From an uncultured Candidatus Berkelbacteria bacterium (GTDB lineage: Bacteria; Patescibacteriota; UBA1384; XYA2-FULL-43-10; CAINNR01): a stretch of DNA of 52,809 nt. Below are positions 1-52,809 of this stretch, one piece after another (within the stretch, counting starts at the first letter, position 1; every line of letters begins with the position of its first letter). Under the pieces are notes generated by a model. That model ran no database searches and had not been told where the DNA came from. It was given only the letters and a program-made list of their open reading frames with translations. The stretch lies in contig CAINNR010000016.1 of assembly GCA_903851235.1 (NCBI GenBank), forward strand, positions 1-52,809, written 5' to 3'. The translations under genes and the position numbers were made by a program.

Positions 1-205
1 CATAACTAAAAACCAGAAGGTCGACCTCCCGCCAGTTTCAAACAAAGAACAAAATAATAGGCTGGAACGGGTCAAGAGTGGAGCACCCTACGAGCTGAAC
101 GACCTTGAGGCGAGACAGCCTATTATTTTATACAATTGAAGGACTGGCGGGAGAAATTCATCAAAATGGCCCAGGTACTTGATTTTCTGGTATATTTATG
201 CTATA
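1..205. repeat. Nested inverted-repeat structure (possible structured RNA or palindromic element)
   Basis: Three nested arm pairs: CATAACTAAAAACCAGAA (1-18) with TTCTGGTATATTTATG (185-200, imperfect); CTCCCGCCAGT (~27-37) with ACTGGCGGGAG (~143-153); AAAATAATAGGCTG (~51-64) with CAGCCTATTATTTT (~115-129). Confidence 0.6.
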
Positions 206-207
206 AT
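179..207 (+). promoter_or_regulatory. Sigma70-like promoter TTGATT-N17-TATAAT
   Basis: TTGATT at 179-184, 17-nt spacer, TATAAT at 202-207; followed by CCCCTACAGGACGGGG hairpin and then the IS30 left end. Confidence 0.5.
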
Positions 208-240
208 GCGTAGTTAGTTGAACCCCTACAGGACGGGGTC

Positions 241-1301
241 AATCCGAACACTTGGAAGATTTAAAACAGCAGATTTATCTGGCTGTTTTTTTGTTTTTCC
301 GGTAGTTGTTTAATCTCTCTTTCGGTGTTGCATATTTCAGACATTCCATAAAACGTTGGTTTAAGGTTTCTTCAATTGCCATTATGAGCTCTTGATCGTA
401 TTTGGATAAGTCACTACTTTTTGGGATATATTTTCTGATTTGCTTGTTTGTGTTTTCAACGCTACCTTTCTCCCAGGAAGAATATGGATTACAGAAATAT
501 ATTTTGATTCCAAGTAACTGTTCTAATGTTTTGTGCATTTGAAACAGAATGTCGTTATCCAGTGTTAATGTTCTCATCTCTGGAAATTTACTTTTAATTC
601 TTTTAAATGCTCTGTGGACTTCATCGATGGAAACATTAAGGATTAATTCAAGAAATACGACTCGTAATCTTCGGTCGGCCACGACAAGGAGAATTCCTTT
701 CCCAGACTTGCCGGAAACGATGAAATCACCCTCCATGTCGCCAACACGAGACCTGTTGTTGATGTTCTTTGGTCTGTCGTTAATGAATACTCGATCTTTT
801 AATTCAGTAACTTTTTTGGTTGGACAGGATTCTCTTTTCTTTTGAAGTTTGATTCCGATTAGTTTACCATACGGACTCTTGATATATCGGTAAATCGTAT
901 CCTTTGAAACATTCGGTAGATCTTTCTCCTGATACTTTAATCTACCGGCGATTGCTTTGGCTGATTGGCCATTAACCAGCGCGTCGTCAATAAACTTTCT
1001 AAGCTGGTTATCGGCAACAATCATTTTTCCGCGAAAACTTGAATCTCTTCGCCTGACATATGACTTGTGCTGGGCTTTTTTCGGATCGTATTCTCCATTA
1101 ACGGAATTTCTTTTGATTTCGTCAGAAAGAGTTGAAACCGACCGCCTTAAAACTTTGGCAATATCTCGCAGTGAATACTTCTTTCCCAGAAGAATGGCAA
1201 TTTCATTTCTTTCATCTTTTGATAAATGGTTAAACCTACTTTTTTTTCATCATTTTAATCTTTTTAAAAATCTCTACTTTTTATTTTAAAGTGTTCGGAT
1301 T
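241..1301 (-). mobile_element. IS30-family insertion sequence
   Basis: Perfect 13-bp terminal inverted repeat AATCCGAACACTT (241-253) / AAGTGTTCGGATT (1289-1301) bracketing an IS30-type transposase. Confidence 0.85.
275..1250 (-). pseudogene. IS30 family transposase; N-terminus offset by one base at an A8 tract
   Basis: 249-aa DDE core at 275-1024 (GDMEGDFIVSGKSGKG, DNDILFQMHKTLEQ, YSSWEKGSVENTN). The frame continues upstream as SRFNHLSKDERNEIAILLGKKYSLRDIAKVLRRSVSTLSDEIKRNSVNGEYDPKKAQ to ~1246. The natural ATGATG at 1248-1253 is one base out of frame across AAAAAAAA (1240-1247). Confidence 0.75.
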
Positions 1302-1444
1302 CAAATGCGAATCTAAGACCTTGAAAACACTTTGAGATAAGCGCAGTGGAGATCAAATTATTGGTCTCTGGTGTGCTTATCCCAAGAGGGACAAAGCCTG
1401 CAATCCGCTTATGCGGGGCAGAACACGTGAAAGAGGTGTGTCGT

Positions 1445-2263
1445 ATGAATACGGTGCGTCTCACAGACGATTTCGGGAGAGACCTCGGACTCATGCACGA
1501 GGTAATCGTAACCGGCCGCAAGGTCGGCACCGCGAATGAGCTGACGGCCTTCTTCGCCAAGTTGGCCCACGACAAAGACCTCTTACGCTCGATGATGGAC
1601 TGTGTGTTGGACCGTGTCAGTCTGACTTTTTCAGAGAGGTTGGCACAAGAGATCCTCGGCAAAGGCAAGGTCATCGGCTATCAGGATACCTGCCGCATCT
1701 GGCGGGTGGATCAACCCGAGGTCGAGCCCGCAATGCCGTATAACGAGGACATACTGCTCCAAGCCGCCGAGAGGAACCAGAACGGCGAAGACTGGCGGTT
1801 TGTCTACTGCACCGGTCTCAGCCTTCGCACCCAACTCGAAGTCATGGGCGACAACCGTAAGAAGCAGCCCTGCTTCGACCACGACTACAAGTGGTGGTGC
1901 GAGAACCAGCAGTACGAATGGGCCAATAAGCCCGTCGAAGCAGGCTACCGCCTCCTCGACTTCTCCTGCCCGTTCACGTCCAAGAACTGGCAGCAGCAGA
2001 ACAACGCCATCACCGCGTCCGGCGAGCAGTTCGTCCGGGCCGAAGAGCAGGCTGTTGCTGAAGCCTGTTTCTCCAACTTCATCCTGAACGGCAAGGAACG
2101 CCTACTGCAGAACCGCTATCACTGGGGTCATTTGCAGACCGCCGATGGCCGCCTCGTCTTGGTCGGTCGCTTCGATCACGACGGCTTCTACGTCAACTGC
2201 ATCTGGGGCGACGGCCGCGTCGACGACCTCCTCGGGGCGGTCCGCGCCTGGAAGTCCGCCTGA
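1445..2263 (+). CDS. Hypothetical protein (MNTVRLTDDFGRDLG...)
   Basis: Long ORF (track start 1346); ATG at 1445 preceded by GAAAGAGGTG; followed by an intrinsic terminator. GC-rich codon usage. Confidence 0.6.
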   Translation: MNTVRLTDDFGRDLGLMHEVIVTGRKVGTANELTAFFAKLAHDKDLLRSMMDCVLDRVSLTFSERLAQEILGKGKVIGYQDTCRIWRVDQPEVEPAMPYNEDILLQAAERNQNGEDWRFVYCTGLSLRTQLEVMGDNRKKQPCFDHDYKWWCENQQYEWANKPVEAGYRLLDFSCPFTSKNWQQQNNAITASGEQFVRAEEQAVAEACFSNFILNGKERLLQNRYHWGHLQTADGRLVLVGRFDHDGFYVNCIWGDGRVDDLLGAVRAWKSA

Positions 2264-2298
2264 CCTTGTGGTTCGAATGTTTGTTCCCTTAGTACCCA

Positions 2299-2356
2299 TG
2301 AGCCTTGATGGTTGTCTCGCTTTGCGAGACACGCCGTCGGGGCTCTTTTTCTTTTT
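2299..2356 (+). terminator. Intrinsic terminator
   Basis: GAGCC...GTCTCGCTTTGCGAGAC...GGGCTC followed by a T-rich tract. Confidence 0.7.
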
Positions 2357-2632
2357 TCAAAAATCAAATATATTAGAACAGTTTCGCTGTTACTGGCTCG
2401 GCTAAGGCCTGGCCATGCGAGATATCTAACTTGATTTTCCGGAATACTGTATTTCTATCTTCAAGTTTCCTGGTGGCAAAATTTTGTTTTCTTTAAACAT
2501 ATTTATTATGAATCAGTCTAAAAAAAATAGAACTTTTAACGGCCTTGAGACCTTGCGTTCTTATCTGCTGTGTAGTATATTCTGTATGCGGTTCTTTGAC
2601 ATCTACATGAACACCAAAAGGGAGGATACAAA

Positions 2633-3604
2633 GTGCGCAACATCAGTCTGCTCGCGCTTGTCGTATTATTCCTATGTTCCGGTTGTGGTGGACCCAAAAC
2701 CAGCTGCAAATCCAACGCGGAGTTGAGTCCGACGCAACTCAAGACCGCCGAAAACATGGTCAAGGACGTGTATCAGAAAGTTCTGGAAGGCAAAGGCAAG
2801 ATTGTCGCCTACTACGACGAAGAGTTGTATATAATGCCGGATGGAAACGGCGATTTCGCCAATGCGGTCAGCAAGAATGCCAAGAAACTTGAAAAGCCGA
2901 TCCACACTATCTCAGCCGTCCATCTTCCGGTTCTCAATCTGACTGTCTCAGACATCGAGCCATTGGTTCAAGCGGTCGCTTGCGAAACCCAAGAAAACGG
3001 CAAGAAAAGAAAGTATAAGATCGTCGATTGGCGCATCTTGATCGAACCCGGAATGGGTGGAGGAGGCCTGGGCGGAGAGCTCGACAAGCTGACTATCATC
3101 CCGGTAACAGTGGAGATAACCGACTTGGGTGGCAAATCCAGTTCAAAACCAACACAAATTCCAGTCAAAACGACCGGCAGTAAGGGAGAGACTCTGTCGG
3201 ACGGTCTGGTCGGTATCTGCCTTGACACCACGACCGAGGGCATCTTCAACAACCCGGTCATCGGGTCTTCAACCCCGGTCATAAATATCCAGTTTACTCT
3301 CGACAACCTGACTGATTCCTCAATCTCATTCGATAAGATCGAGGTCACTTTCCATGCCGCCAACCGACAGTACTCCAAGTGCGTCATCGTTCAGTATGGC
3401 GCTGATGGCGATTACAGTTGCTACTATCTGCCGCCGTATCATGAGGCAACCACGCCTTTCAATCTGGAGGTGTCCGAGTCCGCAACCTTCCACTGTGGAA
3501 CCGGTAATGACCGTATCGTCCATGGTAGGAACCGGGTGGTCATCAAGGTTTTCTCCGGGAAGACGCTGGTTCATGGTCCGTACAACATCGACTTCTCGAT
3601 CTGA
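2633..3604 (+). CDS. Predicted lipoprotein of unknown function
   Basis: GTG start after GGGAGG; signal peptide with lipobox LCSGC; 323 aa; terminator follows at ~3630. Confidence 0.75.
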   Translation: MRNISLLALVVLFLCSGCGGPKTSCKSNAELSPTQLKTAENMVKDVYQKVLEGKGKIVAYYDEELYIMPDGNGDFANAVSKNAKKLEKPIHTISAVHLPVLNLTVSDIEPLVQAVACETQENGKKRKYKIVDWRILIEPGMGGGGLGGELDKLTIIPVTVEITDLGGKSSSKPTQIPVKTTGSKGETLSDGLVGICLDTTTEGIFNNPVIGSSTPVINIQFTLDNLTDSSISFDKIEVTFHAANRQYSKCVIVQYGADGDYSCYYLPPYHEATTPFNLEVSESATFHCGTGNDRIVHGRNRVVIKVFSGKTLVHGPYNIDFSI

Positions 3605-3629
3605 CAAGTTGATGGAATAAACCACCTTG

Positions 3630-3664
3630 TCCACATCTTAAACCCTAGGTGTGGGCTTTTTTTA
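3630..3664 (+). terminator. Intrinsic terminator
   Basis: CCACATC...GGTGTGGGC then T7. Confidence 0.7.
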
Positions 3665-3796
3665 TCCGCAAAGTTTGGGTTACTATAGCCAAAGTTGATT
3701 TCAAATAATAATTTTTTCCGCTACAAAAACCAGCTTCCCGAGTTACTAATTTGCGAAAGTCAGGTATTGCAAGACAAAATATAGTCAAAGTGGGCA

Positions 3797-3828
3797 AAAA
3801 TAAAAGCCGCGTCAACAAAACGCGGCGG
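3797..3828 (-). terminator. Intrinsic terminator, minus strand
   Basis: GCCGCGTTTTGTTGACGCGGC followed by TTTTATTTTTG on the minus strand. Confidence 0.7.
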
Positions 3829-3844
3829 TGTGTTCGTACAAATT

Positions 3845-4411
3845 CTAATAATCGTCGGACAGAGGGCAGTTATCTTTAGGTGCGGGAAGAGGGGCGTAAA
3901 GTGGCAGATACTTTAACTCGGCATCAATGATAAATGAATCGTCGAACTCACAATCTGCCCGATCATCGTTCGTCAAGCAAAAATGAGCTGCAGCCGTTTC
4001 CATCAGCGTCGGATACAGACATTCAGAGGAAACCTCTGTCTGCCAGCTGCCAGATTCGTGATTCCAGAAATACAAAACCTTTTCTTTGTAAACTGCAATA
4101 CAGTGGGGGCTCTTGTCCTGCAGTTGGCCGTCAACAACCTTGCCTTCCATCAGCCAATTGGCGTCCGATTCAATAATGATTCTGCCAAGCCGATCAATTA
4201 ACCAGGATTTCTCCGGCCGTGTACCATCATCGAAACGGGACGAGGAAAAACTCCAAATTTCACAATCATCCGGACTCGGCAAAACAACGCCGGGATCATG
4301 ACTGCCGCACCAGTAATACTGTTCACCGTCAACCAAAGTAGTTACGTAAAACGGCGGCTGTGCTTCGAGTGGCATTTCGATCACTCCCCATCCGGATGAT
4401 GTTGCACGCAA
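3845..4411 (-). CDS. Hypothetical protein
   Basis: 188-aa ORF with its own terminator; no family recognised. Confidence 0.55.
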   Translation of the reverse strand: MRATSSGWGVIEMPLEAQPPFYVTTLVDGEQYYWCGSHDPGVVLPSPDDCEIWSFSSSRFDDGTRPEKSWLIDRLGRIIIESDANWLMEGKVVDGQLQDKSPHCIAVYKEKVLYFWNHESGSWQTEVSSECLYPTLMETAAAHFCLTNDDRADCEFDDSFIIDAELKYLPLYAPLPAPKDNCPLSDDY

Positions 4412-4883
4412 AGAATATATCAGATTACAGACTTAAAATATACATTTGCGCATTAAGTAATCTAAAATGCGCTAAAGGTTACTTTTTAAATTACTTGAGA
4501 CGAAGGTTTCTTTCTTCTGATATTTTAATTTGGTAGAGGCATTATTCGATTAGAAAGGATATATTTTGTCGGTTTTCATCTTGTATCTCTATAACTTGGG
4601 AACAATTTTAGTTCTAATCTGAATGTAATTCAGGAATTTTGTTAATTTTAATACAAAAACAGCCTCTCTGTGAGAGATTATTCCTCGATTCTAATCTTGT
4701 TAGGTAGAGCCGAACATATGGGGGAGAAAGGTTGTTTTAGGGTCAAATAAATACCTCTGGACCCCAATAGAGCTTGATTCTGCTCCAATATGGATTTATC
4801 CATATAATTGTTTTCATTGCCGATGAAGACAATTCTTAATATAAATATATCTCATATATCATTCTTACCAAGTGTACAACCAG

Positions 4884-4912
4884 TTGACAGGGGTGAAAAA
4901 TTGCGTTATGGT
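4884..4912 (+). promoter_or_regulatory. Sigma70-like promoter TTGACA-N17-TATGGT (copy 1)
   Basis: TTGACA 4884-4889, spacer 17, TATGGT 4907-4912; near-identical block recurs at 5565-5593. Confidence 0.75.
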
Positions 4913-4943
4913 GCTTTAGTCCGACAAACCCGACACAGAGGAG

Positions 4944-5387
4944 TTGAAGCGAATGAAATACGGCAGTTCCGATGACCAAGTTGTAGTCGGACTTCAGACC
5001 AGGATCAAGGAAGCGAAGCAGCTTGGTATCGATGACACAGTCATCCAAGACATGAAACTTGCATTGGATTCTTATTACCTGGCAGCCGATGTCTTAAATC
5101 TGAAGCGACGACTAATCGCAAGCAGAATACTGTCAGTAATAGCAACCACAATCCCGGAAGCTTACCCTATTGCCAAGGAAGTTTTGTGGGATAATTTCGT
5201 CAAACGGTATTTCCAAACCAATCGCCGAATTTCGTGGGTAGCGGTAGTCGGACCATTGAATGATCCGAAGGTTATCGTTGCAAATGAAAACGAGTATACC
5301 GAACTATCGCACGAAGAATGGCACCAGCTTTCTGCAAACAACGGCGGGTTGCTGGTCTTCGTCTATCGACGAACAGATCGTTTCTGA
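4944..5387 (+). CDS. Hypothetical protein, paralog A of tandem pair
   Basis: Shares ...LWD(N/K)F(V/L)(K/E)(R/K)YFQ...WVAVVGPL..PKV...NGGLLVFV with the next ORF; followed by terminator GAGCGGCAAGACGCCGCTCTTTTTTT. Confidence 0.7.
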   Translation: MKRMKYGSSDDQVVVGLQTRIKEAKQLGIDDTVIQDMKLALDSYYLAADVLNLKRRLIASRILSVIATTIPEAYPIAKEVLWDNFVKRYFQTNRRISWVAVVGPLNDPKVIVANENEYTELSHEEWHQLSANNGGLLVFVYRRTDRF

Positions 5388-5395
5388 GAACTTTT

Positions 5396-5421
5396 GAGCG
5401 GCAAGACGCCGCTCTTTTTTT
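5396..5421 (+). terminator. Intrinsic terminator
   Basis: GAGCGGCAAGACGCCGCTC + T7. Confidence 0.85.
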
Positions 5422-5564
5422 CTTGCTTGATCTCCCGAGCCAAGACATTCGGGCGGCCGGAGCCGGAAGACTTCAGTCGCGATATCTTGAACCAGACCAA
5501 ACGACGGATGTTGCAAAGAATAGACCAAACAAATTGATATTTTCAAGTAGCGACAAAAAATCAG

Positions 5565-5593
5565 TTGACAGAGGTAAAAAATTGCGTTATGGT
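5565..5593 (+). promoter_or_regulatory. Sigma70-like promoter TTGACA-N17-TATGGT (copy 2)
   Basis: CAGTTGACAGAGGTAAAAAATTGCGTTATGGT, nearly identical to copy 1. Confidence 0.75.
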
Positions 5594-6080
5594 TTTTGAG
5601 TCTGTCGAACCTGATGTCAAGGAGCTGGGTAGAATGGGATACGGAACACACGATGATCCTCTGATCAAGGTAATCGCAGAAAGAATCGCGCTGGCGACCA
5701 GAGTTGGCTGCAGTGGTGCTGTCATCAGGGCGATTCAACAATCACAAGATGCTTATTGCGGTATCATTCCGATTCTAAACCAAAAGTGCTATGACTTGGC
5801 TGCCGAAGTAATGCAGTTGAAAATGGATCAGGAACCAGACATAGACGAGATCATTCACAGGAACTTTTGTCAGATATTGTGGGATAAATTTCTAGAGAAA
5901 TACTTCCAAGATAACCCCCACGCTCAGTGGATAGCAGTTGTCGGTCCATTGGAATCGCCAAAGGTCGTCGCCTATAGCGAAGAGATAAACATTTGGCTCT
6001 CAACCGATGATCGCCGTCAGCTCTCCGAAGACAACGGCGGCCTAATTGTTTTCAGTTGGTTCCGATCGCAACAATGTTAG
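5565..6080 (+). CDS. Hypothetical protein, paralog B of tandem pair
   Basis: 171-aa ORF as tracked. The true start is probably the internal ATG near 5634 (MGYGTHDD...), because the tracked start overlaps the promoter. Paralogous to 4944-5387. Confidence 0.65.
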   Translation: MTEVKNCVMVFESVEPDVKELGRMGYGTHDDPLIKVIAERIALATRVGCSGAVIRAIQQSQDAYCGIIPILNQKCYDLAAEVMQLKMDQEPDIDEIIHRNFCQILWDKFLEKYFQDNPHAQWIAVVGPLESPKVVAYSEEINIWLSTDDRRQLSEDNGGLIVFSWFRSQQC

Positions 6081-6085
6081 AGCCT

Positions 6086-6114
6086 TGAGCGGCAACTCGC
6101 CGCTCTTCTTTTAT
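6086..6114 (+). terminator. Intrinsic terminator
   Basis: GAGCGGCAACTCGCCGCTC followed by TTCTTTTA. Confidence 0.75.
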
Positions 6115-6122
6115 TTGAATTA

Positions 6123-6148
6123 AAAAAGGTCCAGCACTTGTGCCGGAC
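6123..6148 (-). terminator. Intrinsic terminator, minus strand
   Basis: GGTCCGGCACAAGTGCTGGACC + T6 on the minus strand. Confidence 0.75.
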
Positions 6149-6201
6149 CGCAAGATATTTCTATTCGTCTTTACAATTTAACAGACAATCAACAGTAGCA
6201 G

Positions 6202-6942
6202 CTAAACCACCTGCCTTTCTCTTAGTTTTTGCTCGGCAAAGGCCAAATCAGACGGTGTGTCAATGTCAAAGGCAATTTCCGGCCACATGCACTCCAGAAG
6301 TCTGGCTCGACAGCCGAGAAGCTCACCAAGCCGCCGCTCGATGTCATGCGGCTTTATCTGAAATGTCATCAGCCGCAGGAAGTTTCCCCACCCAAGAGCA
6401 ATCAAGTCGGCTAACGGCTTGCAGCGATTCATCCGCAAGATGATTTGCAAATTCGGTTTAACATCGCCTTTGATGTAAATCAGGTTACCTTGGGCAAAGC
6501 AATTGTGACTGCCAACCAAGTATTTTGTAACCCGCGAGCTCTTTCTTTCAGGCCAGAGAAAGAGTCGATGAACCACAGGCCAGATAAAATCTTCTTTACA
6601 AATAGCCACCCTGTCGATAAAGTTCCGGATCAGATCCGTGTTGATCAAAACGGCATCAACGTTAACAATAATCATCGGCTCCAAATCCGGTTTCCGTTCG
6701 ATCACTGACAGTAAATCAGAGAGATACTTCCCTTTGGTCACAATTAGCTCAACACCATCAATCGCGGGAGTGCCAGCCGGAGCAACGATCACAATCTCCG
6801 CTCCATTACCAAATACCCCACGAAACTCCTCCAACACCCTCTGCCACATCGGGATACCGTTAACCAAAACAAAGGCTTTCGGTCCCATCCCAAGACGAGA
6901 GCCATGACCGCCAGCTAGAATGCCGATTTTCACCTTGATCAC
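6202..6942 (-). CDS. Nucleotidyltransferase (MobA/GlmU-like NTP transferase fold)
   Basis: N-terminal KIGILAGGHGSRLGMGPKAFVLVNGIPMWQRVLE signature; internal IIVNVDAV; C-terminal DIDTPSDLAFAE. Confidence 0.85.
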   Translation of the reverse strand: MIKVKIGILAGGHGSRLGMGPKAFVLVNGIPMWQRVLEEFRGVFGNGAEIVIVAPAGTPAIDGVELIVTKGKYLSDLLSVIERKPDLEPMIIVNVDAVLINTDLIRNFIDRVAICKEDFIWPVVHRLFLWPERKSSRVTKYLVGSHNCFAQGNLIYIKGDVKPNLQIILRMNRCKPLADLIALGWGNFLRLMTFQIKPHDIERRLGELLGCRARLLECMWPEIAFDIDTPSDLAFAEQKLRERQVV

Positions 6943-7014
6943 TCTCCTTGCGAGGATTGTAACACAGGGATCTCATTTATGCAATAATTATTGTTTGATT
7001 TCCTCGACTACTTA

Positions 7015-7995
7015 TTACCATCTCCCGCTGTAACCGAGTAAGAATTCATGACAAGTTGTATAAATCTGAGCCGTTGGGCTGCTCCAAATGGCGCCAGAGT
7101 ACCCGGCTTTAGCGGATGCATCAGCCCAGTAGCCAAGATCATATTGGAATAAACCATAATGTCCGTTAGAGCTGACACTGTCGGCGTGACCGTTACTTTC
7201 TTTCATCATCAAATTACAAATGGCATTCGGGTCCTGACCATATTTCATTGCCGCCGCCAAAACAATGTCGTTATAATTGCAGCGCACGGTTATCACCGGC
7301 TTTGTTCCAACATCATCGACTTCACTGGTTGGTTGAACTGTCACAGTCGTATCAACTAACACTCTGCCAACTTCTACTCCGTCCTCCCGAGTAACTCTAT
7401 ATGTCAATTGTTTTGCACCATTGACGCCGGCAGTCAAAACCCGAACTTTCCCCTTATCTAAAGTCGGATCATCTTTTTTAACTATTTGAAACGGTACCGG
7501 TTTGGTTTCAATAATGTTTGTTTTCGCCACCCTGGTTATTGTGACGCTTGAACCATCAAAAATTTGAGCTGAGGTCGAAACGCTGATTTTGTCATCAACA
7601 CCAAGTTCAATATTTTTTTCCGCCAAGAGTTCACCGACGGTTTTCTGCCAGCTACGATAAACACTGACCTTCTTCCCATCCTTAATGTTGATCACCGGCG
7701 CCCGGTCGATTTTTATCGTACTGCCAATACCAAGTTTCGGATCGGGAAAAACCGAGATTTTATCCTCCGGATAATACGGAACCTTGAGATTGGGAATAAT
7801 TTTCGTCGGATCGGTGTTGATAGACTCCCCAGCGGTAATTTTTTCGCTCCCTGATGGCTGGATTTCTCTGATTTGATAGGGATAACTCTTAGCTGCCGTC
7901 TGATTGCTAACACCCGCCGCCTGACTTTTGAGGGCGCTAAAAAAACCGAAACCGGCTAGTGAGACAAAAACCAAAGCGTAAAAAAAATTGCGCAT
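7015..7995 (-). CDS. G5/DUF348-domain wall protein with C-terminal lysozyme-like domain (Rpf/YabE-like architecture)
   Basis: Signal/TM N-terminus; G5-type segment LTYRVTREDGVEVGRVLVDTTVTVQP; C-terminal MKYGQDPNAICNLMMKESNGHADSVSSNGHYGLFQYDLGYW. Confidence 0.8.
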   Translation of the reverse strand: MRNFFYALVFVSLAGFGFFSALKSQAAGVSNQTAAKSYPYQIREIQPSGSEKITAGESINTDPTKIIPNLKVPYYPEDKISVFPDPKLGIGSTIKIDRAPVINIKDGKKVSVYRSWQKTVGELLAEKNIELGVDDKISVSTSAQIFDGSSVTITRVAKTNIIETKPVPFQIVKKDDPTLDKGKVRVLTAGVNGAKQLTYRVTREDGVEVGRVLVDTTVTVQPTSEVDDVGTKPVITVRCNYNDIVLAAAMKYGQDPNAICNLMMKESNGHADSVSSNGHYGLFQYDLGYWADASAKAGYSGAIWSSPTAQIYTTCHEFLLGYSGRW

Positions 7996-8024
7996 GAGTA
8001 CATTATATCAAATTAGTCCGGTTT

Positions 8025-9959
8025 TCAGATTTGACTTTTGACATCATCCGGAATTTCCGCCAGAAATCGTGATGGTAAATTAGCAACCGGATTGCCAAAA
8101 TAGATTCGTCCGGAGGCATAAATCAAATACAGTCGTTTTCTCGCCCTGGTAATTCCGACGTAACACAACCGCCGCTCCTCCTCAATTTCATTTTCATCGA
8201 CAACGCTTCTGGCATGAGGCAGCAGCCCCTCCTCCATGCCGATAATAAAGACGGTTGGAAACTCCAGGCCTTTTGACGAGTGCAAGGTCATCAAAGTTAC
8301 AACGTCGGCACTCGAGTCCAATTCATCGGAATCTTGATACAACGCCACCTTCTCCAGGAAGGATTCAAGCGGTTTTTCCAAACCGGCGTTATCGGTGTAC
8401 GACGCAACTGACTTTAACTCCAAGATATTCTCCCAGCGAGCCTCGGCCTCGGCGCTGCCATCGAGTAAATTATCCTTGTAGCCGGAGACCTCCGCTACAA
8501 CTTCGATCAACTCTGATACTCCGAGGCTGGTGGATTTCAGTCGAAAATTTTCGATCATTTCCAGGAATTTGGCAATTTTCTCCGGCGGATCGGAATCAAG
8601 CGATGATAAACCCCTAAGATATTTGATCACGGTTTTCGAGCCGATTCCACGAGCCGGAACATTGACAATTCTCTCAAAGGCAACCCGATCAGCCGGATTT
8701 GCAATCAATCTTAAATAGGCCAAAATATCTTTGATTTCCCGTCGCTCATAGAATTTAATGCCGCCGACAACTTTGTAGGGAATTTCGTAGCGCAAAAACG
8801 CCTCCTCAGCCGCCCGCGATTGAGCATTGGTTCGATAGAGGACGGCAAAATCACTCCAATGAGATTTTTCGGCAAAAACCAAACCGCGAATTTCGGTCGC
8901 GACAAATTCCGCCTCATCCTTTTCATTTAGAGCTTGATAAATTTGCAGCGCCCCGCCCTCCGGATTGTCGGTAAAGAGCGTTTTATCGGTTCGATGGCGA
9001 TTATTCTTAATCAGTTCATCGGCAGCACGTAAAATATTCTTTGTCGAACGATAGTTTTGCTCAAGTTTAATAATTTTCGCTCCCGGATAATCACGCTCAA
9101 AGTTCAAGATGTTACGGAAGTTGGCGCCGCGAAAACCGTAAATTGACTGCGAATCATCACCGACGACACAAAGATTCCTTGATTTTGCCGATAACATTTT
9201 CGCCCATAAATATTGAACCTGGTTGGTGTCCTGATACTCATCGATCAAGATATAGCGGAAAATCCGTTGGTATTTCTCCAAAACCTCCGGATGTTGTTCA
9301 AATAGTTGGACACAAAGGACCAACAGATCGTCGAAATCCATCGCACCGATGGTTTTTAAATATATTTGATACTCCTTGTAGACGTCATAAACGATCTCTT
9401 CAAACGGCGAATTGACAAATTTTTTGTACTCCGCCGGAGAAATAAATTCATTTTTTGAGCTGCCGATAAAATATAAAACGGCGTTCGGACTGTACTGTTT
9501 AGTGTCGATGTTTTTGTCCTGCATAATTTTCTTCACCACCGCCAACTGATCCTGTGAGTCGTAGATGGTAAATCCGGACGGATAACCAATATGGTGAGCT
9601 TCGCGCCGGAGAATCTTGACACAAATGGCGTGAAAAGTCCCAAGCCAGGGCAGAACTACATCATCAGATCCGTCAGTCGAGACAGGTTGTTCAATTTTGT
9701 AATTTCGTTTGATTGGCAAATTCACAGGGGAGAGCAGTCGGCTCATCCGATTGCGCATCTCCCCCGCCGCTTTGTTGGTAAATGTCACTGCCAGAATTGC
9801 TGCCGGCGCAACTTTTTTTTCCGAGATTAAATAGGCCAAGCGATGTGTCAAGGCTTTGGTTTTGCCACTACCGGCTCCGGCCAAAATTAAAACCGGTCCC
9901 TCTGTAGTTCGGACCGCTTCAGACTGTGGCTGATTTAATTGCGAAAAAATATCATTCAT
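8025..9959 (-). CDS. pcrA: UvrD/PcrA-type superfamily 1 DNA helicase
   Basis: GPVLILAGAGSGKTKALTHR (Walker A), ILIDEYQDTNQVQY, VVGDDSQSIYGFRGA, TLMTLHSSKGLEFPTVFIIGMEEGLLPH. Confidence 0.95.
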   Translation of the reverse strand: MNDIFSQLNQPQSEAVRTTEGPVLILAGAGSGKTKALTHRLAYLISEKKVAPAAILAVTFTNKAAGEMRNRMSRLLSPVNLPIKRNYKIEQPVSTDGSDDVVLPWLGTFHAICVKILRREAHHIGYPSGFTIYDSQDQLAVVKKIMQDKNIDTKQYSPNAVLYFIGSSKNEFISPAEYKKFVNSPFEEIVYDVYKEYQIYLKTIGAMDFDDLLVLCVQLFEQHPEVLEKYQRIFRYILIDEYQDTNQVQYLWAKMLSAKSRNLCVVGDDSQSIYGFRGANFRNILNFERDYPGAKIIKLEQNYRSTKNILRAADELIKNNRHRTDKTLFTDNPEGGALQIYQALNEKDEAEFVATEIRGLVFAEKSHWSDFAVLYRTNAQSRAAEEAFLRYEIPYKVVGGIKFYERREIKDILAYLRLIANPADRVAFERIVNVPARGIGSKTVIKYLRGLSSLDSDPPEKIAKFLEMIENFRLKSTSLGVSELIEVVAEVSGYKDNLLDGSAEAEARWENILELKSVASYTDNAGLEKPLESFLEKVALYQDSDELDSSADVVTLMTLHSSKGLEFPTVFIIGMEEGLLPHARSVVDENEIEEERRLCYVGITRARKRLYLIYASGRIYFGNPVANLPSRFLAEIPDDVKSQI

Positions 9960-10002
9960 CTCCCTGCATTATACCAGCCGGATGAGGAAATTTAAAAGTC
10001 AA

Positions 10003-10490
10003 CAAAAAAAGGCACGAATGATTTGCGTACTTATAGGGAACAAATATTTTAATTATTGCCCTGTCGCGTCAACTCGTGCCTTCAAGGGGTGTCGCGAAAA
10101 CGACTGATTGGAATCGTTTCGTAGCATCCCTTAAATGACTTTTTGTCATAAAGAGACACTTTTTAACTTTTCCCTAAACCCTGGTTCTCCTCACCAAATT
10201 TTTCTTCTGATTTTCTGCTAGTTCTTTTTCTTTTTCTTTTTGTTTTTTGGCTTATTGGCAAGGAAAGAGTAGAAACAAATCAGAGAAATTTGAATTTCTA
10301 TTCTCTCCTTACCAACGGTTCGGATTAACAAAAAAACTCCCGCAAAGAGGAGCCATGATAAAACAAATACCAAATTTCTAACTGACCAAATTTCGAAAAA
10401 ACCAAAGTTGAAACTTTACTTCGCCCCTCCGCGAATGAGTACTATTAAATTGTTAATGTTATGTCTATTATATACCTAAAATATCTCCGC
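10003..10490 (-). ncRNA. Candidate transcript: promoter, hairpins and terminator without a clear long CDS
   Basis: Minus-strand TTGACA (10496-10491)-N18-TATAAT (10472-10467). The 3' end has closing helix GGCACGA...TCGTGCC and a U-tract at ~10003-10080. Internal long stem at 10257-10314. Confidence 0.4.
10257..10314. repeat. Long imperfect hairpin (~24-bp arms)
   Basis: GGCAAGGAAAGAGTAGAAACAAAT ... ATTTGAATTTCTATTCTCTCCTTACC. Confidence 0.65.
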
Positions 10491-10636
10491 TGTCAATAGC
10501 AAAAACCAATGACAGAAAAAATTATCCATTACCACAAAGGATAATTTTTTTAGATTTGATTATTTTGACCATCAGATGAGACAATATCCCCCGACAAAAT
10601 CAGCGCCGAAAAAGCTGATATGGTATAATTAGCAAG

Positions 10637-11155
10637 ATGACAAAAAAGAAAAAAATCATTTTGATTTCTCTGATCGTCGTCGTTTTTTTGGCGATTGTTG
10701 CCGGCGGCTGGTTTTGCTATCGACATTATAAAAACAAAAAAACCAGCAACCAGACGACGGCTACGACCTCAACTTCAAATTCAGCTAGTCAGTTTGACCA
10801 AAAAGATGCCACGCCCGCTACAACAACTCCGTCAACCTCCGGATCAGATCAAAATTCAACGACAACAACTCCGACGACGCCGACCACAACACCTACAACT
10901 TCAGCTGACGATTACTACAACCTTGGATTGGACTCGCTGTCGCAAAATAACTATTCGGCCGCAATTTCCAGTTTCAACAGCGCCATCAAACTAAATCCTC
11001 ACAATCCGAATTATTACAGCAAAAAAGCCCAAGCCCAAGTTTCCGCCGGCAGCAAACAAGCGGCAATCGATACGATCAATCAAGGGCTGGTGGCAAATCC
11101 GAACGATCCAACATTGGAGGATCAATTAAGCGTTTTACAAACGGTGGTTAAATGA
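10637..11155 (+). CDS. TM-anchored TPR-repeat protein with Thr/Pro-rich linker
   Basis: N-terminal TM; TTTTPTTPTTTPTT linker; TPR unit YYNLGLDSLSQNNYSAAISSFNSAIKLNPHNPNYYSKKA. ATGA overlap with the next CDS. Confidence 0.8.
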   Translation: MTKKKKIILISLIVVVFLAIVAGGWFCYRHYKNKKTSNQTTATTSTSNSASQFDQKDATPATTTPSTSGSDQNSTTTTPTTPTTTPTTSADDYYNLGLDSLSQNNYSAAISSFNSAIKLNPHNPNYYSKKAQAQVSAGSKQAAIDTINQGLVANPNDPTLEDQLSVLQTVVK

Positions 11156-12345
11156 AAATAAGAGACAGAAAGAGTTTACTGATTGCAGCGCTGGTGATAC
11201 TTTTCACCATGGTTATGCCGATAGCCGCCATGGCACAATCAGCATCGGATTTTCTAAACGCCGGAGCCGAGAATAATATTGTCTCCGACGCTAATTTTAT
11301 TGATATTAATTCAATGAGTGTCGTCGACATTCAAAATTTTCTTACCAGCCAAAACTCCTATCTGGCAACTTACACCGACAGCTCGGAAACTTTAGCTGAT
11401 GCCACAGCGGAAAATGGCAAATCAGCGGCCCAAATAATTTTCGACGCCGCTCACGGACTTTACCCGGCAGCAATCGGGACAGCCAACGGTATTACCGTCA
11501 GCGCGGCAACCGGCACAATCAGCCCGAAAATTATTCTGGTCTTTCTTCAAAAGGAGCAGAGTTTGGTTTCATCATCTTCCGTATCGTCCGGCCAACTGAA
11601 CGCCGCCATGGGTTACTCCTGCCCGGACTCCGGCGGTTGTAATCCTGCTTACGCCGGTTTTGCCATGCAAGTCGGTTGGGGCGCTTGGCAATTGCGCTAT
11701 AATTTTATCGCCGCCGGGCTACCGGCTAGTTGGTGGAATTCAACTTACGGCGCCGGCAATTCCAGCACTTGTTATGCCGGCCAGACAAAGACTTTAAGCG
11801 ATTACACCGGCAGCTATAACCTAACTTTTGCCAATGCTGCCACGGCGGCAATTTATCGCTATACACCGCATGTTTTTGACTCCGCTTACAATGTTTGGAA
11901 GCTGTTCAATTACAGCTATTTTTCCAATTCGGCCCCACCATCAACGCCCGGTGTCAACGACACTTCGACTGTCAACATGGATACCTACAACAGCTCGGTA
12001 ACACTCACTGGTGGCAAAGACAGCACAGGAAAAACTCTGTTTAACGGCAACGTTATCGCCGATGTCGGCTCCAGCTCATGGCAACTGACTTTTAATCCGG
12101 CAGTCGGCAACAATAGTTTGTCAGTAATTTATCAGGACGCCGACGGCAATCAAACTGCGACAAAAACCATCACCATCAACCGTCATAAATCCGGCGATAT
12201 CAATGGTGACAGCAAAGTTGATTTACTTGACCTGTCAACTCTGGCAGCCGATTGGGGCGGTAATAACTCCCGCTCCGATTTCAACGGCGACGGCAAAGTC
12301 GACCTTTTAGACTTATCAACTTTGGCTGCCGTTTGGGGAACATAA
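11152..12345 (+). CDS. Secreted protein with lysozyme-like region and C-terminal type I dockerin-like repeats
   Basis: Signal peptide; two repeats GDINGDSKVDLLDLSTLAADWGG / SDFNGDGKVDLLDLSTLAAVWGT (Ca2+-loop dockerin duplicated segments). Confidence 0.85.
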   Translation: MKIRDRKSLLIAALVILFTMVMPIAAMAQSASDFLNAGAENNIVSDANFIDINSMSVVDIQNFLTSQNSYLATYTDSSETLADATAENGKSAAQIIFDAAHGLYPAAIGTANGITVSAATGTISPKIILVFLQKEQSLVSSSSVSSGQLNAAMGYSCPDSGGCNPAYAGFAMQVGWGAWQLRYNFIAAGLPASWWNSTYGAGNSSTCYAGQTKTLSDYTGSYNLTFANAATAAIYRYTPHVFDSAYNVWKLFNYSYFSNSAPPSTPGVNDTSTVNMDTYNSSVTLTGGKDSTGKTLFNGNVIADVGSSSWQLTFNPAVGNNSLSVIYQDADGNQTATKTITINRHKSGDINGDSKVDLLDLSTLAADWGGNNSRSDFNGDGKVDLLDLSTLAAVWGT

Positions 12346-12458
12346 ACAAGATCAGATAAAAAAACGACCTCGTCTGCCAAAAAGGCAGGGTCAAAGATCG
12401 TTTATCTAAAATTAAACTAGCAAAAGATAAATAAAATATCAATAGCCAAAGGAGAAAA

Positions 12459-13697
12459 ATGAAAAAATTAATTACGCTAATAATCGCCTCAGCTCTGTTT
12501 TTCGCAGTTGCACCACACTCTTTGGCTGCCGGTGGAATTTACGCCTCCGGCGGCGGAGCGAAAACCGTCGGCCAAAGCTTTACCGTTACCGTCACCGCCT
12601 CCGGTGCCACTTTCAACGCATTGGAGGGAACGATCTCGGTTTCCGGCCCGGTTTCAGTAAGCGGTTTCTCCGCCGGCGGTGCAACTTGGACTTCGATTCC
12701 GGCCAACGGCACACACTTTGTCGGAATGGTTATTCCGGCAATAACCTCACTGCGAGTGGCAACGATAACACTTAAGGGGACTGGGGTTGGCAGTGGTGCT
12801 GTATCGGTATCCTCGGTCAGATTGGCCAACGCCGGCGCTGATGCTGGCAGTGGTGCCGGCAGCGCAAGTTTTTCTATCGCCAAAGCGCCTGATCTGCCGG
12901 GCGCGCCAACAGTCACCTCATCAACTCATCCGGATCCGACTCAAAGTTATGAAGCGACAACGATTTCGCTTGCTTGGAATAAGGATTCCGGCGTTGATGG
13001 TTTTTCATATCTTCTGGATCAAGCCGCCGGTACAACTCCATCGGCCAAGATAACCGATGCCGCAACGGCGGCAACTTATACCAACCAGGCAATCGGCAGT
13101 TATTACTTTCACATTCGGGCCCACAAAACCGATGGCTGGGGAGCGACGACGACTTTTCAAATCAACATTAAGGCGCCAACGGCAAAAATCGATCCCACTT
13201 TAGCCAAGCCGACGGAAATCAAAGTTGAAAAGTCCGACAGTTTCGTCAATAATATTTCCGATGGCACTTTTTCCGGCCTAAAAATTTCCGGCACAACTTT
13301 AGCCGGCTACAGCGCCAATATAGTTTTGGTTCCAGTGCCGACTTTGCCGGCTGGAAAAGTTTTAAGCGCACTGGCGGATAAATCGGGTAAATTCGAACTA
13401 AACATTGATTGGCCGATCCCGGCCGGACGATACGGGCTGACAATTCAAGGTCAAAAAGATTTGGTCCTGACACCGATCTCCGACACGACGATTTTTGAGA
13501 TCTCTCAAGCCAAAGGCGGAACAATAAACATTTTAACCGACGCCGACACCAACCCGCCAAAAAGCATCGCTCAAACAGTCGCAAACAAAAAATACAATTG
13601 GAAATTAATTTCTGAAATCACCGCCTTGGTTTTAGTCATCGGATTAATTGTAACTTTGATAATCGTTCGCCGTCGCAAATACAAAATCGCTTCATAA
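12459..13697 (+). CDS. Surface protein with N-terminal cohesin-like domain and C-terminal TM anchor
   Basis: Signal peptide; GGIYASGGGAKTVGQSFTVTVTASGATFNALEGTISVSG...GTGVGSGAVSVSSVRLANAGADAGSGAGSASFSI matches the cohesin-like pattern; Fn3-like middle; C-terminal TM + RRRKYK. Confidence 0.75.
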   Translation: MKKLITLIIASALFFAVAPHSLAAGGIYASGGGAKTVGQSFTVTVTASGATFNALEGTISVSGPVSVSGFSAGGATWTSIPANGTHFVGMVIPAITSLRVATITLKGTGVGSGAVSVSSVRLANAGADAGSGAGSASFSIAKAPDLPGAPTVTSSTHPDPTQSYEATTISLAWNKDSGVDGFSYLLDQAAGTTPSAKITDAATAATYTNQAIGSYYFHIRAHKTDGWGATTTFQINIKAPTAKIDPTLAKPTEIKVEKSDSFVNNISDGTFSGLKISGTTLAGYSANIVLVPVPTLPAGKVLSALADKSGKFELNIDWPIPAGRYGLTIQGQKDLVLTPISDTTIFEISQAKGGTINILTDADTNPPKSIAQTVANKKYNWKLISEITALVLVIGLIVTLIIVRRRKYKIAS

Positions 13698-13723
13698 TCT
13701 AAACCTGGCACCATCGAAAAAAG

Positions 13724-13757
13724 CCCCAAGACCCGAGTATCTTAGGGCTTTTTCTGT
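13724..13757 (+). terminator. Intrinsic terminator
   Basis: AAAAAAGCCCCAAGACCCGAGTATCTTAGGGCTTTTT, bidirectional-like. Confidence 0.8.
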
Positions 13758-13810
13758 TAATGTTGGCTTAATATTAAAATTTAGAGTGTATACTAGACAT
13801 CAGGGGGCTG

Positions 13811-14677
13811 ATGAAAAAATTCTTAAAATTTATTGGTGTTGCAATTTTGGCAGGATTTTTTGCTGTTGCATTAACTGGATGCGCACCAAACCAAGCGCAA
13901 AAATCAGCAGACACCAGTTTAACCAATACCCCGTCTAGCACTGGCTCAACTAGCACTCCGGCTGTAATTAGCACACCCACACAGACTCAAACAACTCCGC
14001 AATCAACCACATTCGCTTCGCCATCAAAAACCTCCGGCTGTCACGAAAGCAACGGACTTCCCGATTCAGCTTGCACACCAGGAGCAACAAATTCAGCAGT
14101 GACGCAAGACACTATCAAATCAACAATCTGTGTTTCTGGCTACACTGCTACAATTAGACCAGCAACTAGCTATACGAATAACCTAAAAACTCAACAAATT
14201 GTAGCTTATGGTTATTCGGACAAGAGTTTATCAGATTATGAAGAAGATCATTTAATTGCTTTGGAACTTGGTGGGAGTCCGACTGACGCCGGTAATTTAT
14301 GGCCAGAACCATACAATCTTACCTATAGCGCAAAGGCAAAAGATAAAGTTGAAAATTATCTGCACTCTCAAGTTTGTGGTGGTAGTATAAATCTAGTGGA
14401 TGCACAAAAAGAAATCGCAACTAATTGGATCTCGGTTTATACCGCCCACTATGGCACGATTAGCGGAGGATCAAGTTCTGATTCAGACGATGCGGTAACT
14501 TCTAGCACTTCCACTGGGTCAAGTTCCAGTTCGATCTATACCCCAGCGCCGACTACAATAAATAACGGAGGATATCCGGCCGGAACAAGCGGAATTTGTA
14601 ATGACGGAACATATACTAAAGCAGTTAATCATCAAGGTGCTTGTTCTCATCACAAAGGAGTAAAACAATGGCTGTAA
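13811..14677 (+). CDS. Surface lipoprotein with HNH-type region and C-terminal DUF3761-like segment
   Basis: Lipobox ALTGC; EEDHLIALELGGSPTDAGNLWPEPY (HNH-like DH...N pattern); C-terminal CNDGTYTKAVNHQGACSHHKGVKQWL. Confidence 0.75.
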   Translation: MKKFLKFIGVAILAGFFAVALTGCAPNQAQKSADTSLTNTPSSTGSTSTPAVISTPTQTQTTPQSTTFASPSKTSGCHESNGLPDSACTPGATNSAVTQDTIKSTICVSGYTATIRPATSYTNNLKTQQIVAYGYSDKSLSDYEEDHLIALELGGSPTDAGNLWPEPYNLTYSAKAKDKVENYLHSQVCGGSINLVDAQKEIATNWISVYTAHYGTISGGSSSDSDDAVTSSTSTGSSSSSIYTPAPTTINNGGYPAGTSGICNDGTYTKAVNHQGACSHHKGVKQWL

Positions 14678-14795
14678 CTAAAAATAAACTTGGCAATTAT
14701 ATCTTTACTGGAAGTGGAAACTGGCGACTAAAGACCTCAAATTCCTTTTTCAGCAGCATTATTTCTTGATAGTATTTAGTCCGGAACATCTTAAG

Positions 14796-16169
14796 TCACT
14801 CCACGACTTTGCAACCGATATCACTGACGAGAGAAGTTCCTTCCGGTAAATTTTTATCCGCTCTAATCAACGCCTTATAGCCGGGCGGTAATTCTTTTTG
14901 ATCAGAAAAATTATAGTCAACGGTTTTCGGTTGCAAGTAAAATAGCACTGTCGGCGGGTAAAAACCAGCAAAATAATACTGGCTATTTTGATCCTTAGCT
15001 AAATTTTCATAACTCAAGAGACAAGCCTTATTTGTCTCATATAATTTGATTTCACGCCACCTGGTTGGAATGTATGCCGGTAGCAGAATTGTTGCCAAGA
15101 AAAAAAACACTACCGGATAGATAAAAAAGCTGTTTTTCGAAATCAAATAGAAAATGATAACTGCCAGAGCAATGATCAATGGAATATGAACCGGTAAAAT
15201 GTACCACTCGATTCTGGTAGCGACACTCTGAATTGTGATGAATTGAATTATCAGCCAGCATGCGACAAATATGATCGGCTGTGAATACTTCCTGACCGCC
15301 TCTTTCCAAACAAGAAAAAAAAGTGGCAAAAAAATTGTAATCGGATAATATTTCAAAATATTTTCCAAGTAATAATACCAAGGCGCGATATGACCCTCAA
15401 TCGCTACCTTCGAGCGCAAAACAATCTGGTAATCGTAGTATTGGCTCCAAAAACCAAGGCCGAATTTCTCCAGCATATAGATATGCCATGGAAGGGCGAT
15501 CGTCAACATCAACAGGAGGCCAATCCAGGTGTGAATATTTTTAATGTAGGTTAGAAACTGCCGAGTCAGCAACAAATAAACAACAACAATCAAAAGCGGA
15601 GAAAGTCCGGCCGGGCCTTTGGTCATGACGGCAAAACCAATTAACAGAAAAAATGGATAAAGATATTTTTTCTCCTCTTGTGACAACCAAAAAAAGTAAA
15701 GTCCGGTGACGGTCAGACAAGCCACAAGCATATCAGTCGTACCAAAACGTGAATAAAAAAGTAGAAATGTGTCGGAGACAAAAAGTAGCAACGACAAGAT
15801 GGCAATTTTGGCCTTAAAAAGTCTTTTGCTGAAAATGTAAGTTACCCAAGCCAAAACTACTCCGCTAATCGCTGAAACAAAGCGAGCGGAGAATTCATTG
15901 ACGGCAAAAAGTTTGAATGCGCCGGCCTCAAGCCATAAAGCCAGTGGCGGTTTCTGAAACCAGTCAGCGCCATTCCAGTAAAGCGTAAAAAAGTGACCAT
16001 GCAAAACATTCCTGGCAACTTCGGCATAAATCGCTTCATCCCAATCAGCCAATCCGTAACTTCCCAGCTTCCAAAAACAAGCAACCGCAAAGATAGCGAC
16101 TGAGATTATCGCTAAGACATTAAGCTTCTTATCAGAAAGAGAAATTTTCGATAATCCAAACTTTTCCAT
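14796..16169 (-). CDS. ArnT/PMT-like GT-C glycosyltransferase
   Basis: GSYGLADWDEAIYAEVARNVLHGHFFTLYWNGADWFQKPPLALWLEA motif; multi-TM. Confidence 0.9.
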   Translation of the reverse strand: MEKFGLSKISLSDKKLNVLAIISVAIFAVACFWKLGSYGLADWDEAIYAEVARNVLHGHFFTLYWNGADWFQKPPLALWLEAGAFKLFAVNEFSARFVSAISGVVLAWVTYIFSKRLFKAKIAILSLLLFVSDTFLLFYSRFGTTDMLVACLTVTGLYFFWLSQEEKKYLYPFFLLIGFAVMTKGPAGLSPLLIVVVYLLLTRQFLTYIKNIHTWIGLLLMLTIALPWHIYMLEKFGLGFWSQYYDYQIVLRSKVAIEGHIAPWYYYLENILKYYPITIFLPLFFLVWKEAVRKYSQPIIFVACWLIIQFITIQSVATRIEWYILPVHIPLIIALAVIIFYLISKNSFFIYPVVFFFLATILLPAYIPTRWREIKLYETNKACLLSYENLAKDQNSQYYFAGFYPPTVLFYLQPKTVDYNFSDQKELPPGYKALIRADKNLPEGTSLVSDIGCKVVE

Positions 16170-16198
16170 AATTTATGACTAAGAGTTCGGTTACGGTT

Positions 16199-18376
16199 CT
16201 ATTTCTCCACCAGTACTATGTCGGCAATGGCGTTCTCGCCGGAAATATTTGTAATTGTGATCGTATCGCCTTTTTTAACGCTGACTTCCCCCAGATCTTT
16301 AACAATAAATTTTTCATCTCCCGATTGTTTGGAAATTTGGAATTTGGAGTTGGAAATTTGAAGTTGGAAGCTACCGCCAACCCCTCCGTCCAAATATCGG
16401 ATGACTAAATCGCCGGATTCATCGGCCACAGCTTGGTGAGATAATACTGCGCCATTTTTCGTTGTATAAATAAAATCCTGCTGTAAATCAGCAAAGATCT
16501 TCTTGCGCCAAAAGGCGTATCGGCCGCGACTCCAGCCATCTTGATATTTATCAAACTCTGATGCCCAATCAGTAATCGGCAAAATGGTCGGATTTTTGTA
16601 CTGCTGTACTGTTTCTATATTCGAATTTTGGATTTGATTTGGAATTTGAGCTTTGTCATTTGAAATCTTGAAGATGTGAATCTTATCGCCAAAATCTTTG
16701 ACATCAACCAGGCCTTTTTTGCTCTTTGCCAAACCGAGCAAGTCCCTGTTATACCACTTGTCTCTGATACTTTGATCGGATTCCAGCCAGAGTCCGGAAA
16801 CCAAATCATATTTCGTCTCCAGGTCGGTTCGGACGATTAAACAATCAGCGCCGCCGTTTTGCATCAAAGATGCGACTTCGCCGTTGTCAGATTTTTCCAA
16901 AAATTGCGAACTCAAACGATTGCGGAAATACATCTCTCCAGATGGCGGTGTTAAAACCGACGCGCCATCGGTTAAATACGAAATTCCAAAAGCCGAAGCT
17001 ATTAGGTCTGAATTAGCGGCGTCAGCGGTTTTATCATCTTTAAAATAGACAAAACCAAGATTCAAAGGATAATAGGCTTTGGTGCAAAAATTCTTGTTTG
17101 ATGAAAGAAAATTTTGGGCTTGGCGATATTCCTCGGGAATTTGTTGTAAATGAAAATATCCCGCGTAGTTGAATGTTAAATACGGCAAGATAATAATGAA
17201 AGTAACGAATACTACCAACAGTTTTGTCGCAATTGATACCAAACGCTTGGATTGCAACCAAGAGAGAATTTGATTTGCGCCGATGGCAAAAAGAAAAATC
17301 AGCGCAAACGATAATAGAAATTCAAAGTGATAAGTTTCACGGAATAAGGCAATTTGCGGAAAGTGGTTAAAAACAAAAGTGTAGAGTGATGTGAATTTTC
17401 CGGTTGGACCGACTGTGAAAGGCAAAATTAATACTGAGGAGAGAATTAATCCGAGAGTTAAGGAACGGTTTTTGCGATCGAAAATTGACAACACGGCGAC
17501 CAGGTATGCCAAACCAAATCCAAGAACAATGATTAACTTTCGCGAAAACGGATAAAAATAACTGACGGTAATGCTGTGATCAGAGAGCATCAAAACATTT
17601 CGCAAACTGTGCGGCAAATCGGCAATGAATTTCAGCGTTACCACTTCGCTTCCAGTTGGAACCGAGTTGCTCGAACCGTGGATCAATCCGACAATAAACC
17701 AGGGCAAAATCAGAATCGCCAACGATGAAATTGTTAAGAGAAAATTTTTCAAAACTACTTTGTTAGCAGTGAAAATCAAATGGATAATTAAAAATAGCAC
17801 TGTCAAAACTCCGGCTTGAAATTGAGAAAAAATCAACGACAGAAGCAGTGCGGATAATAAATACTGCCAAAAGTTTTTTTTCGCTATGAAATAGATGATG
17901 AGAAATATCGGCAGAACAGCATATGCGACAATTGAGTAAGTGAAACCGATTATTGTCCGAATAAATATGTAGGGCGAAAAAGCGTAGGCCAAACCGGTAA
18001 CAAAAGCAACGAATTTAGATTCGATTTTGTTTTTGGCCAGGAGAAAAAAACCGTAGCCGGCGCAAACATGAGCCAAAAGCAGAAATATTTTTAAGCTAAT
18101 TGATGGTGAGATGTTAAAAACTCCGGGCAAGCCTAAAATCGCCTGAGCATATTTTCCGATAATACTGGCAATGCCAAGCGAACCGTTTAGAAATAATCCG
18201 GACCAAAACTGTTTGACGCTGAAAAGCGGCCAGCCCCAGTCATATTTCAGCGGAACGCCTTGCTGGCGAAAAATCGGAAACAAAAAAATGACTGAGATTA
18301 AAATATAGGCCAAAAGCGGCCAGTAATCCCCCAAAAATACTACGATTTTTGATTCGGCTGATTTTTTTGACTTCAT
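16199..18376 (-). CDS. Large multi-TM YfhO/GT-C-like membrane protein
   Basis: Many TM segments then a soluble C-terminal domain; sits in the envelope glycan cluster. Confidence 0.75.
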   Translation of the reverse strand: MKSKKSAESKIVVFLGDYWPLLAYILISVIFLFPIFRQQGVPLKYDWGWPLFSVKQFWSGLFLNGSLGIASIIGKYAQAILGLPGVFNISPSISLKIFLLLAHVCAGYGFFLLAKNKIESKFVAFVTGLAYAFSPYIFIRTIIGFTYSIVAYAVLPIFLIIYFIAKKNFWQYLLSALLLSLIFSQFQAGVLTVLFLIIHLIFTANKVVLKNFLLTISSLAILILPWFIVGLIHGSSNSVPTGSEVVTLKFIADLPHSLRNVLMLSDHSITVSYFYPFSRKLIIVLGFGLAYLVAVLSIFDRKNRSLTLGLILSSVLILPFTVGPTGKFTSLYTFVFNHFPQIALFRETYHFEFLLSFALIFLFAIGANQILSWLQSKRLVSIATKLLVVFVTFIIILPYLTFNYAGYFHLQQIPEEYRQAQNFLSSNKNFCTKAYYPLNLGFVYFKDDKTADAANSDLIASAFGISYLTDGASVLTPPSGEMYFRNRLSSQFLEKSDNGEVASLMQNGGADCLIVRTDLETKYDLVSGLWLESDQSIRDKWYNRDLLGLAKSKKGLVDVKDFGDKIHIFKISNDKAQIPNQIQNSNIETVQQYKNPTILPITDWASEFDKYQDGWSRGRYAFWRKKIFADLQQDFIYTTKNGAVLSHQAVADESGDLVIRYLDGGVGGSFQLQISNSKFQISKQSGDEKFIVKDLGEVSVKKGDTITITNISGENAIADIVLVEK

Positions 18377-18390
18377 TTTAGCGGCTAATC
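18369..18390. repeat. 22-bp direct repeat, copy 1 (flanks AbiE module)
   Basis: GACTTCATTTTAGCGGCTAATC; matches 19956-19977 at 21/22. Confidence 0.8.
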
Positions 18391-18399
18391 ACAATCGGA

Positions 18400-19197
18400 T
18401 TATTGATCGTTTGATTCGTCTTTTTCCAACATCTGCTTAAAAAAATGATTAAAATTTACTACTCGTTCGACTTCTCGTGGATTTATTAGGAACGGCTCAA
18501 CCTCTTTGGCTAAGGCTTCGAAATCAATATCCCGACAAAATTTAAGAAATTCTGTTTTCAATTCCTTGCTATTTGAAATCTTCATTTTGCTTTTCAGATA
18601 ATCATAGTTAGGCTTGGTATCGCGCAAAAGAAAAATGATATCAAAAAAATCACGCCCTTTTGCCCTCTTCCTCTCGGTTGCTGCAAAGATTTTTTGAGAG
18701 AGTAAAATATCCTTTGGTGTAATAAATATATTGGTAAAAACGTCAAATTTGTTGAGCTCGAATATCTCAGGAGTATATTTATAATTGTGAGGCATTGTAT
18801 CTAATTGAATAAGTAGTTTTTCCTCTTCTAGACCGGAAAGTTTGTTATCAAAAAGTAACCTTGGAATTTTTACATAGCAATGGTAAGCGCCTTTATAGAT
18901 ATTCCTGATCTCGACAACATATCCTTCAAGAATCAACTCTTTCTTAATCAATGCAGCTATCTTTTCAAAATCATCAACTGACAAATTAAAATTATCAAAA
19001 TCAATATCCTCTGAAAAACGCTGGCTACCATAGCAAATTCGCAGAGCTGTTCCACCCAAAAAGGAAAGCTTATTTGCGTAAGATGAATTAAAGATAATCT
19101 CCAAAATTTTATACTGCAAATACTCTCGCAAGAGAGATTTTGGAAGAGTATATAACTTCTCTGGGTAAGATTGTTTTATCTCATTCAGGCTGATCAT
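18400..19197 (-). CDS. abiEii: AbiEii/AbiGii-family nucleotidyltransferase toxin
   Basis: FLGGTALRICYGSQRFSEDIDFDNF motif and KRAKGRDFFDIIFLL; overlaps upstream AbiEi-like gene by 17 bp. Confidence 0.9.
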   Translation of the reverse strand: MISLNEIKQSYPEKLYTLPKSLLREYLQYKILEIIFNSSYANKLSFLGGTALRICYGSQRFSEDIDFDNFNLSVDDFEKIAALIKKELILEGYVVEIRNIYKGAYHCYVKIPRLLFDNKLSGLEEEKLLIQLDTMPHNYKYTPEIFELNKFDVFTNIFITPKDILLSQKIFAATERKRAKGRDFFDIIFLLRDTKPNYDYLKSKMKISNSKELKTEFLKFCRDIDFEALAKEVEPFLINPREVERVVNFNHFFKQMLEKDESNDQ

Positions 19198-19807
19198 TGA
19201 ATATATCGTTAATTAATAAACTGACTCTTTTCTTTAGCGGTTTGTCTTTAATTAAACTTAGATAATTACTGACTTTTGCCTTTGATATCAATTTTCTGGC
19301 CAGCTCTTTATTTATTCTTAGCTCGTAGAAATCATCTTGACTTTTTAATTCCGGACGAAGATAGAGATAATCAATTATTGCCTTTTCCGGTTCAGCCATT
19401 TTTATCTCGTTTTCAGCCTGTTTGATCAGCTTATATCCAAAAAACATCGAGGGCTTAATTTTATTATAAGTAAACAAAGCAAGCGGGGTTTCAAACTGAA
19501 TTTTTCTTTTACTTGAAACTGCGGTGATCGAAAAAACTCCTTCGGGAATAAAACCGTAATATGATAGCGCTGATTCCAGTGAGACATAACTCGGCTCTAA
19601 CAATTTATTGGAAATAAAAAACATCTCTGTTTCACCAAAAGAATTATCGGGAAAATAGTAATGCTTATTAATAATTTTTTTAATATAGCCTTTTTTAATC
19701 CATTCACTGATACGTCGCAGATCAAAATTTGCCTGGTATTTTTTAATATCAGTCAATGAAAAAGTAATATAGTTACCAAATAGGTTTTTGAGCTCGATAT
19801 ATTTCAT
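19181..19807 (-). CDS. abiEi: AbiEi-like antitoxin / transcriptional regulator
   Basis: YVSLESALSYYGFIPEGVFSITAVSSKRKIQFETPLALFTYNKIKPSMFFGYK ... AEPEKAIIDYLYL. Confidence 0.85.
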   Translation of the reverse strand: MKYIELKNLFGNYITFSLTDIKKYQANFDLRRISEWIKKGYIKKIINKHYYFPDNSFGETEMFFISNKLLEPSYVSLESALSYYGFIPEGVFSITAVSSKRKIQFETPLALFTYNKIKPSMFFGYKLIKQAENEIKMAEPEKAIIDYLYLRPELKSQDDFYELRINKELARKLISKAKVSNYLSLIKDKPLKKRVSLLINDIFNDQPE

Positions 19808-19810
19808 ATA

Positions 19811-19828
19811 TATGTTATATTTAACATA
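19811..19828. promoter_or_regulatory. Palindrome just upstream of abiEi start (possible autoregulatory operator)
   Basis: TATGTTATATTTAACATA, near-perfect dyad adjacent to the ATG at 19807. Confidence 0.5.
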
Positions 19829-19955
19829 TTACATAAACATTCTATCAAAGATAAAAATTAGTGTCAAGCAGACTACATTTCATTTTCTTATCATTTTTAA
19901 TAACTTAATGAAATTTAATACAAATGAATAGCTCTGGTGATACACTGATTCTTCT

Positions 19956-19977
19956 GACTTCATTTTACCGGCTAATC
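19956..19977. repeat. 22-bp direct repeat, copy 2 (flanks AbiE module)
   Basis: GACTTCATTTTACCGGCTAATC; 21/22 to 18369-18390. Confidence 0.8.
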
Positions 19978-19997
19978 GTAGCAAATTTGGTCGAGAA

Positions 19998-20028
19998 TTA
20001 AAAGCGCCCCGACAGAAGCCGGGGCGAA
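19998..20028 (-). terminator. Intrinsic terminator, minus strand
   Basis: CGCCCCGGCTTCTGTCGGGGCG + CTTTT on the minus strand. Confidence 0.75.
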
Positions 20029-20037
20029 GAGAAAAAC

Positions 20038-21180
20038 TTACGGACTCTTCGGTTCGTCAGCCAGACGAACATCAAACAGCCGATAATCAAGGTTCTGATA
20101 TTTTGCCAGAAAATTGGCGGCAAACCGATCTCTGCCTCCCGGATTGTAAAAATGGACAATCAGACTTCCGCCGCGACCGCCGGCTCCCGTAACACAGATA
20201 CCGGAAGATTCTCTGGTCTCCAATATTATCTCCTCTGCAACACTGTTAATCAGATCCGGATGCAAATCCATCTGGCAAGTCTTAAGTTGGGATAAAACCT
20301 TAGTAAACAAATCGACATTGTCCAGTCTGAGCGCTTCCGCCATCAGAGCAGCAGTCATGCCGATATTTCTCAACTTATCTGTCGCCAACTTTTCATTCTC
20401 ACGTAGTTTATCACCAACCATTTGGTGGATATCGGAGGAGTTGTGCCCACCAAGATAGACAACAACAGCAGTTTCGAAAAGTCTGCGAACATTATTACCG
20501 ACAACCTCCGGTGAAACACTGAAGGCATACAAATCTTCAATTCTGATATACTGACAAGCGCTTGGCTTCAGACTCGATCCCTGTGTCGCGGCGATTTGGT
20601 CCTGATTACCGGTTTTGACACAAAGGATCTTGTCCTCGACGAAAACTGCCATTCTGGCGATCTCATCGGCCGGATAATCAGAGCCGAGAAAGGCCCGAAG
20701 AATCGCGACTGAGGTTGCCGCCGAGGTTCCGAGTGAGGCACCCGGCCCAATCGGACTGGAAATCGACAGATGAATATCGCCAGCCGGAATTCTGCTGAAA
20801 TCAAGCAGACTCAAAACTGCCAACGGCAACTCTCTTTTGTTAAAATCACCGGCAGCCAAAGCTTGACGGTCGGCAAAACAGTCAAACTTCGGATCCGATC
20901 CGGCGGAAACGATTATCTTGCCAGCCTCTGACGACCGCGACTCGCCGATATGAGCAAAGACCTGCAAGCCCTTGAACTGGCTTTTTTCTCCGTGAGGCCG
21001 CAAGTAACCGGAGAAATTCAAAACACTTCCCTGCCCAACCAAAGTTCTGGCCAACGGAGTGTCCGACCACTTCCCTGGATCATCCAAGCGAACCGGAACC
21101 TCAGCAAAATAACCTCGAACAATTCTTGGCTCTGAGACAGCCACCGGTTTCATCTGTTCCATCATGCTCACCTCATTCAT
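20038..21180 (-). CDS. GHMP-family sugar kinase
   Basis: RLDDPGKWSDTP; ISSPIGPGASLGTSAATSVAILRAFLG (GHMP ATP-binding); GAGGRGGSLIVH. Confidence 0.85.
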   Translation of the reverse strand: MNEVSMMEQMKPVAVSEPRIVRGYFAEVPVRLDDPGKWSDTPLARTLVGQGSVLNFSGYLRPHGEKSQFKGLQVFAHIGESRSSEAGKIIVSAGSDPKFDCFADRQALAAGDFNKRELPLAVLSLLDFSRIPAGDIHLSISSPIGPGASLGTSAATSVAILRAFLGSDYPADEIARMAVFVEDKILCVKTGNQDQIAATQGSSLKPSACQYIRIEDLYAFSVSPEVVGNNVRRLFETAVVVYLGGHNSSDIHQMVGDKLRENEKLATDKLRNIGMTAALMAEALRLDNVDLFTKVLSQLKTCQMDLHPDLINSVAEEIILETRESSGICVTGAGGRGGSLIVHFYNPGGRDRFAANFLAKYQNLDYRLFDVRLADEPKSP

Positions 21181-21286
21181 CTGATATCATGTCGTATATT
21201 ATCGTATCTTTTTACTTTTTATTTGTCAATATCAAAATTAGTCGCAACAGCAGGGGCAATTTGCGATTTTCTAAATAGAGAACAAA

Positions 21287-21877
21287 CTATTTAAACTTCA
21301 TATTTTGGGCTTTCGCTCTGGTTTTCGAATCAAAGCGATATTTGATAATTTTTGCCGGCACTCCGCCGACAATCGCAAACGGCTCGACATCTTTCGTTAC
21401 TACGGCGCCGGCGGCAACGATTGCGCCCCGACCGATAGTAACCCCCGGCAAAACAACAACATTGGCACCAAGCCAAACATCATCAGCGATTTTTACCGCC
21501 GCTTTTTCAAATCCTTGGGCTGAAATCGGCCGACTCCAGTCGGAGAATTTATGATTTAGAGTTAGAATCGATGAATTTTGGCCGATCCAAACGTAATTCC
21601 CAAGTGTCAGGCCGGCGATGCTTTCTATGTGGCAGTTGTGGCTGAGAAAGATATGGTCGCCACAGGTTAAATTTTCGCCGCCGATATAGCAGTAGTCGCT
21701 AATACAAACATCGTGACCGAAAGAGATTCCGCCGGGACCGGCCAGAGTGCAACCGCGGCCGATTCGCAATGATTTGCCTGATCGGATAAAAAATAACTTC
21801 CAAAAACAGGCTCGCCAGTGACCAGCTAATGAATTGAAGAAATTGTAGATTTTTCTCAAACAAGAATTTAATTTCAT
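21287..21877 (-). CDS. Left-handed beta-helix (hexapeptide) acyltransferase
   Basis: Hexapeptide repeats; [50 protein letters not shown]. Confidence 0.9.
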
Positions 21878-21916
21878 CTGATTTATTGTTTAGGGTCTAC
21901 TACTCACTAGCTTTTA

Positions 21917-22261
21917 TTAATCTTCTTCCTCGGTTTTTGTCATTGTCATTTTTATGACTGAAATAAAGAAAAACAGCATTGCTCCAAGTGAAAACTGATC
22001 AGTTAAATCAGACTTTTTCAGTACTATCGATAGGGACATCAAAACGAAAAAAACGAATGCCCATACTGCAATCTGTCTGCCACTGGGGCTTGCAAATATC
22101 GCCCAAATCGCTAGCAAAAAAACAATTATTTGGATTGGATGCCAATTTAAATACAGACCCAAACATCCGGAGAAAAACAAAAAAATGTATCTGAGGTCAG
22201 GAATATTATCCGCAATAATATTGCGGCTGTTTTTAATTTCCATTTTTTTAACTTTTTTCAT
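21917..22261 (-). CDS. Small multi-TM protein
   Basis: 114 aa, hydrophobic segments, overlaps the next gene by 4 bp. Confidence 0.6.
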   Translation of the reverse strand: MKKVKKMEIKNSRNIIADNIPDLRYIFLFFSGCLGLYLNWHPIQIIVFLLAIWAIFASPSGRQIAVWAFVFFVLMSLSIVLKKSDLTDQFSLGAMLFFFISVIKMTMTKTEEED

Positions 22262-23805
22262 TTTTGCTTAATTACCCCGGTTATTCCAAGGTCGCTGACT
22301 CCGAAAACTTTGTTGCTCTTCCCAATATCTTCCTGGTCATAAGTAAATTTTAAATACAAAGTCGTTGATTTCCCATCACCGACAACTGACTGACCGAACC
22401 AATCGCCGCCGCCGGCTGGATCTTGTGGTTGTATCTTTTTCCAATTAATATCATCGAACGAGTAATAGCCGATGGTATTAACGGAATACCCGCCAAGTTG
22501 CTTGTATTTGATTTCAAAAGTATCAAAAGCTGTCAGAGTATCAAATTTATAGGAAAAACTCGCCTGACCGCTTGCCGGGGCCGAGACGGCATCACTTATG
22601 TAATCAAGATATGGCAATTGATTTGAGCTGGAGCTGTTTCCAAAAATATCCAAATAATCATTGGCCGAGCGGCTGAATTTATAGCGATATAGTTTGTTGC
22701 CCTGCCCCAAGTCTTCAATAACCGCATTGTATGGTATTTTGCTGCCGTTCTCAATAACCGGCTGAGCCGATTCTATCTGAAAAAACAAGTCGCCAATTGT
22801 TTTATTCGATCCGATGATATAAGCACCAGCAATCGGATAACTTGAGTTATTACAAGAGCCTAAAATTCTAATCGAATTGAAATAGTTTGTTTTGACCGCA
22901 AAGTTATCAATGGCCAAAAAGTAATACTGGCCTTTTTCCAAATTGCTCGCCAATGGGAAACGATAAGTATTTTTTTTCGTCGAATATTTATCCAAATCGG
23001 AGGGATCGAATTGGAAACTGGCAAGAACCGTCGGATCAATGGTCAAATTGCCACTGTTTAAACTGGCCTTTTTCAGCGTTAATTGATAATTGCCTAAACC
23101 GCCGGTACCGACAGTGTCCAACGCCAGATTAACCCAGCTGACATTGTCACTTTGTGCGGAAAAAACCTGTCCGACACCGGCTTTACCAAAACCAAATTTA
23201 AACAAAAGGTCATTATCGGAATCCATTTCTGACGTGACTTTTGTCCCGAGACTATTGCCAAAAATTGTCGACGCCAGTCCGGATAAACACTGATCACTCT
23301 GACAATTCAGTCGAGATAGAGAAATATCGCCAACTTTGATTATCGGGTCATAATTTGGATCATCTCTTTGAATTATGAAATAGGAAAAACTTCCATTGGT
23401 TTTGAAAGTTAAATCTTTCGCCTCAATTTTTCCGTCTTGAGCAACTGAAATATCAGATAAAGTTTGCCTGGCACCTCCGTCGCCGGCAAGTATTAGACGG
23501 ATTTTTGATTTTTCAGCCGTCGTCGCATTTACAGTTGCTCTTATGGTGAAAAACAGATGATAATAGTCGCCGGTATTTGAGATAAGGACTTTGTCAGTCG
23601 AGACGGATCCGGCCCCCGAATCAATGGTAAAAATGTTGTTTTGAATTTCTGAGATCTGTTCTTGATAAGATTTTATCACCAGACTATTGTCGCCCGGATC
23701 AAGATTTTGCATAAAGAAAAAAGCAAAAACCATAATCAAAATTAGCAGAATATATTTCCAGTATTTGATAAGCAAATTGATGATCGGCTCTTTAACTTTT
23801 TCCAT
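22258..23805 (-). CDS. TM-anchored extracytoplasmic protein of unknown function
   Basis: N-terminal TM then long beta-rich soluble region; overlaps 23792-26350. Confidence 0.65.
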   Translation of the reverse strand: MEKVKEPIINLLIKYWKYILLILIMVFAFFFMQNLDPGDNSLVIKSYQEQISEIQNNIFTIDSGAGSVSTDKVLISNTGDYYHLFFTIRATVNATTAEKSKIRLILAGDGGARQTLSDISVAQDGKIEAKDLTFKTNGSFSYFIIQRDDPNYDPIIKVGDISLSRLNCQSDQCLSGLASTIFGNSLGTKVTSEMDSDNDLLFKFGFGKAGVGQVFSAQSDNVSWVNLALDTVGTGGLGNYQLTLKKASLNSGNLTIDPTVLASFQFDPSDLDKYSTKKNTYRFPLASNLEKGQYYFLAIDNFAVKTNYFNSIRILGSCNNSSYPIAGAYIIGSNKTIGDLFFQIESAQPVIENGSKIPYNAVIEDLGQGNKLYRYKFSRSANDYLDIFGNSSSSNQLPYLDYISDAVSAPASGQASFSYKFDTLTAFDTFEIKYKQLGGYSVNTIGYYSFDDINWKKIQPQDPAGGGDWFGQSVVGDGKSTTLYLKFTYDQEDIGKSNKVFGVSDLGITGVIKQK

Positions 23806-26350
23806 TGTTTTTCCTGATAATATTCCTCAATAGAAATCCCAAACTTGTGGCTAAAGTTAAGAGTGTCACAAAGCCAAATATATAATAAAGTCGCTGTGGC
23901 CAAAATTCCATCACCAACTCAAAATCATAGCTGCCATCCGAATTTTTAACACAACTGTATTGCTGGCAGAATTTTCCCGGATTAATCAGCCAACTATTGG
24001 CGTATCCGTTAGCCGGAATATGAGCATAGCCAGCAGATAACGGTTTCCTGAACCAGGTTTCAAAAACAGAGCCATTAGGCAAGTTGTCATTTTGGATAGT
24101 GCCCTTAAAATTTTTTGAAACAAAATTACTGCCGAGATTACTAATCAAACCTTGATTAATAAAGTCGCTAAGCTCTGCTGTTGTCGCTTGGTCAGTGGAA
24201 TTTCCGGCAACTTGTTGATCTGATGTTTTGTCAATCGATTTTTTGTAATTTTCCGGATAAAGTCGCCAAGAATCGTTATAAGATTCAGAAAAAACCAAGG
24301 GGAAATCACTCGTCGCTTTGTGAACGCGGACTCGAAATCTTGTCGGGCTGATTTCTTTGTATTCAACAGTTGGGGGCGAATCGACCTTTGTTGGCATGTC
24401 GGCCAGAAGTTTATCCAAAACTCCATCTTTGTTGAAATACAACACCTGACGATTATCAGTGATTGATTTATTGATCACTGTTGGTAAATCGGAAACCGAT
24501 AGTTTTGAGATAATAATTTTCGTCGGAGTATAAATGTGTGGCAGATAGAATTGATCCGCAATTTTATAGAGTGTGAAATAATCATTTTTCTTGACTTCAG
24601 TAATAAAACCTTTGTTGACATAATCCTTAATTTTGTCGGAAGTCTGAGCGATAAATTTTGGATCAACATCAGTGTGATAGATAAAATAGCGACCGTTCAT
24701 TAGACCGAGAAAAGGCAGGAACCAGTTGGAATCCTCCGGGCTCTGACGACTCCAAAGTTTTCCATAATTCCAATCACCAAAAATTGAGAAGGCGTTCATT
24801 TGCGTCGTCGGTTTATTAAATAGCTGAACCGTCGGGTCAACCCCTATTAACTTCCATTTCGGCAAATTGACCCAACCAACAGAGTTGATAACACTGTATG
24901 GACCAGAGACTATACGATCAAGCAGTTTCTCCTGATTTAATTGATCGGCAATCTCCCGATAGTCATTTGGAATTTTTACCAAAGAACTATTTTCAGCGGT
25001 CAGATAATTTTGACCCTTCAGGTGAGCTTCAGAATAAAAAGTTTGAATATTGCCTTTGACAAAAGGGATAGCAGAAAGAAAAGAAACAAAAATCGCTAAA
25101 ACGATAATCAATTTCAACGGCTTGGTTTGCCTGGGAAAAATTAAAACAATCGGAAGCAAAATAAGAAAAGGCATAAATATGGCAGCCTTGTCATAACTCC
25201 GAAGCGAGCCTAAAATAGGATTTTTAAATATCGACCAAATAATACCCGGATTTATAATCCCCGCTCCCTTGTTCAACAAAAAGATACAAACCAAGAGTAG
25301 CAAAAGAAAAATTTTCTCCTGCTTGGTTATTTTTTTTTGAAAACCGAGCAACAACGTCAGAGAGAAAAACAACCCGCCGGCAAAAAATGTCAGCAGTTTT
25401 AGATTGGTTGGGTTATTTATTATATCGCCTAAAAAATAAACCGTAGGAACACTGGCCGCCTGCCACAAAATCCACGATCGCAGATCAAACAAAGCCGTTC
25501 CAGTTGCAAATGAACCAGAAAGTCGAAGCATCTCCTGTATCTGCGGAATTACCGACCAGCTGGTGGAGAGAAGGAGCAAACCGGCATAAAGCAGAGCATA
25601 TTTCAGATATTTTTGAATTTGGAGTCGATCACGATTGAAGATGTAAATTAAGACAATCAGAATCAGCAGTAAAATACATTGGGCGATAAAAAAAGCTAAA
25701 TTGGCATTCGAGATATTGCTAAGAAAAAATATTACCACTAGAAACGGTAGCAATTGCAAAGCACTTTTTCGGTTGAGATCGGTGAAATATCGGTAAGTCA
25801 GGGCAAAGAAGATCGGGATCAGAGGATAAAGAAACAAAAACGGTTGACTATATCCCCACATTCCGGCAAAGTAACGCAAAGTATAAATATTAAAGGTGTA
25901 AGAAAGGGCAAATAAAATTTTAACCCAATCAGAAATTCCAGATTCAGCTGTATCAAAAAACCGCAACGACAGATAGAATGACCAGAAAGATGCTATCAAA
26001 AACAACAGAATCAAAAGGCTTGCTTGATTTTGTAACGAGAGTTTAAGAATTGAGTTGAGAAAATTAATAGCGTAGTTGTACAAGCCATAGCAATAATTGC
26101 TATTGAAATTTCCTTCGCTGGTAGAATTAGCCCAAAGATAATTTCCGCTCTGGATCATTTTTGACCAATTGATTGTTTGCGAGGCGTCTCCACCAGAAAC
26201 AATATACCCAAGTGGCAATCGGTTGACAACAGCGGAATAAATGATGACCAATTGACTAAAGATTAGTAAAAAATACTTGTTGGAAAATATCAATTTAATT
26301 CTAGAAATTAGATTCATAACATAAATAGATGTTAGAAATAAACTTCCCAC
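23792..26350 (-). CDS. Large multi-TM YfhO/GT-C-like membrane protein
   Basis: 852 aa as tracked; likely start MNLISRIKLIF at 26317. Confidence 0.75.
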   Translation of the reverse strand: MGSLFLTSIYVMNLISRIKLIFSNKYFLLIFSQLVIIYSAVVNRLPLGYIVSGGDASQTINWSKMIQSGNYLWANSTSEGNFNSNYCYGLYNYAINFLNSILKLSLQNQASLLILLFLIASFWSFYLSLRFFDTAESGISDWVKILFALSYTFNIYTLRYFAGMWGYSQPFLFLYPLIPIFFALTYRYFTDLNRKSALQLLPFLVVIFFLSNISNANLAFFIAQCILLLILIVLIYIFNRDRLQIQKYLKYALLYAGLLLLSTSWSVIPQIQEMLRLSGSFATGTALFDLRSWILWQAASVPTVYFLGDIINNPTNLKLLTFFAGGLFFSLTLLLGFQKKITKQEKIFLLLLLVCIFLLNKGAGIINPGIIWSIFKNPILGSLRSYDKAAIFMPFLILLPIVLIFPRQTKPLKLIIVLAIFVSFLSAIPFVKGNIQTFYSEAHLKGQNYLTAENSSLVKIPNDYREIADQLNQEKLLDRIVSGPYSVINSVGWVNLPKWKLIGVDPTVQLFNKPTTQMNAFSIFGDWNYGKLWSRQSPEDSNWFLPFLGLMNGRYFIYHTDVDPKFIAQTSDKIKDYVNKGFITEVKKNDYFTLYKIADQFYLPHIYTPTKIIISKLSVSDLPTVINKSITDNRQVLYFNKDGVLDKLLADMPTKVDSPPTVEYKEISPTRFRVRVHKATSDFPLVFSESYNDSWRLYPENYKKSIDKTSDQQVAGNSTDQATTAELSDFINQGLISNLGSNFVSKNFKGTIQNDNLPNGSVFETWFRKPLSAGYAHIPANGYANSWLINPGKFCQQYSCVKNSDGSYDFELVMEFWPQRLYYIFGFVTLLTLATSLGFLLRNIIRKNNGKS

Positions 26351-26399
26351 GACCTTACGGTCGGGGATCTAAGTGAGGAAGATTAGAGATTTAATCTTC
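26343..26399. repeat. Two adjacent hairpins
   Basis: CCCACGACCTTACGGTCGGGG (26346-26366) and GAAGATTAGAGATTTAATCTTC (26378-26399). Confidence 0.55.
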
Positions 26400-26437
26400 A
26401 AAGAGATATTACCACGATCAAGTCAAAAAGAACAGCA

Positions 26438-28573
26438 TCAATCAGACTGCAATTTTTTGTTCGATCGCTTCCGACTATAGAAAATATAATAAATTAACAA
26501 CAAAAAAGTAGCTGAAGATAATAATTCAGTCAATACTACATAACGCTCCGGCCAGAATAATAAATAAAAAATAGCGTTTTGATTTCCGTTTTTGTCGACT
26601 GAAAGTACACCGCTTGACCGCAAATCAGAAATTTTCACCTCATACCCATTGCCAATATCATTGGTTATGTGGTGTGTATTATCGGAAGAAATAACTTTAG
26701 CAAAAAAGCCACTGCCGCTCAGCAACTTCCAATAAGAATTATAACTTTCATTGAAATTCAAATTAAAATTGCCACTGATATTTTTGACCTCAATCCTATA
26801 CTTTGCCGGATTGATTTGTTCATAAGTTACGACAGGATAATTTTGACCTGAAGCAGAAATTAAGGGAGTCGTAGATTTTAATTTAATCGCTAAAATCGGT
26901 CCTTTATCGTAATAAATCTCCGCTTTTCCGACTGCAACTTCAGCTCGTAATGCTTGATCGAATTTTAATTTCTCTACATCTCCCCAATCAAAAATGTCTA
27001 AATCTTTGCGAAAAATAATGTAATCTACCCCTGCGGTTGATGACACATTGATTAGTTGATTAGCATCTTGGCTTTTTGCCGCCTCATTTATCTGATTTAT
27101 TATACTGGCAGAACCACCGGTATTGCGGTCGGAGAATGCTGATACTCCAGCAACAGGCGAAAAACCAGCATAGATATCTTGCACTTCCTGGTATGCGCCA
27201 CGAAAATTTTTGTCATATGAAGTTGAAACCATACCGCCAAGTGGGAAAAATATCGCTCTTTTGCTCTTATCATCATTTTGCAGCTTGCTGTCAAGCTCCT
27301 GATATTCTGCCGGCCAAGTTTTGGTTCTAAAGCGGAAATCTGATTGAATTTTCGGTTTACCAAAAAACGAGCCGGAAAAAAATGGCCAGGCACCAAGAAA
27401 TAGTGAAAGTAAAACCACTCCGATCAAAATATATTTCCAACGAAATTTCATCTTGAAAATATAATCGATCGTAATTGCCGCCAATGTCGCCAGAGCAAAG
27501 TTGGCTAAAACCAAAAATCTGGCGACATCTCGCATCAGATTGGCAAACGGCAGTTTGGCTACAAACTCTTGACCACCAAAATAGAAGATAATCGGCACCG
27601 CGAGTATCAGAATTAGATAGACAATATGCCGTCCGAACTTTTTCCATTGGATAAATGAAAATGCCGCCACAAAAGGCAAAGCGTAAGAAAAAATTGTCAG
27701 ATTTTTCGGAAAACTGGCTTCAAATTGATAATTAAATAAACTCGCCCAAAGCCGAAATATATTTGCTAATGTTAATTTCTCGGATGCACCAATGCTGATT
27801 GTACTTTTTACAATGTCATTGCCCACAACGCCTTGATCGGGAAATGCCAAAAGGATAAACAGCCAAAAACTGTTTAGAAGAATAAATCCGATAATCGTCG
27901 CCAAGCCGTAGACGATGCTTAACTTGAACTTCTTCGTTGATATTCCGTAGCCAAGAACTAAAGCCAGTAAAATTAACGAATACCACACTATTGTCTGAGA
28001 TTGAATTGCTAAAGTAAAAACAATTGCTGTCAATATCAGATATCGAAAATCTCGCTTATCAACCGCATTTAAAAACAAAAAACTAAAGAGAGGCATTAGG
28101 GCCAAAGACAACAGAACGTATAGCCAACCCATCAGAGAGTAATTGAAAAATACCGGAGTGAGAATAAAAATAAAACCGCCAATAAACGCCGATAGAGGTT
28201 TTAACCCAATGTAGCGAGCAAAGAGGCTAAAGTTCGCCGCGCCAAGACCAAAAGTCAGGACAAGAGAAATTTTTATTAGCAAAGGAACACCGATACCGAT
28301 TTTTGCAAACAATAATAGAGGTGCAATAAAGAAAATGACGACAGAGGATAATTGCCGGGTGCCAAAAATATTTCCGGTACGAGTCCAAGTGTGAAAAAGA
28401 GTATCAAAAAATACTTTAATCTGACTGGCAGTGGCAGGAAATCCCCAATCTCCACCGCTGAGGCTGCCTTTCGAAAAAAACAATTTAAGAAAAATCAGAA
28501 AAGAGACTAAGAAGTAAAATAAAAAAAGGTAACCATAATGTGATAAGAACTTTTTAATAATTTTCTCCATCAA
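26438..28573 (-). CDS. Large multi-TM YfhO/GT-C-like membrane protein
   Basis: 711 aa; many TM segments, C-terminal soluble part and final TM. Confidence 0.75.
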   Translation of the reverse strand: MMEKIIKKFLSHYGYLFLFYFLVSFLIFLKLFFSKGSLSGGDWGFPATASQIKVFFDTLFHTWTRTGNIFGTRQLSSVVIFFIAPLLLFAKIGIGVPLLIKISLVLTFGLGAANFSLFARYIGLKPLSAFIGGFIFILTPVFFNYSLMGWLYVLLSLALMPLFSFLFLNAVDKRDFRYLILTAIVFTLAIQSQTIVWYSLILLALVLGYGISTKKFKLSIVYGLATIIGFILLNSFWLFILLAFPDQGVVGNDIVKSTISIGASEKLTLANIFRLWASLFNYQFEASFPKNLTIFSYALPFVAAFSFIQWKKFGRHIVYLILILAVPIIFYFGGQEFVAKLPFANLMRDVARFLVLANFALATLAAITIDYIFKMKFRWKYILIGVVLLSLFLGAWPFFSGSFFGKPKIQSDFRFRTKTWPAEYQELDSKLQNDDKSKRAIFFPLGGMVSTSYDKNFRGAYQEVQDIYAGFSPVAGVSAFSDRNTGGSASIINQINEAAKSQDANQLINVSSTAGVDYIIFRKDLDIFDWGDVEKLKFDQALRAEVAVGKAEIYYDKGPILAIKLKSTTPLISASGQNYPVVTYEQINPAKYRIEVKNISGNFNLNFNESYNSYWKLLSGSGFFAKVISSDNTHHITNDIGNGYEVKISDLRSSGVLSVDKNGNQNAIFYLLFWPERYVVLTELLSSATFLLLIYYIFYSRKRSNKKLQSD

Positions 28574-28574
28574 A

Positions 28575-29123
28575 TCAAGCCTTCTTTAATGATTTTATCG
28601 CTCTCGCCGGACTTCCGACAATTACAGAATATGGCGGGAATGATTTGGTCACAATACTGCCGGCACCAACAACGCAATGTTTGCCAAGTTTAACGCCTTT
28701 TAAGATGAAACTTCTGGCCCCGATAAAACAATCATCATCAATTTCAATCTGCTCGCCGGCTGTTAACCCGCTATCCATTGGCGAGATATTTGCTTTAAAC
28801 AGGTGGTCGTGATCCATAATTGAAACTCCGTAGGAAAATAAGCATTTTTTGCCAATAACAATTCCTTTTTTAACCAAAAAAGTTGCATTACGACCAATAT
28901 TGGTACCATCACCGATAGAGATTTTCGACGAAAGATCATTACCATCGATTTGCAGCCAGGCGTTCCGTCCGATCATCACGTTATCTCCGATGATGATACC
29001 TTTTAACCGAACATTCAGCCAATCATAACCGGGGCCGATGAAACTTCGGCGACCAAATCTCATCCCACGGGCTCGAGCCGGAATTGAGATCAAATAAGCA
29101 ACAGAACTTTGTATAATATTCAT
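28575..29123 (-). CDS. Hexapeptide-repeat acyltransferase
   Basis: IDDDCFIGARSFILKGVKLGKHCVVGAGSIVTKSFPPYSVIVGSPARAIKSL. Confidence 0.9.
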   Translation of the reverse strand: MNIIQSSVAYLISIPARARGMRFGRRSFIGPGYDWLNVRLKGIIIGDNVMIGRNAWLQIDGNDLSSKISIGDGTNIGRNATFLVKKGIVIGKKCLFSYGVSIMDHDHLFKANISPMDSGLTAGEQIEIDDDCFIGARSFILKGVKLGKHCVVGAGSIVTKSFPPYSVIVGSPARAIKSLKKA

Positions 29124-29126
29124 AAT

Positions 29127-30080
29127 TTAGACTCTCTGTTTGCCGAAAATTATCCCACGAATCGAATAGAAGGCGCTGACGAATAACAAAAAAATATTTA
29201 AAAACGGCAATATTAAAATTCGCGGATTACGATATTCTCTAGCAAAAATTATTTTGCTGTAATAGACAGAGTATATCAAAATTAGAGCCAAAGCCAGAAA
29301 TCTGACGTATGGAATTAACAGCCCGATGAGCAAAAATTCACGAAAAAAAGCGTTGAAAATCTGCCTTGGAGTTTTTATTACCCAATGGCGCAACATGACT
29401 CCTTGAGCTTCGGAGTATTGCCCCTGTTTTTTGATAATATCTTTGGCCGAAAATTTATCATCATCTCTATGGAGGTGAATAATTTTTGCCTTTGTCGGAA
29501 CCAGTTGACCAATCTTACTTAAACGATTGATGATATCGCCATCCTCACCGGCAGTTCGGAAATTTTTGGCGTCAAATCCGCCGACTCTCTTTAGCGCGCT
29601 TCGGCGAAAACAATCGAACTTTCCGTCAAGCCCGCAATAAGTTCTTTCGACCATTCTGGCAAAAAAAACTTTCTGCCAAAAATTATACCTTTGCCAAACT
29701 TTGATCGGATGCAAAACTTGATGGTAGGCGGCGACAATAGTTTTGTCGGATGTTACAAGTGGTTTGACCAACTCTTCCAACGAATTTTTTTTCAAGATAA
29801 CGTCTTGGTGAAGTGTAACTATTAGGTCGGATTTTGACTTTTCAATTCCTTCATTATAGGTCGCCGCCAAACCGATCGGTTTCGAATGATTAATTACTTT
29901 GGCGCAAGTTAAACGATTTTTTCGAATAAAATCATTGATAATTTCAGCCGAGGCATCACGAGAACCGTCGTTAAACAACAAAAGCTGATCAAACTTCAAA
30001 CTTTGATTAACCAGGCTTTGCAGAGTCTTTTCGATCGTTGACTCGCCATTATAAATTGGAACAATGATTGATATCGACAT
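29127..30080 (-). CDS. GT2 family glycosyltransferase
   Basis: SIIVPIYNGESTIEKTLQSLVNQSL...LFNDGSRDAS; GEDGDIINRL. Confidence 0.92.
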   Translation of the reverse strand: MSISIIVPIYNGESTIEKTLQSLVNQSLKFDQLLLFNDGSRDASAEIINDFIRKNRLTCAKVINHSKPIGLAATYNEGIEKSKSDLIVTLHQDVILKKNSLEELVKPLVTSDKTIVAAYHQVLHPIKVWQRYNFWQKVFFARMVERTYCGLDGKFDCFRRSALKRVGGFDAKNFRTAGEDGDIINRLSKIGQLVPTKAKIIHLHRDDDKFSAKDIIKKQGQYSEAQGVMLRHWVIKTPRQIFNAFFREFLLIGLLIPYVRFLALALILIYSVYYSKIIFAREYRNPRILILPFLNIFLLFVSAFYSIRGIIFGKQRV

Positions 30081-30089
30081 TTTACCGAT

Positions 30090-30764
30090 TTAAGATAATT
30101 TTTTAATACTAAAAAGACCAAACGCCGACCTAGGCAAATGGTAGGCCAGTATTTGACTTAGTGAGGCAATGACAAACCAGAAAGATTTTGGTTGAAAGCG
30201 AATTGTTGCGGTCATATCATCGCCCATTGTGGTTGACTGAACTTCACGGCGAAAAAACTTAAAGCCGGCCAGACCGTGGCAAGTAAAACCAAGACCAGAC
30301 ATTTTTTTGTAACTCCAACCGGATAAATGTTTTTGCCAGGGATTATCGTCGAGTGATTTCTGAGGCAAAAAACCATTTGGAGAGGACACAATCAGCTTCT
30401 TTCTTGCCCATTTTTCAGCTTTTTTCAAAATCTTGCGGCCGACTTTTTCCGGCAAATGTTCTAAGACTTCGATCATAATTACGGCATCAAAAGAATCTTT
30501 CGGAAAATCGAGATCCAAAATGTCTTTTTTTAAATATTTAGAGTGAATATTTTTCGATTTCGATGCTTTCAGATACTCATCAAAAATTTCAACACCGAGG
30601 CTTTTTTTGACATCCCGGCAATATTGCAACGGTGATGACGGGCCACAACCTAAATCCAAAACGCTTTCACAACCGGAGAGTTCTCTTTTCAAGCAATAAA
30701 CAACTGTCGGGAAGAGAAAACTAACAATTCTGTTATGATAAAGTTTTTTGACCAGATTTCTCAT
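30090..30764 (-). CDS. SAM-dependent methyltransferase
   Basis: VLDLGCGPSSPLQYC; DAVIMIEVLEHLPEKVGRKIL. Confidence 0.88.
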   Translation of the reverse strand: MRNLVKKLYHNRIVSFLFPTVVYCLKRELSGCESVLDLGCGPSSPLQYCRDVKKSLGVEIFDEYLKASKSKNIHSKYLKKDILDLDFPKDSFDAVIMIEVLEHLPEKVGRKILKKAEKWARKKLIVSSPNGFLPQKSLDDNPWQKHLSGWSYKKMSGLGFTCHGLAGFKFFRREVQSTTMGDDMTATIRFQPKSFWFVIASLSQILAYHLPRSAFGLFSIKKLS

Positions 30765-31774
30765 TTCGTACCATATAATTTTATTCCGGCCAAATCCTTG
30801 GCGATTATATTGCGTTTATATCGATCAACCAGCGGAATCAGGATGAAACGCGGAACTATAGTCAGACCGATAACATAAAACCAAAACTTAAGTGAGTACA
30901 AATTTTTCGGCCGGTATTTAATTAAAAGCCCGATCTCGTTGAAAAATAAGGGGAACTTTGAGTAGTTTTTCATTTGAACCAAACCATCATAATTTAGAGC
31001 AATGTGACTAATCCCCCACTGTCGAGGTATTTGATACTTTTTTCCTTTTAGAACTTTTTTAAACATCCGCACCCAGGTGAAAGTCGGAGAAGGCTCATAA
31101 ATTGAGGACAACGATCTGGTTTGACTGGAAAAAATCCGAACGGCCAAAATATAATCTTTCAAAAATACCGCTTTATGTTCACGGAAAATCGCCAAGAATG
31201 GATAAATATGCGCCGGGAAAATGTCCGGGTGGATCGGCTCTCGCATCCAATCGTTGCGATAAGCTAAACCGGACAGTTGACCGACCGATTCAAAAACTTT
31301 GGAAAAAACTTTTTCATCGTCAAAAATTGAGATTAAACAATCAGAATTTTCATCAAGCGGTTTAACCGCGCGAACAGCTGAATTGACACTGTCATTTTCA
31401 AACCAATAGTACGGTCTGGTGACAACACCGACGTCTTTATCCATTTTAAAAGCCGCAAATGTTTTTTCGAGAGCAAATTTGGATAAAATATCATCATTAC
31501 CCATTAAATAAACATATTTACCCGTCGCCAATTCCCGGCATCTTTTCAGATTACCCGAATAACCAAGATTTTTTTCGTTCCGAAAGTATTTAATTCGCGA
31601 ATCTTTCGCTTGCCACTTTTTGATCACCTCCTCGGTTTTGTCCGGCGAATTGTCGTCAACAATAATCAGTTCGAAATCCGAAAAAGTTTGGTTCAAAATG
31701 CTCTTGATTGTCGCACCGATGATCCCAGCTGATTTATAAGCCGGAATCAGGACAGAAAAAATTGGTTTCTTCAT
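30761..31774 (-). CDS. GT2 family glycosyltransferase
   Basis: FSVLIPAYKSAGIIGATIKSILNQTFSDFELIIVDDNSPDKTEEVI. Confidence 0.92.
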   Translation of the reverse strand: MKKPIFSVLIPAYKSAGIIGATIKSILNQTFSDFELIIVDDNSPDKTEEVIKKWQAKDSRIKYFRNEKNLGYSGNLKRCRELATGKYVYLMGNDDILSKFALEKTFAAFKMDKDVGVVTRPYYWFENDSVNSAVRAVKPLDENSDCLISIFDDEKVFSKVFESVGQLSGLAYRNDWMREPIHPDIFPAHIYPFLAIFREHKAVFLKDYILAVRIFSSQTRSLSSIYEPSPTFTWVRMFKKVLKGKKYQIPRQWGISHIALNYDGLVQMKNYSKFPLFFNEIGLLIKYRPKNLYSLKFWFYVIGLTIVPRFILIPLVDRYKRNIIAKDLAGIKLYGTK

Positions 31775-31777
31775 CAG

Positions 31778-32455
31778 TTAATCTTTCTTATTTAATTTAG
31801 TACATTTAAATATTAAGCTTTTCCCTAACTTCGGGAAAATCCTGACAAAAAATTTATCCACAACTTTGCCTTGCGGATCAAAGTTAATTGTATCAGTCAC
31901 AAAGCGAATCGGCAAAAAATTATTTTCCACTAACAAGTTTTTCAATGAATCGTAGGTGAAATATCTAATGTGGCCGGCATCGTAACTTCTGGCCGTCGTT
32001 TCAATTAATGGGCTGATGCCAAAAGCCAAGAATATTCTCCGGCCGAACGAAGCTAAATTCGGTGTATCAATGACCAAATGACCGCTAGGTTTAAGCGCAA
32101 GAAGGATATTAGTCAGAAATTTATCTGTATCGAAAATGTGTTCGATGATTTCGCCAGCATAAACAACATCAAATTTCTCCTTTAATTTTTTTTGCCAATC
32201 CGAATTAAGATCAAGATCGTAAACTTTTATTCCTCGCTTCTTGCATTTTTTGATCGCCCCTTCGGCAATTTCAATTCCGGTTACATCATTGCCCATGTCG
32301 GAAATTATTTTGCTAAACATTCCATCGCCGCAGCCCAAATCTAAAACCTTTTTATTGCTACCGATCATTTTAAGAACGTTTGCAAACCGGACAGCTTCAA
32401 TTTTATTGAACGGAAAGTCGTGTTTGTATCTGATTGTATTAAATTTCTTGTTCAT
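31778..32455 (-). CDS. SAM-dependent methyltransferase
   Basis: VLDLGCGDGMFSKIISDMGNDVTGIE; VVYAGEIIEHIFDTDKFL. Confidence 0.9.
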   Translation of the reverse strand: MNKKFNTIRYKHDFPFNKIEAVRFANVLKMIGSNKKVLDLGCGDGMFSKIISDMGNDVTGIEIAEGAIKKCKKRGIKVYDLDLNSDWQKKLKEKFDVVYAGEIIEHIFDTDKFLTNILLALKPSGHLVIDTPNLASFGRRIFLAFGISPLIETTARSYDAGHIRYFTYDSLKNLLVENNFLPIRFVTDTINFDPQGKVVDKFFVRIFPKLGKSLIFKCTKLNKKD

Positions 32456-33618
32456 TTTGTCGTTAAACCGATGATTTTTGATTCTTCCTTGGCAATTTCA
32501 TCCCAGCTATATTTTCTTATCATATTCTCCCCCTGGCTGGCAAGTTCGGCCAATTTTTTTCGATTTTTTAAAAGTGATGATATTTTTTCGGCAAAACTTT
32601 TCTTATTTCCGATGCTCGCAGTTTCAACCAAGTGATCAAAAACTTCCTTGTAAACTGGTAGATCCCAAGCTACAACCGGAACCCCAGACGCGAAGGCTTC
32701 AGCAACTGCGATACCAAAACCCTCTTCGTGACTGGGAAAAATGAAAACTTCTGATGATTTCAAAATTTTGTAAGCTTCGTCGTTTTCCAAAAAGCCCATA
32801 ATTTCAACACTCTTAGAAATTCCTAAAATATCAAAAGACGCTTGCAATTTTGATTTAATCTCGTCACTACCGCCACCAATAATTTTCAACTTCGCGGTTG
32901 GAACTTTTTTCACCACTTCCGACCAAATCTCCGGCAATTCAAAAATTCCCTTTGACGGCACCAGTCGAGCGATAAAACAACATTGATTCGCAGTCTTTTT
33001 TACCTTAATATTTTTAAAATATTCTAAATCAATACCGCAAGGATTTACAACTATTTTCTTTTTATCAAAGTGATACTTTCCCGTAAGCTCGTCTTGAACT
33101 TGGTAGTTAAGATTGATGATTTTGTCCGCCAGCCGGTTAATTCTGGCAAATGAAAAATCCTGAATTTTTGATCCGATGATGCTGACAATTTTGTTACCCG
33201 GTCGCTGCCGCCAATTCGGGTAAATGTGAAAAATACAGGAAATCCATTTCGTCTTCAAATTTTTTTTCTTATATTGATACGCCGGCAGCACGTCGGGGAA
33301 AAAGTCGGATGACGAATAAATGACGTCGTACTTTTTTTCGGCCAACTTTTTTATCAGCCAATTCGCCCGTTTTCTATATCTAAATAGAATGTTGCCCGTC
33401 TCCAAATTTTCCGGCGAGATGATGAAATTAGCCTCACAAACTTCCTTTTTGATAACAGCAAAACCATCCTTTGAAGTGTAAATATCAAGGCTGAAATCTT
33501 TGCCAATCCGCTGAAAAATTTGCATCACTCTTTGGTCGCCACCGGAAATTCCGGCGCCGGCATTCCAAAATGAATTGATCAGGATTGCAATTTTAGGTTT
33601 TCCAGACTTATTTGCCAT
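32452..33618 (-). CDS. GT4-type (GT-B) glycosyltransferase
   Basis: CFIARLVPSKGIFELPEIW; VFIFPSHEEGFGIAVAEAFASGVPVVAWDLPVYKEV. Confidence 0.93.
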   Translation of the reverse strand: MANKSGKPKIAILINSFWNAGAGISGGDQRVMQIFQRIGKDFSLDIYTSKDGFAVIKKEVCEANFIISPENLETGNILFRYRKRANWLIKKLAEKKYDVIYSSSDFFPDVLPAYQYKKKNLKTKWISCIFHIYPNWRQRPGNKIVSIIGSKIQDFSFARINRLADKIINLNYQVQDELTGKYHFDKKKIVVNPCGIDLEYFKNIKVKKTANQCCFIARLVPSKGIFELPEIWSEVVKKVPTAKLKIIGGGSDEIKSKLQASFDILGISKSVEIMGFLENDEAYKILKSSEVFIFPSHEEGFGIAVAEAFASGVPVVAWDLPVYKEVFDHLVETASIGNKKSFAEKISSLLKNRKKLAELASQGENMIRKYSWDEIAKEESKIIGLTTK

Positions 33619-33633
33619 TTTTTAACTCTGTTT

Positions 33634-33753
33634 TCAATTTACCCGATTTAGTTCCCTAGCCCCAAACACCACCTGTCCGACCTTTACCCGACCATAAACC
33701 CAAAGCGTCAACCAACAAACCATTGGATGGAATAACCAAGCGCGATCCGATTT
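33634..33753 (-). pseudogene. Remnant of GT2 C-terminus, paralogous to the end of 33986-34999
   Basis: Minus translation KSDRAWLFHPMVCWLTLWVYGRVKVGQVVFGARELNRVN* vs KPDRAWFFHPLACWLTLWVYGWGKIGQMIFGARELNRAGWKQ*. Confidence 0.9.
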
Positions 33754-33818
33754 TAATAGAAATTATCCGCCGTTACCAGTCTAACTTTTGCGTCTGGGTA
33801 TCTGTTTTTAAAAATCGT

Positions 33819-33886
33819 ATGTATAAATAGTTATATCTTTTTAAGCACCCAATGTACAAAAAGTTATATCTATTTATACATCGTGA
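33819..33886. repeat. Long inverted repeat, ~25-bp arms
   Basis: ATGTATAAATAGTTATATCTTTTTA ... and rc(CAAAAAGTTATATCTATTTATACAT), about 22/25 matching. Confidence 0.75.
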
Positions 33887-33985
33887 CTTGTTTCTGTTGA
33901 GCTTTCTTTGATATATTGTGAACCCGATTATAGGTTAATCCTCATATCCAATTCCTAATAGATCAATGGATAGGCTTTTATCACC

Positions 33986-34999
33986 TTACTGTTTCCAGCC
34001 AGCCCGATTCAGTTCCCGGGCACCGAAAATCATCTGCCCGATCTTACCCCAGCCGTAAACCCAAAGCGTCAACCAGCAGGCCAACGGATGAAAGAACCAG
34101 GCGCGATCCGGTTTTTTAACATAGCCGATGCAAGCCTCGACAAAGGTCGGCAACCAGAGTGCGGAAAAAATAATGAATTTTACAAACCCACCTTTGTTCA
34201 ATTTGTTCCAAGGATATTTCCGTACGCCAAGTTTATTGTAATAGCCGAAATCTTTGATTCGCCGCTTTTGTTTGCGAATGAAAGTTGAAACCGTACCGGA
34301 AAAAACGTGGATGATGCCAACTTTGACTTTGGCAAATTTATTTTTCTTATGTGCTATCAGTTCGTGAATTTCATCAATGTCAAATAAATAATCACCAACC
34401 TGTTTTTCTATCAGTGCCCGACGAATCATCGTGCCGTTGGCGCCGATTGTCGGAACCTTATATTTCTCCAGAGTTAACTTGATGTAGTTGCCGCAATCTT
34501 CCTCCACCACCGGTAAAGCGGTCCAGCGGCCGGTCAGATGATTAATACGGTCATAATTGCCCAAGTACATGCAGATCGGATCATTCATACCAATTAGGGC
34601 ACAGTAGCGGGTAATATAGCCATCTTTCTTTCGATAAGTATATTCGATCGGCTCAGACCCGATAATCTGGCTGTCAACAAACGGCTCAACCATTCGCTCC
34701 AACCATTTTTTGTCCGGTAGATAATTGTCCGAGTCGATCAAGGCAATAATTTCATTTTTGGCCGCTTTGAGTCCGGCGGCTTTGCCGGCTTCACCGGTTA
34801 TAAGCTTATTCGGTACGACACGGCAACCGTACTTTTTGGCGATGGCAAGTGTTTTATCGGTTGAACCACCATCGGCAATAATAATTTCGTACTTTGATTT
34901 CGGATACTCTTGATTTCGGATCCGACGCAAACATTCGCCAAGCGGCTTGGCGGCATTCAAGGTTGGGATAATAATGGAGACTGTCGGTTGATTTTTCAT
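33986..34999 (-). CDS. GT2 family glycosyltransferase
   Basis: VSIIIPTLNAAKPLGECLRRIRNQEYPKSKYEIIIADGGSTDKT. Confidence 0.92.
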   Translation of the reverse strand: MKNQPTVSIIIPTLNAAKPLGECLRRIRNQEYPKSKYEIIIADGGSTDKTLAIAKKYGCRVVPNKLITGEAGKAAGLKAAKNEIIALIDSDNYLPDKKWLERMVEPFVDSQIIGSEPIEYTYRKKDGYITRYCALIGMNDPICMYLGNYDRINHLTGRWTALPVVEEDCGNYIKLTLEKYKVPTIGANGTMIRRALIEKQVGDYLFDIDEIHELIAHKKNKFAKVKVGIIHVFSGTVSTFIRKQKRRIKDFGYYNKLGVRKYPWNKLNKGGFVKFIIFSALWLPTFVEACIGYVKKPDRAWFFHPLACWLTLWVYGWGKIGQMIFGARELNRAGWKQ

Positions 35000-35032
35000 A
35001 AGGTTTATTTAATTGATTACTAGTGATTATTT

Positions 35033-35458
35033 TTACGTCCACAACTTATTATGATCGAAGTTTTTAGCAGCTCGATAGGAGATAAAATATGTCGGCCAAA
35101 CAGCGCCGTTCATGACAGTATCGTAGAGCAGATGAAGTAAATTGGAAAAACCGAGCGAAAGAAACAGCCAGCCAAGATTCGGAAAAATAAATCCCAGCGC
35201 AATGAAGATGATAGCATATTCAAAACCGTGAGCAAAAACATAAACTTTACCGGAAGTGACAAAATGTTTGCCGGAAAAAAAATCAGCTGAGTTGAGTTTG
35301 AAACCGCGGTTGATAAAATAATCTATCAAGTGATCGCCATCGATAAAAAAACCGCCGACCAAGGCCAATCCAACGGCCCAAAAATCATGGCAAAAATATC
35401 CGACTATTATGCCGACAATGATCGAAAGTGAAAAGTGAGTTAATTCGTCTTGAATCAT
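35033..35458 (-). CDS. Membrane-bound metal-dependent hydrolase-like protein (YdjM/DUF457-like)
   Basis: HFSLSIIVGIIVGYF...GGFFIDGDHLIDYF...HGFEYAIIF conserved His/Asp in TM context. Confidence 0.6.
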   Translation of the reverse strand: MIQDELTHFSLSIIVGIIVGYFCHDFWAVGLALVGGFFIDGDHLIDYFINRGFKLNSADFFSGKHFVTSGKVYVFAHGFEYAIIFIALGFIFPNLGWLFLSLGFSNLLHLLYDTVMNGAVWPTYFISYRAAKNFDHNKLWT

Positions 35459-35485
35459 AAATTAGTCTCATTAACCCCAATAAGT

Positions 35486-38383
35486 CTAATTGCTCTTGTT
35501 AGATTTTTTCGAAGAAAAATCCGTCAGATGTCCGAGCACTTTTCCGCCAGCGCGAAAGAGGAATTTGATGTCGTCGAAACTTCGAACGCCAACGATCTTT
35601 CGCCAGATAAATTTCGGCGTCACAAATGACTTGTATAAATCCTGCGTCAACTCTTTAATTTTCTCCTCGGTCAGCTCCGATTTCATGATAATTGTTCGCT
35701 GATCGTACTTGTCCCAATCCTCGGTCGTCAGCCAACCATTTTCCTGACACTGTTTGAACAACGGCGTGCCCGGGTAAGGAATTACGATTGTCGCTTGCAA
35801 AGTGTCAACAAAACCCTTATCAAATAATCGCTTTGAGAGGGCAACAGTTCTCTCGGCATCGGCAACCTTCTCCCAGGGATAGCCCATCATCGTGGTAATG
35901 TGCGGCTCAAGTCCACCGGCTTTGGCCATTTTGACACCTTTCTCGATCTCTTCAACCTTCAAGTTTTTATTGATGCGGTCCAGAGTTTTTTGATTGGCCG
36001 ATTCCAAACCGTAGAGGATGAAACGGAATCCGGCTTTGCCCATCAGATTATATTCCTCCTGATTCAACGATTTCAACCGCATATTGCAATCAAGTTTGAT
36101 TTTTTTGTTGTATCCGCGTTCAATCATACCGTCGCAAAATTCGCCCAACCACTCTCCGATCGGAAACGATCCGGAGTCATCCATAATCTCTCGAACCTGA
36201 TATTTTTCGATTAATTCGCCGATTTCATCCAGCACTCTCTTAACCGAATGTTTGCGATAATCTTTGCCCGGATAAAGCGTCGTCCAAGAGCAATTTTTCA
36301 CCGCTACAAAATTCGCCGTGTAGGAGTGATCATCATCAACGGTTAAATTATAAACATCTCCGGAATAAGCGCTTCTGATAATGTTTTTGACTGGTAATAG
36401 AGCATAATTATTAAAAATAAAGCCTTTTTGATAATGTTTTTGCTTGTGAGCAGATAGAGACGTCGGAAAGAATTTTTTAATGTCGTCGCCATATAGATGA
36501 ATAACATACGCTTGATTTTTTGTTTTTTTACCCGCTTTCGGTAAACGGAAACTGGCAATTATATTTTGGCGCAAAAGTAGATCGTAAACTTGGCGAGCAA
36601 GTTTTTCCGAAACTGTTGAAAAAATTAGTTCCCGACCACCATGAACTCTTTCTTTTCTGACATGACCGTCACCGCGAAAAAGACCAACCAACAATTGTTT
36701 TTGCTTGGAAAGCGACAAATGCATAAAACTTGCCGGCAATGATTTGTTAAGACTATTTGAACCGAAAAGCAATTCAAAAGCCCTGGCTAATATGGAAGAA
36801 CCCAAATAAAGCTGAGTCGTATTGTTAGCCTTGTTTTCACTTGCATTTAAAGACAGCCCAAAAATTTGCCCGAAGATCGTTTTTACGTCCTTTATATATT
36901 CTTTTTCTTTTTGAGAAAAGGTAAAACCCAGACAGGCAGAATTTGGTCTATTGCCACGTAGGCTAACATGTCCTTCAGCCAAATAGTAACCGAATAAACG
37001 CAAAGATTCGGCCGATAGTTCCATCTCTCTTGTTACGGACTTCTTGCCTGCCTCAAAACGAAAATCGCTCTTTGTCTCGATTAATGGATTTATTTTTATC
37101 GTCAATTCATCAGATTCAATCAAATCAAAGTAGCGCTTTACTGTTTCTCGGTCAATTTTTAATTCAATAGCTACCCTTCTTTGTGAAACACCATTTAGCC
37201 GCAAATTTTTAATCTTTTCAATTACCGACGGTGAGATTTTTCGTCTTGTTTTAAGCTTTATTTCGGCACTGCGAATAATTTCAGTCAAGTCCAGTGTTTT
37301 CATATCTTTGACTCGCCGATCAATTGGCAGGGAAAGATAATCGCCTGGAGAAATTTCCTCAGCCGGAACAGCGATAATCTCCGGTTTGGTTTTATTCTCC
37401 TGTCGACAAATATAAATCGGGTGATTTGAAGTTGCAAGAATCTTTTCAGCCAAATAATCGGCTTCAACAGTAATCACTGGACCAAGATATGCTCGGCGAT
37501 GCCAGTGGGTAATCTTTCGATACCTGCCCGTATGAGTAAGTACCTTTGCAGATTGCTTATTATTAACAATGTCTTCAATCGGAAAATAACCACTATCGGT
37601 AGTAATTTTGGCACCGGCGGGAAAGCAGAATGTGCATTTTCCCCACCAACAATCGCGGGCGGCAAAGGTGTAAGTTCCCGGCGTTCGTTTGTAATTGCCG
37701 TTTTTAAAGGCGTAGAGTTTCCACTTGGTCAGATCGCGATCGATCATCGGTAGTTCATCGAGGTGATGATTTAGGAGAAAATGTCCGGTATTTTTAATCT
37801 CTTCTTTCGATCGACTCCCATCCGAACTTTTTACTTTTTTCCGGTACCAGATTCCCGGTTCGAGTTGAACTTTGTGATTGTAAGAATTGGCGATATTGAG
37901 GGCGAGAAAATCGTAATCGCCGCCGGTGGCAATAACATCGACAAGTGAATTTTTCATCGACTCCATAGGCAGTGCGGTAACATGATCGCCGCAAAGAACT
38001 ATTTTGGTCTCCGGCAACTCGTCTTTTATAACCTCAATAACTTTCCAGTGCCGTTTAACAACCGGCGTTTTGGTTTCGAAGACAATAAGGTTCGGCTTAA
38101 ACTTTTTAATTCTCTCCAACCATTCGTCTTGCGATAATTCCTCGGCAATGCCATCATCCCACATTACGTCATAGCCCTGCGATTTTAGAAGTGACGCGGC
38201 ATAAGCCGGCACCATCGGATAGATGAAAGTCGGATTGGCAAACCACTGAAACTGACGATTCTGACCAAGACAGGGCGTCCCCTTTTCACTTGGCATCGGC
38301 GGATAAGAAATCGCAATCCGGAACTTGCTATTTTTCTCCCGCTGTTCTTTGGTCGGCTGTTTAATCTGAACTATTTTTTCCAT
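35486..38383 (-). CDS. B12-binding-type radical SAM protein containing an intein
   Basis: Extein N-part GYDVMWDDGIAEEL.../VLCGDHVTALPMES; FAARDCWWGKCTF|intein|CSWTTLYPG; TIM-barrel part EIMDDSGSFPIG, LKSLNQEEYNLMGKAGFRFILYGLESANQKTLDRINK. Likely start MEKIVQIKQ at 38383 with upstream AAGGA. Confidence 0.92.
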   Translation of the reverse strand: MEKIVQIKQPTKEQREKNSKFRIAISYPPMPSEKGTPCLGQNRQFQWFANPTFIYPMVPAYAASLLKSQGYDVMWDDGIAEELSQDEWLERIKKFKPNLIVFETKTPVVKRHWKVIEVIKDELPETKIVLCGDHVTALPMESMKNSLVDVIATGGDYDFLALNIANSYNHKVQLEPGIWYRKKVKSSDGSRSKEEIKNTGHFLLNHHLDELPMIDRDLTKWKLYAFKNGNYKRTPGTYTFAARDCWWGKCTFCFPAGAKITTDSGYFPIEDIVNNKQSAKVLTHTGRYRKITHWHRRAYLGPVITVEADYLAEKILATSNHPIYICRQENKTKPEIIAVPAEEISPGDYLSLPIDRRVKDMKTLDLTEIIRSAEIKLKTRRKISPSVIEKIKNLRLNGVSQRRVAIELKIDRETVKRYFDLIESDELTIKINPLIETKSDFRFEAGKKSVTREMELSAESLRLFGYYLAEGHVSLRGNRPNSACLGFTFSQKEKEYIKDVKTIFGQIFGLSLNASENKANNTTQLYLGSSILARAFELLFGSNSLNKSLPASFMHLSLSKQKQLLVGLFRGDGHVRKERVHGGRELIFSTVSEKLARQVYDLLLRQNIIASFRLPKAGKKTKNQAYVIHLYGDDIKKFFPTSLSAHKQKHYQKGFIFNNYALLPVKNIIRSAYSGDVYNLTVDDDHSYTANFVAVKNCSWTTLYPGKDYRKHSVKRVLDEIGELIEKYQVREIMDDSGSFPIGEWLGEFCDGMIERGYNKKIKLDCNMRLKSLNQEEYNLMGKAGFRFILYGLESANQKTLDRINKNLKVEEIEKGVKMAKAGGLEPHITTMMGYPWEKVADAERTVALSKRLFDKGFVDTLQATIVIPYPGTPLFKQCQENGWLTTEDWDKYDQRTIIMKSELTEEKIKELTQDLYKSFVTPKFIWRKIVGVRSFDDIKFLFRAGGKVLGHLTDFSSKKSNKSN
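36293..37627 (-). mobile_element. Intein (445 aa) with LAGLIDADG homing endonuclease
   Basis: Block A CFPAGAKITTDSGYFPIEDI; block B LATSNHPIYI; DOD motifs LRLFGYYLAEGHVS and LLVGLFRGDGHVRK; block F GDVYNLTVDDDHSYTANFVAVKN; +1 Cys. Confidence 0.95.
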
Positions 38384-38390
38384 ATATTCC

Positions 38391-38419
38391 TTGACAATTA
38401 TTATTTTATATGATATAAA
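38391..38419 (+). promoter_or_regulatory. Sigma70-like promoter TTGACA-N17-TATAAA plus 5' hairpin
   Basis: TTGACA 38391-38396, TATAAA 38414-38419, then ACTCTGAA...TTCAGAGT hairpin at the expected transcript 5' end. Confidence 0.65.
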
Positions 38420-38489
38420 TACTTTGACTCTGAAGCTTGGTATTTTCAGAGTAGCAAAAAAAATCTCCAACAACAAGGAGGCGACGCAA

Positions 38490-39296
38490 GTGACAAGGCA
38501 AGCAACCCAGTACCACTTCGGAATTTCGCTGGCGTCGCTTATACCGCAGAATGTTTTCTTTCCGATCGAGGAGATTGTCGAAGCACTGGCAGAGCTCGGG
38601 TTTGAGTTTCTCCAGGGCGGACCGTTTCGCGGAGTCAGCGGTTATGAAAACTTCGCCATTCCGGTTAAATACAAAGAGCCGACTTGGAACGGAGTCGACA
38701 GTTTGTCCCAGGCGCTCTTCGGCCAGGGCGATGATTTCGAAAAGGCGGATCTCAAGGACTGGCTGGCCTTCCCGGAAACCTGGATTGCCGACCAGGTGTT
38801 CCATCGGCTGCCAGGCCGGGTTGTTTCTCACGAGTTTTCCGCCGGAGACAGACTGGTTGAACTAAATCCGAAAATCAAAATGACGGCGGAGAAAATCGTC
38901 GACAAGTGCCAACGCGAAGGTTACGACTTAGTGATCGACACCAAGCACATGTTCGAGGATAACGCCAAGTTTGATCCTCTCTTCGATAGAATGCCAAACC
39001 ACTTCGGCCGGACAGTAGATGAGAAGTTGGCAAAAATCCGGATCATCTCTCCAAGTGTTGACTTGCTTCACGTTAAGGCAACGGACGGCTTGGACCGAAG
39101 AATTCTCGACGAGTTTCTCCGGTCACCACACCGTCAACAGCTTGACGTCTTGGCAGAGTATCCGCCGATTGCCAGAGCGATGGACATTCCGAAAATGTTC
39201 GCCTCGGCAGGATTCCGTCAGCAAAAGAGAACCGAAGCGCTCGAATATGCCAGCCACTTTCTCCATAGACTAAAGAATATCTTCAACCAAAACTGA
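38490..39296 (+). CDS. Conserved hypothetical protein, possibly a xylose-isomerase-like TIM barrel
   Basis: GTG start after AAGGAGGCGACGCAA; LVIDTKHMF, VDLLHVKATDG, LAEYPP beta-strand/ligand-like motifs. Confidence 0.65.
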   Translation: MTRQATQYHFGISLASLIPQNVFFPIEEIVEALAELGFEFLQGGPFRGVSGYENFAIPVKYKEPTWNGVDSLSQALFGQGDDFEKADLKDWLAFPETWIADQVFHRLPGRVVSHEFSAGDRLVELNPKIKMTAEKIVDKCQREGYDLVIDTKHMFEDNAKFDPLFDRMPNHFGRTVDEKLAKIRIISPSVDLLHVKATDGLDRRILDEFLRSPHRQQLDVLAEYPPIARAMDIPKMFASAGFRQQKRTEALEYASHFLHRLKNIFNQN

Positions 39297-39325
39297 CCCC
39301 GCCCCTCCGGTGGGGTTTTTTATTT
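39296..39325 (+). terminator. Intrinsic terminator
   Basis: CCCCGCCCCTCCGGTGGGGTTTTTTA. Confidence 0.8.
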
Positions 39326-39483
39326 CAAATATCAAAAAACCTATCGTGCCGATTTTCGGATTCAAGGTCAAAAAGCTTGACAAGGCAACGATTTTTTGCT
39401 AAAAGTATGAAGTCCGCACAAACATGCGGAAGCAGCAAAAAAACTAAATAGGCCACCAGGCCATCGACAAGGAGCTGGTAGCA

Positions 39484-41256
39484 GTGTTCGATAATAAAAC
39501 ACCAAAGAGTGGTTATCTATTTCTCGCCGTTGTGATCGCCTTGACAATCACCTTGCACTATTTTTCACATTACATCGATCGAAAGAAAACCGAGAAAGTT
39601 CCGATTTCCAAGCTTTTTCAGGAAATTGACAGCAAAGACGTGACATCGATTACCATCGCCGACACCTTGATTTCATGGGAAACGAAAAACCAAGACCAAT
39701 TCATCTCGGTTGATGATCGACTCCATACTGACAAACTTGTTGCTACCATCGGCGGTTACAATAAGAGTAATCCTCCAATTACACTTGAGATCAAGAACGA
39801 AAGTCATTTCCCCTGGGTGGATATCCTCTTGGTCGCACTTATGGCTCTGATTGTATTGCCATCGCTTAATCGACATTTGATGCCGTTTCATGCCAAAAAA
39901 ACCAACGGTAAAACTGAAACTACATTCAATGACGTTGCCGGCATTGAGGAAGCAGTCGAGGAGGTTTCCGGCATAGTTGATTTCCTGAAAGATCCGGATA
40001 AGTATATTCAAATGGGGGCCAAGATGCCTAAAGGAGTGCTGCTTTTCGGACCTCCGGGATCCGGCAAAACACTTCTGGCCAGAGCTATCGCCGGTGAAGC
40101 CGGTGTAGCGTTTTTTTATCTCTCCGGCTCAGATTTTGTAGAAATATATGTCGGAGTCGGTGCCAAACGGATTAGGGATCTTTTTGCCGAAGCTAAGGCG
40201 GCTGGTAGGGCGATTGTCTTTGTTGATGAGATTGATGCTGTTGGTGCTCGGCGAGGCCTTGCGACCCACTCTGGTAACAGTGAAACCGACCAAACTCTAA
40301 ACGCCCTTCTTTCAGAAATGGATGGTTTCGGTGAAAACACCGGCGTCATTTTCATTGGCGCTACAAATCGTCCTGACGTTCTAGACCCGGCACTTCTCAG
40401 GCCCGGTCGCTTCGATCGACGAGTTATGGTTTCATTGCCTGACAACATTGGACGATTCGAAATTCTTCGACTCCATGCCAAAGCAATCCCGATGGGTCCC
40501 GATATCAGTCTTCAAAATCTGGCATCAACGACCGTTGGGATGTCAGGCGCCGAACTGACCAATATCTTGAACGAAGCAGCAATTATGGCGGTTGAAAACA
40601 GCAGAGGTTTTGTCACTAATCAGGATTTGGAGTTAGCTCGCGACAAACAGATCATGGGGAAACAACAAAAAAGTCGTCTGATTTCACTGGCGGACAGAAA
40701 GATTGCTGCCATCCATGAATCAGGACACGCTGTCGCACAGATTGTATTGGCTGGTAACGATCCGGTCCACAAAATATCGATTATCCCACAAGGTCACGCG
40801 CTGGGAGTGACGATGTTTATGCCGGAGCGGGATGTTTCTCTCTACACAAGAACAATGCTGCAGAACCAGATGACGACAATCCTTGCCGGTCGGGCAGCGG
40901 AGGAGTGTTTCTGTGATGACATCACTACCGGTGCCGAAAATGATCTAAAAAGGGCGACTGAAATCGCCCGGAGCATGATCGAGCGTTTCGGTATGAACTC
41001 CAGTATTGGTTTGATCGACTGCACAGCCACCGATGATTACGGCGTCTCGCTAATCAGCGATGTCACCGCCAAATCGGTAGACGATCAGATCAAATTAACT
41101 TTGGATGACGCCTATTCCACAGCTAGAAAGCTGCTCAAATCCAACGAAGAGCTCGTCAGGACGCTGGCAGATAGATTGGTTGAGATCGAAGTTCTAAATG
41201 CCGAGCAAATATACGCAATTGTCTATTCGGTCGGCATCAAACCATTTGCCAGTTGA
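39484..41256 (+). CDS. ftsH: ATP-dependent zinc metalloprotease FtsH
   Basis: GPPGSGKTLLARAIAGEAGV; FVDEIDAVGARRG; ATNRPDVLDPALLRPGRFDRRV; HESGHAVAQ zinc site. Confidence 0.97.
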   Translation: MFDNKTPKSGYLFLAVVIALTITLHYFSHYIDRKKTEKVPISKLFQEIDSKDVTSITIADTLISWETKNQDQFISVDDRLHTDKLVATIGGYNKSNPPITLEIKNESHFPWVDILLVALMALIVLPSLNRHLMPFHAKKTNGKTETTFNDVAGIEEAVEEVSGIVDFLKDPDKYIQMGAKMPKGVLLFGPPGSGKTLLARAIAGEAGVAFFYLSGSDFVEIYVGVGAKRIRDLFAEAKAAGRAIVFVDEIDAVGARRGLATHSGNSETDQTLNALLSEMDGFGENTGVIFIGATNRPDVLDPALLRPGRFDRRVMVSLPDNIGRFEILRLHAKAIPMGPDISLQNLASTTVGMSGAELTNILNEAAIMAVENSRGFVTNQDLELARDKQIMGKQQKSRLISLADRKIAAIHESGHAVAQIVLAGNDPVHKISIIPQGHALGVTMFMPERDVSLYTRTMLQNQMTTILAGRAAEECFCDDITTGAENDLKRATEIARSMIERFGMNSSIGLIDCTATDDYGVSLISDVTAKSVDDQIKLTLDDAYSTARKLLKSNEELVRTLADRLVEIEVLNAEQIYAIVYSVGIKPFAS

Positions 41257-41265
41257 TTGCTTTTT

Positions 41266-41295
41266 CCCCACCCCGCCGGTGGGGATTTTTTATTT
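41266..41295 (+). terminator. Intrinsic terminator
   Basis: CCCCACCCCGCCGGTGGGGATTTTTTA. Confidence 0.8.
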
Positions 41296-41515
41296 CAACT
41301 TGTCGAGATCCTCTTTATTAAGTCCGGCAATTTTAGAATATTATTTAGTGTTCCCGGCTTAATAAATTTGTGATTCGCTACAATAGCTATTTTTTATCAC
41401 CGTCGGTTTTTTCCAATTTTATCTGGCTACCTTTTTGCCCAACGATTTCAACCCCAAACTTAACCAACAGTTTTATTAAAACTTTGGCTGAGATTTGGGA
41501 GTACTTGGCGATCAT
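41290..41515 (-). pseudogene. hicA: Frameshifted HicA-like toxin
   Basis: MIAKYSQISAKVLIKLLVKFGVEIVGQKGSQIKLEKTDGDKK* ; in other frames ...KIAIVANHKFIKPGTLNNILKL / AGLNKEDLDKLK*. Shift at an A6 tract (~41390-41395) and a second one further on. Confidence 0.75.
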
Positions 41516-41713
41516 TTATCGAACTCTAAGTTGCATTGGAACAACAAATTCTCTTTTGATTTCCGGAAGCGATTTTTTACCAACATACAGATCGGCAGCT
41601 TCCTGGATATTGCGCAATGCTTCCTCAAAGGTATCGCCGCCTGGCAACGACGGAACGGAAACGGAAAAACCGCCATCTTTTTCTTCCTGAAATAAAACGA
41701 AAATTTCTCTCAT
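41516..41713 (-). CDS. hicB: HicB-like antitoxin
   Basis: FVLFQEEKDGGFSVSVPSLPGGDTFEEALRNIQEAADLYV. Confidence 0.9.
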   Translation of the reverse strand: MREIFVLFQEEKDGGFSVSVPSLPGGDTFEEALRNIQEAADLYVGKKSLPEIKREFVVPMQLRVR

Positions 41714-41765
41714 GATTTGATATTATTAAAGCGCAAAACAAATGTAGGGCAAACTTTATCAGTCT

Positions 41766-41839
41766 AATTTTCGAACGATCAGGCCTTGGACGAAACGAAT
41801 GCCGTAGCAAACATGAGTTAGAAAAATCATCGGGATTGT
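41766..41839. repeat. 74-bp direct repeat copy A (displaced GT2 gene tail)
   Basis: 73/74 identical to 42553-42626 by eye. Confidence 0.92.
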
Positions 41840-41841
41840 GA

Positions 41842-42252
41842 TCAGTCCAAAACCTCTTCAAGAAATTTTGTCGGTGAGATTATTTCAATTTTTTTATACT
41901 TTTTCAAAGTCAGCAAATGACGATCACCGGAGATTATGAAATCGGCTTGAGCCAAATCGGCAATTGCCAAAAATTCATTATCCGACGGATCGGCCAAGAT
42001 AATTTCAGGAACTTTATCAGGCGAAATAAATATAAAATTTTCTCTGATACTGCATTCGACCAATTGAAGTTGTTCGGGAGAATATTTAAATTTTTTCTTC
42101 AAAACTCTCAACAACTCTCTCAAAGCATTCATGCTGGAATACGCTTCGAACATTTTCCCAAGAGTAACCAATTCGTAAATTATCTGCGGTTTTCCACCAA
42201 AAGTTAGAGCCGAAATGATAATATTTGTGTCAAGCACTATTTTTCGTTTCAT
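41842..42252 (-). CDS. PIN-domain toxin (VapC-like)
   Basis: KRKIVLDTNIIISALTFGGKPQIIYE...ADPSDNEFLAIADLAQADFIISGDRHLL. Confidence 0.93.
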   Translation of the reverse strand: MKRKIVLDTNIIISALTFGGKPQIIYELVTLGKMFEAYSSMNALRELLRVLKKKFKYSPEQLQLVECSIRENFIFISPDKVPEIILADPSDNEFLAIADLAQADFIISGDRHLLTLKKYKKIEIISPTKFLEEVLD

Positions 42253-42481
42253 TGCGGGTTTCTTTTATCAAACGATTAACATCGGCTTTTTTTATCGCCA
42301 ATTTTTTTGCTTGACCTTTTCCATAGTCAAAAATTTCGCTTAACTCTTTTTGCTTGATTAAATAACCGCGCAGGGCTTCGCGAAAAAGCTCGCTTCGATT
42401 GCGACTTTCTTTCTTGGCAATCGCATCGGCTTCCCTCAGCAATTTTTTGCCAATTGAAATATTAATGATTGTTGTATCCAT
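42230..42481 (-). CDS. Ribbon-helix-helix antitoxin
   Basis: TTIINISIGKKLLREADAIAKKESRNRSELFREALRGYLIK; overlaps the PIN gene. Confidence 0.9.
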   Translation of the reverse strand: MDTTIINISIGKKLLREADAIAKKESRNRSELFREALRGYLIKQKELSEIFDYGKGQAKKLAIKKADVNRLIKETRNETKNSA

Positions 42482-42494
42482 ATTCTCCTTTCAA

Positions 42495-42525
42495 CATAAA
42501 CTATATATTATCTATATAACTTATG
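42495..42525. promoter_or_regulatory. Inverted repeat upstream of RHH antitoxin (possible operator)
   Basis: CATAAACTATATATTATCTATATAACTTATG, 11/13 arm match. Confidence 0.55.
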
Positions 42526-42542
42526 TCAACACTCAGACTGAG

Positions 42543-43547
42543 TTACCTCGCCAATTTTCGAACGATCAGGCCTTGGACGAAACGAATGCCGTAGCAAACA
42601 TGAGTTAGAAAGATCATCGGGATTGTCAGAATCCCAACCAGTGGGTTTTTGTAGCGCCAAGAGATGACGACGGCGTCAACGACAAGGCCGACGATGTAAA
42701 CCATAAGCGGGATGGCAGAGAATAGGAGTATGAAGTATGGAGTATGGAAGATAAATAAGGCAAAAATCAGCAAAATAAGGTACAGATCGAACAATGTTGG
42801 CGCGAAATAGCCGATTTTTAGTGAAGTTTTCGGATAGATTTTGGCGAAGTGTCCGCGGTGGAGTGCGTAGTTGCCGATCTGCTTGAAATGCTTGACCAGA
42901 TCGCTTCGGCGATGGTGATAAACGACTCCCTGCGGATCATAGATAATCTTATAGCCGGCGTTGATAATGTCAAGACAAAGTTTTGTGTCCTCGCCCGGCC
43001 AAAAAGCGCTATCAAAGCCACCGACCTGTTTGAATACATCGCGCCAAACCAGAAGATTAACTGTCGGCCAATCTTGCGTTTCGGACAGCGAACCGATCGG
43101 CAAATAGCGATTTCTGGTAAAACCGCCACCGACGTAGGACTCGAAAATCGCGCCGGAGACTTTTTGCAGAACTCCGTCGGAACTTGGAGTAATCGCCGGC
43201 CCGCCGACAGCGCCAACTTCGCCATGGCGAAAACTGCCAACCATTTTCTTAAGCCAATCAGCTTGAGGATAAGCATCATCATCCAAAAAGGCCAGGATTT
43301 TGCCGCTGGCATGTTTTAGGGCCAAATCACGTTTCTTCGCCGGTCCGACTTTCCCCGATGGAATAATTTTGGTTTTTGGCCAAGAGTGAACTTTATCTCT
43401 TTCATCCGGAAAGATAAGAATTTCAAAAGCCGGATAATCGAGCGCCAAAAGATAATCCATTGATTCATGGATGTAATCGTTGATCCGTTTGACCGGAATA
43501 ATAATTGAAACTTTTGGTCTCGACTTCATGTAGGCCGATACTAGCAC
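42543..43547 (-). CDS. GT2 family glycosyltransferase
   Basis: KVSIIIPVKRINDYIHESMDYLLALDYPAFEILIFPDE; FLDDDAYPQADWLKKM; PGEDTKLCLDII. Confidence 0.92.
   Translation of the reverse strand: MLVSAYMKSRPKVSIIIPVKRINDYIHESMDYLLALDYPAFEILIFPDERDKVHSWPKTKIIPSGKVGPAKKRDLALKHASGKILAFLDDDAYPQADWLKKMVGSFRHGEVGAVGGPAITPSSDGVLQKVSGAIFESYVGGGFTRNRYLPIGSLSETQDWPTVNLLVWRDVFKQVGGFDSAFWPGEDTKLCLDIINAGYKIIYDPQGVVYHHRRSDLVKHFKQIGNYALHRGHFAKIYPKTSLKIGYFAPTLFDLYLILLIFALFIFHTPYFILLFSAIPLMVYIVGLVVDAVVISWRYKNPLVGILTIPMIFLTHVCYGIRFVQGLIVRKLAR
42553..42626. repeat. 74-bp direct repeat copy B (tail of intact GT2 gene)
   Basis: See 41766-41839. Confidence 0.92.
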
Positions 43548-43576
43548 AAATTACGACATCTGCAAATAGCAAGTTT

Positions 43577-45304
43577 TCAGTAGCCAATTTTTTTAAACCA
43601 AGAGATCGTTCGTTTTAGGCCGGAATCTAAATTGATTTTCGGCCGCCAACTGAGCTGTTTCTTTGCCAAACTAATATCCGGCTTGCGCTTTTTCGGATCG
43701 GAGATCGCCGGCGCAATGTGGATAATTTTTGACTTCGAATCGGTTAGCTTAATGACTTTCTCTGCCAATTCAAGCATCGTAAACTCTTCGGGATTGCCAA
43801 TGTTGATCGGTCCTTCAAGATCCGAGTGAATAAATTTCAACTGAGCGTCAATTTGATCATCGACAAAACAGAACGACCGTGTCTGATTGCCACTGCCTTG
43901 GATCGTAATGTCATCACCCGATAATGCCTGTTTAATAAATTGGCTCACCACCCGGCCATCATCCGGGTCCATCAGAGGACCGTAAGTGTTAAAAATTCGA
44001 ACGACGCCGGTGTTGACGCCTTTTTGCTGCCGAGCTTGATAGATTAATGCCTCGGCGTAGCGTTTGCCTTCGTCATAACAGGATCTCATGGTATAAGATT
44101 CAACGTTGCCGGCATAACTCTCCTTCTGCGGATGTTCCAACGGATCGCCGTAAACCTCGGATGTCGACGCCTGAAAAAACCGAGCGTCATTTTTGAGCGC
44201 GAATTTCAGCAAATTTTCCGTGCCAATTGAACAGGTTTCCAAGGTTTTTATCGGGTCGAGATAATACTTTGGCGGCGAGGCCGGACAAGCGTAGTTCAGA
44301 ACAAAATCAAATTTGCCCCGAAACTTCAACGGCTGGCGAATATCATGTTTTTTAAATCTAAACCTCCTATTTTTTCCCAGCTCGGCTAGATTTCTGCCGC
44401 TGCCAGTCTGCAAATTGTCGATAACCAAAACTCGGCCACCGGCTTTTAGTATTCGCTTGGCAATGTTGGCGCCAAGAAAACCGGCGCCGCCGGCGATGAG
44501 ATAATTTTTACCGACATATTTATTCTCTCTGCCAACAAAAGCTTTTTTCGCAATCGGAGCTTCAATCTGACTCATGCGGCGATAATAATTTAGGATTCTG
44601 GCCCGATAGAAAACCGCCAGGGTGTCGAGAATCATTTTCTGTATCGTTTTTAAGTTGATACCCGAACTGACGGCGTTAAAATCCATTTCAATCGGCGCCT
44701 CAAAGACTCGCCGATAACCGAGCTGGTGGGCAATCACCAACATCTCGAGATCAAAGGCATATTGCTTAACCAGCGCCCGTGGAACGACATCTTTGGCAAC
44801 CTTGCTCCTTAGAAATTTCAAACCGGCTTGGGTGTCGGTGACATTCAAACCGAATAAAATTCTAATCACCCGCTGGTAAATCCAAGAGAAAATTCGTCGT
44901 TTTCGCGGATAGTTGACCTGCGACGCCGGGTGGCGTTTCGAACCCAAAACAAAATCGGCGTCAAAAATCTCCATTAATTTGACAAATTTATCGAATTGCC
45001 TCGGGTCAAAGTCACCACCGGCATCGGTAAAAGTGATAATTTCGCCCTCGGCGTGTTTGGTACCGTACTTTAAGGCGTAGCCCTTGCCGTGGTTTGGATG
45101 ATACTCCAGAACTCTGATATTTTTTGATTTATGCCCTCTGGCCTTGGCCGCCGTTCTATCCGGTGAGCCGTCAACGACAACAATCACCTCATAGGAGTAA
45201 CCCAGGGTGTCGTGAGCTTTAACAATTTTATCGATCGTCCGGTAGATATTCTTCTCTTCGTTGTAGGCCGGAATGATAATTGAAAGTTTCGGGGACTTTT
45301 TCAT
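43577..45304 (-). CDS. Fusion: DPM1-like GT2 + UDP-glucuronate decarboxylase-like SDR
   Basis: N-terminal PKLSIIIPAYNEEKNIYRTIDKIV...DTQAGLKFL; C-terminal NYLIAGGAGFLGANIAKRIL...STSEVYGDPLEHPQKESY...SCYDEGKRYAEAL. Confidence 0.92.
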   Translation of the reverse strand: MKKSPKLSIIIPAYNEEKNIYRTIDKIVKAHDTLGYSYEVIVVVDGSPDRTAAKARGHKSKNIRVLEYHPNHGKGYALKYGTKHAEGEIITFTDAGGDFDPRQFDKFVKLMEIFDADFVLGSKRHPASQVNYPRKRRIFSWIYQRVIRILFGLNVTDTQAGLKFLRSKVAKDVVPRALVKQYAFDLEMLVIAHQLGYRRVFEAPIEMDFNAVSSGINLKTIQKMILDTLAVFYRARILNYYRRMSQIEAPIAKKAFVGRENKYVGKNYLIAGGAGFLGANIAKRILKAGGRVLVIDNLQTGSGRNLAELGKNRRFRFKKHDIRQPLKFRGKFDFVLNYACPASPPKYYLDPIKTLETCSIGTENLLKFALKNDARFFQASTSEVYGDPLEHPQKESYAGNVESYTMRSCYDEGKRYAEALIYQARQQKGVNTGVVRIFNTYGPLMDPDDGRVVSQFIKQALSGDDITIQGSGNQTRSFCFVDDQIDAQLKFIHSDLEGPINIGNPEEFTMLELAEKVIKLTDSKSKIIHIAPAISDPKKRKPDISLAKKQLSWRPKINLDSGLKRTISWFKKIGY

Positions 45305-45311
45305 GGCAAAC

Positions 45312-46595
45312 CTAAGTGATTTGTTCTCCCCTCAAAAACAGTTTAATTTGACTCTTTTTGCTAAAAAGATAATACAGCATCATGGCGACAAAAAGCAAAC
45401 CGAAGCTGGCGATGATAATATGAACGACAGTCAAAATCGATGAATGCCAGAAGTGAATCGCCCCGATCATAATTAATAAATCGGCGACAAAAAGCCAGAT
45501 GAATTTAAAATCCTTTATTACCAGATAATAGTTCACCAGCAGGTTTATCAGTGAGTAAAACAGCATGCCAAGCGCGACCAGAGGTAAAAGCTGATATTGT
45601 CCGACATACTGTTTGCCGTAAATTGAGATGATTTTCGCCGGCGCAATCATATCGGCGCCAAGAACTAATAACGAGCCTAAGACGACAAATAAAAGTGAGT
45701 AGAAAAAAATCGGATAATGTTTGATGCCTTTGGTTTTCTTTTCGGAAATCATCGGAAACATAACGGTTACAACCGGCCCGGTGATGTAAAGAACGATTTT
45801 TGCCAAAGTCGAAATTGCCGAGTAAACTCCGGCATCGGTCGGAGAAAAGTAATGTTTGATCAGTATGATGTCGAGCGTTTGAGCGATGATCAGAAGGACA
45901 GTAGCAATTAGCGCCGGCTGGGAGTAATTTAGAATTTCTCGCCGATCGAATTTGAAATTTTTCGCCGTCAGGTCGCGACCGGCCCGGCGAAAGATCGTAT
46001 TAATCGGCACAAAGGTGATAAAATAGGAAATTGCCGTTGCCAAAACCACAGCCGAGAGTGCGCCGGAGACGGCAAAGCCGATTTTGACCAAAATGATTCC
46101 CAGTGCCAGTCGAAGCGCCATCTCCAAAGCGCCAATAAATGAAACGGCGGCAAAACGCTGGGATCCCTGAAGAATACCTTTGTTGACGGCGATCGTCAGG
46201 CCGAAAAACAAGCTCAGAAAGGAGATAAAAACCGGCAGTAAATTGCTGATTGAAAAGTAGTTGGCGATCGGTTTAGTTAAAATCAGACAGATGATCAGGA
46301 TCGCCAGCGCTATAAGATAAACCCAGCGGCTAAAAACCGAGAACAATCTCTTCAGCGCCCGAAACTTTTCACCGGCATAAAGTTCGCTCGAATATTTCAT
46401 TGTCACGGTCAAAATGGCACCGGCGGCGACGGAGATGATCATCAACAGCGACATTAAAGCCGTCATTTCGCCGTAATCACGCGGTCCGAGATATCGGCCC
46501 ATCAGAACACTGAAGGCAAAAGAAAAAAGGCCGCCGATAATCGTGCCGACAAAGATAATAAAACTGTTAGAAAAGAGTTTTTTCGTTTCGTGCAT
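45312..46595 (-). CDS. Oligosaccharide flippase (Wzx/MATE-like)
   Basis: ~12-14 TM; GTIIGGLFSFAFSVLMGRYLGPRDYGEMTALMSL. Likely start MHETKKLFSN at 46595; the tracked start at 46778 overlaps the divergent promoter region. Confidence 0.88.
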   Translation of the reverse strand: MHETKKLFSNSFIIFVGTIIGGLFSFAFSVLMGRYLGPRDYGEMTALMSLLMIISVAAGAILTVTMKYSSELYAGEKFRALKRLFSVFSRWVYLIALAILIICLILTKPIANYFSISNLLPVFISFLSLFFGLTIAVNKGILQGSQRFAAVSFIGALEMALRLALGIILVKIGFAVSGALSAVVLATAISYFITFVPINTIFRRAGRDLTAKNFKFDRREILNYSQPALIATVLLIIAQTLDIILIKHYFSPTDAGVYSAISTLAKIVLYITGPVVTVMFPMISEKKTKGIKHYPIFFYSLLFVVLGSLLVLGADMIAPAKIISIYGKQYVGQYQLLPLVALGMLFYSLINLLVNYYLVIKDFKFIWLFVADLLIMIGAIHFWHSSILTVVHIIIASFGLLFVAMMLYYLFSKKSQIKLFLRGEQIT

Positions 46596-46788
46596 GAGCA
46601 AATAGAATATAACACATCTCTCCTTGTCAGTCGAATGTGTTTTAACGCTCTTGTGGGCATTTCTCACAGAAATTCGAAATGTCGCTACTTGTATCTTGTT
46701 ATAACAAAAATAGTTGAAATGATAAAGTATAAGTGGTAAATTGATATTGGATTTACCTGTAGATAAAGATAACGACAAAGGAGCTATA

Positions 46789-47703
46789 ATGAAAGGTATT
46801 ATTTTGGCCGGTGGCGCCGGAACACGGCTTTATCCGGCAACACTGACGGTTTCCAAACAGTTAATGGCGGTTTATGATAAACCGATGATCTATTATCCGC
46901 TCTCGGTTCTAATGCTGGCGGGAATCCGTGACGTTTTGATAATTTCAACGCCGTTCGACTTGCCGAATTTCAAAAAACTTTTAGGCGACGGCAAAGAAAT
47001 CGGGATGAAATTTTCTTACAAAGAGCAAGCCGCTCCGAACGGTTTGGCTGAAGCTTTTATTATCGGTGACAAATTTATCGGCAACGATTCGGTGGCGATG
47101 ATTTTGGGTGACAATATCTTCTACTCCGCTGGCCTGACCGGACTGTTAAAACAGGCTTGCAAAACCAAAAAAGGCGGCCACATTTTCGCCGTTCACGTTC
47201 CCGATCCGGAGCGATTTGGTGTCGTCGATTTTGATAAAAGTGGCAAGGTTCTGTCGATTGAAGAGAAACCGGAACATCCGAAATCCAATTATGCCGTTCC
47301 CGGATTGTATTTCTTCGGTCCGGAAGTTGTCAAAGAAGCAAAAAATTTGAAACCGTCGGCCAGGGGCGAATTGGAGATGCCGGACCTCTGCCGTAAATTT
47401 CTCAATCGAGGCGAACTTAAAGTTACCGTTCTACCGCGCGGTTTGGCTTGGCTCGACACCGGAACTCACGCTGCAATGAACAAAGCCAATAACTATGTTC
47501 AGATTATGCAGGAGATGACCGGCATGAACATCGCCTGTGTTGAAGAGATCGCTTACCGTCAAGGCTGGATTGATGATAAACGACTAGACGCGACAATCGA
47601 AAAGATGGGCAAGTCAAGTTACGCCGATTACCTGCGGCGAATAGAACGGGAAGCCTCTAAATTGGAACAGACGACTGATGATTATCTTCACGCCAACCGA
47701 TAA
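46789..47703 (+). CDS. rfbA: Glucose-1-phosphate thymidylyltransferase
   Basis: MKGIILAGGAGTRLYPATLTVSKQLMAVYDKPMIYYPLSVLMLAGIRD; RBS AAAGGAG. Confidence 0.97.
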   Translation: MKGIILAGGAGTRLYPATLTVSKQLMAVYDKPMIYYPLSVLMLAGIRDVLIISTPFDLPNFKKLLGDGKEIGMKFSYKEQAAPNGLAEAFIIGDKFIGNDSVAMILGDNIFYSAGLTGLLKQACKTKKGGHIFAVHVPDPERFGVVDFDKSGKVLSIEEKPEHPKSNYAVPGLYFFGPEVVKEAKNLKPSARGELEMPDLCRKFLNRGELKVTVLPRGLAWLDTGTHAAMNKANNYVQIMQEMTGMNIACVEEIAYRQGWIDDKRLDATIEKMGKSSYADYLRRIEREASKLEQTTDDYLHANR

Positions 47704-47729
47704 AAATTGACAACTAACTTACGGAGCAA

Positions 47730-48281
47730 ATGATGAAAATTATTGAGACTGAAATTCCCGAGGTAAAAATTATTGAACCGGATGTTTTTGGTGATCATCG
47801 CGGCTGGTTTATGGAATCATACAGCAAAAAAAAGTTTGCCGATTTGGGAATTGACTGCAATTTTGTTCAGGACAACCACTCCTTTTCAGCCGAAAAGGGC
47901 ACTTTGCGCGGCATTCACTTTCAGATAAATCCGATGTCCCAAGCCAAACTTACCCGCTGCACCGTTGGTGCGGTGATGGATATTATCGTCGACCTGCGAA
48001 AAAACTCGCCAACTTACAAAAAATGGCTTAAAATTGAACTCTCAGCCGAGAACAAACGGCTGGCGTTCGCACCCCGAGGTTTCGGTCACGGATTCGTCAC
48101 ACTGACGGAAAATGTCAATTTTCAGTATAAGGTTGATGAATATTACTCTGCCGAATTCGACCGCAGTATTCGTTTCGACGACAAGGAGATCGGCATTGAT
48201 TGGGGAATTGCTGACCCGATACTGTCCGACAAAGACAAAAATGCCCCGCTTTTAAAAGACAGTGATATCAATTTTGAATAA
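47730..48281 (+). CDS. rfbC: dTDP-4-dehydrorhamnose 3,5-epimerase
   Basis: FGDHRGWFMESYSKKKF...FVQDNHSFSAEKGTLRGIHFQ. Confidence 0.96.
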   Translation: MMKIIETEIPEVKIIEPDVFGDHRGWFMESYSKKKFADLGIDCNFVQDNHSFSAEKGTLRGIHFQINPMSQAKLTRCTVGAVMDIIVDLRKNSPTYKKWLKIELSAENKRLAFAPRGFGHGFVTLTENVNFQYKVDEYYSAEFDRSIRFDDKEIGIDWGIADPILSDKDKNAPLLKDSDINFE

Positions 48282-48298
48282 TAATTTGAGTAATCAAC

Positions 48299-48769
48299 AT
48301 GTCTGACCCAATGGATATTTATTCCAAACCAATAAAAACCCAGAATACTAAGTTGGGTAGATTATTTTGGATGCAACCACGAAGAAAACCGGAGAAACCC
48401 GGCCGCGAATTGATTGTTAATTTTGATGACCGCTTTCCTTTTGCAAATGATTTTGAAGTTCATTTCAGCTATTTGGTGAAATTTTTCGAAATCGGAAATT
48501 TTGCCGGCAACCATTACCACATTAAAAAACAGGAATTATTCATTCCCGTCAGCGGAAAATTCACGGTTCATCTCGAAAATATTGAAACCAAAGAGAAGGA
48601 AACAATCAAAATTGACTCCGAGGAAAGACAAATATTTTATATCCAACCCAAAACCGCCCACAAGGTAGTTTCCGAATCGGCAAACGCAGTTTTGCTAGTC
48701 TTGGCGACAAGTGCGAACATCGATGGAGACGAATTTGGATACGTAATTAAGAGTAATGAAATAAATTAG
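48299..48769 (+). CDS. Cupin-domain protein (WxcM-like)
   Basis: GNFAGNHYHIKKQELFIPVSGKFTVHLEN...IQPKTAHKVVSESANAVLLV. Confidence 0.75.
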   Translation: MSDPMDIYSKPIKTQNTKLGRLFWMQPRRKPEKPGRELIVNFDDRFPFANDFEVHFSYLVKFFEIGNFAGNHYHIKKQELFIPVSGKFTVHLENIETKEKETIKIDSEERQIFYIQPKTAHKVVSESANAVLLVLATSANIDGDEFGYVIKSNEIN

Positions 48770-48777
48770 GAGTTTTT

Positions 48778-49767
48778 ATGAAAATCCTCGTTACCGGCGG
48801 TGCCGGCTTTATCGGCACAAATTTCGTCTATTACATGGTTAACAAAGGTCACGAGGTTGTGGTTTTGGATAAGCTGACATACGCTGGTGGTAAAGATAAT
48901 TTGGAGCCACTTGGCGATAAAGTCAAATTGATTGTTGCCGATGTTTGCAATCGCGACGCGGTAAAAGATGCGGTCAAGGGTATGGACTGGGTAGTTCACT
49001 TCGCTGCCGAATCTCACGTTACGCGATCTGAGAGTGATCCTGAACTTTTTTATCGCTCAAATGTTGAAGGTACGAAGGTGATGATTGAGGAATCAATCGC
49101 CGCCAACGTTAAAAAATTTCTCCATATTTCAACCGATGAAGTTTACGGGTCAACAGATGGAGCCTTATTTAAGGAATCTGATAAATTGCCCGGCGATAGC
49201 CAGGCATCTAGCGCTTATGCAAAATCAAAGTCATTAGCTGATGATTTAGCCCAAAACTTTGCAAAAAAAGGCGCACCAATTTTGATAACCAGAACGACAA
49301 ATAATTTCGGCCCTTGGCAATATCCGGAAAAGGCTTTGCCACGCTGGGTTACAAATCTTTTGCTCGGAGAAAAAATTCCGGTTTGGGGCGAAGGCAAACA
49401 AGTTCGCGACTGGCTTTTCGCGCCGGATAATGCCAAGGCAATTGAATTTGTACTAGAAAACGGCAAACTTGGCGAAGTTTATAATGTCGCTGCTAACAAC
49501 AAACCGGAAATTACCAACAAAATGGTTGCTAAAATTCTTTGCAAATCCTTGGACAAAGATCCCAACGAATGGATCGACTATATCCCCGATCCACGGCCAG
49601 ATCACGATTTTCGCTATGCCATCGACACAACAAAATTAGAATCTCTTGGCTGGAAACCAAATCGCGATCCGGAAAATCAATTTCCAGAAACCGTAAAATG
49701 GTATCAAGATAATCAAGAATGGTGGAAAAAGCGCAAAGCCGAAGCCGAAAGCATCTATAAAAAGTAA
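48778..49767 (+). CDS. rfbB: dTDP-glucose 4,6-dehydratase
   Basis: MKILVTGGAGFIGTNFVYYMVNKGHEVVVLDKLTYAGGKDNLEPL; STDEVYG. Confidence 0.95.
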   Translation: MKILVTGGAGFIGTNFVYYMVNKGHEVVVLDKLTYAGGKDNLEPLGDKVKLIVADVCNRDAVKDAVKGMDWVVHFAAESHVTRSESDPELFYRSNVEGTKVMIEESIAANVKKFLHISTDEVYGSTDGALFKESDKLPGDSQASSAYAKSKSLADDLAQNFAKKGAPILITRTTNNFGPWQYPEKALPRWVTNLLLGEKIPVWGEGKQVRDWLFAPDNAKAIEFVLENGKLGEVYNVAANNKPEITNKMVAKILCKSLDKDPNEWIDYIPDPRPDHDFRYAIDTTKLESLGWKPNRDPENQFPETVKWYQDNQEWWKKRKAEAESIYKK

Positions 49768-49794
49768 ATTTTATTCGTAATTTGGTAAGAGACT

Positions 49795-50730
49795 ATGAAA
49801 ATTCTAATCACCGGTGCCAATGGTCAACTTGGATTAACTTTGCAGGATGTTTTCGCCGGCAACGATTTGGTTTTGACCGACAAGGAAACATTGGATATTA
49901 CCGACGCCAAAGCTGTTGATAATTTTGTTGATGTCGCAAAGCCCAATGTGATAATCAATGCCGCCGCTTATACCGCCGTCGATCAAGCCGAGATTGATAA
50001 GGAATTGGCAAAAAAAATAAATCTCAATGGCGCGAAAAATTTGGCAGCAGCAGCAAAAAAAACCGGCGCAATATTTTTTCAGGTTTCAACCGATTTTGTT
50101 TTTGACGGTAAAAAGTCCAAACCGTATGTCGAATCCGACGAGCCGAATCCGCTTTCATATTACGGCCAGAGTAAACTGGATGGAGAAAAAGCCGTGGCCG
50201 CCGTCGGCGGAAAATATTTTATTCTCCGAACTGCCTGGCTTTATTCACCGTTTGGCAAGAATTTCGTCAAAACAATTGCAAAACTCGGTCGCGAAAAAGA
50301 GGAATTAAAAATCGTTTCCGACCAAATCGGCTGTCCAACCTACGCTTATGATTTGGCGCTGGCGATGAAACAGCTGATTGATTTGGTTCCCAGCAATCAA
50401 GTAATTGAACAACCTGTCTCGACTGGCACAAGCCAAGGCGGATCGAGCAACGATTCTATCTTCGGTCTTTACCATTTCGCCGGCACCGGCGAATGCTCTT
50501 GGTTTGAATTTGCCCAGGAGATAGTGAAATTGTCGGATGGCAAGGCCAAAGTTATTCCCCAAACTTCATATGAATACGCCGCCAGTCGCGGCGAAACGAT
50601 TATCGCCGAGCGACCGAAATATTCACCACTAAATTGCGATAAAATCGAAAAACTCGGTATCAAAACCATCCCTTGGCAAGAATCCTTGGCAAAATGTATT
50701 GAAATTCTGAAACAAAATAAAGAGCTCTAA
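49795..50730 (+). CDS. rfbD: dTDP-4-dehydrorhamnose reductase
   Basis: MKILITGANGQLGLTLQDVF; VIINAAAYTAVDQAE; VSTDFVFDG; YGQSKLDGEK. Confidence 0.95.
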   Translation: MKILITGANGQLGLTLQDVFAGNDLVLTDKETLDITDAKAVDNFVDVAKPNVIINAAAYTAVDQAEIDKELAKKINLNGAKNLAAAAKKTGAIFFQVSTDFVFDGKKSKPYVESDEPNPLSYYGQSKLDGEKAVAAVGGKYFILRTAWLYSPFGKNFVKTIAKLGREKEELKIVSDQIGCPTYAYDLALAMKQLIDLVPSNQVIEQPVSTGTSQGGSSNDSIFGLYHFAGTGECSWFEFAQEIVKLSDGKAKVIPQTSYEYAASRGETIIAERPKYSPLNCDKIEKLGIKTIPWQESLAKCIEILKQNKEL

Positions 50731-50741
50731 AGTTTTGATAA

Positions 50742-50767
50742 AAAAAGACGGCCGAACTTTGGCCGCC
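50742..50767 (-). terminator. Intrinsic terminator, minus strand
   Basis: GGCGGCCAAAGTTCGGCCGTCTTTTTTT on the minus strand. Confidence 0.7.
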
Positions 50768-50787
50768 ATTTGTATTTTTCAGAAAAC

Positions 50788-51282
50788 TTATTCCCAAACT
50801 GTCTCCGATCCGTGCCATCTCCACTGACACTGATGCATCAACAAGAGTTTCTGCCCATCAACCGTCACTTCAATTCCAACCCCATAAAGTTCATTATACC
50901 CTCTGAAAACAACACCGCTTTGTTCAATGATTGCCTTGGCAAGATGCCATGCTTTCTGCTCGGCAACCTCAGGAGAATCTGACAGCAAAATGTCTTTCCA
51001 CTCTATCTTATGGGAAAAAGCTTTCCGGAGCTTTTTAAGACCGTGCGGATCCATTGAAGACAGAATCGCCATATAATGGTACCAGCATTCCACTTTGTCC
51101 GAAACCTTACGTGTTTCCTTCATTTCCTTTGCCAAACCGCAAAGGTTTAAAATTGCATCAGCCACAACCTTGATAATGCTGGCTGAACATTCCGGCACAC
51201 TGCTGTTCCACGGTCCGCCATTTTCCATGATTAACCTACTTTCCGCCCTTTGCTCAGGCGAGGACTGGGAACTTTGGCACAT
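50788..51282 (-). CDS. Hypothetical protein
   Basis: 164-aa ORF with its own terminator; likely start MENGGPWNSS internal. Confidence 0.55.
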   Translation of the reverse strand: MCQSSQSSPEQRAESRLIMENGGPWNSSVPECSASIIKVVADAILNLCGLAKEMKETRKVSDKVECWYHYMAILSSMDPHGLKKLRKAFSHKIEWKDILLSDSPEVAEQKAWHLAKAIIEQSGVVFRGYNELYGVGIEVTVDGQKLLLMHQCQWRWHGSETVWE

Positions 51283-51370
51283 TCACCATTGCGTCGATTT
51301 TAGCTGATTAATTTATTATTGTCAATAAAAATGTTGACAATAATGACACCATCAAATACAATCCAAATTA

Positions 51371-51598
51371 ATGGTAATAAAAACCTCAAAAAAAATCACT
51401 GTTAACGAGTTGACAAAAGAAGTCAGAATTTTGCGCTCTTTTGTTATTGGGCTGGCACTGAAGGATCCCGAAGGTGAATATCGACCAGAATTTGTTCGAA
51501 ATGTTCTAAAAGCGGCGAAGGAACCAGCAACCGAGGAGTTTATTTCCGCTAAAGATTTCCTTCATCGCTTGGAACAGCTTGAAAAGAATGAAATATAA
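51371..51598 (+). CDS. RelB/antitoxin-like small protein
   Basis: 75 aa, SARKDF-type ...EEFISAKDFLHRLEQLEKNEI tail immediately before a RelE/ParE-like remnant. Confidence 0.6.
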   Translation: MVIKTSKKITVNELTKEVRILRSFVIGLALKDPEGEYRPEFVRNVLKAAKEPATEEFISAKDFLHRLEQLEKNEI

Positions 51599-51855
51599 AC
51601 TTTGTCATTAGAAAAAATTTTTGAAATTCTCGCTGAAATTACCAGCACAATATCGCAAACTTTTTGGCTTTGGCGCTAGAGTAATTGCAAAATCAACCGT
51701 TTGATTCGCAACTTCATACTAAAACACTAAGTGGAAAACTATCGGGATTTTACTCTTTTAGAATTACTCGTAACTGGCGAGTGATTTTTCGTTTTGTTTC
51801 CTCAACTGAAATAGAACTAGTCGATATTGCCGGCCGAAAAGATATTTATCGATAA
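51588..51855 (+). pseudogene. Decayed RelE/ParE-family toxin
   Basis: MKYKLCH*KKFLKFSLKLPAQYRKLFGFGARVIAKST; then after a frameshift QPFDSQLHTKTLSGKLSGFYSFRITRNWRVIFRFVSSTEIELVDIAGRKDIYR*. Confidence 0.85.
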
Positions 51856-51865
51856 AAAACCGGGA

Positions 51866-51894
51866 TTGACAAACGCCGGCGGAAAAGCTATAAT
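51866..51894 (+). promoter_or_regulatory. Consensus sigma70-like promoter TTGACA-N17-TATAAT
   Basis: TTGACA 51866-51871, 17-nt spacer, TATAAT 51889-51894. Confidence 0.85.
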
Positions 51895-51979
51895 GGAAAT
51901 AGGATAAAAGAAGTTAGAAAAGAGATCTATCAACCAGATTCACACTGATAAAATAATTTAGCAAGGGAAAAGGAGCGGG

Positions 51980-52567
51980 ATGCTTGAAGTAGATATCGAC
52001 AAAATTTTGCCACTGACAGAGGCAAGAGACAATTTCAACAAGATTATCGATGATGTTGAGGGGACAGAAAAAATGTATGTCCTAACAAAAAACGGCAAGC
52101 CATCAGCCGTGATTGTTGGTGTCAACCATTTGGAAAAGTTGACCGGCAAAACCGCTGATGAGCTAACATCAATCGTCGAGAAAAAGGCCGACGAAACTCC
52201 TGTTGTAGAGGAGGTAACGCCTAATACCCCGAGTGATAATGTCGGGGCGCCAATTTCGCCGACAGAGGCCAGTGTTGATGGGTCCAAACCAGCAACAACA
52301 ACTGATGTTTCCGCCACAAGACAGTCTATCTTGCCCGGTAATGAAACACCGTCACCGTTTGATCTTCCCGTTGATAATCAGGTTTCGTCCCCGACCGAGA
52401 GTGTAGAGGCACCGATGCCTCAAGCCGCGCCAGCTTCTACGGCGCCGAGCGCTGTACCGACATCGTCACCGGGCAGTGCAGGAGATAACATCGCTTCCAA
52501 TCAAGCGCCAGCCGCCGCTCCAACCGAAAATGGAGCCGCCGCTAACGACAGCGATCTGTTTGTTTAG
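51980..52567 (+). CDS. Phd/YefM-like N-terminal domain with long low-complexity tail
   Basis: LPLTEARDNFNKIIDDVEGTEKMYVLTKNGKPSAVIVGVNHLEKL followed by ~120 aa Pro/Ala/Ser/Thr-rich tail; no toxin ORF downstream. Confidence 0.8.
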   Translation: MLEVDIDKILPLTEARDNFNKIIDDVEGTEKMYVLTKNGKPSAVIVGVNHLEKLTGKTADELTSIVEKKADETPVVEEVTPNTPSDNVGAPISPTEASVDGSKPATTTDVSATRQSILPGNETPSPFDLPVDNQVSSPTESVEAPMPQAAPASTAPSAVPTSSPGSAGDNIASNQAPAAAPTENGAAANDSDLFV

Positions 52568-52587
52568 AGTCGATTTCGAAATTAAAA

Positions 52588-52622
52588 AAGAGCCCTGTCA
52601 AACGATCGGGGGTTCTTTTTTT
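52588..52622 (+). terminator. Intrinsic terminator
   Basis: GAGCCC...GGGGGTTC + T8. Confidence 0.7.
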
Positions 52623-52643
52623 GTTCCTATTATCAAGCAAGGC

Positions 52644-52809
52644 TCACTCATACCTTAACGCATCCAATGGATTAATCTTTGCCGCTCGACGAGATGGGTA
52701 GAGACCTGTTAGAACTCCAACAATAATTGAAAAGAAAAAGATTACGACAACGAATAACCATGGGGGTTGGAAGACCATCAGTTTATCACCACCGGCTCTG
52801 ACTGCCAGC
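52644..52809 (-). CDS. C-terminus of MacB/FtsX-type ABC transporter permease (runs off window)
   Basis: Minus translation LAVRAGGDKLMVFQPPWLFVVVIFFFSIIVGVLTGLYPSRRAAKINPLDALRYE*. Confidence 0.88.
   Translation of the reverse strand, partial: LAVRAGGDKLMVFQPPWLFVVVIFFFSIIVGVLTGLYPSRRAAKINPLDALRYE

Follow-up and report, generated by a model that had tools for sequence, protein, structure and literature searches.

A predicted homing intein at the third cluster cysteine of a radical SAM protein from a Candidatus Berkelbacteria genome

In the stretch of DNA analysed here (the window, 52,809 nucleotides), the gene for a radical SAM protein is interrupted at its third cluster cysteine by an element that its sequence identifies as a class-1 intein with a LAGLIDADG homing endonuclease. 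The explanation that we consider highly probable is that of a LAGLIDADG (DOD) homing intein whose cost to the host would be erased by splicing, and both the patchy presence of the element among orthologues and the conservation of its target site are, as far as sequence comparison can tell, what a homing element predicts.

Structure of the gene and its product

The whole gene (35486..38383, minus strand) runs from an ATG at 38383 to a stop codon at 35488-35486 and encodes a precursor of 965 amino acids, the frame being open throughout. The sequence AAGGA precedes the ATG at 38383, and a TTG start at 38476 is likewise open. The precursor can be sub-divided into three parts, all on the minus strand. 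The N-extein (252 aa, 37628..38383) comprises a Rossmann domain of the B12-binding type (Pfam B12-binding, E 5.5e-7, slightly under the cut-off, and homologue alignment) and the first two cluster cysteines. These are precursor Cys245 (37649..37651) and Cys250 (37634..37636), both invariant in alignments A2 and A3, with Cys250 at -3 relative to the intein, where the redox trap of MoaA also has a cysteine (MoaA Cys-3/Cys1 taken from PMC3922620). The intein itself (445 aa, Cys1 to Asn445) occupies 36293..37627. The C-extein (268 aa, 35489..36292) opens with the +1 Cys (36290..36292), the predicted splicing nucleophile, which would become the third cluster ligand, and continues with the remainder of the radical SAM barrel, followed by helices at the C-terminus (Pfam Radical_SAM, E 1.2e-13, and the model of an empty orthologue). 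The G+C content of the intein, 0.38 (0.32 at third positions), is lower than that of the exteins, 0.45 (0.50-0.55 at third positions).

A first-pass annotation, made from the letters alone, had already placed the element, and its ORF, Cys1 codon (37627-37625), terminal Asn codon (36295-36293), length and ARDCWWGKCTF|CSW join all proved exact. Its reading of the insert as an intein within a radical SAM protein was upheld by profile searches. Pfam Intein_splicing (PF14890, E 3e-9, 37.3 bits against a cut-off of 35.8) and the NCBIfam model of the intein C-terminus (TIGR01443, 22.4 against 15.6 bits) both pass, and the model of the intein N-terminus (TIGR01445) falls slightly under its cut-off (22.5 against 24.5 bits).

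LAGLIDADG_3 (PF14528, E 1.8e-15) also passes its cut-off, in two stretches, and the two dodecapeptide motifs each possess an acidic residue: LFGYYLAEGH at 36968..36997 and LLVGLFRGDGH at 36662..36694. Every full-length copy of the intein found at this site, be it that of the window or those of three other loci described below (L002, L003, and L236), retains both acidic motifs. A helix-turn-helix at 37127..37243, detected as a weak HTH_7 match (E 0.0018, under its cut-off), can be aligned in L002 and L003 and is missing from the mini-inteins. We compared an AlphaFold model of the precursor, which is weak over residues 246-251 and 699-708, with known structures; the top matches were the intein/homing-endonuclease crystal structures 7qsu and 2cw7, followed by the radical SAM enzyme 6fd2.

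The residues that define class-1 splicing (Cys1, Thr66 to His69, Asn445, and Cys+1) are all there. Block B reads TSNH (37421..37432), and its Thr66, Asn68, and His69 do not vary among the five same-site inteins that make up alignment A1. Two positions in blocks F and G (VYNLTVDDDHSYTANFVAVKN, 36293..36355; TIGR01443 above its cut-off, and alignment) are unusual: Lys, not His, stands ahead of the terminal Asn, and Asn is aligned at the block F position that in many inteins is Asp. A penultimate His is usual in inteins, not universal, and dispensable in some; splicing without it has reportedly been documented for Ssp DnaE, to go by the title of a reference. None of the nine same-site inteins has a penultimate His; Lys, Ser, or Ala takes its place, with Cys1 and the C-terminal Asn kept throughout, and the missing His thus reads as a trait of the same-site family and not as decay of one copy.

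A decayed intein, which would splice poorly and leave the gene dead or yielding fragments only, is therefore a most improbable explanation: the Lys and the block F Asn could be taken as its signs, but no stop interrupts the 965 codons, the same-site relatives share the lack of His while keeping the terminal residues, the Thr and His of block B do not vary, the invariant residues of the extein are kept, and Ssp DnaE is said to splice in the same state.

The element is present as a single copy in its own 1.04-Mb, 98%-complete genome. That genome also possesses a second intein, a mini-intein in a DnaB-like replicative helicase (L083:295-2124; G000:C26:45775-46179), with the junctions RESG|C...HN|S and the usual penultimate His.

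The insertion site and its empty orthologues

Excision of 37627-36293 fuses ARDCWWGKCTF to CSW. We fetched 80 orthologues from bacterial and archaeal genomes, using patterns that included the peptide DCWWGKCT, and 76 of them have no insert; the gap between the extein halves is zero in 75 and -1 in one (L057, a truncated match). L004, the nearest relative that we found (88% identity), is among those with an empty site. The empty orthologues read contiguous RDCWWG[KR]C[TA][FY]C, which makes the +1 Cys the third cysteine of the cluster, as the first-pass annotation had proposed. It had named intein-free homologues without a contiguous motif at this point as evidence against its reading; the 76 empty orthologues have the motif.

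In a wider census with a profile of the whole gene, the motif was RDC[WPA][WY][GQ][KR]C[TKA][FY]C throughout, and one locus (L232) illustrates that the tryptophans can change and the cysteines not. The cluster spacing CX4CX2C, with invariant cysteines, is the rule in this family, in place of the canonical CX3CX2C, which is found in most of the distant radical SAM paralogues of the same genomes. In the precursor, Cys1 follows Cys245 and Cys250 at the normal spacing, so that three cysteines stand in line before splicing. The earlier description of a [4Fe-4S] site split by 445 aa has to be amended: the linear CX4CX2C of the unspliced chain is, by its sequence, completed by the Cys1 of the intein, and it is everything after Cys1 that would be displaced.

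Distribution of the same-site inteins

The remaining four of the 80 orthologues have an intein at the identical place. These are a Berkelbacteria copy of 444 aa, 59% identical to the intein of the window (L002), an Omnitrophota copy of 481 aa, about 38-40% identical (L003), and two mini-inteins from Woesearchaeota, L077 with 168 aa and L078 with 170 aa. Since the first fetch had used DCWWGKCT, the census was redone by whole-gene profile, independent of the motif. Among 381 genomes of the window's phylum, this revealed 34 empty orthologues, and only the window's own genome (G000) and G014 are known to carry the intein; both were missed at the strict threshold of the phylum profile search, the gene being split. 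Among 282 genomes of the phylum of the Woesearchaeota genome G006, 10 orthologues were empty versus six with the intein. One of these six nanoarchaeal copies has the endonuclease (L236, 432 aa), and the other five are endonuclease-free mini-inteins of 156-170 aa.

Two of these genomes or loci deserve a separate remark. The small Woesearchaeota genome G006, from which L077 derives, matches the intein splicing domain 23 times, with more than one match in several ORFs, and can be called an intein-rich nanoarchaeon. The Omnitrophota intein (L003:5721-7163) has an extra CxxC/zinc-ribbon-like stretch (KRCSKRSCWDYFC...CGVCNKKY) after block B.

In a tree of 94 exteins, seven changes are needed to account for the presence of the intein, and supported branches make at least six of them unavoidable. 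For the window gene, L002, and L003 alike, the sister gene is empty, and L003 and its sister L067 are 92% identical in amino acids. The tree of the inteins matches that of the exteins at the split between bacteria and archaea and for the closest pairs, whereas some inner branches differ. Between the window and L002, dS is saturated, which precludes both a date for the gain and a dN/dS value for the window intein. In two pairs of mini-inteins, dN/dS was 0.12 and 0.27, which indicates purifying selection.

Homing or regulation

In the homing explanation, the endonuclease would most likely cut empty alleles at the DNA that encodes RDCWWGKCTF|C, and repair of the cut allele would copy the intein in. 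After translation, splicing of class 1 would follow: Cys1 would attack the Phe252-Cys1 bond, the +1 Cys would take over the thioester, and Asn445 would then cyclise. The third cluster cysteine would be restored without a scar, at the predicted junction ARDCWWGKCTFCSW, and the radical SAM enzyme could take up its [4Fe-4S] cluster. We infer three elements of this account: splicing itself, cutting of the site by the endonuclease, and the view that any effect of redox state or iron on splicing is incidental, not a switch favoured by selection.

Several properties would favour this site. The cluster motif hardly changes, its Trp, Cys, and Phe codons are abundant and of low degeneracy, it supplies an invariant +1 Cys, and the intein can be lost only by exact deletion. 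Homing inteins are known to prefer conserved sites (PMC10643990). Here, the DNA directly 5' of the site is the best-conserved stretch of the gene, and windows centred on the site fall in the top 3%; since the scan used orthologues partly fetched by DCWWGKCT, amino acid conservation of the motif is inflated, but codon choice is not. Even the archaeal L077 has 28 of 30 bases 5' of the site in common with the window. Identity shows no clear rise near the site of the kind that a co-conversion tract would leave, and a pattern search for a viral reservoir at the site found 80 viral loci, none of them at a radical SAM motif. Our search of the literature for inteins of candidate-phyla bacteria brought up no relevant paper. 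The five nanoarchaeal copies persist without an endonuclease, and something besides homing is needed to account for them; these mini-inteins would be either leftovers that an exact deletion has yet to remove or copies retained for a function.

The first-pass annotation had suggested that splicing could gate the activity of the enzyme. Such a conditional switch would let the oxygen-labile enzyme be made only when useful. We think this unlikely, though redox gating is chemically plausible by analogy, because the MoaA intein of P. abyssi forms a Cys-3/Cys1 disulfide that blocks its splicing under oxidation (reviewed in PMC3922620 and PMC10663303), and the present insert also has a Cys at -3. A switch could work by two routes: a disulfide between Cys250 and Cys1 could block the first splicing step under oxidising conditions, or Cys245, Cys250, and Cys1 of the precursor could bind a cluster or metal and so mask the nucleophile. 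Reduction or loss of the cluster would then free splicing. The geometry of the insert (Cys at -3, catalytic Cys1, and CTF|C) does match MoaA, but it arises automatically wherever an intein lies at this cysteine. The third-cysteine site is occupied in tetraether synthase, too, by an intein that has no special relationship to the present one. The persistence of mini-inteins under purifying selection in five nanoarchaeal genomes would likewise fit a switch, but such selection is expected regardless, because the extein needs splicing. Most orthologues, sister genes and nearest relatives included, manage without the intein, and its distribution, as read from sequence, does not support gating.

A homing intein therefore remains our preferred reading, and the same-site inteins offer a natural series, with full, mini, and empty forms at one site in both bacteria and archaea, for asking whether inteins become regulators. 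The residue at the site serves both splicing and cofactor binding. Should splicing prove insensitive to redox state and iron, the simpler view, in which a selfish element occupies a motif that can hardly change, would prevail.

The host protein and its locus

Radical_SAM (PF04055) matches the host at 52 bits, against a cut-off of 29.5, and both the three-cysteine motif and the barrel are present. The B12-binding profile (PF02310) scores 29.9 bits against 32.1, and fold matches include B12 enzymes and AprD4; the host is best described, from its sequence, as a radical SAM protein, putatively of the B12 type, with the match to the B12-binding-type domain slightly under the cut-off. For the spliced-type protein, represented by the empty orthologue L004, the best profiles are HpnJ and BchE, both far below their curated cut-offs: L004 scores 181 bits against the equivalog cut-off of 577.6 for HpnJ (TIGR03471), and 142 against 481 bits for BchE. 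The model of L004 (pLDDT 87.5) has the fold of the solved radical SAM enzymes AprD4, MgmA, TsrM, and OxsB (TM 0.57-0.67 by query length) at an identity of 14-16%, and OxsB has in alignment the CX4CX2C spacing of the host family. Foldseek matched the empty orthologue to 6fd2 with E 3e-20.

The gene had been assigned to a glycan locus, and its neighbours bear this out: glycosyltransferases, methyltransferases, an epimerase, and a flippase-type protein. The orthologue is likewise found among sugar genes in Methanoperedens and Desulfosarcina. Elsewhere in the window, a minus-strand ORF of 575 aa (43580-45304) fuses a family 2 glycosyltransferase with an epimerase resembling GDP-mannose 4,6-dehydratase, and three large minus-strand ORFs of the glycan locus (515, 852, and 711 aa; 22261-28573) have no Pfam match at E 1e-5.

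Comparison with known systems

Three known inteins may be compared with that of the window. Callahan et al. reportedly described in 2011 a redox-trapped Pyrococcus abyssi MoaA intein. Like that of the window, the MoaA intein has a radical SAM host, a Cys at -3, and a catalytic Cys1 (the MoaA geometry being as given in reviews), but the host family is different, and it is for MoaA that redox control has been demonstrated.

The second is the intein of archaeal tetraether lipid synthase (Tes, NCBIfam NF045703), an endonuclease-sized insert that also lies at the third cluster cysteine (CNLSCWY|C...N|CFFY; an empty homologue reads CDLACWYCFFY). We encountered this intein-containing synthase in two of 298 archaeal genomes (L126 and L127), and our literature search found no paper on an intein in tetraether synthase. 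Tes belongs to another radical SAM family, with CX3CX2C spacing, and its inteins are only 22-28% identical to that of the window. They score 54-65 bits with a profile of the nine same-site inteins, on which inteins from viral contigs reach up to 199, and a jump between radical SAM genes was ruled out on these values. Judged by sequence, the Tes intein is most likely a separate insertion.

The third, the mycobacterial SufB intein, resembles the present case in its iron-sulfur-related host and has been studied for regulated splicing (PMC8891592); it differs in that its host functions in cluster assembly and is not a radical SAM protein, and in that the penultimate His is present.

One may ask whether the third radical SAM cluster cysteine is a convergent hot spot for unrelated inteins (the present family, Tes, and, by literature, MoaA) that some hosts, especially nanoarchaea with endonuclease-free copies, have retained as a gate that responds to redox state or to the cluster, Cys1 being able to serve as a temporary cluster ligand in the precursor; we regard this as a doubtful proposition. 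Inteins at this kind of cysteine were already known, and the window adds a further radical SAM family with an intein at the last cluster cysteine.
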